From Campylobacteraceae bacterium (GTDB lineage: Bacteria > Campylobacterota > Campylobacteria > Campylobacterales > Sulfurovaceae), in the NCBI GenBank assembly GCA_027038295.1, contig JALVXD010000043.1, forward strand, positions 12,740 to 61,928: a DNA stretch of 49,189 nt, in the 5' to 3' direction. The position numbers and the translations under genes are program-made. Shown in pieces: positions 1 to 49,189 of the stretch. The stretch's first letter is position 1, and each line of letters begins with the position of its first letter. The notes under the pieces are model-generated. The model saw only the letters and a program-made list of their open reading frames with translations, was not told the DNA's origin and did not search any database.

Positions 1-1106
1 CCAAAAGCACTATCGAAACTACTTTTATGAGGTTTACTTTCCACCCCAAAACTCTCTTGGAGCTTTATTAATACCTCTTTTTGTTCGTCACTTAATTTCT
101 TAGGATAGACCACTTTTACTTGTGCTACAAGTTGTCCTTTTTGTCCACTATGCACATCTGCTACACCTTCATTTTTAAAGACAAATTGCTCTTTATCTTT
201 TGTTCCAACTTTCAGGTCCAGTTCTAATTCGCCATCAAGTGATGGAATGGTGATGCTTTCACCCAGTGCAGCTTGAGTGAAAAATACAGGAACTTCGATA
301 TAGATGTTTGAGCCATCACGAATAAAGTGTTCATCTTGTTCTACATCAAAAGTTAAGTATAGGTCTCCACGTTGACCATTTTTTGCTTGGTTACCATAAC
401 CTTGAGCTCGAAGACGATTTCCTGAGTCTACACCAGCTGGGATGCTTATGGTAATGGTATCTGGTTCTTCATGGTAGCCTCTACCTGAACATGAACCACA
501 TTTACTACTTGCTTTTTGACCTTCACCGTGACATTTTGGACAAGGTTGTGCAAAAGACATAAAGCCTTGTTTCATAACTACTTGACCTTGACCATTACAG
601 TAGTCACAGGTCTCTAGGTCTCCACCTTCAGCACCTGTCCCTTTACAATCATCACAAGGTACTTTATAACGTATATCTACTTTTTTTTCACAACCAAAGA
701 TTGCTTCATTAAATTTAAGTGGAAGTTCCATCTCAAAGTCTAGGTTATACTTTTGGTTAGAGGGTCTTCTTTGCTGTCCTCCCCCAAAGCCACCACCAGC
801 TCCACCACCAAACATAGAGTTAAATATGTCCATGATGTCATCCATATTTTGTCCACCACCAAAGCCACCTCGACCATGACCTTCGAGACCTGCTTTTCCA
901 TACTGGTCATATATAGCACGTTTTTCAGAATCTTTTAAAACTTCATACGCTTCACTTAAATACTTGAAAGTCTCTTCTGCTTCTTTGTTATCAGGGTTTC
1001 TATCTGGGTGATATTTCATGGCAAGTTTACGGTATGACTTTTTTAGTTCAGCTCCCGAGCAAGTTCGGCTAACTTCTAAGGCTTCATAGTAGTCAAGTTC
1101 TGTCAT
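1..1106 (-). CDS. dnaJ: Chaperone protein DnaJ (3' end outside window)
   Basis: Hsp40 co-chaperone that stimulates the ATPase of DnaK and delivers unfolded substrates. Translating the minus strand gives an N-terminal J domain with the HPD motif at residues 33-35, a Gly/Phe-rich linker (about 70-105), then the zinc region with all four CxxCxGxG repeats in order (CDDCKGTG, CDYCNGQG, CPKCHGEG, CGSCSGRG), then the C-terminal substrate-binding domains. The start at 1106 has a GGAGA ribosome site 6 nt upstream and begins MTELDYYEALEV. About 368 codons are in the window and the family is about 370-380 residues, so only the last few codons are missing. It is not in an operon with grpE-dnaK, which lie 3 kb away on the other strand. 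Confidence 0.97.
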   Translation of the reverse strand, partial: MTELDYYEALEVSRTCSGAELKKSYRKLAMKYHPDRNPDNKEAEETFKYLSEAYEVLKDSEKRAIYDQYGKAGLEGHGRGGFGGGQNMDDIMDIFNSMFGGGAGGGFGGGQQRRPSNQKYNLDFEMELPLKFNEAIFGCEKKVDIRYKVPCDDCKGTGAEGGDLETCDYCNGQGQVVMKQGFMSFAQPCPKCHGEGQKASSKCGSCSGRGYHEEPDTITISIPAGVDSGNRLRAQGYGNQAKNGQRGDLYLTFDVEQDEHFIRDGSNIYIEVPVFFTQAALGESITIPSLDGELELDLKVGTKDKEQFVFKNEGVADVHSGQKGQLVAQVKVVYPKKLSDEQKEVLIKLQESFGVESKPHKSSFDSAF

Positions 1107-1196
1107 TTTTTCTCCAAATATTAAAATTGAGCGAAGTCTAACATATTTTAGCTATAATCGCGTATAAAAATTATGCTACTAAATAGGAGAAAAATC

Positions 1197-1490
1197 ATGG
1201 TGAAACATATTGTAATGTTTGATTTCAAAGATGAAAAAAAAGAGGAAAACTTACAAAAAGCAAAAGTAATGTTAGAGGCACTTCTTGAAACAGTACCCAG
1301 CCTAAAAAGTATGGAAGTAGGTATCAACTTTTCACAAGAAGCTAGAGCGATGGATATGAGTTTATACTCTGAGTTTGAAGATAAAGAAGGCTTAGAGTCT
1401 TATGCAGTTCACCCTGAACATCTTAAAGTAGTAGAGTTTATAAAAAGTGTTGCAACTGCTTCTAAAGTTTCAGATTATATAGTAGGGTAG
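1197..1490 (+). CDS. Dabb (stress-responsive alpha/beta barrel) domain protein
   Basis: Small 97-residue protein of the Dabb family, a dimeric ferredoxin-like fold. The N-terminal strand VKHIVMFDFKDE, the middle PSLKSMEVGINFS and the C-terminal HPEHLKVVEFIKSV with VSDYIVG are the usual family pattern. The longer reading from ATG 1173 adds eight residues, but the AGGAG at 1185-1189 fits the ATG at 1197, so I use that start. The stop codon abuts the ATG of recR with no gap, so the two are very probably co-transcribed and translationally coupled. The biochemical role of bacterial Dabb proteins is mostly unknown. Confidence 0.85.
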   Translation: MVKHIVMFDFKDEKKEENLQKAKVMLEALLETVPSLKSMEVGINFSQEARAMDMSLYSEFEDKEGLESYAVHPEHLKVVEFIKSVATASKVSDYIVG

Positions 1491-2060
1491 ATGAAAAAAT
1501 ACAAAATAGAAGCATTTGAAAACTTAGTAAATGCTTTTCAAGATATGCCTAGCATTGGTAAAAAATCAGCTGTTAAGATGGCATATCACTTGGTCATGGA
1601 AGACAGCTTTTCAGCCATGAAACTGGCTCATGCCATAGAAGAGGGTGTCAATTCCATTCAACGTTGTAAAAAATGCCACAACATGAGTGAAGATGAACTC
1701 TGTGCCATTTGCTCTGATGAGTTTCGTGATGAAACCATCTTATGTATCGTTCAAAGTGCCAAAGATATCTTGACCATAGAAGAGAGTGGACAGTACAAAG
1801 GTGTCTATTATATTATTACTCAAATCTCTGACCTTGATGAGTATCATTTAAAAGATGCTGTCAAAGGTGTAAATGAAGTAATATTCGCATTTCCTCCATC
1901 CTTAGCAACTGATACAATGATACTTTATATAGAAGATAAACTAGCAGGAACAGATATATATTTCTCTAAAATCGCTCAAGGAGTTCCAACAGGTGTTGAG
2001 CTTGAGAACATAGATATATTGTCTTTAACACGGGCTATGGAGTCTAGGGTTAAGGTGTAG
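1491..2060 (+). CDS. recR: Recombination protein RecR
   Basis: RecR helps load RecA at single-strand gaps during recombinational repair. The 189-residue product has the N-terminal helix-hairpin-helix (PSIGKKSA, about 20-27), a four-cysteine zinc finger (C59, C62, C71, C74) and a C-terminal Toprim domain (about 80-180) ending in a Walker-like SLTRAMESRVKV tail. Length fits the family (about 190-200). It starts directly after the stop of the Dabb gene, with no ribosome site of its own in the gap, so it probably relies on coupled translation. RecO is not nearby. Confidence 0.96.
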   Translation: MKKYKIEAFENLVNAFQDMPSIGKKSAVKMAYHLVMEDSFSAMKLAHAIEEGVNSIQRCKKCHNMSEDELCAICSDEFRDETILCIVQSAKDILTIEESGQYKGVYYIITQISDLDEYHLKDAVKGVNEVIFAFPPSLATDTMILYIEDKLAGTDIYFSKIAQGVPTGVELENIDILSLTRAMESRVKV

Positions 2061-2072
2061 CGTAAATTTAAG

Positions 2073-3125
2073 CTACGCCGTCTTCTCGTCAATAAACTCT
2101 TGAACAAAAGCCTTAATATCGCTATAGACAAAAGAGTCTTTATACTCTTTTATTTTCCCTCCACTTGCGTTGGGGTGTCCTCCACCGTTTCCTATCTCTT
2201 CTGCCATTTTAGAAACATCGAGTTTGTCGTGACCTCTTAGTGAGAAGTTTCCTCTCCAGTTGATGTCCATGTAGAAGTCGTAGTCAGGGTTTTCTAATAA
2301 GAATGTGTTTCCAAGTATGGATGTGTTCCCTAAGTTATAGCCTAGCAGACCTTTATGCCCACGGTAATCAATGGTAAGTCGTTGTTTATCGTCACTTAGA
2401 AGCTTGGTCATGTAGATGGCTGCTAAGTTGTCTTTGGTGTTGTTTTCATTTTGTTTAAAGAATGTTTTCTTTATTTGGTGTAGGTCGTCATCTAAAGCTA
2501 TGTGTGCGTTTTCTTTTTCTACATAGTTTTTCATTGCTTCTATAAGTGAAAGTTTTAAAGCTCTGTCTTGGGCAGGAAATAGGGTTCTGTTAATTTCTCT
2601 TGCTCCTGAAATCATTCCTAAACCCACTTTTCCAAATTCGAATAGTTCATCATCTGAAACCCAAATATCTATCGCATTGATGGCTTTTACTATTTGTGCA
2701 TAGTTGTTCTCTTTGTCAAAACTATGATGTTGTTGTAGCCATTCGTAGGTGATGAGTGTGGCACATTTTGTGGTGTCTAGTTTGTACCATGCGTATTGTT
2801 CGGCTGTCTTTTCCCCTGAACCATGATGGTCAAGAAGTTGTATTTTGGCTCCAACCTCCATAGCTTCTGCTTCTAGCCATTTAGCCTCTTTTGGAGTGAG
2901 GTTTAAGTCTGTTACTAAGATAATATGTTCTACATCATCTTTTCCTATAAATTTTTCACGTTTTATAGCTGTGATTATCTCTTCAAGACGTGCTTTAACT
3001 TCTGGTCCGTAATTGGCATTATAAGATTCTATTTTTGAGTTTTTACTATTGTTAAAGCAGTTTTGGCTTAGGTATTGACAGCCGTAGCCGTCAAGATCAA
3101 TGTGAGAAAGATGGTAGATGTTCAT
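2073..3125 (-). CDS. DHH/DHHA1-family phosphoesterase
   Basis: Putative manganese-dependent phosphoesterase of the RecJ/NrnA superfamily. The N-terminal DHH domain shows HIDLDGYG (residues 8-15), a VTDLN motif (71-75) and the hallmark LDHHGSGE (98-105). The C-terminal DHHA1 domain ends with GGGHPNASGG (about 314-323). At 350 residues it matches NrnA-like nucleases and oligoribonucleotide or cyclic-dinucleotide-product hydrolases rather than full RecJ. The substrate cannot be told from sequence. Its start lies inside the 3' end of the Rrf2 regulator gene (29-nt overlap in another frame) with GAGGAT upstream, so the two form an operon. Confidence 0.85.
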   Translation of the reverse strand: MNIYHLSHIDLDGYGCQYLSQNCFNNSKNSKIESYNANYGPEVKARLEEIITAIKREKFIGKDDVEHIILVTDLNLTPKEAKWLEAEAMEVGAKIQLLDHHGSGEKTAEQYAWYKLDTTKCATLITYEWLQQHHSFDKENNYAQIVKAINAIDIWVSDDELFEFGKVGLGMISGAREINRTLFPAQDRALKLSLIEAMKNYVEKENAHIALDDDLHQIKKTFFKQNENNTKDNLAAIYMTKLLSDDKQRLTIDYRGHKGLLGYNLGNTSILGNTFLLENPDYDFYMDINWRGNFSLRGHDKLDVSKMAEEIGNGGGHPNASGGKIKEYKDSFVYSDIKAFVQEFIDEKTA

Positions 3126-3525
3126 TATTAAATATATCCTCTAAAGTAAGTTCTTTTAGGAATGTATCTATTTTATTTTGAAAGGTTGCTAAAAATGGAG
3201 AGATATTGCAACTACCTATAGCACCATGAGGGCAAGTGTCAGTATATTGGCTACAATCAAAAACAGCAGGAGTTTTCCCCTCAGCAGCGACAATAATGTC
3301 AGCTATACTTATTTCATTGGCTTTTTTAGCCATAATAAAACCACCATGAGCACCTTTTTTAGATTCTAAAATATTTGACTTTGCAAGTCCTTGTAAAATT
3401 TTGGCTAAAAAGCTTTTAGGAATAGAGAGTTCACGTGCGAGTTGTTCAGCACCTTGAGGTTTTTCGGAGTTTCTTATAATGTCTAATGCTAGTAGGGCAT
3501 ATTCACTGGCTCGGGTTAACAACAT
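3097..3525 (-). CDS. Rrf2-family transcriptional regulator
   Basis: A 142-residue winged-helix regulator. The N-terminus LLTRASEYALLALDII, the recognition region IPKSFLAKILQGLAKSNIL and the wing KKGAHGGFIMAKKA are typical of Rrf2. Three cysteines (C91, C98, C106) sit where IscR and NsrR hold an iron-sulfur cluster, so a redox, nitric oxide or iron-sulfur sensing role is plausible. It is the first gene of a two-gene operon with the overlapping DHH phosphoesterase. An 8-bp palindrome CTAATTAG at 3561-3568 lies just upstream and could be an autoregulatory half-site, but it is short. It is divergent from rpsO. Confidence 0.9.
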   Translation of the reverse strand: MLLTRASEYALLALDIIRNSEKPQGAEQLARELSIPKSFLAKILQGLAKSNILESKKGAHGGFIMAKKANEISIADIIVAAEGKTPAVFDCSQYTDTCPHGAIGSCNISPFLATFQNKIDTFLKELTLEDIFNNEHLPSFSH

Positions 3526-3628
3526 AGTATTATGATATCCTTTATAAATTGTATTAAATTCTAATTAGGACTATTTTACTCTAAATTATATTAATTATAG
3601 ATTTTATCTTGATTTAAACAAATAGTGC

Positions 3629-3665
3629 TAGAATGTCACTTCCAAATAAAATACCAATCAGGAGG
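3629..3665 (+). promoter_or_regulatory. rpsO extended -10 promoter and ribosome site
   Basis: TGCTAGAAT gives an extended -10 (TGn then TAGAAT, 3629-3634). A perfect AGGAGG ribosome site lies at 3660-3665, five bases before the rpsO ATG. No good -35 is seen at the standard distance. Confidence 0.6.
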
Positions 3666-3670
3666 TCATT

Positions 3671-3940
3671 ATGGCTTTAGATACGGCGAATAAGCAAGAG
3701 ATAATTGCTAAATATTCAAGAGGCGAGAACGATACAGGTTCTACAGAAGTTCAAGTTGCATTAATTACAGCTAGAATTGTTTACTTAACAGAGCATCTTA
3801 AAACAAATAAAAAAGATCACTCTTCAAGACTAGGACTACTTAAATTGGTTGGTCAAAGAAGAAGACTTATGAGATACTTGAGAAAAGTTGACCTTAAAAG
3901 ATGGGCTGCTATTAAAGCAGACATGGGAATTAGAAACTAA
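3671..3940 (+). CDS. rpsO: 30S ribosomal protein S15
   Basis: Primary 16S rRNA-binding protein of the small subunit platform. The 89-residue product is full length for S15 and has the conserved [30 protein letters not shown] and [12 protein letters not shown] segments. It is monocistronic, with its own extended -10 promoter and AGGAGG upstream and an intrinsic terminator at 3956-3986. No pnp gene follows, unlike in enterobacteria. Confidence 0.98.
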
Positions 3941-3955
3941 TTTCTCTTCTATATA

Positions 3956-3986
3956 CGATGCAAGATTTTTTCTTGTGTCGGTTTTT
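3956..3986 (+). terminator. Intrinsic terminator of rpsO
   Basis: A ten-pair stem, CGATGCAAGA against TCTTGTGTCG (two G-U wobbles), with a five-T loop, followed by GTTTTT. It lies 15 bp after the rpsO stop and before the grpE promoter region. Confidence 0.8.
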
Positions 3987-4052
3987 ATACTTTTTCTTTA
4001 TTTATAATTTTCCCTTTCCCCCTTATATTTACAATTATAATATCTTTATATC

Positions 4053-4081
4053 TTGACACTCTTTTCTGCTCTAAATATAAA
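4053..4081 (+). promoter_or_regulatory. Distal sigma-70 promoter P1 of grpE-dnaK
   Basis: TTGACA at 4053-4058, a 17-bp spacer and TATAAA at 4076-4081. The predicted start (about 4088) lies inside the HAIR-like inverted repeat 4081-4103. Confidence 0.6.
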
Positions 4082-4103
4082 GTTTAGTCATATGCACTAA
4101 ACT
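4081..4103 (+). promoter_or_regulatory. HAIR-like inverted repeat, probable heat-shock operator
   Basis: A perfect palindrome AGTTTAGT-N7-ACTAAACT. The HspR box HAIR (CTTGAGT-N7-ACTCAAG) has the same 7-base spacer and the same TTnAGT / ACTnAA core, so an HspR-type repressor is the best guess. It overlaps the -10 and start of P1. An extra half-site ACTAAAC lies at 4124-4130, touching the -35 of P2. It does not match the CIRCE element bound by HrcA. Confidence 0.55.
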
Positions 4104-4131
4104 TTATTTACAAAATTTTATAAACTAAACC

Positions 4132-4160
4132 TTGACAAGATGGACTCAATGATGTATAAT
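4132..4160 (+). promoter_or_regulatory. Proximal sigma-70 promoter P2 of grpE
   Basis: A full consensus promoter: TTGACA at 4132-4137, exactly 17 bp, TATAAT at 4155-4160. The predicted start is near 4167, giving a leader of about 60 nt before the grpE ATG. It is the strongest sigma-70 promoter seen in the window. Confidence 0.8.
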
Positions 4161-4228
4161 TCAGCAAATCTTCATGAGATACATTATTTTGGAGATTCTA
4201 AAATCTTAAATTAGGAGTAGTATCTATT

Positions 4229-4786
4229 ATGAAAAAAGAGAATGAAAATTCTAAAGTAGAGACTGAACTAGAAGTAGAAACTCCAGAGACTGAGGAAGTG
4301 ATGCAGGGTGAAGAGAACTCTACGGATGAACTTACACAGTTAAAGGAGTTGGTAAAAGAATGGGAAGACAAATACTTAAGAACCCATGCCGACTTTGAAA
4401 ACTCTAAACGACTTTTAGCTAAAGATAAAGCAGCCGCTGTATCGTATGCTAATGAGAGCTTTGCTAATGACATGTTATCGGTGGTTGACTCTTTTGAGAG
4501 TGCTTTAGCAACCATTGAAGCGACTCAAACAGATGAAAGTTCGGAAGTGTTAGACAAAATCAAAGAGGGTTTAGAGTTGACTTACGCTCAATTGACTAAA
4601 GTTCTTGAAAAAAATGGAATTAAAGCTGTAGAGGTTGAGGGTGAGTTTAACCCAGATGTTCATCAAGCCATTATGCAAGTAGAGAGCGAAGATAAAGAAG
4701 CTGGTGAAATAGTACAGGTTTTACAAAAGGGTTATACCATTAAAGATAGACTTTTACGACCTTCGATGGTTTCAACAGCAAAATAA
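4229..4786 (+). CDS. grpE: Nucleotide exchange factor GrpE
   Basis: Dimeric exchange factor that releases ADP from DnaK. The 185-residue product has an acidic disordered head, a long helical dimerisation region (about 35-120, with KYLRTHADFENSKRL, the family signature) and the C-terminal beta domain ending GYTIKDRLLRPSMVSTAK. AGGAG at 4213-4217 supports the ATG. Two promoters and a HAIR-like operator lie upstream and dnaK follows after 101 bp. In Campylobacter hrcA precedes grpE; here the upstream neighbour is rpsO and there is no hrcA in the window. Confidence 0.97.
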   Translation: MKKENENSKVETELEVETPETEEVMQGEENSTDELTQLKELVKEWEDKYLRTHADFENSKRLLAKDKAAAVSYANESFANDMLSVVDSFESALATIEATQTDESSEVLDKIKEGLELTYAQLTKVLEKNGIKAVEVEGEFNPDVHQAIMQVESEDKEAGEIVQVLQKGYTIKDRLLRPSMVSTAK

Positions 4787-4801
4787 TCGATGAAATTTTA
4801 G

Positions 4802-4824
4802 AAATGCACCTAAGGTGGCATTTT
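4802..4824 (+). promoter_or_regulatory. Hairpin between grpE and dnaK (attenuator or processing site)
   Basis: AAATGCACC-TAA-GGTGGCATTTT can fold into a stem with a single bulge, followed by an AT-rich stretch. A TATAAT at 4842-4847 just downstream could be an internal dnaK promoter. The hairpin could uncouple grpE and dnaK levels by partial termination or RNase processing. Confidence 0.4.
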
Positions 4825-4887
4825 AAATTTTGGAAAAAAACTATAATAACACAAATATAAAAAAATAGAAGATAAAAGGAAGTAAAT

Positions 4888-6765
4888 ATGAGTAAAGTAT
4901 TAGGAATTGACTTAGGAACAACAAACTCTGCAATGTCAGTGTTTGAAAATGGTGAAGCAAAAATTATAGCCAACAAAGAGGGAAAAAATACAACTCCTTC
5001 AATTGTTGCATTTACAGATAAAGGTGAGGTTTTAGTTGGTGAGTCTGCAAAGAGACAAGCTGTAACCAACCCAGAAAAAACAATCTATTCTATTAAAAGA
5101 ATTATGGGTCTTATGTTTGACGAAGAACATGCAGCGTCAGCTAAAGAGAGATTACCTTATAAAATTATTGACAGAAATGGTGCTTGTGCAATTGAAGTAG
5201 CTGACAAAATTTATACACCACAAGAGATTTCAGCAAAAATTCTTATGAAATTAAAAGAAGATGCAGAGGCTTACCTTGGTGAAACTGTAACTGATGCTGT
5301 TATTACTGTACCTGCTTACTTCAATGATGCTCAAAGAAAAGCAACTAAAGAAGCAGGAACAATTGCAGGTCTTAATGTTTTAAGAATTATCAATGAGCCA
5401 ACATCGGCAGCACTCGCTTACGGTCTTGACAAAAAAGAGTCTGAACAAATCGTAGTTTACGACCTTGGTGGTGGTACATTTGACGTTACTGTACTAGAAA
5501 CTGGTGACAATGTTGTAGAAGTTATGGCAACAGGTGGAGATGCTTTCCTTGGTGGTGATGACTTTGATAACAGAATTATTGACTTTGTGGCTGCTGAGTT
5601 TAAAAATGAGACTGGTGTAGACATCACAGCTGATGTTATGGCACTTCAAAGAGTTAAAGATGCTGCAGAAAATGCGAAAAAAGAGCTTTCATCTTCAACA
5701 GAGACTGAAATTAACCTACCATTTATTACAGCTGATGCAAGTGGACCAAAACACCTTATTCAAAAAATTACAAGAGCAAAATTTGAGTCTTTAATTGAAG
5801 ATTTAGTGGCTTCTACTATTAAAACCATTAAAACTGTTCTTGCAGATGCAGATGTTTCAACTTCTGAAATTAATGAAATTGTAATGGTTGGTGGTTCTAC
5901 ACGTGTACCATTGGTTCAAGAAGAGGTTCAAAAATTCTTTGGAAAAGAGCTTAACAAATCGGTTAACCCAGATGAGGTTGTTGCACTTGGTGCTGCGATT
6001 CAAGGTGGGGTTTTAAAAGGTGATGTTAAAGATGTATTGTTACTAGATGTTACACCACTTTCACTAGGTATTGAGACTTTAGGTGGGGTTACTACTAAAG
6101 TAATTGAAAAAGGTACAACCATTCCTGCTAAAAAGTCACAAGTGTTCTCAACAGCAGAAGACAATCAACCTGCCGTTAGTATTCATGTACTTCAAGGTGA
6201 AAGAGAGTTCTCAAAAGACAACAAATCTTTAGGTATGTTTGAACTTAGAGACATTCCAGCAGCTCCAAGAGGTGTACCACAGATTGAAGTAACTTTTGAT
6301 ATTGATGCCAATGGTATTTTAACCGTTTCAGCACAAGACAAAGGGACTGGAAAATCTCAGGAAATCAAAATCACTGGTTCGTCAGGACTTTCAGATGAAG
6401 AGATTGAAAAAATGGTTCAAGATGCTGAAGCTAATAAAGCTGAAGATGAGAAAAGAAAAGAGATGGTAGATACAAGAAACCAAGCTGATGCTTTGGTTCA
6501 CCAAACTAAGAAATCATTAACTGATTTGGGTGATAACTTTGATGCTACAGAAAAAGCTGGAATCGAATCAGCAATTGCAGATGTTGAGGCACTTCTTAAA
6601 GATGACTCTGCAACTAAAGAGCAGATAGAAGATAAAGTAAAAGTGTTGACTGAAAAGTCTCACAAACTTGCTGAAGCTGTTTATGCTAAAGAACAAGGTG
6701 GTGATAAAGAACAAGCTGCTAAAAAAGCAGATGACGATGACATCATTGATGCTGAAGTAGAGTAA
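4888..6765 (+). CDS. dnaK: Chaperone protein DnaK (Hsp70)
   Basis: ATP-dependent Hsp70 chaperone. The 625-residue protein starts with the phosphate loop [17 protein letters not shown], has the [15 protein letters not shown] and [13 protein letters not shown] signatures in the ATPase domain (1-385), the [14 protein letters not shown] linker region, the substrate-binding beta domain and a helical lid ending in the acidic tail [19 protein letters not shown] lies upstream of the ATG. It follows grpE and ends at a strong terminator. Its partner DnaJ is encoded at the left edge of the window. Confidence 0.99.
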
Positions 6766-6790
6766 TCTACTTTAGGTTTTTATAACTTCT

Positions 6791-6820
6791 GAGACAAGAT
6801 TTTTATCTTGTCTCATCTTT
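6791..6820 (+). terminator. Intrinsic terminator of dnaK
   Basis: A perfect 10-bp stem GAGACAAGAT / ATCTTGTCTC with a TTTT loop, followed by ATCTTTCCTCTTTT. It separates the heat-shock operon from the chorismate mutase gene. Confidence 0.8.
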
Positions 6821-6892
6821 CCTCTTTTAATTATTGCAACAACAAAACCTCTTTAAAATTTATGATATAATTCTCTAATAAAGGAAATAATT

Positions 6893-7192
6893 ATGAATAT
6901 AAAAACTTGTAATACGCTTGATGAAGCACGAACAGAAATAGATATAGTAGATGAAAAAATAGTTGAACTGGTTGCATTAAGAAACAGCTATATTAAACAA
7001 ATAGCCAAATTTAAAAATACCGTAGATGAAGTAAAATCAGATGAAAGAATAGCTGATGTAGTAAGTAGAGCTAGAGCTAAGGCTATAGAGCTTGACCTTT
7101 CACCAAATCTTATAAATGATATGTTTGTAAGAATGATTGATGAGATGGTCGAAACGGAGATAGCTGAGTTAACCAATACAAAAGTATTTTAA
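6893..7192 (+). CDS. Chorismate mutase (AroQ type)
   Basis: A 99-residue all-helical protein of the AroQ fold, which converts chorismate to prephenate for Phe/Tyr synthesis (a related subfamily are isochorismate pyruvate lyases). The pattern RTEIDIVDEKIVELVALRNSYIKQIAKFK in helix 1 and SDERIADVVSRARAKA in helix 2, with a C-terminal MFVRMIDEMVETEI, fits the family and its usual length of 90-100 residues. It is monocistronic, with AAAGGAAA upstream, and convergent with the small lipoprotein gene. Mutase versus lyase activity cannot be settled from sequence. Confidence 0.85.
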   Translation: MNIKTCNTLDEARTEIDIVDEKIVELVALRNSYIKQIAKFKNTVDEVKSDERIADVVSRARAKAIELDLSPNLINDMFVRMIDEMVETEIAELTNTKVF

Positions 7193-7204
7193 TTAATAAG
7201 TTGA

Positions 7205-7354
7205 TTAGTCACCTGCGACAGCTCTAACACCTGCTGCACCTACATCTATGGTAGCTCCCACGACACTTCCTGCTATGGAAATAGGAGCTGTAACGATTTG
7301 TGTGCAACCATTTATAAATAGTGATAACATCAGTAAAAATATAGTTTTTTTCAT
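7205..7354 (-). CDS. Small Ala/Gly-rich lipoprotein (49 residues)
   Basis: A tiny secreted lipoprotein. The signal peptide MKKTIFLLMLSLFINGC ends in a lipobox, and the mature part (TQIVTAPISIAGSVVGATID, then a VGAAGVRAVAGD tail) is short and Gly/Ala/Val rich. I take the ATG at 7354 because AAGGAT precedes it; a longer reading adds 12 residues without a signal-like start. It resembles a conserved family of very short lipoproteins found next to envelope genes in proteobacteria. The function is unknown. It is convergent with the chorismate mutase gene and lies 64 bp downstream of the next lipoprotein gene. Confidence 0.7.
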   Translation of the reverse strand: MKKTIFLLMLSLFINGCTQIVTAPISIAGSVVGATIDVGAAGVRAVAGD

Positions 7355-7417
7355 TTTAATCCTTAAATTTAATTTATTTACATTATGCAATAGTAATCAT
7401 TAAATAAAGTTTAACTT

Positions 7418-8089
7418 TTAAATTATGTTATTAAGTATATCTATAGGTAAAATTCTAGGATAGAGTCGTCTATACTCTGGGTTATCACCTAAAAATTTCC
7501 ACTCCCCAGAGCCATCTTTTATAGCTAGGAGTTTCTCCTCTTTTTTAATGGTGATGGTTCTTCCTATACTGTCTACTCTAATATTTTCACGACCATATTT
7601 ATTGCTGAGTATTTTGTCTAAAATAAGTAGTTTTCGTTGGGTATTGTAGAGTTCTGGGTTAATAAAGCTTATATTGATGGTTGAGTTGTAGTTTACTTGT
7701 GAAAATGTTCCCTCTGAAAAAGGTTTTACTGTACCAATTTTAGTAATGGTTGCGTCAAAAGAGTTCACTTGTACATCAGAAGATATGAGCATGGTATTGA
7801 GATAGTCTCTAAACATGTCTTGATTTATAGGGATAAAAAGTTTGGGGTAGGTCATACTAATAATATTGTCAGCATTGAGTGACTTAAGTTGTGCTAGGTA
7901 GTTATCTAAAGCATTTTTAAGATGAATTTGCTCTATGGTGAGTGTGCCTAATGAGTTATCATAAAGAGGCTCAACAAGCGTTGCATTTGATTCTGTTGGA
8001 ACCTCTTTTTTAGGTTCTATCTTTGGCTTTTTGTCTCCTATACAAGCTGTAAAAAACAGTAATGCTAATATTAGTATGAAGTTTCTCAT
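7418..8089 (-). CDS. Lipoprotein of unknown function
   Basis: A 223-residue predicted lipoprotein: signal peptide MRNFILILALLFFTAC with the cysteine at residue 16, then a charged Lys/Glu/Pro linker and a globular mixed alpha/beta domain (about 50-223). I do not recognise the domain. The ATG overlaps the stop of the upstream DUF255 gene by four bases, so the two are co-translated. The tail ending in RLYPRILPIDILNNII is hydrophobic. Confidence 0.75.
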   Translation of the reverse strand: MRNFILILALLFFTACIGDKKPKIEPKKEVPTESNATLVEPLYDNSLGTLTIEQIHLKNALDNYLAQLKSLNADNIISMTYPKLFIPINQDMFRDYLNTMLISSDVQVNSFDATITKIGTVKPFSEGTFSQVNYNSTINISFINPELYNTQRKLLILDKILSNKYGRENIRVDSIGRTITIKKEEKLLAIKDGSGEWKFLGDNPEYRRLYPRILPIDILNNII

Positions 8090-9600
8090 ATATTTTTTCC
8101 TATTAAGTAATTAAGTGTTACTTCTGTTAATTTGGGTGAGGATAGAGGTTGACGCATTATAGTGTAAGAGTGAAGCTCTAAAGTATTAAATACAAATTTT
8201 TTATAGGTACTGTCAACCAATGTAGAGATTTTCAGAAGCAGTGAACATGCTGTTGAGAGAGCTGAAGGGTAATCAGTATCATAAATATTTGCCTTTATTT
8301 TAAAGCTACTATTCGATAGATTCCATTGGGCATAATTATAAAATACCTCTATTAGTTTATTTGCAAATTCAGTTGCTAGATGTAGATAATCTTCATTATT
8401 TGTGGCTTGGTATGCCTCTATAAGAGCCTCTCCTAAGTAAGCATAATCTTCTAATAAGCCCTCTATTTTTAAAGAGCTGTTACGGTAAAGAGTTTGATTG
8501 AGGTAAACAGTGTTTAAAAGAGCATCTAAGCTTTGTATAGCAATGGATTTATACTTTTCATCAATAGCACTTGCTTTAAAAAGAGTAGATATCATCATGG
8601 CATTCCACGCTGATAGCATGCTTTTATCTATAGTTTCTTCTTTTTGAATCTCATCTTTTTTTGCGAAAAAAAGTCCCTCTTCGCTCATCTGTTCCAACAT
8701 AAAGTCAATGGTTTTAAAAGCCACTTCTTTATAGCTTTGATTATTGGTTAATTGGAAGGCTCTAATATAGAGTTGGCTTATAAGAGCATTATCATATGTC
8801 GTTTTAACTCTGTGTGGATTTGACCAGTCTTCATTACTACTATAACGATAAAATCCACCATTCAAATGGTCATAAATCTCACCTTTTTCCATCTTGTCTA
8901 AAGAGAGTAGGGTGGCCTCTAAAAGTGTTTCATCTTTTGTCTCTTGATAACTCTCTAAAAGCAGTTCGAGTGTAGAAGTGTTTGGAAATTTTGAACCTGT
9001 ACCAAATCCTCCACTCTTTTTATCGAGTAGGTTATTGGTATGTGTTCTAATGGTGTTGAATAGAGCCAAATCAAGTTTGGTTGCCTCTATGCTCTTCTCT
9101 TTACGGTTAATGTATTGTAGTACCTCTTTTCCTTTTTCTTCAAAGGTCTCATACTCTGTAATATATTTTTTTGAAATCGTACGTAGTAACTCCTCAAAAC
9201 CTAACTCTGCTTCTTGTGCTTCTGTTGAGATATAGGTTGCAGAGTAAAACGGCTCTAAATTTTCTGTCATAAAAATAGAAATGGGTGAACCCCCAACTCT
9301 TCGGTTCATAAGTTTGTAGACCTCTTGATAATAAGCATCTATATCTAAATGCTCCTCTTTGTCAACTTTTATAGATATAAAACGTTCATTTAAGAGTTCT
9401 GCAATTTTCTCATCTTGAAAAGACTCCTCTTCCATAATTTGACATTTAAGATTAGAGCTGTAACCTATCGAGAGAAAAATTGGTTTGTGTTCAGCCTTTG
9501 CTCTTCTTAATGCTTCTTCTCCCCAAGGGTACCAATCAATTGGGTCTTTAGCATGTTGTTGTAAATAAAGTGAGCTTTCATTTTTTAAATGGTTGGACAT
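8086..9600 (-). CDS. DUF255 thioredoxin-fold protein (YyaL/SSP411-like), variant
   Basis: A 504-residue protein whose first 130 residues are the DUF255 thioredoxin-like domain (NESSLYLQQHAKDPIDWYPWGEEAL, then FLSIGYSSN, KVDKEEHLDID and GGSPISIFM). The rest resembles the six-hairpin glycosidase-like part of the family. Two oddities: the usual CHWC redox motif reads N50-L-K-C53, losing the first cysteine, and the protein is short (family members are usually 600-700 residues). A redox role therefore looks unlikely and a degenerate copy is possible, although the frame is intact throughout. It forms an operon with the lipoprotein downstream. Confidence 0.8.
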   Translation of the reverse strand: MSNHLKNESSLYLQQHAKDPIDWYPWGEEALRRAKAEHKPIFLSIGYSSNLKCQIMEEESFQDEKIAELLNERFISIKVDKEEHLDIDAYYQEVYKLMNRRVGGSPISIFMTENLEPFYSATYISTEAQEAELGFEELLRTISKKYITEYETFEEKGKEVLQYINRKEKSIEATKLDLALFNTIRTHTNNLLDKKSGGFGTGSKFPNTSTLELLLESYQETKDETLLEATLLSLDKMEKGEIYDHLNGGFYRYSSNEDWSNPHRVKTTYDNALISQLYIRAFQLTNNQSYKEVAFKTIDFMLEQMSEEGLFFAKKDEIQKEETIDKSMLSAWNAMMISTLFKASAIDEKYKSIAIQSLDALLNTVYLNQTLYRNSSLKIEGLLEDYAYLGEALIEAYQATNNEDYLHLATEFANKLIEVFYNYAQWNLSNSSFKIKANIYDTDYPSALSTACSLLLKISTLVDSTYKKFVFNTLELHSYTIMRQPLSSPKLTEVTLNYLIGKNI

Positions 9601-9769
9601 ATTTTACTTCCCTTTTCTTTTATGAGACAATGTTTTTTATATATTTAAGAATAATTAATAACACAATCTGAGTAATTTGATATTTTCTAAGCTTTTTTCT
9701 TTCAATCTATCTAAGAGTTTATGCTTTTATTTGCTATAGTACTACACATAATATACACAGGTAATACTA

Positions 9770-9775
9770 TATAAT
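9770..9775 (+). promoter_or_regulatory. Putative -10 of the dsbD operon
   Basis: TATAAT in the 220-bp gap upstream of dsbD, about 45 bp before the ATG. No convincing -35 lies 17 bp upstream; the flank is AT-rich, as is common in this phylum. Confidence 0.45.
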
Positions 9776-9820
9776 GTATGAAATATAGTTACTTTTGTAT
9801 TAAAGAAGGATAAAAAAAGA

Positions 9821-11620
9821 ATGAAGTTTTTAAAATTATTTTTATTTGTTACCACATTTTTAGTAGCAGATTTTGGTTCAATAATAAAAAAAGACAAGTT
9901 TATGCCAGCAGAAGAGGCATTTAAAGTCTCAGCTGTTCAAAATGCTGATGTCATTGAAACTAAAATTATTTTAGGAAAACAGATTCATGTTACAGCTGAT
10001 ACGTTAAAATATACCATTGTTAAGCCTAAAAAAATTCCTTTAAATGTTAAAACACCACAAGCACATGACGATGATGGTACGTTGGTTTATACTAAAGAGA
10101 TTATAGTGAATATTCCTGTTAGTGATATTAGCTCAAAAATAGGAAATAAAGATTATACTTTGGCTATTGCTTTTTCAGGTTGTGCCGATACAGGTATCTG
10201 TTATAATCCAATGGAAAAAACATATAATTTTAAAGGTGATTCTACAGCCCCTGAAGTTGATTTGTCTACCGTTGATTCTAAGGAAAATATAGGCTTTTGG
10301 GAAAAACTTAAAGGTGCTATAAATTCATCAAATCCCAATGCTATTTCTGACTTATTAATAGGAGAGAGTTCACTCTTTATTATTTTCCTCTTCTTAATTC
10401 TAGGCTTACTTTTAGCCATGACACCTTGTATTTTCCCAATGATTCCTATTTTATCTTCCATCATTGTTTCTCAATCAAATGAAGGTGAAACAAGTGCTGC
10501 AAAAGGTTTCTTTATCTCTCTTATATATGTACTCTCTATGGCTGTTACCTATACAGCTGTTGGTGTAATTTCAGGTCTGCTTGGAGCAGACATACAGTCA
10601 GCAATGCAAAACCCATGGGTATTGGTTACTTTTGCTGTGATGTTCTTTGCTTTGGCTCTTTCGCTCTTTGGTTATTATGAGATTCAACTTCCTTCAAAAT
10701 GGCAATCAAAAATTAACTCTGCTAGTGATTCAGCTCAAGGGCAAGGTATAGTTGGTATTGCTATTATGGGATTCTTATCAGCCTTTATTATTGGACCTTG
10801 TGTTGCACCACCATTAGCAGGTGCTGTACTTTTTATCTCTCAAACAGGTGATGCACTTCTTGGAGGAGTGGCACTGTTTGCAATGAGTATGGGAATGGGA
10901 CTTCCTCTTCTTATTATTGGTTTAGGTGCTGGTAAATTTATGCCAAGACCAGGTGGTTGGATGACAGCTGTTTCTCAAACCTTTGGTGTGATGATGTTGG
11001 CAATGGCTATATTTATGTTAGGTAAGGTTGTTTCCTCAAGCGTAACCATGCTACTATGGTCATTACTCTTTATGGGAACAGCATTTTATATGGGTGTATT
11101 TAATAACTCATCCGAGAGAGTTGGAATAAAAAAACTTTTCCAACTCTTAGCTTTTGTTTTTCTTATTTATGGAGCTTCTATATTCTTAGGCTTTTTAACA
11201 AGTGCTAAGTCAATGTTACATCCATTTAAATCATTTACATCAGGAACGAACTATACAGCTATACCAACAGAAGTGAAAGCAAAAGGTGGCTACACTATAG
11301 CCAAACTCCAAGCCGAAGTAGAAGCTTCAACTAAACCTGTAGTGGTTGATTTTAGAAAAGACTCTTGTGCTTCATGCGATGAACTCGAAGAGTTTACTTT
11401 TTCTGATGCAGCAGTACAAAAAGAGTTAAAGCGTTTTACTTTTATCTCTATAGATGTAACAGCTAATGGAGATAATGAAAAAGCACTTTTAAAACATTAT
11501 AAACTGCAAGGTACACCAAATATTATCTTTTTTGATAAAGATAATAATCACTTACCTAAACAAGATATGACAGGTTTTGTTCCTGCTGATGTGTTTACTA
11601 AACATTTAAAGGCAATGTAG
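9821..11620 (+). CDS. dsbD: Thiol:disulfide interchange protein DsbD
   Basis: Inner-membrane reductase that carries electrons from cytoplasmic thioredoxin to periplasmic thiols. The 599 residues show all three modules: a signal peptide (1-16) and periplasmic alpha domain with the C121/C127 pair; a membrane domain of about eight helices with the paired cysteines C203 (TPCIFP) and C327 (GPCVAPP); and a C-terminal thioredoxin domain with C516-A-S-C519 (CVAC is usual). The start has AAGGA at 9806-9810. It is the first gene of an operon with the CvfB-like gene, whose GTG overlaps its stop by one base. It probably supports cytochrome c maturation. Confidence 0.96.
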   Translation: MKFLKLFLFVTTFLVADFGSIIKKDKFMPAEEAFKVSAVQNADVIETKIILGKQIHVTADTLKYTIVKPKKIPLNVKTPQAHDDDGTLVYTKEIIVNIPVSDISSKIGNKDYTLAIAFSGCADTGICYNPMEKTYNFKGDSTAPEVDLSTVDSKENIGFWEKLKGAINSSNPNAISDLLIGESSLFIIFLFLILGLLLAMTPCIFPMIPILSSIIVSQSNEGETSAAKGFFISLIYVLSMAVTYTAVGVISGLLGADIQSAMQNPWVLVTFAVMFFALALSLFGYYEIQLPSKWQSKINSASDSAQGQGIVGIAIMGFLSAFIIGPCVAPPLAGAVLFISQTGDALLGGVALFAMSMGMGLPLLIIGLGAGKFMPRPGGWMTAVSQTFGVMMLAMAIFMLGKVVSSSVTMLLWSLLFMGTAFYMGVFNNSSERVGIKKLFQLLAFVFLIYGASIFLGFLTSAKSMLHPFKSFTSGTNYTAIPTEVKAKGGYTIAKLQAEVEASTKPVVVDFRKDSCASCDELEEFTFSDAAVQKELKRFTFISIDVTANGDNEKALLKHYKLQGTPNIIFFDKDNNHLPKQDMTGFVPADVFTKHLKAM

Positions 11621-12465
11621 TGAATTTAACTATAGCTATAGGTGAAGTTAATACTTTACGTGTTGAACGAGACACTGACTACGGACTCTACTTAAGAGCC
11701 GAAAATTTTGAAGAGGTACTGCTTCCAAATATCTACGTAATGGAAGATGAGATGCCCATTGGCTCTGAAATAGAAGTTTTTATTTATACTGATTCAGAAG
11801 ACAGACCTGTAGCTACTACAAAATACCCTTATGCAAAACTTGGTGAATTTGGATATTTTACAGTAGTTGACTATCAACGTTTTGGAGCTTTTGTAAATTG
11901 GGGTTTACCTAAAGACCTTTTTGTTCCACTCTCACAACAAAAATGTCACTTTCATATAGGTTCAAAGTACATTTTACGTGTCTGCCTCGACGCAGAGACA
12001 GGAAGACTTTATGGAACCCACAAAATAGGTAAATGGCTCTCTAAAGATACAGCAGAGTTAAAAGAGAACCAAAAAGTAGATGTATTGGTACTTTCTAAAA
12101 CACCATTGGGCTACAAAGTCATTATAGAAAATCTCTATGAAGGTATGCTCTTTGAAAATGAAATTTTTGAAGAGTTAAAAGTAGGGGATAGAAAAATAGC
12201 CTACATTAAAAAAATTCGTAAAGATGGAAAACTCGACTTAGCACTACAGCCCATAGGCAAAAAAGCCACAGGTGATGTGTTTGAACAAAAAGTTTTAGAA
12301 CTTTTAAAAGAGAAAAATGCTTTCATAGCCCTAAACTCAAAAAGTGATGCAGAAGAGATTTCAAAAGTGTTTGCCATGAGTAAAAAAAGCTTTAAACGCA
12401 CCCTTAATTCGCTTATAGAGCAGAAAAAAGTTGTTCTTGAAGGTGAGGGTATGAAGTTGGTTTAA
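11620..12465 (+). CDS. S1-domain RNA-binding protein, CvfB/YitL family
   Basis: A 281-residue cytoplasmic protein with tandem S1-type OB folds and a C-terminal winged helix (ISKVFAMSKKSFKRTLNSLIEQKKVVLEGEGM). The segment GEFGYFTVVDYQRFGAFVNWGLPKDLFVP is the hallmark of the second S1 domain in CvfB. The start is GTG, sharing one base with the dsbD stop, so translation is coupled. CvfB proteins regulate virulence and stress genes in Firmicutes; the role here is unknown. Confidence 0.88.
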   Translation: MNLTIAIGEVNTLRVERDTDYGLYLRAENFEEVLLPNIYVMEDEMPIGSEIEVFIYTDSEDRPVATTKYPYAKLGEFGYFTVVDYQRFGAFVNWGLPKDLFVPLSQQKCHFHIGSKYILRVCLDAETGRLYGTHKIGKWLSKDTAELKENQKVDVLVLSKTPLGYKVIIENLYEGMLFENEIFEELKVGDRKIAYIKKIRKDGKLDLALQPIGKKATGDVFEQKVLELLKEKNAFIALNSKSDAEEISKVFAMSKKSFKRTLNSLIEQKKVVLEGEGMKLV

Positions 12466-12470
12466 AACGT

Positions 12471-12797
12471 TTATAGCGTCTCAAAATCAACTATCTCTAC
12501 AGCGTCACAACCTTTTTTAAAGAGTTTGCGTTTTTTAGCGTCTTCTTCTGCTAGTTCTATGAGGTCTGCAAAATCCTTTTTTTCTGCTTCAAAGGTATAG
12601 CGTTCTTTCTCTGTACTTAAAATAATATGGGTTTCATTATTATCACTTGAGAGTTCTATGTTTCTAATACCCTTGGCATATTCACTTTTGATAATTTTAA
12701 TCACTTTCTCATTTTTCAAAATCTCTTTTAGAGATATCTCTTTATGGGTGTCATTGTCACAAATAAGCTGATAGGTCACGTTTAGTTTTCCTTGCAT
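12471..12797 (-). CDS. Conserved hypothetical protein (108 residues)
   Basis: An intact 108-residue protein of charged alpha/beta character with no signal peptide or membrane segment. It starts MQGKLNVTYQLICDNDTH and is preceded by AAGGAAAA eight bases before the ATG. I do not recognise the family. It converges with the CvfB-like gene (five-base gap) and is divergent from the HIT gene. Confidence 0.65.
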   Translation of the reverse strand: MQGKLNVTYQLICDNDTHKEISLKEILKNEKVIKIIKSEYAKGIRNIELSSDNNETHIILSTEKERYTFEAEKKDFADLIELAEEDAKKRKLFKKGCDAVEIVDFETL

Positions 12798-12902
12798 TAG
12801 ATTTTCCTTGTAGATGGTTTAGATTTAAGTTGATTGATTATAACATAGAAGTAAAATAAGTGTAAAAAATATGGCAAATTGTCATGAAATTAGGAGATGG
12901 TC

Positions 12903-13259
12903 TTGGTATATGAGAATGAATTGATAAAAATAGAGGTTGAAGAGTCAGAGATTCCATGGTTTAAAATATTTACTCAAAAGCCTTACAGAGAGTTTTCTGA
13001 ATGTACTACAGAAGAGAAGTTAGAGATATGGAGAGTTTTAGATATTATAGAAAAAGAGATGCTAAGTTTTTTTAAACCTAAAAAAATAAACATCGCTTCT
13101 TTTGGGAACTATATGCCTCATGTACATTGGCATATAATGGCACGTTTTGAGACAGATAGCTACTTTCCTGAACCTATGTGGGGAAAAGCTCAAAGAGAGG
13201 GTTCTTATGAGCTGAAGGAGTTTGATAGGTTTCTTGAACTACTTAAAAAGAAAATTTAG
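12903..13259 (+). CDS. HIT-family nucleotide-binding protein
   Basis: Histidine-triad protein, usually a nucleotide hydrolase or transferase. The catalytic motif HVHWHIMAR is present near residues 92-100, with the C-terminal W (PMWGK) region typical of the Campylobacterota members. The ATG at 12897 touches the TAGGAG ribosome site (12891-12896) with zero spacing, so the TTG at 12903, six bases downstream, is the better start. It gives 118 residues beginning MVYENELIKIEVEE, which is the usual N-terminus. The last 21 bases overlap the convergent 64-residue gene. Confidence 0.85.
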   Translation: MVYENELIKIEVEESEIPWFKIFTQKPYREFSECTTEEKLEIWRVLDIIEKEMLSFFKPKKINIASFGNYMPHVHWHIMARFETDSYFPEPMWGKAQREGSYELKEFDRFLELLKKKI

Positions 13260-13433
13260 TAAGCTTTTAATAAAAGAAGGTTTCTCTTCTTTCGTTGTAG
13301 TATAAAAATCTTCATCTATTTTATTTTTTTCTATAGTTTTTACTGTAGTTCGTTTTTTTGTTTTAACGGGTGTTAATCTATCGACATAAGCATGTGCTGC
13401 TTTTATCTGTTTGGCTTCAAAATTAATTTGCAT
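13239..13433 (-). CDS. Small basic protein of unknown function (64 residues)
   Basis: A Lys/Thr-rich 64-residue protein (DRLTPVKTKKRTTVKTIEKN) with an amphipathic C-terminus (SFIKSLLNFLFK). Its ATG lies inside the last codons of the OmpA/MotB-like gene (11-base overlap), so it is translationally coupled to the proton-channel pair and may be an accessory of it. I do not recognise the family. The C-terminus could be a membrane anchor. Confidence 0.6.
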   Translation of the reverse strand: MQINFEAKQIKAAHAYVDRLTPVKTKKRTTVKTIEKNKIDEDFYTTTKEEKPSFIKSLLNFLFK

Positions 13434-14562
13434 CTAAAATTCTCTCTATTTCATACATGGCATCTTCATTTTTAAGTCTAAACTTTACCTCTATTCTTCT
13501 ACTGGCATCTTTGTCCTCAACTCCATTAACCTTAATGGCATCGAGGTAAGAACGTCCACTGGCTACAAGTTTGTCTTTAATATTATGCTCTTTAATGTAG
13601 TCAAGTGTTAAGAGGTAGTTCATAACAGCAAAGGCACGTTGTTGAGAAAGGTTTAGGTTATAGAGGTAGGAGCCATCACTATCTGTATGCCCTTCTATAA
13701 TGATTTTATCTAAATGGTCAGCAATATTTTTGTTTGTAATTAAGGTATCGACATAATTAATAAAATTCTCTTTGAGCTCATTTTTTGCACCTTCTTTTAA
13801 AGTAGAAGAGCCTTTATCAAAGAGTATATTTGAAGCAAGTCTAAGTGAACCACTCTTTTTGTCGATATTAATTTTATCACCCAGTGAAGATTTTAATTCT
13901 GCTATGACCTTTAGTTTAATACCTGTTAAAGATTTTATTTTTGCTTTTTGAGCTTGAAGTTTAACCAGTAGTTCATCATATTTTGTCTGTTTGTTATCTA
14001 CAGCTTTTAACAATTCAAGAAGTTTTTGTTCATTGAGTTTTAATTTATCATCCTGTTCTGACATACTGTTTGAGAGGAGTACAATTTTGTTTTTATATGC
14101 TTTCACGTCCAATTCTTTTTGGTTCAATGTACGGTTTTGCTCTTCAGTTAGATTTTGTAACATAACAATATGATTAGAATAACTATCAACCTTGGCATTT
14201 TGCGCTAAAAGAAGTTGATTGAGTTTTTCTATTTCATCACTTTTGAGCTTTAACGTGTTATTTGAGATAATAAGATTTTCTTTAGTAGTTTGTAGACTCT
14301 CTTCTCTTTGAGCTAAAAGATTTTTTAGTTTGGTAATTTCGTTATCTTTTATAAGTAGAGTGTTTGATTGTTCTAAAAGTGTTTGACTCTGTTCATTTAA
14401 TACACTGTCTTTTTTAGTTATAGCACTTTTTAAAATGGTTGATTTGACCATGATAGCACCAATAAGTAAAATAAAAACAAAAAGTAAACCAGCCATTAAG
14501 TCAGCATATGAAATCCAAAAGTTGGCATTTTCGTTGTTATTGTTTCTCTTTTTATTAAACAT
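13423..14562 (-). CDS. MotB/ZorB-like membrane protein with OmpA peptidoglycan-binding domain
   Basis: A 379-residue stator-type subunit. A short cytoplasmic tail precedes a single membrane segment (about 19-38) carrying the critical aspartate (ISYAD21LMAGLLFVFILL), as in MotB and ZorB. A coiled coil of about 170 residues follows (50-225), then a C-terminal OmpA-like domain (about 240-370) with the GHTDSDGSYLYNLNLSQQRA motif for peptidoglycan binding. It pairs with the MotA/ExbB-like protein upstream (ends touch at 14562). There is no flagellar gene nearby. The partner and order match the ZorAB module, but no ZorC, ZorD or ZorE is present. Confidence 0.85.
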   Translation of the reverse strand: MFNKKRNNNNENANFWISYADLMAGLLFVFILLIGAIMVKSTILKSAITKKDSVLNEQSQTLLEQSNTLLIKDNEITKLKNLLAQREESLQTTKENLIISNNTLKLKSDEIEKLNQLLLAQNAKVDSYSNHIVMLQNLTEEQNRTLNQKELDVKAYKNKIVLLSNSMSEQDDKLKLNEQKLLELLKAVDNKQTKYDELLVKLQAQKAKIKSLTGIKLKVIAELKSSLGDKINIDKKSGSLRLASNILFDKGSSTLKEGAKNELKENFINYVDTLITNKNIADHLDKIIIEGHTDSDGSYLYNLNLSQQRAFAVMNYLLTLDYIKEHNIKDKLVASGRSYLDAIKVNGVEDKDASRRIEVKFRLKNEDAMYEIERILDAN

Positions 14563-15698
14563 TATTGTTTCACTATATGACTTGAAATCTGATTATGATA
14601 TTTAGTTATAGTATCTTGTAATATAGCATTTTGTTGGCTGGTGCTGTTTGCAAAATTTGCAAGTTTGACTATAATATTACTTAACTCATCATCTATCTTA
14701 TGGAAAGTTAATGTAAGAGAGTTTTCTAAACTGCTATCAAATTTATTGAGTGTTTGATTTAACTCTTGGGTTGTTTTAGTAAACTCTCGAATATTTTTTT
14801 CAATATTTTCACTGGCAGAAAGGGATGCTTGGGAGTGTTGCATCTTCTCTAAGGTCTCTCTTAAGTCCGTTGAGACCATCTGCATGTGGTCAGTAATACC
14901 TGCAAAACTTTTGTTGGTTTCTGACATAATGGTATGAAAATTCTCTAAGTGTTTTTCATTTAATGTTTTTATAAAGTCTAAGTTAAAAGTCTCTTTGAGT
15001 GTCTGCATCATTTTTTTATCACGCATTTCATGTTGCATATGTTCATGACGTTTTAGTTCACTCTCATTCCAAATATAACTTTTATAAACTTCAGATAACT
15101 GATGTGCATCATGGTCAACTTTGGAGAGACCTCTTTTCTCAAAAAAGTTCCAAAGAATAGAGAGAAAAATACCATAAATAGAAGCGTAAAATGCCGTACC
15201 TATACCTGAAAGTAGAAGTGAAATGTCATGGTCAAGTGCTTCTGTATCGCTAATAGAGAAGTTTGGCATAGAGATAGCAATGGCAGTAAAGGTACCTAAA
15301 ATTCCTAACATCGGAAAGAATGAAGGGGCAATAGAAGCAAAGTTATCATTTCTAAATGTCTTATAATAATCTGCTATAAAGTCAGCAATATTAATGGTTG
15401 ATTTGGTTTTATCAAAAATAGTAAGTGAATTGTCTTTTATAGCTACTTGTAAATCTTTTTGTAGTTGTACATACTCTTTACGCATTTTACAGACTACAAA
15501 GTTTGCATTGTGTTGAATAAATAATAGATAAATAAAATAGATAATACCAATAATAATAATAGAGTGTAATTCAACTTTTAGTGAAACTATATTTAGATAA
15601 CCTAAGAGTACCCCTACAAAGAATAGTGTTGGAAGCAGAAGAAGTATAAAATAGTTTAGATAACAAGGGGTGTTTGAACTGTTTAGATTATTTGTCAT
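14562..15698 (-). CDS. MotA/TolQ/ExbB-family proton channel protein
   Basis: A 378-residue inner-membrane protein with four predicted membrane helices (about 16-37, 46-63, 125-146 and 162-186). The channel region FFPMLGILGTFTAIAISM and LLLSGIGTAFYASIYGIFLSIL is the MotA_ExbB signature. The 190-residue C-terminal tail is helical and charged, much shorter than that of Zorya ZorA. It is one base away from overlap with its MotB-like partner and 55 bp after mreC, so it may be driven by the mre operon. The function is not known; candidates are cell-envelope motor, gliding or mechanical sensing. Confidence 0.85.
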   Translation of the reverse strand: MTNNLNSSNTPCYLNYFILLLLPTLFFVGVLLGYLNIVSLKVELHSIIIIGIIYFIYLLFIQHNANFVVCKMRKEYVQLQKDLQVAIKDNSLTIFDKTKSTINIADFIADYYKTFRNDNFASIAPSFFPMLGILGTFTAIAISMPNFSISDTEALDHDISLLLSGIGTAFYASIYGIFLSILWNFFEKRGLSKVDHDAHQLSEVYKSYIWNESELKRHEHMQHEMRDKKMMQTLKETFNLDFIKTLNEKHLENFHTIMSETNKSFAGITDHMQMVSTDLRETLEKMQHSQASLSASENIEKNIREFTKTTQELNQTLNKFDSSLENSLTLTFHKIDDELSNIIVKLANFANSTSQQNAILQDTITKYHNQISSHIVKQ

Positions 15699-15753
15699 TT
15701 AGATTCCTTATATGTATAAGTGATAACAATATCATAATTTAATTAATAGAGTA

Positions 15754-16581
15754 TTAATCTGTGATATTGCCATCTTGTTCTAGTTTTAGTTTTGTAATGT
15801 TAACCTCTTCAGGTTGATGTAAAACTTCTTTAACTAAATAAAAGAAATTTGGATGTAAAACATCAGCATAGGTCTTAATTATAGCAGTTTTATAGGTGCT
15901 TTTTGTAATAATTTTAGTAATTACTCCTACAGGAATATTTGGTAGAAAAATATTATCTAGTCCCGAAGTTACTACTTTGTCTCCAATAACAATTTTAGAC
16001 CATTTTGGTATAAAGTTAATTTCCATATTTTGGGCATCAATCCCCTTTGCAATACCTGGTGTATTCTCTTTTCCTATAAATGTTGAAAATTGACACTCGG
16101 GATTGGAAAGCAATACACCTTTAAGTGGACCTTCATTTTTAATAGCAATTCCTGAAGCAACATTTTTTTGGATTAAACCATAAATTTTATCTTTACCCAG
16201 TTTATCTCCCTTTGTAAGATAAATTTGCGAAAAATCATTAAGTTTTTTATAGGAGATGGTTTGAACACGTATAATATTTTCATGTAAATCAAATTTACGT
16301 TGAGAAAATCCATTAAGTTGTTCAAGCTGAATAATACTCATTTTCTGTTGATAAAGAAATTTTCTTAGAAGAATATTTTCTTCTTGCAACGTTTCTATTG
16401 ATTTGGATTGGTTTGAAAATCTATCAATGGTGTTATGCATATCATTACTGAGATTAAGGTAGCTCTCTTTAATTGGCAGAGTTATAAGTGCAAATTTATC
16501 TTGAAAAATTTCCTCTTTTTTTAAGAGGAGTAGTGTACTTATAACAAGTAGGATAATTACAATAGATTTTCTATTCATCAT
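15754..16581 (-). CDS. mreC: Rod shape-determining protein MreC
   Basis: Periplasmic scaffold of the elongasome. The 275-residue protein has an N-terminal membrane segment (7-22), a coiled coil (about 50-85) and the two beta domains (about 100-260), with typical segments FIPKWSKIVIGDKVVTSGLDNIFLPNIPVG. It overlaps mreB by 11 bases and follows it, the usual order. No mreD follows; instead the proton-channel pair does. Confidence 0.9.
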   Translation of the reverse strand: MMNRKSIVIILLVISTLLLLKKEEIFQDKFALITLPIKESYLNLSNDMHNTIDRFSNQSKSIETLQEENILLRKFLYQQKMSIIQLEQLNGFSQRKFDLHENIIRVQTISYKKLNDFSQIYLTKGDKLGKDKIYGLIQKNVASGIAIKNEGPLKGVLLSNPECQFSTFIGKENTPGIAKGIDAQNMEINFIPKWSKIVIGDKVVTSGLDNIFLPNIPVGVITKIITKSTYKTAIIKTYADVLHPNFFYLVKEVLHQPEEVNITKLKLEQDGNITD

Positions 16582-17605
16582 AAACAGTTTGTTGTAATAA
16601 GTCTATCTCTTCTAGTGCTTTACCTGTTCCTTTTGCAACAGCAAGTAGTGGGTCTTCTGCTACATACACAGGGAGTTTTATAATATTAGAGAGGTATTTG
16701 TCTAACCCTCTAATTAATGCACCACCACCTGTTAATACAATACCATTTTCAACAATATCACCAGCCAAGTCAGGAGGAGTCTGTTCTAAAACAAGTTTCA
16801 ACGCTTCACCAATCTCTTTTAATGGCTCTTTCATCGCGTCTCTTAAGTGTTCAGAATTAATCTCTATAGAGGTTAAGAGTCCAGTTACTTGGTCCCGACC
16901 TTTTACTTGCATGGTGAGTTCTTCATCTAGTTGAATGGCTGTACCAATATTGATTTTAATCTCTTCAGCAACTCTGTCTCCAATAAGTAGATTAAAGTTT
17001 TTTCTCATATAATCAATAATCGAAGTATCCAACTTGTCTCCAGCTGTACGGATAGATTTAGAGACAACCAAACCTCCAAGAGAGATAACACCAATTTCTG
17101 TTGTACCTCCACCAATATCAACAACCAAGTTCCCATTAGGCTCTTTTACAGGAATTCCCGAACCAATTGCAGCAGCCATAGGCTCTTCTATAAGGTAGAC
17201 TTCTCTTGCCCCTGCAGACATAGCAGCTTCTTTAACAGCCTTACGCTCAACTTGTGTTAAGCCAAATGGAACACAGATAATTATTCTAGGAGAAAAAAGA
17301 CCTTTTCTATTATGAACTTTTTCAATGAAGTATCTAATCATCATCTCTGTAACATTGAAGTCAGCTATAACTCCATCCCTCATAGGTCTAATGGCTTTGA
17401 TATTTCCTGGTGTTTTACCTACCATATCTTTTGCTTCTTGACCTACAGCTAAAATTCGCTCTCTACCATGTTTGTCATATTGAATAGCAACGACTGATGG
17501 TTCATCAATACAAATACCTTTTCCTTTGACCAATACTAATGTATTGGCTGTTCCTAAATCTATTGCTAAATCGTTTGAAAATATTCCTAATAATTTTTTA
17601 AACAT
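16571..17605 (-). CDS. mreB: Rod shape-determining protein MreB
   Basis: Bacterial actin that directs lateral wall growth. The 344-residue product has the phosphate loops AIDLGTANTLVLVKG and DIGGGTTEIGVISLGG, the adenosine motif GGGALIRGLDKYL and the N-terminal amphipathic helix MFKKLLGIFSN that anchors it to the membrane. It lies in the order fabZ-lpxA-clpX-mreB-mreC, known from Campylobacter. Confidence 0.98.
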   Translation of the reverse strand: MFKKLLGIFSNDLAIDLGTANTLVLVKGKGICIDEPSVVAIQYDKHGRERILAVGQEAKDMVGKTPGNIKAIRPMRDGVIADFNVTEMMIRYFIEKVHNRKGLFSPRIIICVPFGLTQVERKAVKEAAMSAGAREVYLIEEPMAAAIGSGIPVKEPNGNLVVDIGGGTTEIGVISLGGLVVSKSIRTAGDKLDTSIIDYMRKNFNLLIGDRVAEEIKINIGTAIQLDEELTMQVKGRDQVTGLLTSIEINSEHLRDAMKEPLKEIGEALKLVLEQTPPDLAGDIVENGIVLTGGGALIRGLDKYLSNIIKLPVYVAEDPLLAVAKGTGKALEEIDLLQQTVYDE

Positions 17606-17627
17606 ATATTATCTCCCCTATGTGCAG

Positions 17628-18848
17628 TTATGCTGTTTTTGAATTTTTTATATAAATTGGTTTACTACCACTGTTGATTACATCTTCTGTTATGATTACT
17701 TCGTAACCTCCAAGCTCAGGAAGTTCATACATAATATCTAACAGACACGCTTCCATAATTGAACGTAATCCTCTAGCACCAGTTTTTCTTTTAATGGCTT
17801 TTTGAGCTATAGCTTTTAATGCATTCTCTTCAAAGGTTAGAAGGGCATTGTCAATTTCAAAAAGTTTTTGATACTGTTTAATGATTGAGTTTTTAGGTTC
17901 AACTAAAATACGTACCATGTCTTCTAGTGTAATTGGTTCTAGCGTAGCTGTAACATGGAGTCGACCGATTAGTTCTGGAATAATTCCAAATTGAACCAAA
18001 TCATCAGACTCTACAAGGTGCATTACAGATTCATTCTCTTTACTACTTCGTTTTATCTGTCCAAAACCAAGCTGGTTTGCACCCAATCTTCTTTGAATAA
18101 TCTCTTCAACCCCATCAAATGCTCCACCACAAATAAAGAGTATATTTGATGTATCAATTTGAAGAAAGTCTTGATTTGGATGTTTACGTCCACCTTTTGG
18201 TGGAATGTTAACAATTGAACCCTCAATGATTTTTAAAAGAGCTTGTTGCACCCCTTCACCAGACACATCTCTTGTAATTGAACGATTTTCACCCATACGG
18301 GCTATTTTATCCATCTCATCAATAAAAATAATACCTCTTTGTGCCTTCTCAATATCATCATCAGCAGCTTGAAGTAGTTTGGTTAAAATGTTTTCTACAT
18401 CTTCACCTACATAACCAGCTTCGGTTAAGTTGGTAGCATCAGAAATAGCAATAGGCACATCTAAAAATCTTGCAATTGTTTGAGCGAGAAGTGTTTTACC
18501 TGAACCTGTAGGACCAATAAGTAAAATATTTGACTTGTCAATACTTGTATCATCCTCATGCATATTTTTAAAAATTCTCTTATAGTGATTGTAGACAGCT
18601 ACAGAGAGGGTCTTTTTTGCTTGGTCTTGACCAATAACATAATCATTTAATAGTCTATGAATCTCTTTTGGAATTAAAAGTGTTTGAGGTTCACTAATTT
18701 GTGTAGATATGTGGTCATCATCTTCTCCAAAGAGAATTTTATAGGCTGAAGTAACACAATTAGAACAGATATATACACTGTTTCCTGCTATAAATGGATT
18801 GTTCTCTTTTTCTGTTGTGTTACAAAAGCTACATACTTTTTTAGACAT
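17628..18848 (-). CDS. clpX: ATP-dependent protease ATP-binding subunit ClpX
   Basis: Unfoldase that feeds substrates to ClpP. It has the N-terminal C4 zinc finger (C6, C9, C28, C31), Walker A GPTGSGKT (112-119), Walker [11 protein letters not shown], the RKHPNQDF pore-region segment and the C-terminal sensor-2 [10 protein letters not shown]. The 406 residues are full length. It overlaps lpxA by 8 bases. The long upstream part of the operon suggests co-regulation with envelope genes. Confidence 0.98.
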
Positions 18849-19632
18849 TACTATTTTTCCTTATAAATGGAATACCACGTTTTGATTGTGTGATAAACTC
18901 TGCTAATTTTTTTACATTTTCAGATGAACTTTTTTGAAGTCGTTCTTCTGCAGTTTCTTGAAGTGCTTTACCACTTTCAAAAAGTTCTTTATATGCTACT
19001 TTTAAAGCATTGATTTCATCTCGTTCTAAAGCTCTTCTAAGTCCTGTTAAGTTAAGACCTCTTAGTGTTGCTCTGTTACCTTCGGCCATACAAAAAGGAG
19101 GTATATCTTGACTAAGTGCTGATGCTCCTGCTATCATAGCAAAATCACCTATTTTAACAAATTGATGTATAGGGGTTAACCCACCTACAACAACATTGTC
19201 TCCCAATTCAACATGACCAGCCAAAGTCGCTCCATTGGCTAAGATACAATTGTTTCCCATTATAACATCATGACCTAAATGTACATAGCCCATAAGTAAG
19301 TTATTGTTACCAATTTTAGTAATGCTTCCACCACCTATGGTTCCTGGGTTAATGAGTGTAAATTCTCGTATCTTATTGTTATCACCAATAATAAGTGCAA
19401 CATCTTCTCCGTCAAACTTTAAATCTTGGGGAATAGAGCCTACAACAGCATGTGAAAAAATATGATTACCATTTCCAATAGTTGTTCTACCAGCAATATG
19501 TGCATGGGCATCAACAATATTATTATCTCCTATAATGGTTTTAGAGGAGATTGTAACAAATGGACCAATGGTTACATTGTTACCTATGGTAGCACCATCT
19601 TCTATAATTGCTGTTGGGTGTATGTTTGACAT
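18841..19632 (-). CDS. lpxA: UDP-N-acetylglucosamine acyltransferase LpxA
   Basis: Catalyses the first step of lipid A synthesis, O-acylation of UDP-GlcNAc. The 263-residue protein is a left-handed beta helix of hexapeptide repeats ([20 protein letters not shown] and following, to about residue 190) plus a C-terminal helical domain. [21 protein letters not shown] carries the catalytic His region. It sits between fabZ (21 bp) and clpX (8-bp overlap). Confidence 0.97.
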
Positions 19633-19652
19633 ATTAATTATTGCTCTACTTT

Positions 19653-20102
19653 TTATTTATCTACTATCATGGCTTTTAATTCGGCCTCTGCTACTAATTT
19701 ATCACCAACATACGCTTTTGCATCAAGTTGCCAAATGGAACCTCTTTGCTTTATAACTGTTAGCTTATAGATTAATTGGTCCCCTGGTGTTACTGGTGAG
19801 CGAAATTTAGCTTTATCGATACTCATAAAATATACAACTTTATTTGACATATCTTCTTGTGCTTCTTCACTAGAACTTTTAAAAGCAAGTACTCCACCAG
19901 CTTGTGCCATACCTTCAATAATCATTACACCTGGATAAATTGGATGGTCTGGAAAGTGTCCTTGAAATACTGGTTCAGAGATCGATACATTTTTATATCC
20001 CTCTATACTTACACCTTTTTCAAGTTTTGTAACACGGTCAAGTAGTAAGAATGGATACCTATGTGGTAATATCTTCTGAATTTCAACTACGTCATATAAC
20101 AT
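19653..20102 (-). CDS. fabZ: 3-hydroxyacyl-ACP dehydratase FabZ
   Basis: Dehydrates 3-hydroxyacyl-ACP in fatty-acid elongation and shares its substrate pool with LpxA. The 149 residues form a single hot-dog domain with the active-site helix [23 protein letters not shown] (catalytic His and Glu in place) and N-terminal [14 protein letters not shown]. It is the first gene of the operon fabZ-lpxA-clpX-mreB-mreC. Confidence 0.97.
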
Positions 20103-20162
20103 TGTACTAGCCCTTTTATAAAAACTTTTTAATCATTTTATCTAAAAACAATTAAAAATATA

Positions 20163-21239
20163 TCAAATCTTTAACAGAACCTCTTTTACATCTTCATAAA
20201 GATGGCTTTTATAAACAATTTCAATTTTTTGTGTTGGAATCTTAACAACAACCAATAGAGATGATAAATCATAGTTAGAAATTAATTGTTCTCTAATTTT
20301 TAGTTCTTCTTCAAAAAGAGGGCTACTATAGATAAGCTCCTCAATGGTTTGATAGTTAAAATTACCCAGTTTATTATAGGTCTCTAGTGTTATGAATTTT
20401 ACTTCATCTCGGTTCATATAATGTATGTCACCTACTTGAACATCTATTTTTCCTCTTGAATATTCACTTTTAAGTGTGGAGTAGGGTAAGAAGTGTGCTG
20501 GTATGGTCTCTTTTTTTATTTTTAAGTGACCCTGTATCTGTCGCCAGTTCAAAAAACGCTCTTTGACTATTTTATACTCTATATTATTCTCTTCATACTC
20601 TAAACGTTTTTCATAAAGTTTTATGCGTGCCTCTATTGACTCAGGTTGTATCTGTTTTGAAATTGGAGAAAATAGTTCATCTGCTAATTTTTGTTGTTGT
20701 TCTCGTTGCATGGTAAGTCCAAAGAGACAACCACAATAGTCTTGACGATAGAGTGCATCTTCTTTGGCAAGTATGTTTTGTTCTTGTGTTCCTGATGCTT
20801 TACGATAATCAGGAGCAATAAACGTTATGTCATATTTCTCACCCAAAATATCACCAGCATGTTTAAGTTGCTTAAGTGATTTTTTCGGACTGGTAAGTAG
20901 GGTAGAGGTAAATTTTTTTTCACCAAGTTCTTGGGCTTTTTGGGCTGTGACTTCAAATCGTTTATCAAAGCAGATAGCACATCTGGCACCTTTTTCTGGT
21001 TCTTTTTCAAAACCACGAACAGCCTCTAACCAATTTTGTGTGTCGTATTCACCTTCAAGTAGTTCAATACCCAGCATTTTACAAGAGCGTTTTACATCAA
21101 GTAGCCTTAAATAGTACTCACTATAGGGGTGAATATTTGGGTCGTAAAAGAAGCCGACCAGTTTTTCTTGGGGGTAACTCTCTTGGAGCTTTTTTAAAAA
21201 ATAGTGGCTGTCTACAGCACAACAGATGTGAACTAAAAT
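20163..21239 (-). CDS. queH: Epoxyqueuosine reductase QueH, apparent ATT start
   Basis: Final step of queuosine synthesis in tRNA, the non-orthologous replacement of QueG. The only ATG that leaves the frame intact (21077) would cut off the catalytic N-terminus. Reading further upstream gives (I/M)LVHICCAVDSHYF from codon ATT at 21239-21237, preceded by a perfect AAGGAG five bases away; the stop TAA lies four codons before it and there is no ATG, GTG or TTG between. The 358-residue product then has the HICC pair (C6, C7), CAIC (C87, C90) and DYCGC (C169, C171), the iron-sulfur and active cysteines of QueH. The C-terminal extension (about 200-358) is common in this phylum. The gene starts nine bases after the aldolase stop. 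Confidence 0.88.
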   Translation of the reverse strand: MLVHICCAVDSHYFLKKLQESYPQEKLVGFFYDPNIHPYSEYYLRLLDVKRSCKMLGIELLEGEYDTQNWLEAVRGFEKEPEKGARCAICFDKRFEVTAQKAQELGEKKFTSTLLTSPKKSLKQLKHAGDILGEKYDITFIAPDYRKASGTQEQNILAKEDALYRQDYCGCLFGLTMQREQQQKLADELFSPISKQIQPESIEARIKLYEKRLEYEENNIEYKIVKERFLNWRQIQGHLKIKKETIPAHFLPYSTLKSEYSRGKIDVQVGDIHYMNRDEVKFITLETYNKLGNFNYQTIEELIYSSPLFEEELKIREQLISNYDLSSLLVVVKIPTQKIEIVYKSHLYEDVKEVLLKI

Positions 21240-21248
21240 AGTGTCTCC

Positions 21249-22340
21249 TTATATTTTTTGTCTATATTTTTCAGCTTCCCAATGGGATAAATAGAACAAC
21301 TCTTCTATTGTTAAGAAATTATTTTGAGAATGTTTGTTTTTAGATAAAACCATAATATGACTTTTAAACACCTCTTCTATTTCTTTACTCTTTTTAACAT
21401 TCTCAGCTATAAAAAAAAGTTTATTTTCAAATATAATTACTTTTGGAAGAGTATGAAATTGTTCTTTATAGGATAATAATGATTGACTATCAATTAGACT
21501 ATGAATCTTAACAGCACTTATACCACAATAAACCAAACTATCGGGACAGAAAGGTTTACTAAAAAATAGTTCTTCATTACTTTTTAATTGTTCATTTAAA
21601 AAAGTGTCTTCAGAAAGATAAGATACATTAGAGTTTATATCTATCGTATTTAAAAGTTCAGTAATTTTATTGGTAAATTTATATTTTCCCATATCAATTT
21701 TTAAATATTTTTCTATTCTTTCTAAAACATACTCTGTAAGCTTTTTAATATCTTGTTTATTATTTGACGTGATAATTAAACCATGATTTTGTAAAAAAAT
21801 GATATTAGGAGTAGCGTTAAACTTACTAAGTTCTTTATTTAAAACAAGGGCTAATTCTATTCCTGGAGTTTGATATTCAACCAAAAGTATACTCTCATCT
21901 TTAAATATTTCTTTTAAAATAGTTCTCCACTCTTCTCTAATGACTATCATATTTACAACTATTGGATGCGTATGAAGTGTGTACTTTAAAAGCAGAGAAT
22001 GTAAAAGAGTTTCTATTGATGGGCGATTGTTTTTATCCATTGTTGATATCTCTACCAATTTTTTTGTTATAGATTCTCTTTCTCTTTTATCTTTTGAGGT
22101 GATAATTTCTTCATTTTTAACTATATTTGTAATTTGATTGGTCAATACTTTTGAATAGCCATGATTTTCATTTACCTCACTAAGTAAAAATCCTGATGCT
22201 TTAATAATCATCTCTCCCGAATCAAACTTAATTGAACTATTGCCCCCACCAACTTGAGTTAAGTCAAATCGCTCACCTGCATATTTAGAGATATTTATTA
22301 AATCTTTTACTTTATTTATATATTTCAATATTTTCCCCAT
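21249..22340 (-). CDS. Class II aldolase/adducin-domain protein
   Basis: A 363-residue protein with a class II aldolase domain. LTQVGGGNSSIKF is the phosphate loop. LHTHPIVVNM and LQNHGLIITS supply zinc-ligand histidines. The end, LSHWEAEKYRQKI, matches the C-terminus of the rhamnulose/fuculose-type aldolase half of aldolase/short-chain-dehydrogenase fusions, but no dehydrogenase follows here. Substrate unknown, probably a sugar phosphate. No clear ribosome site precedes the ATG. Base use is more AT-rich than the queH gene it precedes in the operon, and the queH ribosome site overlaps its stop codon. Confidence 0.75.
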   Translation of the reverse strand: MGKILKYINKVKDLINISKYAGERFDLTQVGGGNSSIKFDSGEMIIKASGFLLSEVNENHGYSKVLTNQITNIVKNEEIITSKDKRERESITKKLVEISTMDKNNRPSIETLLHSLLLKYTLHTHPIVVNMIVIREEWRTILKEIFKDESILLVEYQTPGIELALVLNKELSKFNATPNIIFLQNHGLIITSNNKQDIKKLTEYVLERIEKYLKIDMGKYKFTNKITELLNTIDINSNVSYLSEDTFLNEQLKSNEELFFSKPFCPDSLVYCGISAVKIHSLIDSQSLLSYKEQFHTLPKVIIFENKLFFIAENVKKSKEIEEVFKSHIMVLSKNKHSQNNFLTIEELFYLSHWEAEKYRQKI

Positions 22341-22559
22341 ATTTTAGAATTTTTAATTGTACTACTTATTTTTTAAATATTAATAATAGAATGTAAGAAA
22401 TGTAAAATTTTTAATTAGAATAGAAGAAATATAATTTTTCATCATATTTTATATATTGATTGTATCAGTACGATTGAAAGCAAACCAGCTATTTATTCGT
22501 TAAGGCATAGAAAAAGATTTAGATAGTTAGAGAAATTGAAAAGAGATAAAAGTAGTTGC

Positions 22560-22577
22560 CTCACCTAACAAGGTGAG
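22560..22577 (-). terminator. Hairpin downstream of icd
   Basis: CTCACCT-AACA-AGGTGAG, a perfect 7-bp stem with a 4-base loop 20 bp after the icd stop. The T-rich tract on the minus strand is weak, so termination is probable but not certain. Confidence 0.5.
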
Positions 22578-22597
22578 ACAAGATGTTCTATAAGTAA

Positions 22598-24778
22598 TTA
22601 TATCCCATCAATAATACCATTCAAAGTAGCCGAAGGACGCATAGCCTTCTCAGCCAACTCATCGTTAGGGTGGTAGTACCCACCAATATCTTGAGCTTTA
22701 CCCTCAACAGAAAGTAACTCTTCAATAATCTTAGCTTCGTTATCTTTAAGAGCTTGTGCAACAGGTGCAAACTTCTCTGCTAGTTCAGCGTTTGAACCGT
22801 TTGCAAGAGCTTCTGCCCAGTATTGAGCTACGAAGAAGTGAGATGCTTTGTTGTCAGGCTCTCCTGCTTTTCTGCTTGGAGCTTTGTTATTGTCAAGGTA
22901 ACCATCGTTTGCAAGATCAAGTGCTTCTGTAAGAGCTTGAAGTTTTTCATCTGAGTGTTTTCTTCCGATAAATCTTAATGACTCAGCCAATGCCAAGAAC
23001 TCACCAAGTGAATCCCATCTTAAGTGACCCTCTTTTAAAAATTGGTCAACGTGTTTTGGAGCAGAACCACCAGCACCAGTTTCGTAAAGACCACCACCTG
23101 CAAGTAATGGAACAATAGATAGCATTTTAGCAGATGTTCCAAGCTCTAGGATTGGGTACATATCTGTAAGATAATCTCTAAGTACGTTACCAGTTACGGC
23201 GATAGTGTTTTTACCTTCTCTTACTCTTGCATTGGTAAATCTAGTTGCTGCTGCTACGTCCATAATTTGAATGTCTAAACCATCCGTGTCGTGGTCAGCT
23301 AAGTAAGTGTTTACTTTTTTAATCATCTGGGCATCGTGAGCTCTGTTGCTGTCTAACCAGAAGATTGTAGGAACTTTTTCAATACTTGCTCTCTCAACTG
23401 CTAGTCTTACCCAGTCTTTGATAGGAATATCTTTAGCTCTACTCATTCTCCAAATATCACCAGCTTCAACGTCAAATGACATTAACTCTGTTCCATCTTC
23501 AGCAGTTACAGTTACTTTTCCAGCTTCTGCCATCTCGAAAGTTGTTGGGTGAGAACCGTACTCTTCTGCTTTTTGAGCCATAAGACCCACGTTTGCTACA
23601 GAACCCATAGTAGATACATCATATTGACCATTAGCAACACAATCTTTTACCATCTCTTCGTAGAAAAGACCATAAGAGGCATCAGGGATAACAGCAACAC
23701 ACTCTTTAGCATCGCCATTTCTGTTCCACTGTTTACCACCTTCACGAACAACAACAGGCATAGAAGCATCGATAATTACATCGTTAGATGCGTTAAAGTT
23801 TGTTTGACCTTTGTCTGAGTCTACCATGGCAATCTCTGGAGCATCACTCTCTACAACAGCTTGGAATGCTGATTTGATTTCTGCTTCTAACGCATGACCT
23901 GCAATTTTTAGTTCGAGGTCACTCATACCTTGGTTAGGGTTAACGTGAAGCTCTGCAAATGTATCTGCATATTTTGTAAATACATCTTGGAAGAATACGG
24001 TAAACGCATGACCAAACATAATTGGGTCAGATACTTTCATCATGGTTGCTTTTAGGTGAAGTGACCATAAAACATCGTTTGCTTTTGCATCTTCGATTGT
24101 TTTTGCAATAAATGTTTTAAGTTTAGCCACAGACATATATGTACCATCTAAAACTTCGCCATCAAGTGCATCAATTGTTTTTAACTCAGTCCCATTTAAA
24201 GCAATAGTTACTTTTTGAGCGTTGTCAATAACTACAGATTTTTCATTGGCATAAAAGTCACCATCTCCATTCATGTGAGCAACATACGCTTTTGAGTTTT
24301 CAGAAAAAGCTCTTAGTCTATGTGGGTTATTTTGTGCAAATCTTTTTACAGCTACGGCTGCTCTTCTGTCTGAGTTACCTTCTCTTAGAACTGGGTTAAC
24401 GGCACTTCCAAGACAAGTACTATACTTAGCTTGAATAGCCTCTTCGTCTGCATTAGCAGGATTTTCAGGATAATCAGGAATCTCAAAACCTTGACCTTGA
24501 AGCTCTGCAATACACTCTTTAAGTTGACCAACAGAAGCTGAAATATTTGGAAGCTTAATGATGTTTCCATCTGCTTCTTGTACAACATTTCCAAGCTCTG
24601 CAAGATTATTTTCTGCTTTTCCCATTGCTGAAAGAACTCTTCCTGCCAATGAAATATCAGAAGTTACAACTGAAACTCCTGCTGCTTTTGTAAACGCGTT
24701 TACGATTGGTAACAACGAATAAGTAGCTAGTGCTGGTGCTTCATCAATTTTTGACCAGATAATTTTTGGTAATGACAT
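22598..24778 (-). CDS. icd: Isocitrate dehydrogenase, monomeric NADP-dependent type
   Basis: Interconverts isocitrate and 2-oxoglutarate plus CO2; in autotrophic Campylobacterota it works in the reductive direction in the reverse citric acid cycle. I start at ATG 24778 (MSLPKIIWSKIDEAPALATYSLLP) because AAGGA precedes it and family members begin this way; a 10-residue longer reading is less likely. The 726 residues are full length for the monomeric type (family about 740). Segments such as VPTIFWLDSNRAHDAQMIKKV and GGSAPKHVDQFLKEGHLRWDSLGEFLAL are characteristic. It is monocistronic. Confidence 0.97.
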   Translation of the reverse strand: MSLPKIIWSKIDEAPALATYSLLPIVNAFTKAAGVSVVTSDISLAGRVLSAMGKAENNLAELGNVVQEADGNIIKLPNISASVGQLKECIAELQGQGFEIPDYPENPANADEEAIQAKYSTCLGSAVNPVLREGNSDRRAAVAVKRFAQNNPHRLRAFSENSKAYVAHMNGDGDFYANEKSVVIDNAQKVTIALNGTELKTIDALDGEVLDGTYMSVAKLKTFIAKTIEDAKANDVLWSLHLKATMMKVSDPIMFGHAFTVFFQDVFTKYADTFAELHVNPNQGMSDLELKIAGHALEAEIKSAFQAVVESDAPEIAMVDSDKGQTNFNASNDVIIDASMPVVVREGGKQWNRNGDAKECVAVIPDASYGLFYEEMVKDCVANGQYDVSTMGSVANVGLMAQKAEEYGSHPTTFEMAEAGKVTVTAEDGTELMSFDVEAGDIWRMSRAKDIPIKDWVRLAVERASIEKVPTIFWLDSNRAHDAQMIKKVNTYLADHDTDGLDIQIMDVAAATRFTNARVREGKNTIAVTGNVLRDYLTDMYPILELGTSAKMLSIVPLLAGGGLYETGAGGSAPKHVDQFLKEGHLRWDSLGEFLALAESLRFIGRKHSDEKLQALTEALDLANDGYLDNNKAPSRKAGEPDNKASHFFVAQYWAEALANGSNAELAEKFAPVAQALKDNEAKIIEELLSVEGKAQDIGGYYHPNDELAEKAMRPSATLNGIIDGI

Positions 24779-25011
24779 TTTTGTTCCTTGTGTGTAGTTT
24801 AATAGCATGAGTTTAGCAATATTTTTTAAATAGGAGAATTAAAGTCGGGTTTGAGAAAAATTATCTCTATTGGTTGTTTCTTTCTTACACAAAGAGGTAG
24901 ATTATGGTTAAAAAAGTGTTACCTATATATAGAGAAAAATAGGGAGATATTTGACTCATTTATATAGATATAACTTTCTACACTATCTTTTTAATAGTAT
25001 TGGGTTTAGGA

Positions 25012-25218
25012 CTATTTTCTTGTTGTATTGATTCCTGGATTTTCAGGAGTTCCTACATAGTCACTTGGTGTAGAGAAGCTAAACTTTACAAAACCATAAA
25101 CGGCACTTAGCACAAGCAAACCTATAATAATGTTTCTTATCAATCTTCTCTTTTCTGGAGTCTCTTTTCCCTCATAATCATCTATCTGACCTAATGATGG
25201 TTCGCCTTTTAGTTTCAT
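25012..25218 (-). CDS. Small single-pass membrane protein (68 residues)
   Basis: A 68-residue protein with one membrane segment (IIIGLLVLSAVYGFVKFSF, about 30-48), a charged N-terminal tail and a short C-terminal part (TPSDYVGTPENPGINTTRK). AAGGAT lies upstream of the ATG. I do not recognise the family. It sits between icd and the DUF302 gene with no operon partner. Confidence 0.6.
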   Translation of the reverse strand: MKLKGEPSLGQIDDYEGKETPEKRRLIRNIIIGLLVLSAVYGFVKFSFSTPSDYVGTPENPGINTTRK

Positions 25219-25346
25219 AATATAATCCTTTATTATTAATTTTATAAGTTTATACTATACTAAATATAAAAATAAACTTATTGATATGATTTTATTATAA
25301 CGAAATAAAGTAGTAAGGTTGTGTTTTGAAAGTTTGAAAAAGAGGG

Positions 25347-25372
25347 AAAGGTTACCAAGTTAGGTAACCTTT
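25347..25372 (-). terminator. Intrinsic terminator of the DUF302 gene
   Basis: AAAGGTTACC-N6-GGTAACCTTT, a perfect 10-bp stem with T-rich flanks on both sides. It works for the minus-strand gene upstream (stop at 25392). Confidence 0.8.
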
Positions 25373-25391
25373 TTTAATTTATAGAGAAGAA

Positions 25392-25991
25392 CTAGTCTGA
25401 AGTCTCTCCTGCAGCACCTTGTTCTATCATTCCAACCATTGCTTTTTTTACATCATTTGCATATTTAAGCAATTCATCTGGAAGTGTGTGACCACCATGA
25501 ATCATCAAGTCTAAGTCCATAGTATATAGCCAAATATCACCATTTTCATCTTCTACGATTCCAACTCTACAAGGCATAAAACCTACAAATTCACCTGAAA
25601 ATTTCAAGAAAATATCAGCAATTGATGGAGAACAGTATGAACGAATGTGTGTATATTTCCCACCATCTTTCATAAACTTACCATCTCTAGGCATAGTCTT
25701 TTCATCAACTTTTGCGAGTCCATAACCTTCAGCTACTTCATCCATAACTTCAATAGCATTTTGAATAGCTTCTTCTTTAGAAGTACCCTCTTCAATAACC
25801 AGTTTTCTTTTAATAACCATACCTTTTGCAGGGTCACCAGTTGTTAATACTTTGTCTGCCATATTCATGTATAGACCTAAAGCTTGAGAATCCATTTTAG
25901 TTAAGCTTGAACCATATTTAACACCTATTAGAATAGCAGCAATAACTACTATAAAACCTACTAAAGTAAAAATACCTTTGATAAAACTCAT
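25392..25991 (-). CDS. DUF302 domain protein, membrane-anchored
   Basis: The ATG at 25991 (MSFIKGIFTLVGFIVVIAAILIGVKYGSS) is preceded by AAGGAAT, and a longer reading would add 39 unrelated residues. The 199-residue product has one N-terminal membrane helix and a DUF302 domain with the segment IRSYCSPSIADIFLKFSGEFVGFMPCRVGIVED and two conserved cysteines. DUF302 proteins are common in sulfur-oxidising bacteria and are often near sulfur or electron-transport genes; none is adjacent here. It is monocistronic. Confidence 0.82.
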   Translation of the reverse strand: MSFIKGIFTLVGFIVVIAAILIGVKYGSSLTKMDSQALGLYMNMADKVLTTGDPAKGMVIKRKLVIEEGTSKEEAIQNAIEVMDEVAEGYGLAKVDEKTMPRDGKFMKDGGKYTHIRSYCSPSIADIFLKFSGEFVGFMPCRVGIVEDENGDIWLYTMDLDLMIHGGHTLPDELLKYANDVKKAMVGMIEQGAAGETSD

Positions 25992-26117
25992 TTTATTCCT
26001 TTTTTCCATAATGGAAGAATTCGTAATTAAAATAGTTTTTACACTATTCAATAATCTATTATAATAAATTATTATTAAATAAAGGTTATCTATAGAATCT
26101 ATTTTCATTGGAGTTAC

Positions 26118-26129
26118 CTATACGTATAG
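26118..26129. promoter_or_regulatory. 12-bp palindrome between divergent genes
   Basis: CTATACGTATAG, a perfect palindrome in the 239-bp gap between the DUF302 gene and the CAP-domain lipoprotein gene. It could be an operator for either gene, but AT-rich chance is not excluded. Confidence 0.3.
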
Positions 26130-26230
26130 TATAGAAGCTCTTTTTATAGACTCATTATTGTTTATCTATTAATTTAAGTTTCATAAACTATACTTAATTT
26201 TAGAATTAATAAATATAGAAGGAATAATAT

Positions 26231-26797
26231 ATGAAGAAGAGAAGAGGTATTATTTTAAGTAGCTTAATCTTATTATTATTGACTGCATGTACAAATAAAG
26301 AAAAGTTAAAACCATCTATTCCTACAGCTTATAACTTTAAAATAGAATATCTAAATGCAATTAATAGAGCAAGAAGTAACAATCAAACATGTGGAAGTAA
26401 AGGGTTCTTTAAAGCTACAGAGCCACTTATTTGGAACGATAAACTCTATAATTCTGCTTATGAACATAGTTATGATATGGCGACAAGTAATACATTTTCT
26501 CATAAAGGTTCAGGTCAAATATCGGATAAGACAGGTTTTCTAAAAAGAGCTGCTAGTTCTGGAAGAGAGAGAATAGAAAGCTATGGATATAGTTGGAGAA
26601 TTTATGCTGAAAATATTGGAGCTGGTTCCAACATAACTACTGCAGAGAAAGCTGTTCAAGGTTTGTTAAATAGTGCTGGTCACTGTGCTAATATTATGAA
26701 CCCTTCTCTTAAAGAAGTAGGTATGGCAATGGTTAAGAACCTTAATTCAAAATATACATACTATTGGACACAAGATTTTGGAACCCCTTTAAATTAG
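26231..26797 (+). CDS. CAP (SCP/PR-1) domain lipoprotein
   Basis: A 188-residue surface or periplasmic lipoprotein. The signal peptide ends in the lipobox LLLTAC (cysteine 20). The CAP domain follows with LNAINRARS at the start, LIWNDKLYNSAYEHSYDMA, the AENIGAGS motif, VQGLLNSAGHCANIMNPSLKEVGMAM and YWTQDFGTP at the end. Bacterial CAP proteins are poorly understood; proteolytic and lipid-binding roles have been proposed. It is monocistronic, with AAGGAAT upstream. Confidence 0.85.
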   Translation: MKKRRGIILSSLILLLLTACTNKEKLKPSIPTAYNFKIEYLNAINRARSNNQTCGSKGFFKATEPLIWNDKLYNSAYEHSYDMATSNTFSHKGSGQISDKTGFLKRAASSGRERIESYGYSWRIYAENIGAGSNITTAEKAVQGLLNSAGHCANIMNPSLKEVGMAMVKNLNSKYTYYWTQDFGTPLN

Positions 26798-26801
26798 TAG
26801 C

Positions 26802-29800
26802 TTATGATGTAGCTACTAATTTCTCTTCTTCGTAAACACCTATCTTTTTTGCATCTATTAAAATAGAACGGCTAACTTTCATTTTGGACTCAATAATTAC
26901 ATCTGATAATTTGGATTTGATGGCAAGTTGAAGAGGGTGCCTTCCTGGATACTTTTGGGCTAAACAAAATAGCTCTTCTATCATCTTTTCATCTGGAAGC
27001 AGACTCATGGCTAGTATAACTGGGTCAGCAATAGGTTCGGGTGTATGCTTCTCCTCTTTTTTTACTTTAACTTTCTCTTTTTTAGCATCTTTGAGTGACT
27101 CTATTTTTAAAATATTCATTCTTGTAAAGTCACCATCTTTGGTAATCTTAACTTTAAAGGCAATAGGCTTGTTTAAGTCAAAATCTTCATCTAACTCTTG
27201 TAATCTGTTCTCAAAAAGCATAAGCTCAATGTTTCCATGTAAGTCCATGATGTTTGCGATTCCAAACTTATTTCCTTTTTTAGAAATACGGGTATTTATC
27301 TCCTCTATTTTACCAATAAATAGGGCTTGTGAACCATCTGCTAGGTCATCAATTTCTGAACTTAATGTGTAGTTTATCTCATCTAGTTGTTCACGATATT
27401 TGTCCAGTGGGTGACCCGAAACGTAAAAACCTAAAGATTCTTTTTCAATGGCTAGAATATCTAGTAGTTCATATTCTGGCATATCTTTTATGTCTACTGT
27501 AACAGAGGTCATCTCTTCACCACCACCAAAGAGTGAACCTACAGCTTGTTTTTTTGCCAGCATGGCTTTTCCAGCTGCTTCAGTTATGGCTTCTACTTGG
27601 TTAATTAAGGCACAACGGGTATGACCAAAGTCATCAAATGCACCTGCCTTTGAGAGTGTTTCTATGACACGTTTGTTGACTTTTGAGGCATCTATTCGTG
27701 AAACAAAGTCATTCATGTCTTTAAACTCACCACCTTCGTCACGTGTAGCAATAATAGAGTTAATCGCCACATCCCCAGCCCCCTTTAAAGCACCCATTCC
27801 AAAGAATACTATCTTCTCTCCATCTATCTCATCGGCTTGGAAAACCAAATCTGAACGGTTGATGTGTGGTGGACGTAAGCTAATACCCAAGCTTTTAAGC
27901 TCATCAACATATTTTACAACTTTGTCTGTATTGTTTTTTTCTAAAGTCAAAATCGCAGCCATAAACTCGGTAGGGTAGTAGTACTTTAAATAGGAAGTAT
28001 AAAAGGTTACCATGGCATAGGCTGCCGAGTGGGACTTGTTAAAACCATACCCTGCAAACTTAACGATAAGGTCAAACAGCTCTCTGGCTGTATCCATGTT
28101 GTGACCTTTCTCTCCTGCACCTATGGCAAACTCCTCTTTAAGTTTGTCCATCTCCTCTTTAATTTTTTTACCCATGGCACGACGAACCAAGTCGGCACCA
28201 CCAAGGCTAAATCCACCAATGGTCTGAACAATCTGCATAACTTGCTCTTGGTAGACAATCACCCCATAGGTAGGCTTTAAGATGGGTTCTAGTTCTGCAA
28301 ACATGTAGGTAATTTCAGCCCGTCCATGTTTACGCTCTACGAAGTCGTCGAGCATTCCAGACTCCATAGGTCCAGGTCGGTAGAGTGCCAACATCGCAAT
28401 AATATCTTCAAATCCACTTGGTTTAAGCTTTTTGGCAAGGTCTTGCATTCCTACTGATTCTATCTGGAAGAGTCCTAATGTGTCACCTGAAGATATATAT
28501 TCATAAACAGCAGGGTCGTTAATATCTTCTTCAATAAAGTTAATACGTTTTCCATGACGTTTTTCTACCAGTTGTAAAGCCTCTTCTATCACCGTTAGGG
28601 TCTTAAGACCTAAGAAGTCAAACTTAATAAGGTCAACATCTTCAACATATTTACCGTTATATTGGGTTGCTAGGGTGTCTTGTCCAGTGGGTTTAAAGAT
28701 AGGAGTCTTTTTCCAAAGAGGCTCATTGGAGATAACCACCCCAGCTGCGTGAGTTCCTGCATTTCGGTTTAGACCTTCTAATGCTAGGGCATAATCCCAA
28801 GTTCTTTTAGCTAGAGGATTTGTGGCACAGAGTTCAGAAATTTTTGGTTCTTTAGCATAAGAATCAGTAAGGTTAATTCCCAACTCATCAGGAATAAGCT
28901 TTGCCATGGCATCGGCTTGAGAGTAGGGCATGTCAAGAACACGTGCAACATCACGTATGACCCCTTTGGCTTGTAGCTTACCAAAGGTGATAATTTGGGC
29001 AACGTTTACACGACCATATTTGTCAATAACATAGTCTAAAATCTCTTGACGACGTGCTTGACAGAAATCCATATCAATATCGGGCATGGATACACGTTCA
29101 GGGTTCAAAAAACGCTCAAAAAGTAGACCATAAGGCATGGGGTCAATGTCGGTAATTTCTAAAGAGAAAGCAACCAGTGACCCAGCAGCAGAACCACGCC
29201 CTGGCCCAACTGGGATTTTCATCTGTTTGGCTGCATCAACAAACTCCCAAACAATGAGCATGTAGCCAGGGAATTTCATGGAGTTAATAATGTCCATCTC
29301 TACTTGTAATCGGTCACGGTACTCTTGGTGTTTCTCTTCAGGGACTATTTTTAGACGTTTTTCAAGACCTTTTTTCGAAAGATGATTAAATAAAACAATA
29401 TCATTTTCAAGTGAATACTCATCAGCAGCTGGGAGTTCTAAACCTTCTTCTTTCGAAACTTGTTGAGTAAATTTAAAGTTTGGTGGGGTAGGGTCACCCA
29501 GTTTTATCTCTAAGTTACACTTATCGGCTATTTCTTGGGTATTGGTTACGGCTTCTGGGATGTCGGCAAACAGTTCAGCCATTTGCTCAGGTGATTTGAC
29601 ATAAAACTCATGCACAGAGTGACGCATACGGTTGGGATCATCGTAGAGTTTGTTCATCGCGATACACATAAACGCTTCGTGTGCATCGGCATCTTTTTGT
29701 AGGGTATAGTGGGTGTCATTTGTAGCGATGATTTTTATGCCTGTTTCTTGGCTTATTTGAATAATCTGTTTGTCAATGTTGTATTGATGGTCAATCCCAT

Positions 29801-30374
29801 GACGCATAATCTCCATGTAGAAGTCATCCCCAAAAACCTCTTTGTAACGAAGGGCTACTTTTTTGGCTTCATCGTAACCTAAGGCTCCATTCTTTACATT
29901 ACGCTCACTAAGGTTTAGGTGCCAATTAATCTCACCTTGTAGACAAGCAGAAGAACAAACAAGCCCTTCGGCATTCTCTTTAAGCATGTTCCAATTAATT
30001 CGTGGGTAGTAGTAAAAACCATGCATAAATGCTTGTGAACTTAGGTACATAAGGTTTTTGTAGCCCACATCATTTTTGGCATAAAGACAGAGGTGAAAAC
30101 GTTTTCTTGTCGATTTGTCACCTATTTCCTCTTCGTTATGAATGTACGCTTCCATTCCAATAATAGGCTTAATACCGTTTTTTTTCATCTCATTATAAAA
30201 GGTAATCGTTCCAAACATGTTCCCATGGTCAGTCATGGCAACGGAGTCCATTCCCATCTCTTTGATTTTTTGAGCAAGAACAGGTATTTTATTTGCACCA
30301 TCAAGCATGGAGTATTCGGTGTGTAGATGTAGGTGGGTAAATTTTGGTATACTGTTATCAGGTTCTTGGGACAT
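26802..30374 (-). CDS. dnaE: DNA polymerase III subunit alpha
   Basis: Replicative polymerase core. The 1190-residue product has the PHP domain at the N-terminus (HLHTEYSMLDGANKIPVLA, HGNMFGTI), the palm with PDIDMDFCQARR and GPGRGSAAGSLVAFSL, the Lys/Arg-rich thumb and fingers, and C-terminal OB domain (FIGKIEEINTRISKKGNKFG). Length is normal. It is monocistronic and convergent with the CAP-domain gene. Confidence 0.99.
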   Translation of the reverse strand: MSQEPDNSIPKFTHLHLHTEYSMLDGANKIPVLAQKIKEMGMDSVAMTDHGNMFGTITFYNEMKKNGIKPIIGMEAYIHNEEEIGDKSTRKRFHLCLYAKNDVGYKNLMYLSSQAFMHGFYYYPRINWNMLKENAEGLVCSSACLQGEINWHLNLSERNVKNGALGYDEAKKVALRYKEVFGDDFYMEIMRHGIDHQYNIDKQIIQISQETGIKIIATNDTHYTLQKDADAHEAFMCIAMNKLYDDPNRMRHSVHEFYVKSPEQMAELFADIPEAVTNTQEIADKCNLEIKLGDPTPPNFKFTQQVSKEEGLELPAADEYSLENDIVLFNHLSKKGLEKRLKIVPEEKHQEYRDRLQVEMDIINSMKFPGYMLIVWEFVDAAKQMKIPVGPGRGSAAGSLVAFSLEITDIDPMPYGLLFERFLNPERVSMPDIDMDFCQARRQEILDYVIDKYGRVNVAQIITFGKLQAKGVIRDVARVLDMPYSQADAMAKLIPDELGINLTDSYAKEPKISELCATNPLAKRTWDYALALEGLNRNAGTHAAGVVISNEPLWKKTPIFKPTGQDTLATQYNGKYVEDVDLIKFDFLGLKTLTVIEEALQLVEKRHGKRINFIEEDINDPAVYEYISSGDTLGLFQIESVGMQDLAKKLKPSGFEDIIAMLALYRPGPMESGMLDDFVERKHGRAEITYMFAELEPILKPTYGVIVYQEQVMQIVQTIGGFSLGGADLVRRAMGKKIKEEMDKLKEEFAIGAGEKGHNMDTARELFDLIVKFAGYGFNKSHSAAYAMVTFYTSYLKYYYPTEFMAAILTLEKNNTDKVVKYVDELKSLGISLRPPHINRSDLVFQADEIDGEKIVFFGMGALKGAGDVAINSIIATRDEGGEFKDMNDFVSRIDASKVNKRVIETLSKAGAFDDFGHTRCALINQVEAITEAAGKAMLAKKQAVGSLFGGGEEMTSVTVDIKDMPEYELLDILAIEKESLGFYVSGHPLDKYREQLDEINYTLSSEIDDLADGSQALFIGKIEEINTRISKKGNKFGIANIMDLHGNIELMLFENRLQELDEDFDLNKPIAFKVKITKDGDFTRMNILKIESLKDAKKEKVKVKKEEKHTPEPIADPVILAMSLLPDEKMIEELFCLAQKYPGRHPLQLAIKSKLSDVIIESKMKVSRSILIDAKKIGVYEEEKLVATS

Positions 30375-30554
30375 TTTTTGCCTTAAACTATATAATTTTT
30401 TATTTAAATAGATAACTCTATAAATGAATCTAATATAGCATCTTTTTTGTGAAGAGAGGATAAATTTATATATTTTTTATATTTCACTATATTTTCACAA
30501 TTAATTATAGTATTATATAAACAATAGTTTAGGAAATAGAGGGGGACAAAAGTC

Positions 30555-30956
30555 ATGGATTGGAGTAAGTTTAATAATCTTTCAATTTTAATTATTGATG
30601 ATGACCAATTTACAAGAGAGTTGATTGAAACAATACTGAAACAAATACCCAGTATTACTATTTATCAAGCAACTGATGGCGTGGAAGCTTTAAGTATTGT
30701 TAATGATGTCTCTTTAGATATGGTTTTTCTTGATCTCTATATGCCAAATATGGATGGTAAAGAGTTTATGGATAGTTTAAGAGAACGTGATAAGCGTGAA
30801 TCATTTCCTATAGTTCTTATAACGACAGATAGGTTAACACGTAGTGAACTTGATGAAATAGGTGCAAATTATTATTTAACTAAACCTTTTGACTTTAGTA
30901 GTTTTTTAGAAAGAACATATTCATTTTTAGAAGAATATAAATTAAATGAGACATAG
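30555..30956 (+). CDS. Single-domain response regulator (CheY-like)
   Basis: A 133-residue receiver domain alone. The acidic pocket (IDDDQ, residues 14-18), the phosphoacceptor D60 (FLDLYMPNMDG), the T/S switch (ITTD) and the Lys of YLTKPF are all present. GAGGGGG gives a strong ribosome site. It overlaps the FIST gene by 11 bases and heads a three-gene signalling operon. With no output domain it must act by binding or by phosphotransfer from the hybrid kinase. Confidence 0.93.
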   Translation: MDWSKFNNLSILIIDDDQFTRELIETILKQIPSITIYQATDGVEALSIVNDVSLDMVFLDLYMPNMDGKEFMDSLRERDKRESFPIVLITTDRLTRSELDEIGANYYLTKPFDFSSFLERTYSFLEEYKLNET

Positions 30957-32076
30957 TTTAATAAATACTTACTCTATAGAAGCATTAATTTCAGAGATTG
31001 ATGAAACTATAAAAAATAGTTTTATGCCAACACTCGCATTTATTTATCTCTCTATTGACTATGATATAGAAGAACTTGTGATGGAACTCTCTAAATATCA
31101 ATTTATAATTGTAGGTTCGAGTACAGCTGGTGAGATTTATGCTGATAGTAGAGTGGGTGTACATACAAAAGAAAAAAGTTTGGTCTGTATGTTAACAGAT
31201 ATGGATGCTTCTGCTTTGTCTATAAAACTTAAAAAAAATAGAAATAATGAGTTTTTTAAGTTAGGAAAAAAGATTGGAAAATGGGTAAATAAGAGCTTTG
31301 ATAATGCATCACTTATGACAATAACTGCAGGGTTAGATTTTGATAATGAGAGTTATCTCAATGGGATTCAAGAGAAACATAAAGATATTTTTGGTGGTTT
31401 AGCAGCTGATGATAGAAAGTTTAAAGGTACCTATGTTTTTTCTCAAAAAAAGATAGTAAAAGATGGTTTGTTGGCTTTGGCTATAGATAAAGATAAGATA
31501 GATATCTGTTTATCACAAGGGTTTGGTTGGTCAGGTATAGGTGTTCAGCGTGTTGTTACAAAATCGGTTAAAAACACTGTGTATACTATTGATGACAAAC
31601 CAGCTATTGAATTCTATACAGAATACTTAAATATAACAGTAGATGATATGCCCTGTATGGGAATAGACTTTCCTATGGAGGTAATATCACACAATGGAGA
31701 AGTTGTGAGTCGTGCTGTAATTGATATCAATAAAGATGGCTCTTTGGTTTGTGCAGGACATGTTAAAGAGGGTTCAAGAGTTAAAATATCTATTCCTATT
31801 GGACTAAAGGTAATAGATAATGTTGTAGAGAGTATTGCTAAGAAATCAGAAAACAACCATAGTAATAGTCCCGATTTAACTCTACTTTTTCCTTGTACAG
31901 CACATAAAGAGCTTTTAGGAACTTTAGGGGTTAATGAAATTGAAGCAGTGTTTAATACACTTAATCAAACGCCTCTTATAGGTTTTTATACGTATGGTGA
32001 GTTCTCTTCCTTTTGTACCTCTTCTGCATTTCATAATGAAACTTTTGTAACCATACAGATGAGAGAGAAGAGATGA
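30946..32076 (+). CDS. FIST domain sensor protein
   Basis: A 376-residue protein with FIST_N (about 20-200, including IIVGSSTAGEIYADSRVG and IFGGLAADDRKFKGTYVF) and FIST_C (about 210-370, ending PLIGFYTYGEFSS). FIST domains are thought to bind small molecules, probably amino acids, and to pass signals to neighbouring kinases. No signal peptide or membrane segment, so cytoplasmic. It overlaps both neighbours (11 bases with the regulator, ATGA with the kinase), so all three are stoichiometric. Confidence 0.93.
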   Translation: MRHSLINTYSIEALISEIDETIKNSFMPTLAFIYLSIDYDIEELVMELSKYQFIIVGSSTAGEIYADSRVGVHTKEKSLVCMLTDMDASALSIKLKKNRNNEFFKLGKKIGKWVNKSFDNASLMTITAGLDFDNESYLNGIQEKHKDIFGGLAADDRKFKGTYVFSQKKIVKDGLLALAIDKDKIDICLSQGFGWSGIGVQRVVTKSVKNTVYTIDDKPAIEFYTEYLNITVDDMPCMGIDFPMEVISHNGEVVSRAVIDINKDGSLVCAGHVKEGSRVKISIPIGLKVIDNVVESIAKKSENNHSNSPDLTLLFPCTAHKELLGTLGVNEIEAVFNTLNQTPLIGFYTYGEFSSFCTSSAFHNETFVTIQMREKR

Positions 32077-33659
32077 AAAATCGTGAATTAAAAGAGAAAG
32101 TTAAAAAATTAGAAAAGTATATAAAATTATTAGAAGAGAAAAACTCTAAACTTCAACGGGATAAATTAACACTGTATCATTTGCTTCATAGTGTTAATAA
32201 AGAACTTGATGAGGTACTTGCAGATAAACAGACATTTATTGCGATGATGAGTCATGAGTTAAGAAGCCCCCTAAATCCTCTATTAGGTAACTGTGCACTG
32301 TTACTAAAAACAGATTTAACAGAGCAGCAGAAAAAATATTTAGCTCAACTAAATGAAAGTGCAGAGTTCTTAAAAGCATTGATATTTGATTTGTTGGATG
32401 TTTCAAAATTAAAAAAGAGAAAAGTGAAACTAAATATACAAGAGTTAAATTTAGATAAGCTTCTGCTCTATTGTGCTGAATTGGTAAAGTCTAAAATAGA
32501 AAAAGATGTTGAATTTATAGTTGATATTCCAAATCTTCCCTATTATGTATTGGCTGATAAAAAGCATTTGCAACAGATATTTGGAAATATCTTAATCAAT
32601 GCTGCAAAATTTACAAAAAAAGGGAAAATTATTTTCTCTCTTTCTAAGATTACGGAGATAGATAAAAAATTAGAAATTACTGTAGATATTGAAGATACAG
32701 GTTTAGGAATCCCTCAGGATATAAAAGAGACAGTTTTTGAACCATTTTCCTCTACAGATTTAGAACAAGGTACAGGTCTAGGTCTTTATATTTCACATGA
32801 GTTAGTAACACTTATGGGAGGAAATATAACACTCCAATCAAAAGAGGGAAAAGGGAGTAAGTTTAGAGTTACCTTCTATTGTGAAAAATCAGTTGACAAA
32901 TCAAAAGAGTTAATAGTTGATAAGTTAACCATTGAGGATAAGAGAGATTACTCCCATTTAAAAGTCTTAATAGTTGAGGATATTGATTTAAATAGAGCAT
33001 TTCAAACAGAGTTGTTTAAAGTCTTTTTTTCTGTTACTGTAGATACAGCAGAAAATGGTAGAGTGGCTGTCGAAAAAGTTAGAAAGAACAGTTATGATAT
33101 TGTTTTCATGGATATTAGAATGCCAGTTCTAAATGGCATAGAGGCTACTAGAGAGATTCGTACTTTTGATAAAGATGTTCATATTGTATGTATGTCAGCC
33201 AATGTCTATAGGGAAGATATGGATGCAGCCCAACTGGCTGGAATGAATGATTTTATAGAAAAACCTTTTGAACATAGAGATATAGGAGCAAGACTTGCAC
33301 AGGTGAGTTCTGTTATTACTCGAGCATCATTTGAGAGTAATAGTAATTTACTACACCAGTTAGCAATGAAGCATTTTGAAGGGTATTTTGATGAAGAGAC
33401 CAGTTTTAGACTGATTAATATTGCAGCTAAAGATTTAAAAAAGAGTATACTTACAATAGAAGAGAATATTTATAAGCAAAATTTGAAGCTTTTAAAAGAT
33501 ACTTTTCATGCAATGAAAGGGATTTTTTCTAATCTTGGGTTGATGGTATTGGCAAAACAAGCAGATGAGTTACAACAGTTTGCTAAAGAGGGAGATATAT
33601 ATAATATTGAAGAGAGGGTTGAAGACTTTTTGCTGGATGCTAAAGAGTTTTTTGAGTAG
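32073..33659 (+). CDS. Soluble hybrid histidine kinase with receiver and HPt domains
   Basis: A 528-residue kinase without any membrane or periplasmic sensor region. A coiled coil (1-50) precedes HisKA with H61 in MMSHELRSPLNPLLGN, then HATPase_c with NAAKFTKKGKI, EDTGLGIPQD and GTGLGLYISHELV, a receiver (about 300-415) with D in VFMDIRMPVLNG, and a C-terminal HPt with the His of DTFHAMKGIFSNLGL. So a full phosphorelay is in one chain and the free response regulator is the likely last acceptor. The input is probably the FIST protein encoded just upstream (ATGA overlap). Confidence 0.93.
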   Translation: MKNRELKEKVKKLEKYIKLLEEKNSKLQRDKLTLYHLLHSVNKELDEVLADKQTFIAMMSHELRSPLNPLLGNCALLLKTDLTEQQKKYLAQLNESAEFLKALIFDLLDVSKLKKRKVKLNIQELNLDKLLLYCAELVKSKIEKDVEFIVDIPNLPYYVLADKKHLQQIFGNILINAAKFTKKGKIIFSLSKITEIDKKLEITVDIEDTGLGIPQDIKETVFEPFSSTDLEQGTGLGLYISHELVTLMGGNITLQSKEGKGSKFRVTFYCEKSVDKSKELIVDKLTIEDKRDYSHLKVLIVEDIDLNRAFQTELFKVFFSVTVDTAENGRVAVEKVRKNSYDIVFMDIRMPVLNGIEATREIRTFDKDVHIVCMSANVYREDMDAAQLAGMNDFIEKPFEHRDIGARLAQVSSVITRASFESNSNLLHQLAMKHFEGYFDEETSFRLINIAAKDLKKSILTIEENIYKQNLKLLKDTFHAMKGIFSNLGLMVLAKQADELQQFAKEGDIYNIEERVEDFLLDAKEFFE

Positions 33660-33694
33660 AAAAAGGGGCATTCAAGAAGTGTAGGGAGTGTAAG

Positions 33695-35986
33695 TTACTC
33701 CGTTAACTCAACTTCTTTGAATCGTTTTAAACGTTTTAAGAAATAGATATCTACAAGTTTTGCTAAGTCTGATTGCTTCTTTTCAAACTCTGTTTTATTT
33801 TTATAGTCTATCTTATTAATATGGTAATGTACTCTAAATTGGTCTTTTGAAATGGTGTAGTGGTAAATATTTTCATCATGTTCATCGGTATGGTCAAACT
33901 TTAAAACAAAAGAGTAGACAATGTAAAGCGTTAGCATAAGCTCTTCGTTTACACTTTTATGTGGTTCTAAGTTTTTAATAGCCTCAGAAATAATAAAGTC
34001 ATCATTACTTTCAATGCTCAAATATTTTTCATACTCTTGCATAAAGTCGTCATCTTTGAGATAATCTAAAAAGTTTTTAAGTGTTAACTCATTAATTTTA
34101 TATCGGTACATTATTTTAGTAGCGACTCTATCATTACCTGATATACGATAATTTTCACGATAAATATGACTTTTACTATTATCAATAGGTACATCACGTA
34201 AAAGTTCAGGAAACATTTGAAACTGGAAAATTTCAAAGTCACTCTTATGCACCAATTGTACATGTTTTAGTTTATCTATCAATGTATAAGAGGAGACCAA
34301 ATTGTTATAGCTGATAGGGATTTTTTCATACTTCTCTATCTCTTTGTTATATTTATACAAAGAACGATTTGAGCGATGTTCATGTTTGTCATAATCGGTA
34401 TCTTCAAAGGTATGCACATGAAGCTTATCTTCTTTATTAAATGGTTGTTTTATACTACTCCATAAAGAAGAGAAAAACTTTTTTTTATTTTTATTTTCTT
34501 CTGTTGTAAACCACGACTTTACAAACATAAGCATGGTCAAATAGATTGTAAAGTTAACTAAGATTTCTGAAAAATTTAATCCCATGTTTGCAAAGATTTT
34601 TATTGCATCTTCTGCTTTCATATCTTTAATCCACGATACAACACCAAAATCTAAAAGAGGTGCCTCTCCTGCTAAGGTAACAATAGCAATAAAAAAGAGT
34701 ATTTTTTTAGAACTTTCATCTAAAGCAAAAGCTTTATTTTTCTTGAGTTCGCGTATGTCTTCAATGTCGGCTTGATAGTTTGCATTGTAGCTAATGTCTT
34801 CTAGTTCTCGCAAGGTTTTGTTTTGATGGAACATTGCTAAAGACTCTTTTGCTTTATTGGCTGTGTCTATACAAAAATCAATAGATGCTTTCCACTTTCT
34901 ATAATAGAAGGTATTAAGAATGGTCTCTTCTTTTTTTATATTTAAATTGGTAGTTGTATTTCCTACTTTTATGTAGTACGCCTCTTGAATTTTACTGTCC
35001 ATCATGTGAAATTTTGGTATTACTTGAAGAAGGTTTTGTATAAAAATTTCACTTGCTGATTCATCATCTAAATCTTTTGTTTTTTTAGTGTTGTCTTTTT
35101 TATCTCTTTTGATATCTTCAAGTAAATAAGAGTTTAATTTTTTAAGTGTATCATTGTTTATAGCTATCTCATTGATAATTTTACTTAAATAGTTCACTTT
35201 TGTTTCATGTAAAAAATTTAATATAATACGTTCTTCAATGGTGTCTTGAATAATTTTTTCAACCACTCTTTCAACAAGTTTAGGTTCCTCTTGAATTTTT
35301 TCCTTATTTATCTGTAGTTCAAGTTTAGGAAGATGCTTTTCAAGGTTTTTATAGATGTTTTTAGTTACAGAGAGTTGATAGAGTTCTCCTTTTTCTAAGT
35401 GCAGTCCATGAGTAAAAAAGATACCTTTTTTTATTAGGTTCTCAAAGTTTCGATTTAAAATCGTATGAAATCTTATATTATTGTTCTCTTCGGTCTTTTC
35501 AATAGAAAACTTCATCTTATCTTCGCTGAATAACTCTTGTTCATTAAGTGATAAATTAAAATCAATATATTCAAATTTTATAGCATTATCAAGGTCCTTA
35601 AATGAAGTAGTAACATTTTTTAGAAACTCAACCAAAAGTGCATCTTGCTTTCTTAATCCTATATTGTCTATGTACCCAATGCTTTTGTTTAAAAAAGTTT
35701 GCGTTATATTTTTTATGCTTTTTTTATTTAAAATTTTGACCAAAATGAGAAAGAGTTCATGCACTATGTTTTCTTGCTTTACTTCATCAATAAATATAAA
35801 GCCTAAAGAGTCCATGGTAATGGTGGAATTTTTATATTTAAACGTTATCCAAGACCAATTGCTGTTAAATAAAGGTTCAGAGCTTTGTAGACTCTCTTCG
35901 TTTTCAATATTGCTACAGAGTTCATGAAAATCAGTAAGTGGTAACCAAAGTGCGTATAGGTTTGTTTTCTCTGTTTGTATATTCAT
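33695..35986 (-). CDS. Large membrane protein of unknown function (763 residues)
   Basis: I do not recognise this protein. It has a long N-terminal region (1-420) of mixed alpha/beta and then charged helices (the EEPKLVERVVEKIIQD and KRDKKDNTKKTKDLDDES stretches). Two predicted membrane helices follow close together (ILFFIAIVTLAG, about 426-445; ILVNFTIYLTMLMFVKSWF, about 470-490). The C-terminal domain of about 270 residues (with KYNKEIEKYEKIPISYN and HYTISKDQFRVHYHI) is also charged. Both large domains should be cytoplasmic. Start and stop are clean and the composition is AT-rich. It stands alone between the signalling operon and the tRNA-rodA block. Confidence 0.7.
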   Translation of the reverse strand: MNIQTEKTNLYALWLPLTDFHELCSNIENEESLQSSEPLFNSNWSWITFKYKNSTITMDSLGFIFIDEVKQENIVHELFLILVKILNKKSIKNITQTFLNKSIGYIDNIGLRKQDALLVEFLKNVTTSFKDLDNAIKFEYIDFNLSLNEQELFSEDKMKFSIEKTEENNNIRFHTILNRNFENLIKKGIFFTHGLHLEKGELYQLSVTKNIYKNLEKHLPKLELQINKEKIQEEPKLVERVVEKIIQDTIEERIILNFLHETKVNYLSKIINEIAINNDTLKKLNSYLLEDIKRDKKDNTKKTKDLDDESASEIFIQNLLQVIPKFHMMDSKIQEAYYIKVGNTTTNLNIKKEETILNTFYYRKWKASIDFCIDTANKAKESLAMFHQNKTLRELEDISYNANYQADIEDIRELKKNKAFALDESSKKILFFIAIVTLAGEAPLLDFGVVSWIKDMKAEDAIKIFANMGLNFSEILVNFTIYLTMLMFVKSWFTTEENKNKKKFFSSLWSSIKQPFNKEDKLHVHTFEDTDYDKHEHRSNRSLYKYNKEIEKYEKIPISYNNLVSSYTLIDKLKHVQLVHKSDFEIFQFQMFPELLRDVPIDNSKSHIYRENYRISGNDRVATKIMYRYKINELTLKNFLDYLKDDDFMQEYEKYLSIESNDDFIISEAIKNLEPHKSVNEELMLTLYIVYSFVLKFDHTDEHDENIYHYTISKDQFRVHYHINKIDYKNKTEFEKKQSDLAKLVDIYFLKRLKRFKEVELTE

Positions 35987-36079
35987 TTTCTCCCCTTTGC
36001 TATATTTATAATAACATAAAAAAATAAATGAACAATAAATGACTTAGATTAATAAAAGTTTGATTTTTAGATTATGAAG

Positions 36080-36156
36080 TGGTGGGTCGGGGGAGACTCG
36101 AACTCCCGACCACTCGGTTATGAGCCGAGTGCTCTAACCAACTGAGCTACCGACCC
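36080..36156 (-). tRNA. tRNA-Met (CAT), elongator type
   Basis: A full cloverleaf on the minus strand: acceptor GGGTCGG / CCGACCC, D arm GCTC-AGTTGGTTA-GAGC, anticodon stem CTCGG / CCGAG with loop CTCATAA, T arm with GTTCGAGTC, discriminator A and an encoded CCA. The CAT anticodon could also be an isoleucine tRNA2 after lysidine modification, but the T4-A69 pair and other positions fit elongator methionine better. It lies 28 bp after the rodA stop. Confidence 0.93.
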
Positions 36157-36184
36157 GTTAGAGCAAAAGCAACAAATCTAAGGG

Positions 36185-37309
36185 TTATTTCCTTATCATC
36201 GTTAATTTTGAGTCCGAATTATACATAAAATAAAAACGAAAAGCAAGTAAATTCTCTAAAATACCAAAAAGAAGTGCAAAAATAATAAATGAAGTTCCTC
36301 CGTGGCTAAACATTGGCAGTGGGAGACCTACAACAGGAGCTAGTCCGATGGTCATTAAAATGTTGACAGTCATATAGATAAAGAAGAGAAAAGCAATGCC
36401 TGAGGAGACAACCCGTACATAATAGTCTTTTGGATTTTTAATGGCAATATACATAAGGTGCAGTATAAGGGCGATATAGAGACCAATCGTTAATATCATA
36501 CCTTTAAAACCAAGACGTTCGCCTAAATAAGCAAAAATAAAATCGGTTGATGATACAGGTAAGAATTTTAATTGTGTTTGGGTTGCTTCTTCTTGGTCTT
36601 GTCCATCCATGCCTCCTGAACCAATAGCAATCATAGATTGCTGAACATGATAACTGGGTTCACCCATAAAGTTGGCAATACGTTGTTTTTGGTAAGGTTT
36701 CAGACCATGAGTGTAGAGAATGGGTGCTGTAAGACCTAAAATTAAAATTAATATAACCCAAATACGAGCTTGAATACCTATAGTAAATAGAATACCGTAA
36801 CCTGTAAGAAGTAGTACAAGACCTGTTCCTAAGTCTGGCTCTTTTGCTATAAGTATGAAAGGAGTAAGAATATAAAAAGAGAGCTTGGCAAACATTCCCC
36901 ATGAGTATCCATGTTTAGGAGGAGGATTGCGAGATATAATATACCCAAGCATGAGTATAACAGTGATTTTAATAAACTCTGAGGGTTGAATGGTCATATG
37001 TATAACGGGTATCTCTATCCAACGTTGAGCTCCAAGAATTTTTTTACCAAAAAGTTCAACACTTAGAAGTAGAAGAAGGTTAACCCAATAGGCTAGGGGT
37101 ATAAGCCATTGAAATTTACGCCATGGAATTAAAAAAGCTATAAAAAATGCAACAGCAGAAATACCATAGTAAATCATTTGACTGTCAAAGGAGTGCTCTG
37201 AAATTTCAAATACAAGAAATGATGATAGTATAAATATTGGTATAAGTTGTAGTATAAGTAGAAAATTTATCTGTTGAAGAATACGTCTGTCAAATTGGAA
37301 CCAGTTCAT
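36185..37309 (-). CDS. rodA: Rod shape-determining protein RodA
   Basis: SEDS-family peptidoglycan glycosyltransferase of the elongasome. The 374 residues hold about ten membrane helices; the signature segments HMTIQPSEFIKITVILMLGYII, KEPDLGTGLVLLLTG, LKFLPVSSTDFIFAYLGERLG and PVVGLPLPMFSHGGTSFII are all present. It works with MreB and MreC. A TATAAT at 37335-37330 on the minus strand, just upstream, is its own likely -10. The tRNA-Met gene follows. Confidence 0.95.
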   Translation of the reverse strand: MNWFQFDRRILQQINFLLILQLIPIFILSSFLVFEISEHSFDSQMIYYGISAVAFFIAFLIPWRKFQWLIPLAYWVNLLLLLSVELFGKKILGAQRWIEIPVIHMTIQPSEFIKITVILMLGYIISRNPPPKHGYSWGMFAKLSFYILTPFILIAKEPDLGTGLVLLLTGYGILFTIGIQARIWVILILILGLTAPILYTHGLKPYQKQRIANFMGEPSYHVQQSMIAIGSGGMDGQDQEEATQTQLKFLPVSSTDFIFAYLGERLGFKGMILTIGLYIALILHLMYIAIKNPKDYYVRVVSSGIAFLFFIYMTVNILMTIGLAPVVGLPLPMFSHGGTSFIIFALLFGILENLLAFRFYFMYNSDSKLTMIRK

Positions 37310-37350
37310 TAAGTGTCTTTTTTAATTGTATTATATCGAAGAGAGAATTA

Positions 37351-37463
37351 ATCTTAAGTAGTGATGAGACGAGTTTCAAGTATTTTTAGGGAGGAAATAC
37401 TTAAGGGATTTTCTATCAATTTAAAAGGAGGAATGAATGTAAACTCAATCAACTACTTAAGAT
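37351..37463 (-). ncRNA. Candidate small RNA with nested stems and CU-rich loops
   Basis: In the 227-bp rhlE-rodA gap the minus strand has a TATAAT -10 at 37477-37472, placing the start about two bases before a 12-bp perfect inverted repeat (ATCTTAAGTAGT at 37351-37362, its complement at 37452-37463). Inside it are a second stem (GAGTTT / AAACTC) and a hairpin of AAGTATTT / AAATACTT whose loop on the minus strand is CCTCCCTAA. A further unpaired run, CCTCCTTTT, also resembles an anti-ribosome-site sequence. No strong terminator is seen, so a rodA leader is the alternative. Confidence 0.45.
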
Positions 37464-37536
37464 ATGTTCAAATTATACCTAATTCGGATAAAATTACTCT
37501 TAATTAGATAAAATTTTATATTAATATTTGTTAACA

Positions 37537-38901
37537 TTAAAAATGACGTTTATTTGATGGGCTTTTACGACCTGATTTTTTTCCTTTATCATTAGAAATA
37601 TCAGATATTTTTTTATTTCCCATCATTTTTTCAGCCAACTCTTTAGCTTTTTTAAGTTTTTGAGCCTGTTTTTTATTTTCATTGCTCTCTTTTTGTTTTA
37701 TTTTTTTAGAACTAAGCTGTACATGCTTCTCATAAGTAAAACCTTCTGTCTCTATAGTCTCTAAAGTTTTATTAATAAGTTTTTCTATCTCATTCAGTTG
37801 TTCTACCTCTTTTTGGCAAATAAGTGAAAGTGCCTCACCATTTTGTTTAGCACGACCTGTTCTACCGATTCGGTGAATATAGTCTTCATTTTTAGTAGGA
37901 AGTTCAAAGTTTATAACATGGGGCAAATTAATAATGTCTATTCCTCTAGCAGCAACATCGGTTGCCACTAAAACACGTAATTTTTTATCTTTAAATGCGT
38001 GGAGAGCTTCTACTCTTTGTCCTTGACTTTTGTCACCATGAATGGCTTTTGCATCTATATTCTTTTCATTGAGATGTTCTACTATTTTGTCTGCTTGTAG
38101 CTTTGTATTGGTAAAAACTAAAACTTGGTGCCAGTTATGAGAGCCAATAAGGGTAGAGAGTAGGGGCATTTTCTCCTCTTCGTTAACATAGTTTATGACT
38201 TGCTTTACCTGTTTTGTTGAAAGGTTCTCTCTGTCTACCTCTATAGTGATAGGGTTTTTTAAAAATGATTTTGCCAAACTTTTAATAGTTGAAGGAAAGG
38301 TTGCTGAGAACATAAGTGAGTGTCGTTTTTTTAGTGTTCCATCATCTTGTAGGGTATTGATAGGGAGTTTTGATAGAATAAAACGTATATCTTTTATAAA
38401 TCCCATCTCTAACATTTTGTCTGCTTCATCTAGCACTACCATTTCTACCTCGCAAAGGTCAATGGTTTTGTTTTTCATATGGTCTATGAGTCTTCCTGTT
38501 GTGGCAATGGCAATGTTCGCACCAGAGCGAATCTGGGTGGTTTGTCCTCCTAGTTTTACACCACCATAAAGTGCTACCGATTTATGGCTAAACGCTTTTC
38601 CATACTCTTCTATTTTGGTATGAACTTGTAGAGCCAGTTCTCGTGTGGGTACTAAAACAAGAGCTTTTATTTTGTATCGGTCATCACCTGTTTTTTTTAT
38701 GCTACTCTCTTCTAAGTTTTCTAACATAGGTAAGACAAAAGCAGCTGTCTTTCCTGTGCCTGTTTGAGAGGTGGCGAGGAGGTCTTTACGCTCAAGTAGT
38801 AGAGGTATGGCTTTTGTTTGAATCTCTGTTGGATTGGTATAACCAAGTTCTTTTATAGTATTTAATAGTTTATCTGAAAGTTTTAGCTCTTTAAATGACA
38901 A
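37537..38901 (-). CDS. rhlE: DEAD-box RNA helicase, RhlE type
   Basis: ATP-dependent RNA helicase. The 454 residues contain the Q motif (NPTEIQTKAIPLLL), Walker A (ATSQTGTGKTAAF), DEAD box (VVLDEADKMLEMGF), SAT (MFSATFP), ARGIDI and HRIGRTGR motifs in order. The C-terminal tail is Lys-rich (KKAKELAEKMMGNKK), as in RhlE-like proteins that act on ribosome assembly and cold stress. It is monocistronic and divergent from the M3 oligopeptidase gene. Confidence 0.93.
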   Translation of the reverse strand: MSFKELKLSDKLLNTIKELGYTNPTEIQTKAIPLLLERKDLLATSQTGTGKTAAFVLPMLENLEESSIKKTGDDRYKIKALVLVPTRELALQVHTKIEEYGKAFSHKSVALYGGVKLGGQTTQIRSGANIAIATTGRLIDHMKNKTIDLCEVEMVVLDEADKMLEMGFIKDIRFILSKLPINTLQDDGTLKKRHSLMFSATFPSTIKSLAKSFLKNPITIEVDRENLSTKQVKQVINYVNEEEKMPLLSTLIGSHNWHQVLVFTNTKLQADKIVEHLNEKNIDAKAIHGDKSQGQRVEALHAFKDKKLRVLVATDVAARGIDIINLPHVINFELPTKNEDYIHRIGRTGRAKQNGEALSLICQKEVEQLNEIEKLINKTLETIETEGFTYEKHVQLSSKKIKQKESNENKKQAQKLKKAKELAEKMMGNKKISDISNDKGKKSGRKSPSNKRHF

Positions 38902-38931
38902 TCTTTTTTCCTTATCACTGGTGATATTATT

Positions 38932-38960
38932 TTGGTATTATATTATAGTTTCGATATAAT
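38932..38960 (+). promoter_or_regulatory. Promoter of the M3 oligopeptidase gene
   Basis: TTGGTA at 38932-38937, 17 bp, TATAAT at 38955-38960. The predicted start lies about 25 bp before the ATG at 38992. Confidence 0.6.
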
Positions 38961-38991
38961 CTATCCAATAATAAATATAGGACTCCCACAG

Positions 38992-40944
38992 ATGCAATTT
39001 CAAGAATTTAAGATAGAAAATTTAGAACAGTTTCCAAAAGATTTAGGAAAGATGTTAGAAGAACAGTTGACTACTATAGAAAACATTACACAAAGTGATG
39101 ACTTTACCTATGCAGGGGTCTTAAAACCTATGCAAGATTTAGATGAAGAGCTAGAGAACTTTTTTACACCTCTTGCTCATTTGAACTCTGTAGAAAACTC
39201 TGAAGCGACACAAAAAGCGTATGAATCGTCTCTTCCTTTACTCTCAAAGTTCTCTAGCCAAATTGCACAAAATGAAGCTCTTTTTGAGAAGATAAAAAAG
39301 ATATCATCAGATGAGTTAGAACCCAAAAAAGTAATAGAAGATAATATAAAAAGCTTTGTCCTCTCTGGTGCAGAGCTTCCTTTGGAGCAAAAAAAAGAGC
39401 TAGAAGCCATAAATTTAAAACTTTCAGAGTTAGGAAATAATTTTTCTCAAAACCTTTTAGATGCTACTAATGCATATGAGTTGATAATTGAAAATGAGAG
39501 TGATGTAGAGGGAATCCCTGAAGGTGACCTAGCTTTGGCAAAAACAGAGATAGATGGAAAAACTGTCTATAAATTTACTTTACAAATTCCAAGTTATTTA
39601 GCCTATATGACTTATGGACCAAATAGAGAGTATAGAGAGGAGTTGGCTAGAGCATACGCTTCACGAGCACCTAAAAATGCAGAGGTGATAGATGAACTTA
39701 TGGAGTTACGACAGAAAAAAGCCAAACTTTTAGGCTTTGACTCTTATGCTGAGTATTCATTGGCAACTAAAGATGCACCCTCAACCGATGCAGTAATAGC
39801 ATTTTTAGAAAAGTTAGCAGATGAGGCATTGCCTCAAGCACAAGTAGAGCTAGAGGAGTTAAAAACGTATGCACGAGAGGTAGATAATGTCTTCTCATTA
39901 CAATCATTTGATGTAGCATACTACTCTGAAAAGTTGAAAAAAGAGAAGTTTGACTTTGATAACAGCATGACAAAACCTTATTTTGAAAAGCAACGCGTAC
40001 TTAGAGGTCTGTTAGATGTAGTCTCTGAACTCTTCTCTGTAGAGTTTAAAGAGGTAGAGGTAACGGTATGGAATGAAAAAGTTAAAACCTATGACATATA
40101 TAAAAACAGTAAGCTCTCAGGGCGTGTCTATTTTGACTTAGAATCAAGAAAAGAGAAGCGTGGTGGAGCGTGGATGCATAACTGGGAGACACACTTTGTA
40201 GATGCACAAGGGGAGAAGCACCTGCCTTCTGTTTTTATAGTTTGTAACTTCTCTCCATCTACCGAAGATAGCCCAAGCCTTTTAAGACATGATGATGTAG
40301 TAACTCTATTTCATGAAATGGGTCATGGTATACATCATCTATTTGGAACTTGTACGGAACATTCGGTTTCAGGTGTTAATGGTGTAGCATGGGATGTTAT
40401 AGAGTTTCCATCACAATTTTTAGAAGCTTTTGCCTATGAAAAACCAATTTTAAAACGTTTTGCTTTTCATCATGAGACAGGTGAGCCGATGAGTGATGAA
40501 CTTTTAGAGAAAATCAATAGTACAAAAAATTATCAAGCTGCCATGGGTATATTGAGACAGGTTGAGTTTTCACTTTTTGATTTTAAGTTGCACCTAAAAC
40601 TTCACAAAGGTGATGAGGTTCAAGAGCTTTTAGATGATGTTCGTAAAAAAACAGCTCTCTTAGAAGTACCAGAGTACAACAAATTTCAAAATGGTTTTGC
40701 TCATATATTTGCTGGTGGGTATGCAGCTGGTTACTACTCGTATAAGTGGGCAGAAGTGCTAAGTGCAGATGCTTTTTTTGCATGTACTGATGAGAGTGGA
40801 TTTAACCAAGAAAAAGCAGATGGTTACTTAAAGTATATTTTAAGTAGAGGTGGTTCTGTTGATATGAACATACTCTATAAGGAGTGGTTAGGAAGAGATG
40901 CAGAAATTACTTCTTTATTAAAATTGTATGGAATAGAGGCATAA
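38992..40944 (+). CDS. M3-family oligopeptidase (OpdA/PrlC-like)
   Basis: Cytosolic zinc metallopeptidase that degrades oligopeptides and signal-peptide remnants. I start at ATG 38992 (MQFQEFKIENLEQFPKDL), with AGGA nine bases upstream; the longer reading begins inside the promoter. The 650-residue protein has the helical N-terminal half and the catalytic HEMGHGIHHLFGT with the downstream Glu of SQFLEAFAYE. The C-terminal FAGGYAAGYYSYKWAEVLSADAF is the family signature. Confidence 0.95.
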   Translation: MQFQEFKIENLEQFPKDLGKMLEEQLTTIENITQSDDFTYAGVLKPMQDLDEELENFFTPLAHLNSVENSEATQKAYESSLPLLSKFSSQIAQNEALFEKIKKISSDELEPKKVIEDNIKSFVLSGAELPLEQKKELEAINLKLSELGNNFSQNLLDATNAYELIIENESDVEGIPEGDLALAKTEIDGKTVYKFTLQIPSYLAYMTYGPNREYREELARAYASRAPKNAEVIDELMELRQKKAKLLGFDSYAEYSLATKDAPSTDAVIAFLEKLADEALPQAQVELEELKTYAREVDNVFSLQSFDVAYYSEKLKKEKFDFDNSMTKPYFEKQRVLRGLLDVVSELFSVEFKEVEVTVWNEKVKTYDIYKNSKLSGRVYFDLESRKEKRGGAWMHNWETHFVDAQGEKHLPSVFIVCNFSPSTEDSPSLLRHDDVVTLFHEMGHGIHHLFGTCTEHSVSGVNGVAWDVIEFPSQFLEAFAYEKPILKRFAFHHETGEPMSDELLEKINSTKNYQAAMGILRQVEFSLFDFKLHLKLHKGDEVQELLDDVRKKTALLEVPEYNKFQNGFAHIFAGGYAAGYYSYKWAEVLSADAFFACTDESGFNQEKADGYLKYILSRGGSVDMNILYKEWLGRDAEITSLLKLYGIEA

Positions 40945-41042
40945 AAGATATAAACTAAAATTAAATTTAAAATTTTATCTTAAATAATAAACTATTAATT
41001 TTTTTTAAACTATACTTATATAAATCAATATAAGGAGATAGG

Positions 41043-41780
41043 ATGAAGAAAATAGTAGGGAGTATGTTGCTTGTTGCATCAACAACATTTGTTGTAGCTG
41101 ATGAAGTAAAAGTAGCAGAAGATACAAATGTAACTGTAACAAAGAAAGCGTCAAAAGTAGAGAGTTCAGATACTCAAAGAGCATTTAATACAGCTCTTAA
41201 ATTGGGGACATTAGGTTTAGGGCTTGATGTATCTACGCCTATTAATAATAAGTTGTCGGCTAGATTTAACCTAAATGGGGCAAGTTATACCGATACAGAC
41301 ACGCAAGATGGTAATGATTATGAAGGGACTTTAGATTTATTAACAGCAGGTGTTTTACTTGACTACTATCCTTTTGAAAATAACTTTAGATTAAGTGGTG
41401 GAGCATACTACAATGGTAATGGATTTAAAGGAAATGTAAAACCCTCTGCGACTACAACGGTAGAGATTAATGGTCAAGAGTATAATGTAGGTGATATAGG
41501 AAGTTTAGACAGTAAGCTTTCATTTAACAAGGTAGCACCTTATATAGGTTTAGGTTGGGGTAACGATGCTCACGATAAAGGTTGGGGATTTACTTTTGAT
41601 TTAGGGGTTATGTACCATGGAAAGGGAGAAGCAACTTTAACACCTAAAGATGTTTCACCTTTGTTAGACAGAGCTGAACTTGATAGTAACGTTAAAAATG
41701 AAGAGAAAGATATTAACGATGATTTAAGTGATTATCAATTTTACCCTGTCGTTGCACTTGGTGTGAACTACAGTTTTTAA
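41043..41780 (+). CDS. Outer-membrane beta-barrel protein
   Basis: A secreted protein of 245 residues with a signal peptide (1-19, ending VVADE), an N-terminal linker rich in charged residues and alternating amphipathic strands. The chain ends in NYSF, the aromatic C-terminus expected of barrel proteins recognised by BamA. It resembles small eight-stranded barrels, but I cannot assign a family. It is monocistronic with TAAGGAG upstream and a terminator directly after the stop. Confidence 0.75.
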   Translation: MKKIVGSMLLVASTTFVVADEVKVAEDTNVTVTKKASKVESSDTQRAFNTALKLGTLGLGLDVSTPINNKLSARFNLNGASYTDTDTQDGNDYEGTLDLLTAGVLLDYYPFENNFRLSGGAYYNGNGFKGNVKPSATTTVEINGQEYNVGDIGSLDSKLSFNKVAPYIGLGWGNDAHDKGWGFTFDLGVMYHGKGEATLTPKDVSPLLDRAELDSNVKNEEKDINDDLSDYQFYPVVALGVNYSF

Positions 41781-41802
41781 GAGTAAAGGCAGAAGCTTTT
41801 TT
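41780..41802 (+). terminator. Terminator of the barrel gene; first copy of a 17-bp repeat
   Basis: AAAGGC-AGAA-GCTTTT with a T run to 41802. It starts at the stop codon of the barrel gene. The surrounding AGAGTAAAGGCAGAAGC (41780-41796) recurs exactly at 42781-42797, on the other side of the glycosyltransferase gene. Confidence 0.65.
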
Positions 41803-41850
41803 ACAGTTTTTCAAGGGAGTTTTTTCTGAAGTGTTTATCTCTCTTTTTTT

Positions 41851-42732
41851 TCAAGGCTTTGTTATATAATTTAAATGATAGCCTTTACTCATAAATAAAA
41901 ACTGTAATAATGCCAAAATCATATTAATTGGTGTTTTATTGATTGGTAAAAATGGTCTAGGTGTTAAATTTAACATATGTTTATGTGATAATTGTTTATT
42001 ACCTTTACCATATCTATCAAATCTTTTAATAAAACCTTTTATTCCATCATCAAAGTTATGTAAAACAGTACTATTCCATTGATAAGCTATACTTCCTATG
42101 GACAACAATCTAAATCCTAAATCAATATCTTCCCCACCAGCTTGTTTAAATTTTTCGTCAAATCCTTTGATAGAGTTAAAGGCATTTTTATAAACTAAAC
42201 AATTTGCTGTTACAAGGTAATCAGGTCGAATTATTTCATTCTCAATAGTTTCTGGAGGTATTAATATTTCTTGAGTTTCATAATATTTTGATAGTTTATT
42301 GCTTGAAGTAGTTTTAATATTGCCTGCATAAGCAACATGAGAATTATTATTTGACAAATAACCTAATATTGTATTTTTAGTTGGTATACAATCGCTATCT
42401 AAAAAAAGTATCCATTTCCCAGTTGAAAATGATACTCCTTTATTTCTTGCAGCTGCTGGACCAGGAATATTACATGTTATTAATTGAATATTGAAATTAT
42501 ATTTTTTATAAATTTTTATTGGACTTTTAGACAAATTATCAACAATAATAACTTCTTTAATGTTTGTATCCTGTGTTAAAATAGTTTCAAATATATTGAA
42601 AAAATTTGTAATTCCATTCTGATTATCCTTTACAGGTATTACTATTGAAATATCTTTTGCTGTTATTTCTTTTGGTACAGAGATTGTCTCTTTTTTAATA
42701 GGTTTAAAGCCTAGTCTGCTTATTAATGACAC
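41851..42732 (-). CDS. Family 2 glycosyltransferase
   Basis: A 293-residue GT-A fold enzyme that transfers a sugar to an envelope or surface polymer. The nucleotide-binding part has ISIVIPVKDN, FLDSDC (the metal-binding DxD-like site, residues about 105-110) and the acceptor-side GGEDIDLGFR. The start is GTG at 42732, with AAGGA upstream. It is markedly more AT-rich than the neighbours, no other glycan gene is close, and it lies between two copies of a 17-bp repeat. This suggests a recently inserted gene. Confidence 0.88.
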   Translation of the reverse strand: MSLISRLGFKPIKKETISVPKEITAKDISIVIPVKDNQNGITNFFNIFETILTQDTNIKEVIIVDNLSKSPIKIYKKYNFNIQLITCNIPGPAAARNKGVSFSTGKWILFLDSDCIPTKNTILGYLSNNNSHVAYAGNIKTTSSNKLSKYYETQEILIPPETIENEIIRPDYLVTANCLVYKNAFNSIKGFDEKFKQAGGEDIDLGFRLLSIGSIAYQWNSTVLHNFDDGIKGFIKRFDRYGKGNKQLSHKHMLNLTPRPFLPINKTPINMILALLQFLFMSKGYHLNYITKP

Positions 42733-42780
42733 TTTAGTCCTTGGTTTATGCTTTTTTCCATAATGGTTGAATAGAAAATC

Positions 42781-42801
42781 AGAGTAAAGGCAGAAGCCTT
42801 T
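42781..42801 (-). repeat. Second copy of the 17-bp repeat, terminator-like hairpin after ychF
   Basis: AGAGTAAAGGCAGAAGC at 42781-42797, a perfect copy of 41780-41796. Here the hairpin AAAGGC-AGAA-GCCTTT is fully paired. It lies 4 bp beyond the ychF stop and probably terminates ychF. The two copies are 1001 bp apart and bracket the glycosyltransferase gene. Confidence 0.7.
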
Positions 42802-42804
42802 CTC

Positions 42805-43908
42805 TTAAACATTAAACCTAAAGTGCATCACATCTCCATCTTGTACGATGTATTCTTTACCTTCAAGACGGTTTTTACCAGCTTCTTTAGCTTTTGCTTC
42901 ACCACCAAACTCTATAAAGTCTTCATAAGAGATAACCTCTGCACGAATGAAACCTTTTTCAAAGTCATTGTGAATAACAGCAGCAGCTTTAGGGGCAGTA
43001 GTGTTTTGACCTATAGTCCATGCACGAACTTCTTTTACACCAGCCGTGAAGTATGACATTAGACCGAGTTTAGTGAACCCTTTATGGATGATTTGTTCTA
43101 GTCCACTCTCTTCAATTCCTAAGTCTTTAAGCATCTCTTCACGCTCTTCATCGTCAAAATCTACCATCTCCTCTTCCATTTTGGCACAGAGCTTAATGAC
43201 CTCAGAGTTTCTCTCACTTGCATAGGCTTTTAGTTTTGTTACAAACTCATTGTCTTCTTCAAGGCTATCTTCATCGACATTTGCACCATACATAATCTCT
43301 TTAGAGGTTAAGAGGCGTAAATCTTTGTTCATTTCAAGAAACTCATCACTTTCAACATCTGCAAAGGTAGAGACAGGATTGTTTTCTGAAATATGTTCTA
43401 AAAGTGCTTCTGCTATAACAAGTTGAGCTTTTGCATCTTTGTCGTTTCCTCTTGCTTTTTTGTCAAGCAGTTTAATCCGTTTTTCAACGGCATCAAGGTC
43501 AGCAAAAAGAAGCTCTTGTTCAATAATCTCAACATCACGAAGGGGGTCAATACTCCCTTCAACATGTACCACATTTGGGTCTTCAAAACATCTTACGATA
43601 TGTAAAATAACTTCTGTCTCACGAATATTACTTAGAAATTTATTTCCTAAACCTTCACCTTTAGAAGCACCCTTAACAAGACCAGCAATGTCTACAAAGT
43701 CTAAAGTAGAGTATTGGATTTTTTCAGGGTTAACAATTTTTGACAATTCTTCTAGTCTGTTGTCAGGTACAGGTACAACTGCTTTGTTTGGTTCTATAGT
43801 ACAGAAAGGGTAGTTGGCACTTTCTGCGTTTTGTGCTTTGGTTAGGGCGTTAAATGTGGTTGATTTACCTACGTTTGGTAATCCTACAAGTCCGATGCTT
43901 AATCCCAT
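42805..43908 (-). CDS. ychF: Obg-like ATPase YchF
   Basis: Conserved P-loop ATPase of the Obg family that associates with ribosomes and regulates the oxidative stress response. The 367 residues have the G1 loop GLPNVGKSTTFNAL, DFVDIAGLVKGASKGEGLGNKFL, a coiled-coil insert (about 130-200) and the C-terminal TGS domain ending EGKEYIVQDGDVMHFRFNV. AAGGAT precedes the ATG. It is monocistronic. Confidence 0.97.
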   Translation of the reverse strand: MGLSIGLVGLPNVGKSTTFNALTKAQNAESANYPFCTIEPNKAVVPVPDNRLEELSKIVNPEKIQYSTLDFVDIAGLVKGASKGEGLGNKFLSNIRETEVILHIVRCFEDPNVVHVEGSIDPLRDVEIIEQELLFADLDAVEKRIKLLDKKARGNDKDAKAQLVIAEALLEHISENNPVSTFADVESDEFLEMNKDLRLLTSKEIMYGANVDEDSLEEDNEFVTKLKAYASERNSEVIKLCAKMEEEMVDFDDEEREEMLKDLGIEESGLEQIIHKGFTKLGLMSYFTAGVKEVRAWTIGQNTTAPKAAAVIHNDFEKGFIRAEVISYEDFIEFGGEAKAKEAGKNRLEGKEYIVQDGDVMHFRFNV

Positions 43909-43965
43909 AAATATCCTTAGTTTAAATAATTATGGAAGTTTAGCTAAAAGTTGGTGAAGAGGGGG

Positions 43966-44355
43966 TTAGTCTTTTCTTTTTCGTTTTAATTCTCTAAGAT
44001 ATAGTAAAAGAGAGTAGGTGAGTTGAAAAAATAAAATTCCAACCAAGTCAGCAAGTACATCTGCTGCTGATACTTCTCTGTAGCCTGTAAATGATTGAAG
44101 TATCTCAATAAGTATTCCAAATGCAAGTAGAGAGATTATGTTTCTAATACGTTTAGCAATACTGGATGAAGCACGATTTAGTAAAAAAGAGAGTACAAAA
44201 AAAGCTGAAGCATGCAGAACTTTATCTGCATGTTCAAAATTTAAAAAATGGTTTCCATCATCTGGAGTAAGTGCTTTATAAAGTACAAATATTACAGTGA
44301 TAAAAAAAAGTATTTTAAACTGATTTCTATTGAGTATATGTAAAAATTTTGTCAT
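43966..44355 (-). CDS. VanZ-like membrane protein
   Basis: A 129-residue protein with about four membrane helices (FKILFFITVIFVLYKAL, VLHASAFFVLSFLL, IISLLAFGILIEILQ, GILFFQLTYSLLLYL). The charged loop HADKVLHASAFFVL and the FTGYREVSAADVLAD segment match the VanZ family. I start at ATG 44355 because a longer reading lies inside pepA. The gene begins two bases after the pepA stop, so it belongs to the pepA operon. VanZ-like proteins are of uncertain function outside glycopeptide resistance. Confidence 0.85.
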   Translation of the reverse strand: MTKFLHILNRNQFKILFFITVIFVLYKALTPDDGNHFLNFEHADKVLHASAFFVLSFLLNRASSSIAKRIRNIISLLAFGILIEILQSFTGYREVSAADVLADLVGILFFQLTYSLLLYLRELKRKRKD

Positions 44356-44357
44356 AT

Positions 44358-45812
44358 TTATTTTGCCAGTTTCTCTAAAAACCTTAGCGTGGTACGAACT
44401 CCAGCTCCTGATGCACCATGAGGGTTTTCTCCCCATGCATGTTCAACAAAGGCAGGACCTGCTATGTCTATGTGAGCCCATTTATCTTTATGTTCATCAT
44501 CTATAAACTCTTCTAGAAACTGACCAGCTGTTATGGCTCCACCATAACGGGTGTTTGAAATGTTACAAATGTCTGCTATTTCACTCTTTAGTGATTTTTT
44601 CAAGTAACGGTTAAAATCTAATTTTGTTGCAAACTCTCCAGAAATTCTTGCTGCTGATATATAAGCATCTTTTGGGTCGTTACTATTTCCCATTACACTT
44701 GAAGTATAGTGACCTACACCTACTACAGATGCACCTGTTAAAGTTGCAAAGTCAAAAAGGTAGTCAGCTTGAACTTCTTGTTGTGCGTAACATAAAGTAT
44801 CGGCTAAGACCAAGCGACCTTCTGCATCTGTATTTCTTATCTCAATGGTTTTACCATTTTTTGCGACCAAAACATCATCTGGTTTATAGGCATCTCCACC
44901 TATCATATTTTCAACAGCCCCTACAAAACCGTGAACCTCTATAGGTAAGTTCATCTCGGCTACAGCTTTCATGATTCCTAAAACTGCAGAACCACCACTT
45001 TTGTCAGACTTCATGGTTACCATGTAGTCACCTGGTTTGAGGCTGAGTCCACCCGAATCATAAGTTAAACCTTTTCCAACCAAAGAGACAACAGCCTTTG
45101 GATTTTTTGGTTTATGTGTCAAATGAATAACACGTGGTTTATGACGAGAAGCACGAGCAACAGCAAGAAGTGTCTCCATTTTCTCTTCTCTCAACTGTTT
45201 AGGTTTTAAGATTTTACATTTTAAACCATTGTTCTTTGCCAGTTCTTTAGCAATGTTTGCCATAGTGTCAGGGAAACAGTCATCAGGTGTGGTATTGACA
45301 ATGTCACGTGTAAAGTTGGTGGCTTCTGCTGTTATTTCACCATTGTTTAGTGCTATCACACACTTCTCTATGTCAAGTTCATACTCATTATAATCTTCTA
45401 AAGAGATAATAATCTTTTCAATAGGCTGTTTTGCTTTTTCACTTTTATATTTGTCAAAGCTATAAGCTCCTAGTTTAAAGCCCTCTACCATGGCTCTAAT
45501 AACAGCTGTACATTTAGGGTGGTTCATGTAGGAAGCTATTTTTACTGTTTTGTACTTGGTGGTTGACAAGCTTTTAATAGCTATAGCAACTGCTGTTCGT
45601 ACATTCACACTTGAAATTTTATCAATCCCAACATAGAGTCTATTTTTGTCTATAAGTAGATAGTTTTCATCCTGTTCAGCTGAATAACCAGCTTTTTTGA
45701 GAAGCTTGTTATCTTGAAGAAAACGATGTTTAAAATTTTTATCTACTATTATTATAAGCTCTACATCAGCTTCTATTTCATTGATTGGGTTGTTTGTTAC
45801 TTCAAAATTCAT
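44358..45812 (-). CDS. pepA: Leucyl aminopeptidase PepA
   Basis: Family M17 hexameric aminopeptidase with two metal ions. The 484 residues have an N-terminal domain (1-170) and the catalytic domain with GLTYDSGGLSLKPGDYM, KSDKSGGSAVLG and NTDAEGRLVLADTL (metal ligands Asp and Glu). AAAGGAAC precedes the ATG. The REP-like palindrome fills the 109-bp gap to trpB upstream. It is co-transcribed with the VanZ-like gene. Confidence 0.97.
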   Translation of the reverse strand: MNFEVTNNPINEIEADVELIIIVDKNFKHRFLQDNKLLKKAGYSAEQDENYLLIDKNRLYVGIDKISSVNVRTAVAIAIKSLSTTKYKTVKIASYMNHPKCTAVIRAMVEGFKLGAYSFDKYKSEKAKQPIEKIIISLEDYNEYELDIEKCVIALNNGEITAEATNFTRDIVNTTPDDCFPDTMANIAKELAKNNGLKCKILKPKQLREEKMETLLAVARASRHKPRVIHLTHKPKNPKAVVSLVGKGLTYDSGGLSLKPGDYMVTMKSDKSGGSAVLGIMKAVAEMNLPIEVHGFVGAVENMIGGDAYKPDDVLVAKNGKTIEIRNTDAEGRLVLADTLCYAQQEVQADYLFDFATLTGASVVGVGHYTSSVMGNSNDPKDAYISAARISGEFATKLDFNRYLKKSLKSEIADICNISNTRYGGAITAGQFLEEFIDDEHKDKWAHIDIAGPAFVEHAWGENPHGASGAGVRTTLRFLEKLAK

Positions 45813-45824
45813 TGGGTTCCTTTG

Positions 45825-45919
45825 GTAGGGTGTAGACCCCGTCTACACCGTATTATTTATATTTAATATTTAAATCTGTAATTCTTTATTTAACGGTGTA
45901 GTCGGGGACTACACCCTAC
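45825..45919. repeat. REP-like nested inverted repeat between trpB and pepA
   Basis: Two 27-bp arms (45825-45851 and 45893-45919) are inverted copies of each other with 25 of 27 bases matching. Each arm is itself a hairpin, GGTGTAG-N7-CTACACC, with the sequence CCCC or GGGG in the loop. The 41-bp core is very AT-rich. The element exactly fills the space between the trpB stop and the pepA ribosome site. It resembles BIME/REP elements, and could act as a bidirectional terminator or mRNA stabiliser. Confidence 0.75.
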
Positions 45920-45921
45920 GG

Positions 45922-47163
45922 TTATCTAAATTGCTCGGCTAAAATATCTTGTGCTTGTATCATATCTTTGTCACCACGTCCAGAGAGGTTTACTAAAATG
46001 GTCTTACCCTTTATATCCTCTTTTTTCATTTTTTTCAAGTAGGCAATGGCATGAGAGCTCTCAAAAGCAGGAATGATTCCTTCAGCTTGTGATAGCCATA
46101 CAAAGGCATCTATCGCTTCATCATCAGTTATGTGGTTATAGGTTACGATGTTGTTGTCTTTAAAATAGGCATGTTCAGGTCCAATCCCTGGGTAGTCTAA
46201 ACCTGCAGAGATGGAATGTGCCTCTTGAATCTGTCCATCTTCATCTTGGAGTAGGTAGCTAAGTTGTCCATGTAGCACCCCTGGGCTTCCTTTTTCTAAA
46301 GAACAGCCATGTTTTGAGTCCAGTCCTAAACCACCAGCTTCTATACCGATACACTCAACTGAGTCGTCTTGTAAAAAGTGGTTGAAAATTCCAAGAGCAT
46401 TTGAGCCACCACCAATACAAGCGATAATTTTGTCAGGTAGACAACCCTCAACCACGTCGAGTTGAGCTTTGGCTTCCCAACCGATAATAGACTGAATATC
46501 TCGTATCATCATAGGGTAGGGGTGTGGCCCTGCTACAGTTCCTATAATATAGTAAGTATCACGAGCATTGGTCACCCAGTGTCTTATGGCATCGTTCATG
46601 GCATCTTTTAGACTCCTGCTTCCAGACTCGACAGCATGAACTTTTGCACCAAGAAGCTTCATTCTAAAGACATTTAGCTCTTGACGTTTTACATCTTTAG
46701 CACCCATAAAAACCTCACACTCTAAACCAAAAAGAGCAGCCACCGTAGCTGTAGCTACACCATGTTGACCTGCACCTGTTTCTGCGATAACCTTCTTTTT
46801 ACCTAAACGTTTAGCAAGAACAGCTTGTGCAACACAGTGGTTAATTTTATGTGCCCCTGTATGGTTAAGGTCTTCACGTTTTAAATAAATTTTGGCATTC
46901 AACTCTTTTGAGAGGTTTTCAGCAAAGTAAAGAGCAGAAGGACGACCGACATAGTTTTTATAGTAGTAGTCTACCTCAGCCCAAAAATCTTTGTCAAAGC
47001 GTACAGATTCATAGTCAAGGCGTAGTTGTTCAAGGGTAGGCATTAAAGTTTCTGGAACGAAGCGTCCACCATATCTATGTTCATCATCTTGTGAACCAAA
47101 GTGACCATTATTGTCAGGGTCATGAGGGCTTGGTTTTGGAATATAAATAGTTTTTTCTGTCAT
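45922..47163 (-). CDS. trpB: Tryptophan synthase beta chain
   Basis: Condenses indole and serine to tryptophan with PLP. The 413-residue product has the PLP lysine in [15 protein letters not shown], the glycine-rich [13 protein letters not shown] and the substrate loop of [13 protein letters not shown] start at ATG 47163 because family members begin [13 protein letters not shown]-like and a longer reading adds 16 unrelated residues. A minus-strand TATAAT (47199-47194) sits 24 bp upstream. No trpA is adjacent, so this is a stand-alone trpB copy. Confidence 0.95.
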
Positions 47164-47360
47164 TAATTTTCTCGATTTTTTGATAAGTATTGGATTATAG
47201 CGAAATAACATTTATTTTGTTTGTAATTATTAATTTGAAAAAATAAAAAGTATTATTCTATAATGTAAGTATAATAATATTTTTTGTGATTTTTTGTATT
47301 TTATTTAACATTTATGGTATTTTTATGTTTATTAAAGTTTAAATCTATTATAATTGTGTC

Positions 47361-47512
47361 TCAACGGCATATAGGTGACGGTCTAGCTCTCCCCTATTTC
47401 CTGAATTAGTATGGTTTGCTTGTAAGAGTAGATTGTCTATTAAGTCTAGATTTGTCATGTATATTTATTTTATTATAAGTATGCCGTTGAACTCCCTAAG
47501 ATTGCATAAGGG
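47361..47512 (+). ncRNA. Candidate structured small RNA in the trpB-asparaginase gap
   Basis: The 363-bp gap 47164-47526 holds no convincing gene. On the plus strand TATAAT at 47349-47354 points to a start near 47361, exactly where an 11-bp perfect inverted repeat begins (TCAACGGCATA 47361-47371, TATGCCGTTGA 47480-47490). Two smaller stems lie within (TGAC/GTCA and TCTAG/CTAGA), giving a long rod with a CU-rich stretch in the tip. A weak hairpin with a T-rich tail (47494-47520) could end it. The rod with asymmetric loops recalls 6S RNA, but I cannot confirm that. The rest of the gap is AT-rich sequence with the trpB promoter. Confidence 0.4.
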
Positions 47513-47526
47513 TTATTATTTTGAAT

Positions 47527-48012
47527 TTATTCGAAATATCCTTTTTCTTTGTTTTTTATAACACTTATGTAATCTTTAATTACTCCATTCATTGAGATAT
47601 AAACACCATTTTTATTTATAGCATTTATATAACCATAAGCAGAAGCAAAGTTGGCTGTAGCCTCTATGGGGTCAATAGAGTAGGGAACCATAGCTCCTGT
47701 GAGGATTATCTCTTTTTTTAAATTAGCCTCATCTAAAAGTTTTGCACTTTTATTTATGGTGTCTGTTCCATGAATTATTATAATGGTTTGTTCAGAATGT
47801 GCCTTAATAGTTTGGACTAGAGTCTCTCTGTCATTATCATCTATATCTAAACTGTCTTTACCTATTATATTTATAATGTTAAAGTCTCTTAACCAATGTT
47901 TGGCAATAGCCTTTAGTGCATTAGCTTTTGGTTCTATATCTAAATTTCCTGTTAGAGAATTATAGACTTTGTTAAAGGTTCCACCTGTATTAATAATTAA
48001 TATTTTTTTCAT
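47527..48012 (-). CDS. Asparaginase-domain protein (single domain)
   Basis: A 161-residue protein that covers only the N-terminal domain of L-asparaginases (usually 320-340 residues). The catalytic threonine motif INTGGTF (7-13) and HGTDT (about 80-84) are intact, and the segment ILTGAMVPYSIDPIEATANFASA matches the family. The C-terminal domain that completes the active site between subunits is missing, and the frame ends cleanly with no second half nearby. Short asparaginase-domain proteins are known in this phylum. The activity is unproven. Confidence 0.8.
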   Translation of the reverse strand: MKKILIINTGGTFNKVYNSLTGNLDIEPKANALKAIAKHWLRDFNIINIIGKDSLDIDDNDRETLVQTIKAHSEQTIIIIHGTDTINKSAKLLDEANLKKEIILTGAMVPYSIDPIEATANFASAYGYINAINKNGVYISMNGVIKDYISVIKNKEKGYFE

Positions 48013-48056
48013 TTTTATCCTACATTATATGTTTAATTTATATTCTACCTCAATCG

Positions 48057-48065
48057 TGATAAAAT
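48057..48065 (+). promoter_or_regulatory. Extended -10 promoter of fabI
   Basis: TGATAAAAT: TGn followed by TAAAAT at 48060-48065, in the 84-bp divergent gap between the asparaginase-domain gene and fabI. GGAGAG at 48085-48090 is the ribosome site. Confidence 0.5.
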
Positions 48066-48075
48066 GCGACAATAA

Positions 48076-48926
<851 letters not shown>

Positions 48927-48927
<1 letters not shown>

Positions 48928-49189
48928 TGGAAGATTCAAAAGAGTATTTAGCAAAAAAATCTTTTTTTGCTAAGATAATAACTATTTATGGACGTAACGC
49001 AGTTTTAGAAGTTTTGGAAGATGATACCATTACCATTCATAAACTTCATTTTGCAGACTCTAATAAGTCTGTAACACAGTTAGATAGAATGGTAAGCATA
49101 GCCAAAAGTAGAAATATAGAGATAGCTTATCATGATAAAAAGGCTTTATCTCGTATTTCTAAAAATGCAAAACAAGACCAAGGGGTGGC
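48927..49189 (+). CDS. TrmH/SpoU-family rRNA 2'-O-methyltransferase, 5' part
   Basis: The window ends inside this gene. The GTG at 48927 overlaps the fabI stop by one base. The 87 codons present encode a short leader, then the substrate-binding domain IYGRNAVLEVLEDDTITIHKLHFADSN, typical of RlmB-type 23S rRNA ribose methyltransferases. The SPOUT catalytic domain with its knot lies beyond the window, so RlmB versus a related enzyme cannot be decided. It is co-transcribed with fabI. Confidence 0.85.

Follow-up and report, generated by a model that had tools for sequence, protein, structure and literature searches.

The gap between rodA and a DEAD-box RNA helicase gene in a 49,189-nt stretch of DNA from a Campylobacteraceae bacterium of the family Sulfurovaceae (hereafter the window) holds a set of nested inverted repeats, which raises the question of whether an RNA is encoded there, on which strand, and what it does. 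A preliminary description, made from the letters alone, had read these repeats as a minus-strand small RNA (sRNA) with loops directed against ribosome sites. Its repeats, its TATAAT and its loops were each found in the sequence where it had placed them, and the locus is laid out as follows.

36185-37309, minus strand: rodA, the downstream neighbour in the window's genus only
37335-37330, minus strand: conserved TATAAT, the -10 element of rodA, between the RNA and the rodA start codon
37349-37465, minus strand: small RNA gene; transcription is predicted to begin at about 37465 (+1), and pairing runs as far as 37351
37351-37362, minus strand: 3' arm of the closing stem P1, ACUACUUAAGAU, from inverted repeat and covariation
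37378-37402, minus strand: P3 hairpin, with loop CCUCCCUAA at 37394-37386
37413-37437, minus strand: exposed conserved segment UUCAUUCCUCCUUUUAAAUUGAUAG, with core UUCCUCCUUUU at 37433-37423
37452-37463, minus strand: 5' arm of P1, AUCUUAAGUAGU, from inverted repeat and covariation
37472-37477, minus strand: TATAAT, the -10 element of the sRNA promoter; nearly all homologues have TATAAT or TATACT equally far from P1
37480-37506, no strand assigned: 27-bp dyad, TAATTAAGAGTAATTTTATCCGAATTA on the minus strand, putative operator of an Rrf2-family regulator, at about -41 to -15
37537-38901, minus strand: DEAD-box RNA helicase gene, the upstream neighbour in the window's genus

The candidate RNA is about 115 nt long and runs from 37465 down to about 37349. 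The two P1 arms form 12 bp with 100% complementarity and P3 is an 8-bp hairpin (arms 37378-37385 and 37395-37402, with 9 nt between them), which confirms the two longer repeats first described. The TATAAT and the start two bases ahead of the stem also agree in position, and both CU-rich segments are there, CCUCCCUAA in the P3 loop and CCUCCUUUU unpaired at 37431-37423; the core UUCCUCCUUUU is complementary to ribosome sites reading AAAAGGAGGAA. The third repeat, an inner 6-bp GAGUUU/AAACUC stem, is present in the window but is not a feature of the family, since in most relatives either the closing stem runs on (reading UGAUGAG/CUCAUCA in many genus sequences) or a hairpin forms around UUCCUCCUUUU. 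The interval 37349-37465 folds to -24.4 kcal/mol on the minus strand (z -5.0) and to -27.8 kcal/mol on the plus strand (z -3.9), with none of 200 dinucleotide shuffles as good in either case. A clear intrinsic terminator was not seen at the 3' side of the RNA, so that read-through into rodA is possible.

Comparison with relatives revealed strong covariation in P1. The alignment of the window's genus contains 18 cells changed on both sides of the stem against 6.8 ± 1.8 after shuffling, and that of Sulfurovum 31 against 9.0 ± 2.2, counts that 0 of 500 shuffles reached in either genus; slid controls were far lower, down to chance pairing. Over both alignments together, P1 has 46 G-U cells and 8 A-C cells. 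An A-C cell is the G-U of the opposite strand, which indicates that the minus strand is the RNA and that a conserved structure lies on the transcribed strand. In the genus alignment the closing stem AUCUUAAG...CUUAAGAU is accompanied by two-sided changes beyond it, UUCCUCCUUUUAAAUU is nearly invariant, and the second hairpin retains its stem despite changes of sequence. The string UUCCUCCUUUU...AAAUU is invariant in 23 genus sequences and UUCUUCCUCCUUUU is near-invariant in 24 Sulfurovum sequences, so that a conserved single-stranded segment complementary to ribosome sites is found in both genera. The P3 hairpin is conserved with a variable stem, and its C-rich loop occurs in most, not all, genus members. 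In three of them (L005, L006 and L009) this loop has become UUAGCC with UUCCUCCUUUU retained, which shows that the family can do without the P3 loop. The Sulfurovum copies carry CUUAGG/CCUAAG in place of CUUAAG, and their fold has one hairpin that encloses AUUCUUCCUCCUUUU and another with CUACC.

Conservation of the stems in relatives was the check proposed in the preliminary description; the closing stem is kept with compensatory changes, and the reading as a minus-strand small RNA with an exposed anti-Shine-Dalgarno segment is borne out by P1 covariation, G-U asymmetry and the (near-)invariance of UUCCUCCUUUU and the -10 element across genera. Of its two anti-ribosome-site loops, the UUCCUCCUUUU segment stood, whereas the second is less conserved (UUAGCC-like in three genus members, CUACC in Sulfurovum). 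Judged from these alignments, the existence and the strand of a real, structured minus-strand RNA appear close to certain. That the plus strand is instead the functional one, with GGGAGG and AGGAGG loops that titrate CsrA as a sponge or serve a short ORF as ribosome sites, has hardly any probability: this strand folds well too, with GGA motifs in its loops and a 48-codon ORF at 37361, but the G-U asymmetry of P1 can be explained by the minus strand alone, which also has the conserved promoter; CsrA was found in 0 of 9 genus genomes by a search that was positive in other genera of the order, which also sets aside a CsrB/C-type sponge, and the ATG after AAAGGAGGAA is not conserved, the group-2 sequences reading GGAGGAAGAAAA.

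Whether the RNA belongs to rodA was examined through its neighbourhood. Of the pattern-scan loci, the 20 from the window's genus all have rodA next to the RNA, and none of the 21 from Sulfurovum does; RNA and promoter do not differ between the two. The same RNA and promoter beside different neighbours point to an independent gene, not a rodA leader, and this gene has its own promoter with a conserved -10 and operator in the two genera. The earlier placement upstream of rodA therefore holds for the window's genus and fails for Sulfurovum, and rodA itself is probably not the point of the sRNA. A 5' leader or cis-regulatory element (riboswitch or attenuator) of rodA would account for the position of the element, directly upstream and in the same orientation at all genus loci examined, with no obvious terminator in between. 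It is largely refuted by the differing neighbourhoods, identical RNA and promoter lying away from rodA in all 21 Sulfurovum loci; moreover a conserved -10 belonging to rodA itself intervenes between the RNA and the rodA start codon, and the conserved segment is an anti-Shine-Dalgarno sequence, not a rodA-specific element. We consider a rodA leader very improbable. The best -35-like hexamer for the rodA -10 element, TTAAGA at 37352-37357, lies inside the 3' arm of P1, so the sRNA and the rodA promoter overlap in the window's genus.

In a DNA search of 60 related genomes, about two thirds of those in the genus had the element, again between rodA and the helicase gene. A covariance model built on the genus found one copy each in 25 of 34 genus genomes, and in 12 of the 13 near-complete ones; over a sample of the phylum, the only other genus with confident matches was one from the same family. 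A weak match outside that family but inside the order (G083/L064, E 0.04) is without P1 and was rejected as chance. With a model built on the Sulfurovum set and a cut-off of E<=0.05, the RNA was detected in 91 of 175 family genomes; at least four Sulfurovaceae genera (g1, g4, g78 and g79) are well supported, usually with one copy per genome. An exact three-part pattern gave 42 matches in 84,980 species genomes. Apart from one record named only 'bacterium', which is a genus member (G025), every match carried a Sulfurovum, Campylobacter(ot)a-type or Epsilonproteobacteria bin label, and this identified the other genus of the phylum sample as Sulfurovum. Rfam gave no family match for the RNA, tRNA being its only match in the window at gathering score, and the best sub-threshold matches were chance snoRNAs. 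RsaE/RoxS and the other Rfam families were thus rejected, as was 6S RNA, which measures about 180 nt and forms a long helix with a central bubble, a size and anatomy unlike those of this RNA. The open-licence literature yielded no description of this RNA, nor of an Rrf2 regulon in Sulfurovum, and we regard it as a real, new and family-restricted sRNA, previously undescribed.

Directly upstream of the -10 element lies a block, TTAAGA(G/C)TAATTTTATC(T/C)-ATTTAG, that is conserved as strongly as the RNA and that resembles the -35/-16 pattern of Campylobacter sigma-70 promoters. Scanning the complete Sulfurovum genome G264 revealed this block to be a rare dyad, TAATTAGGA-N9-TCCTAATTA, and its rarity in the genome and the genes that it precedes fit an operator better than a canonical -35 element. 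Scored with a symmetric weight matrix whose maximum on the reversed genome was 20.4, about two dozen (~24) sites exceeded this value, all intergenic, and the sRNA site ranked fourth (33.1). The downstream genes, named from reading their translations and not from a family search, comprise those for a nifS-type cysteine desulfurase, a NifU-like scaffold and an Mrp carrier; for tpx, a peroxiredoxin, a superoxide reductase and a flavodiiron protein; and for formate dehydrogenase, thiC, a multihaem cytochrome, ccoN and a CRP/FNR-type regulator. One further dyad lies 41 bp from an Rrf2-family regulator gene. The window's own genome, which belongs to the other genus, has six distinct sites, at the sRNA, tpx, mrp, rrf2, 2Fe-2S ferredoxin-like and cytochrome c genes, and the site at 37480-37506 scores highest in the window (29.9; the reversed window gives 12.6). 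The dyad precedes 37 of 41 sRNA copies with a score above 20, and a good site is missing at a few genus members (L068, L078, L086 and L089). The promoter site is accordingly common to the sRNA, to iron-sulfur (Fe-S) genes and to the regulator's own gene, and on this sequence evidence the sRNA very probably belongs to an Rrf2-type regulon. A weaker copy of the dyad at 24827-24853 (score 16.7, against the same 12.6) precedes by 18 nt a gene like that for monomeric isocitrate dehydrogenase (22598-24808, minus strand), a possible further member.

The window itself encodes a candidate for the regulator.

3097-3525, minus strand: Rrf2-family (IscR/SUF-regulator-like) factor, candidate regulator of the sRNA, with cysteines in ...FDCSQYTDTCPHGAIGSC...
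3562-3588, no strand assigned: the same dyad upstream of the rrf2 gene (score 27.5), putative autoregulation site

This protein matches Pfam Rrf2 (E 3.4e-28) and exceeds the cut-off of NCBIfam rrf2_super; it is nearest to SUF/IscR-type regulators while scoring below their equivalog cut-offs, and it carries three closely spaced cysteines. An orthologue is present in 55 of 60 family genomes and in all 11 genera sampled. The dyad recurs at the corresponding position in most of 30 orthologous rrf2 loci, so the gene is apparently autoregulated. From the shared sites, this apparent autoregulation and the gene content we infer that the Rrf2 protein binds the dyad; IscR provides the precedent for an autoregulated Rrf2-type regulator with such a gene content. 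A site covering about -41 to -15 suggests that the protein would repress the sRNA promoter, with activation possible.

What the RNA might act on was approached through its conserved segment. Hfq was detected in 0 of 13 genomes, with positive controls detected, and an Hfq-dependent sRNA of the RyhB type was rejected on this ground. For target ranking, the ribosome regions of 2109 crude gene calls in G264 were ordered by their pairing with the conserved segment. By a crude signal-peptide rule, 17 of the top 40 predicted targets are exported, against 8.4 ± 2.4 for shuffled segments, 9.6 ± 2.7 when CCUCC was retained in the shuffles, and 9 for the 16S tail; exported genes may simply have stronger ribosome sites, which would explain the enrichment. 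The top 100 include nirS-like, napH-like and other cytochrome genes, and haem/Fe-S proteins number 8 there against 3.8 expected, a marginal excess (P 0.03, uncorrected). Ribosome sites with at least 10 nt of complementarity exist in the window's own genome for ftsZ and a PsrA/PhsA-type molybdoenzyme, both among its nine other AAAGGAGGAA sites, and in two genera for a lipase-like lipoprotein; the molybdoenzyme site has additional pairing upstream. The lipoprotein matches extend over 11-14 nt and reach -25, -22 and -24 kcal/mol in some genomes but are lost in many orthologues, which excludes it as a universally conserved target, and comparison of orthologues across genera found the individual predicted targets not well conserved. 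Genome-wide, AAAGGAGGAA, the exact anti-Shine-Dalgarno complement, is not more frequent than its reversal. Based on these predicted targets and the invariant segment, the sRNA probably represses translation by pairing with Shine-Dalgarno sequences.

The poor conservation of specific targets across genera beside an invariant segment, together with the similarity of that segment to the 16S tail GGAUCACCUCCUUUC, would also suit a real minus-strand sRNA of the same regulon in which the partner of UUCCUCCUUUU is not individual mRNAs but a protein or the ribosome, by mimicry of the 16S 3' end. The conserved flanks past CCUCCUUU (5' UUC, and UUAAAUUGA in the genus) are however unlike the 16S tail, and the enrichment of exported proteins arises from the sRNA segment and not from the 16S tail. 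This alternative is unlikely, and pairing with individual mRNAs is the reading that we follow below.

RepG of Helicobacter pylori is a Campylobacterota sRNA with a CU-rich loop, as is the RNA described here. Within the phylum, the best tested precedent for the mode of pairing is CJnc230 of Campylobacter jejuni, an RNA of about 98 nt that represses translation by pairing with ribosome sites (PMC11187230). It shares with the window's sRNA a single-stranded anti-Shine-Dalgarno stretch between stems, but is RpoN-dependent, lies downstream of flgE, has flagellar targets and a short CCUU motif, and is without an Fe-S-type operator. IsrR of Staphylococcus aureus is Hfq-independent, pairs through several single-stranded C-rich regions with Shine-Dalgarno/AUG regions, and acts under the iron regulator Fur on iron-containing respiratory (nitrate) enzymes, targets that have been tested (PMC9410917). 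Like IsrR, the window's sRNA would combine independence of Hfq, C-rich segments against ribosome sites and control by metal or redox state; in contrast to IsrR, it would answer to an Rrf2-type regulator, its targets are predicted, and sequence, structure and phylum are unrelated. RoxS/RsaE of Bacillus and Staphylococcus carry conserved C-rich regions against ribosome sites and are regulated by ResDE/SrrAB (PMC4409812). As is proposed for the window's sRNA, their transcription is linked to a regulator that responds to redox state or NO, with a conserved site upstream of the gene, but these are Firmicutes RNAs under ResDE/SrrAB, without the terminal P1 stem AUCUUAAG/CUUAAGAU and without sequence relation to the window's sRNA. 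FsrA is a further analogue: a metal/redox regulator controls it, and its C-rich segments are directed at ribosome sites. In Escherichia coli, the RyhB/IscR circuit likewise pairs an sRNA with an Rrf2-family Fe-S regulator in Fe-S homeostasis, RyhB being Hfq-dependent and Fur-repressed (PMC5040110), whereas the sRNA gene of the window would itself bear the Rrf2-type operator. The best model is an analogue of IsrR, FsrA and RoxS that by sequence falls in none of these families.

Taken as a whole, the locus probably encodes a trans-acting, Rrf2-controlled and Hfq-independent sRNA with its own promoter that blocks translation at Shine-Dalgarno sequences. An IscR-like regulator would bind the dyad over the -35 and spacer region and, with an intact cluster, would most likely repress the sRNA. 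Loss of the cluster through iron shortage, oxidants or NO would release it, and UUCCUCCUUUU would then, with no need of Hfq, block translation of chosen mRNAs by pairing with their Shine-Dalgarno regions. With exported and respiratory proteins favoured among the predicted targets, the chosen proteins would be shut down under iron-sulfur stress. This iron- or redox-sparing logic is plausible, short of probable. More tentatively still, an Hfq-less phylum may independently have evolved an sRNA of the 'iron-sparing' type that depends on an Fe-S-sensing Rrf2 protein, not on Fur, and that uses one invariant anti-Shine-Dalgarno loop, common to several genera, to silence envelope and respiratory proteins selectively.

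The Campylobacterota sRNAs described so far are mostly restricted to a species or genus, and C. jejuni and H. pylori were reported to share only 6S-type stable RNAs (PMC3847290); the present sRNA occurs in at least four genera of the Sulfurovaceae, which are common inhabitants of sulfidic vents and sediments. The set of dyads offers a first sketch of an IscR-like (Rrf2) regulon in Sulfurovum. The invariant segment, the defined operator and the names of a candidate regulator and of co-regulated genes make the post-transcriptional Fe-S/redox response of Hfq-less bacteria directly testable.
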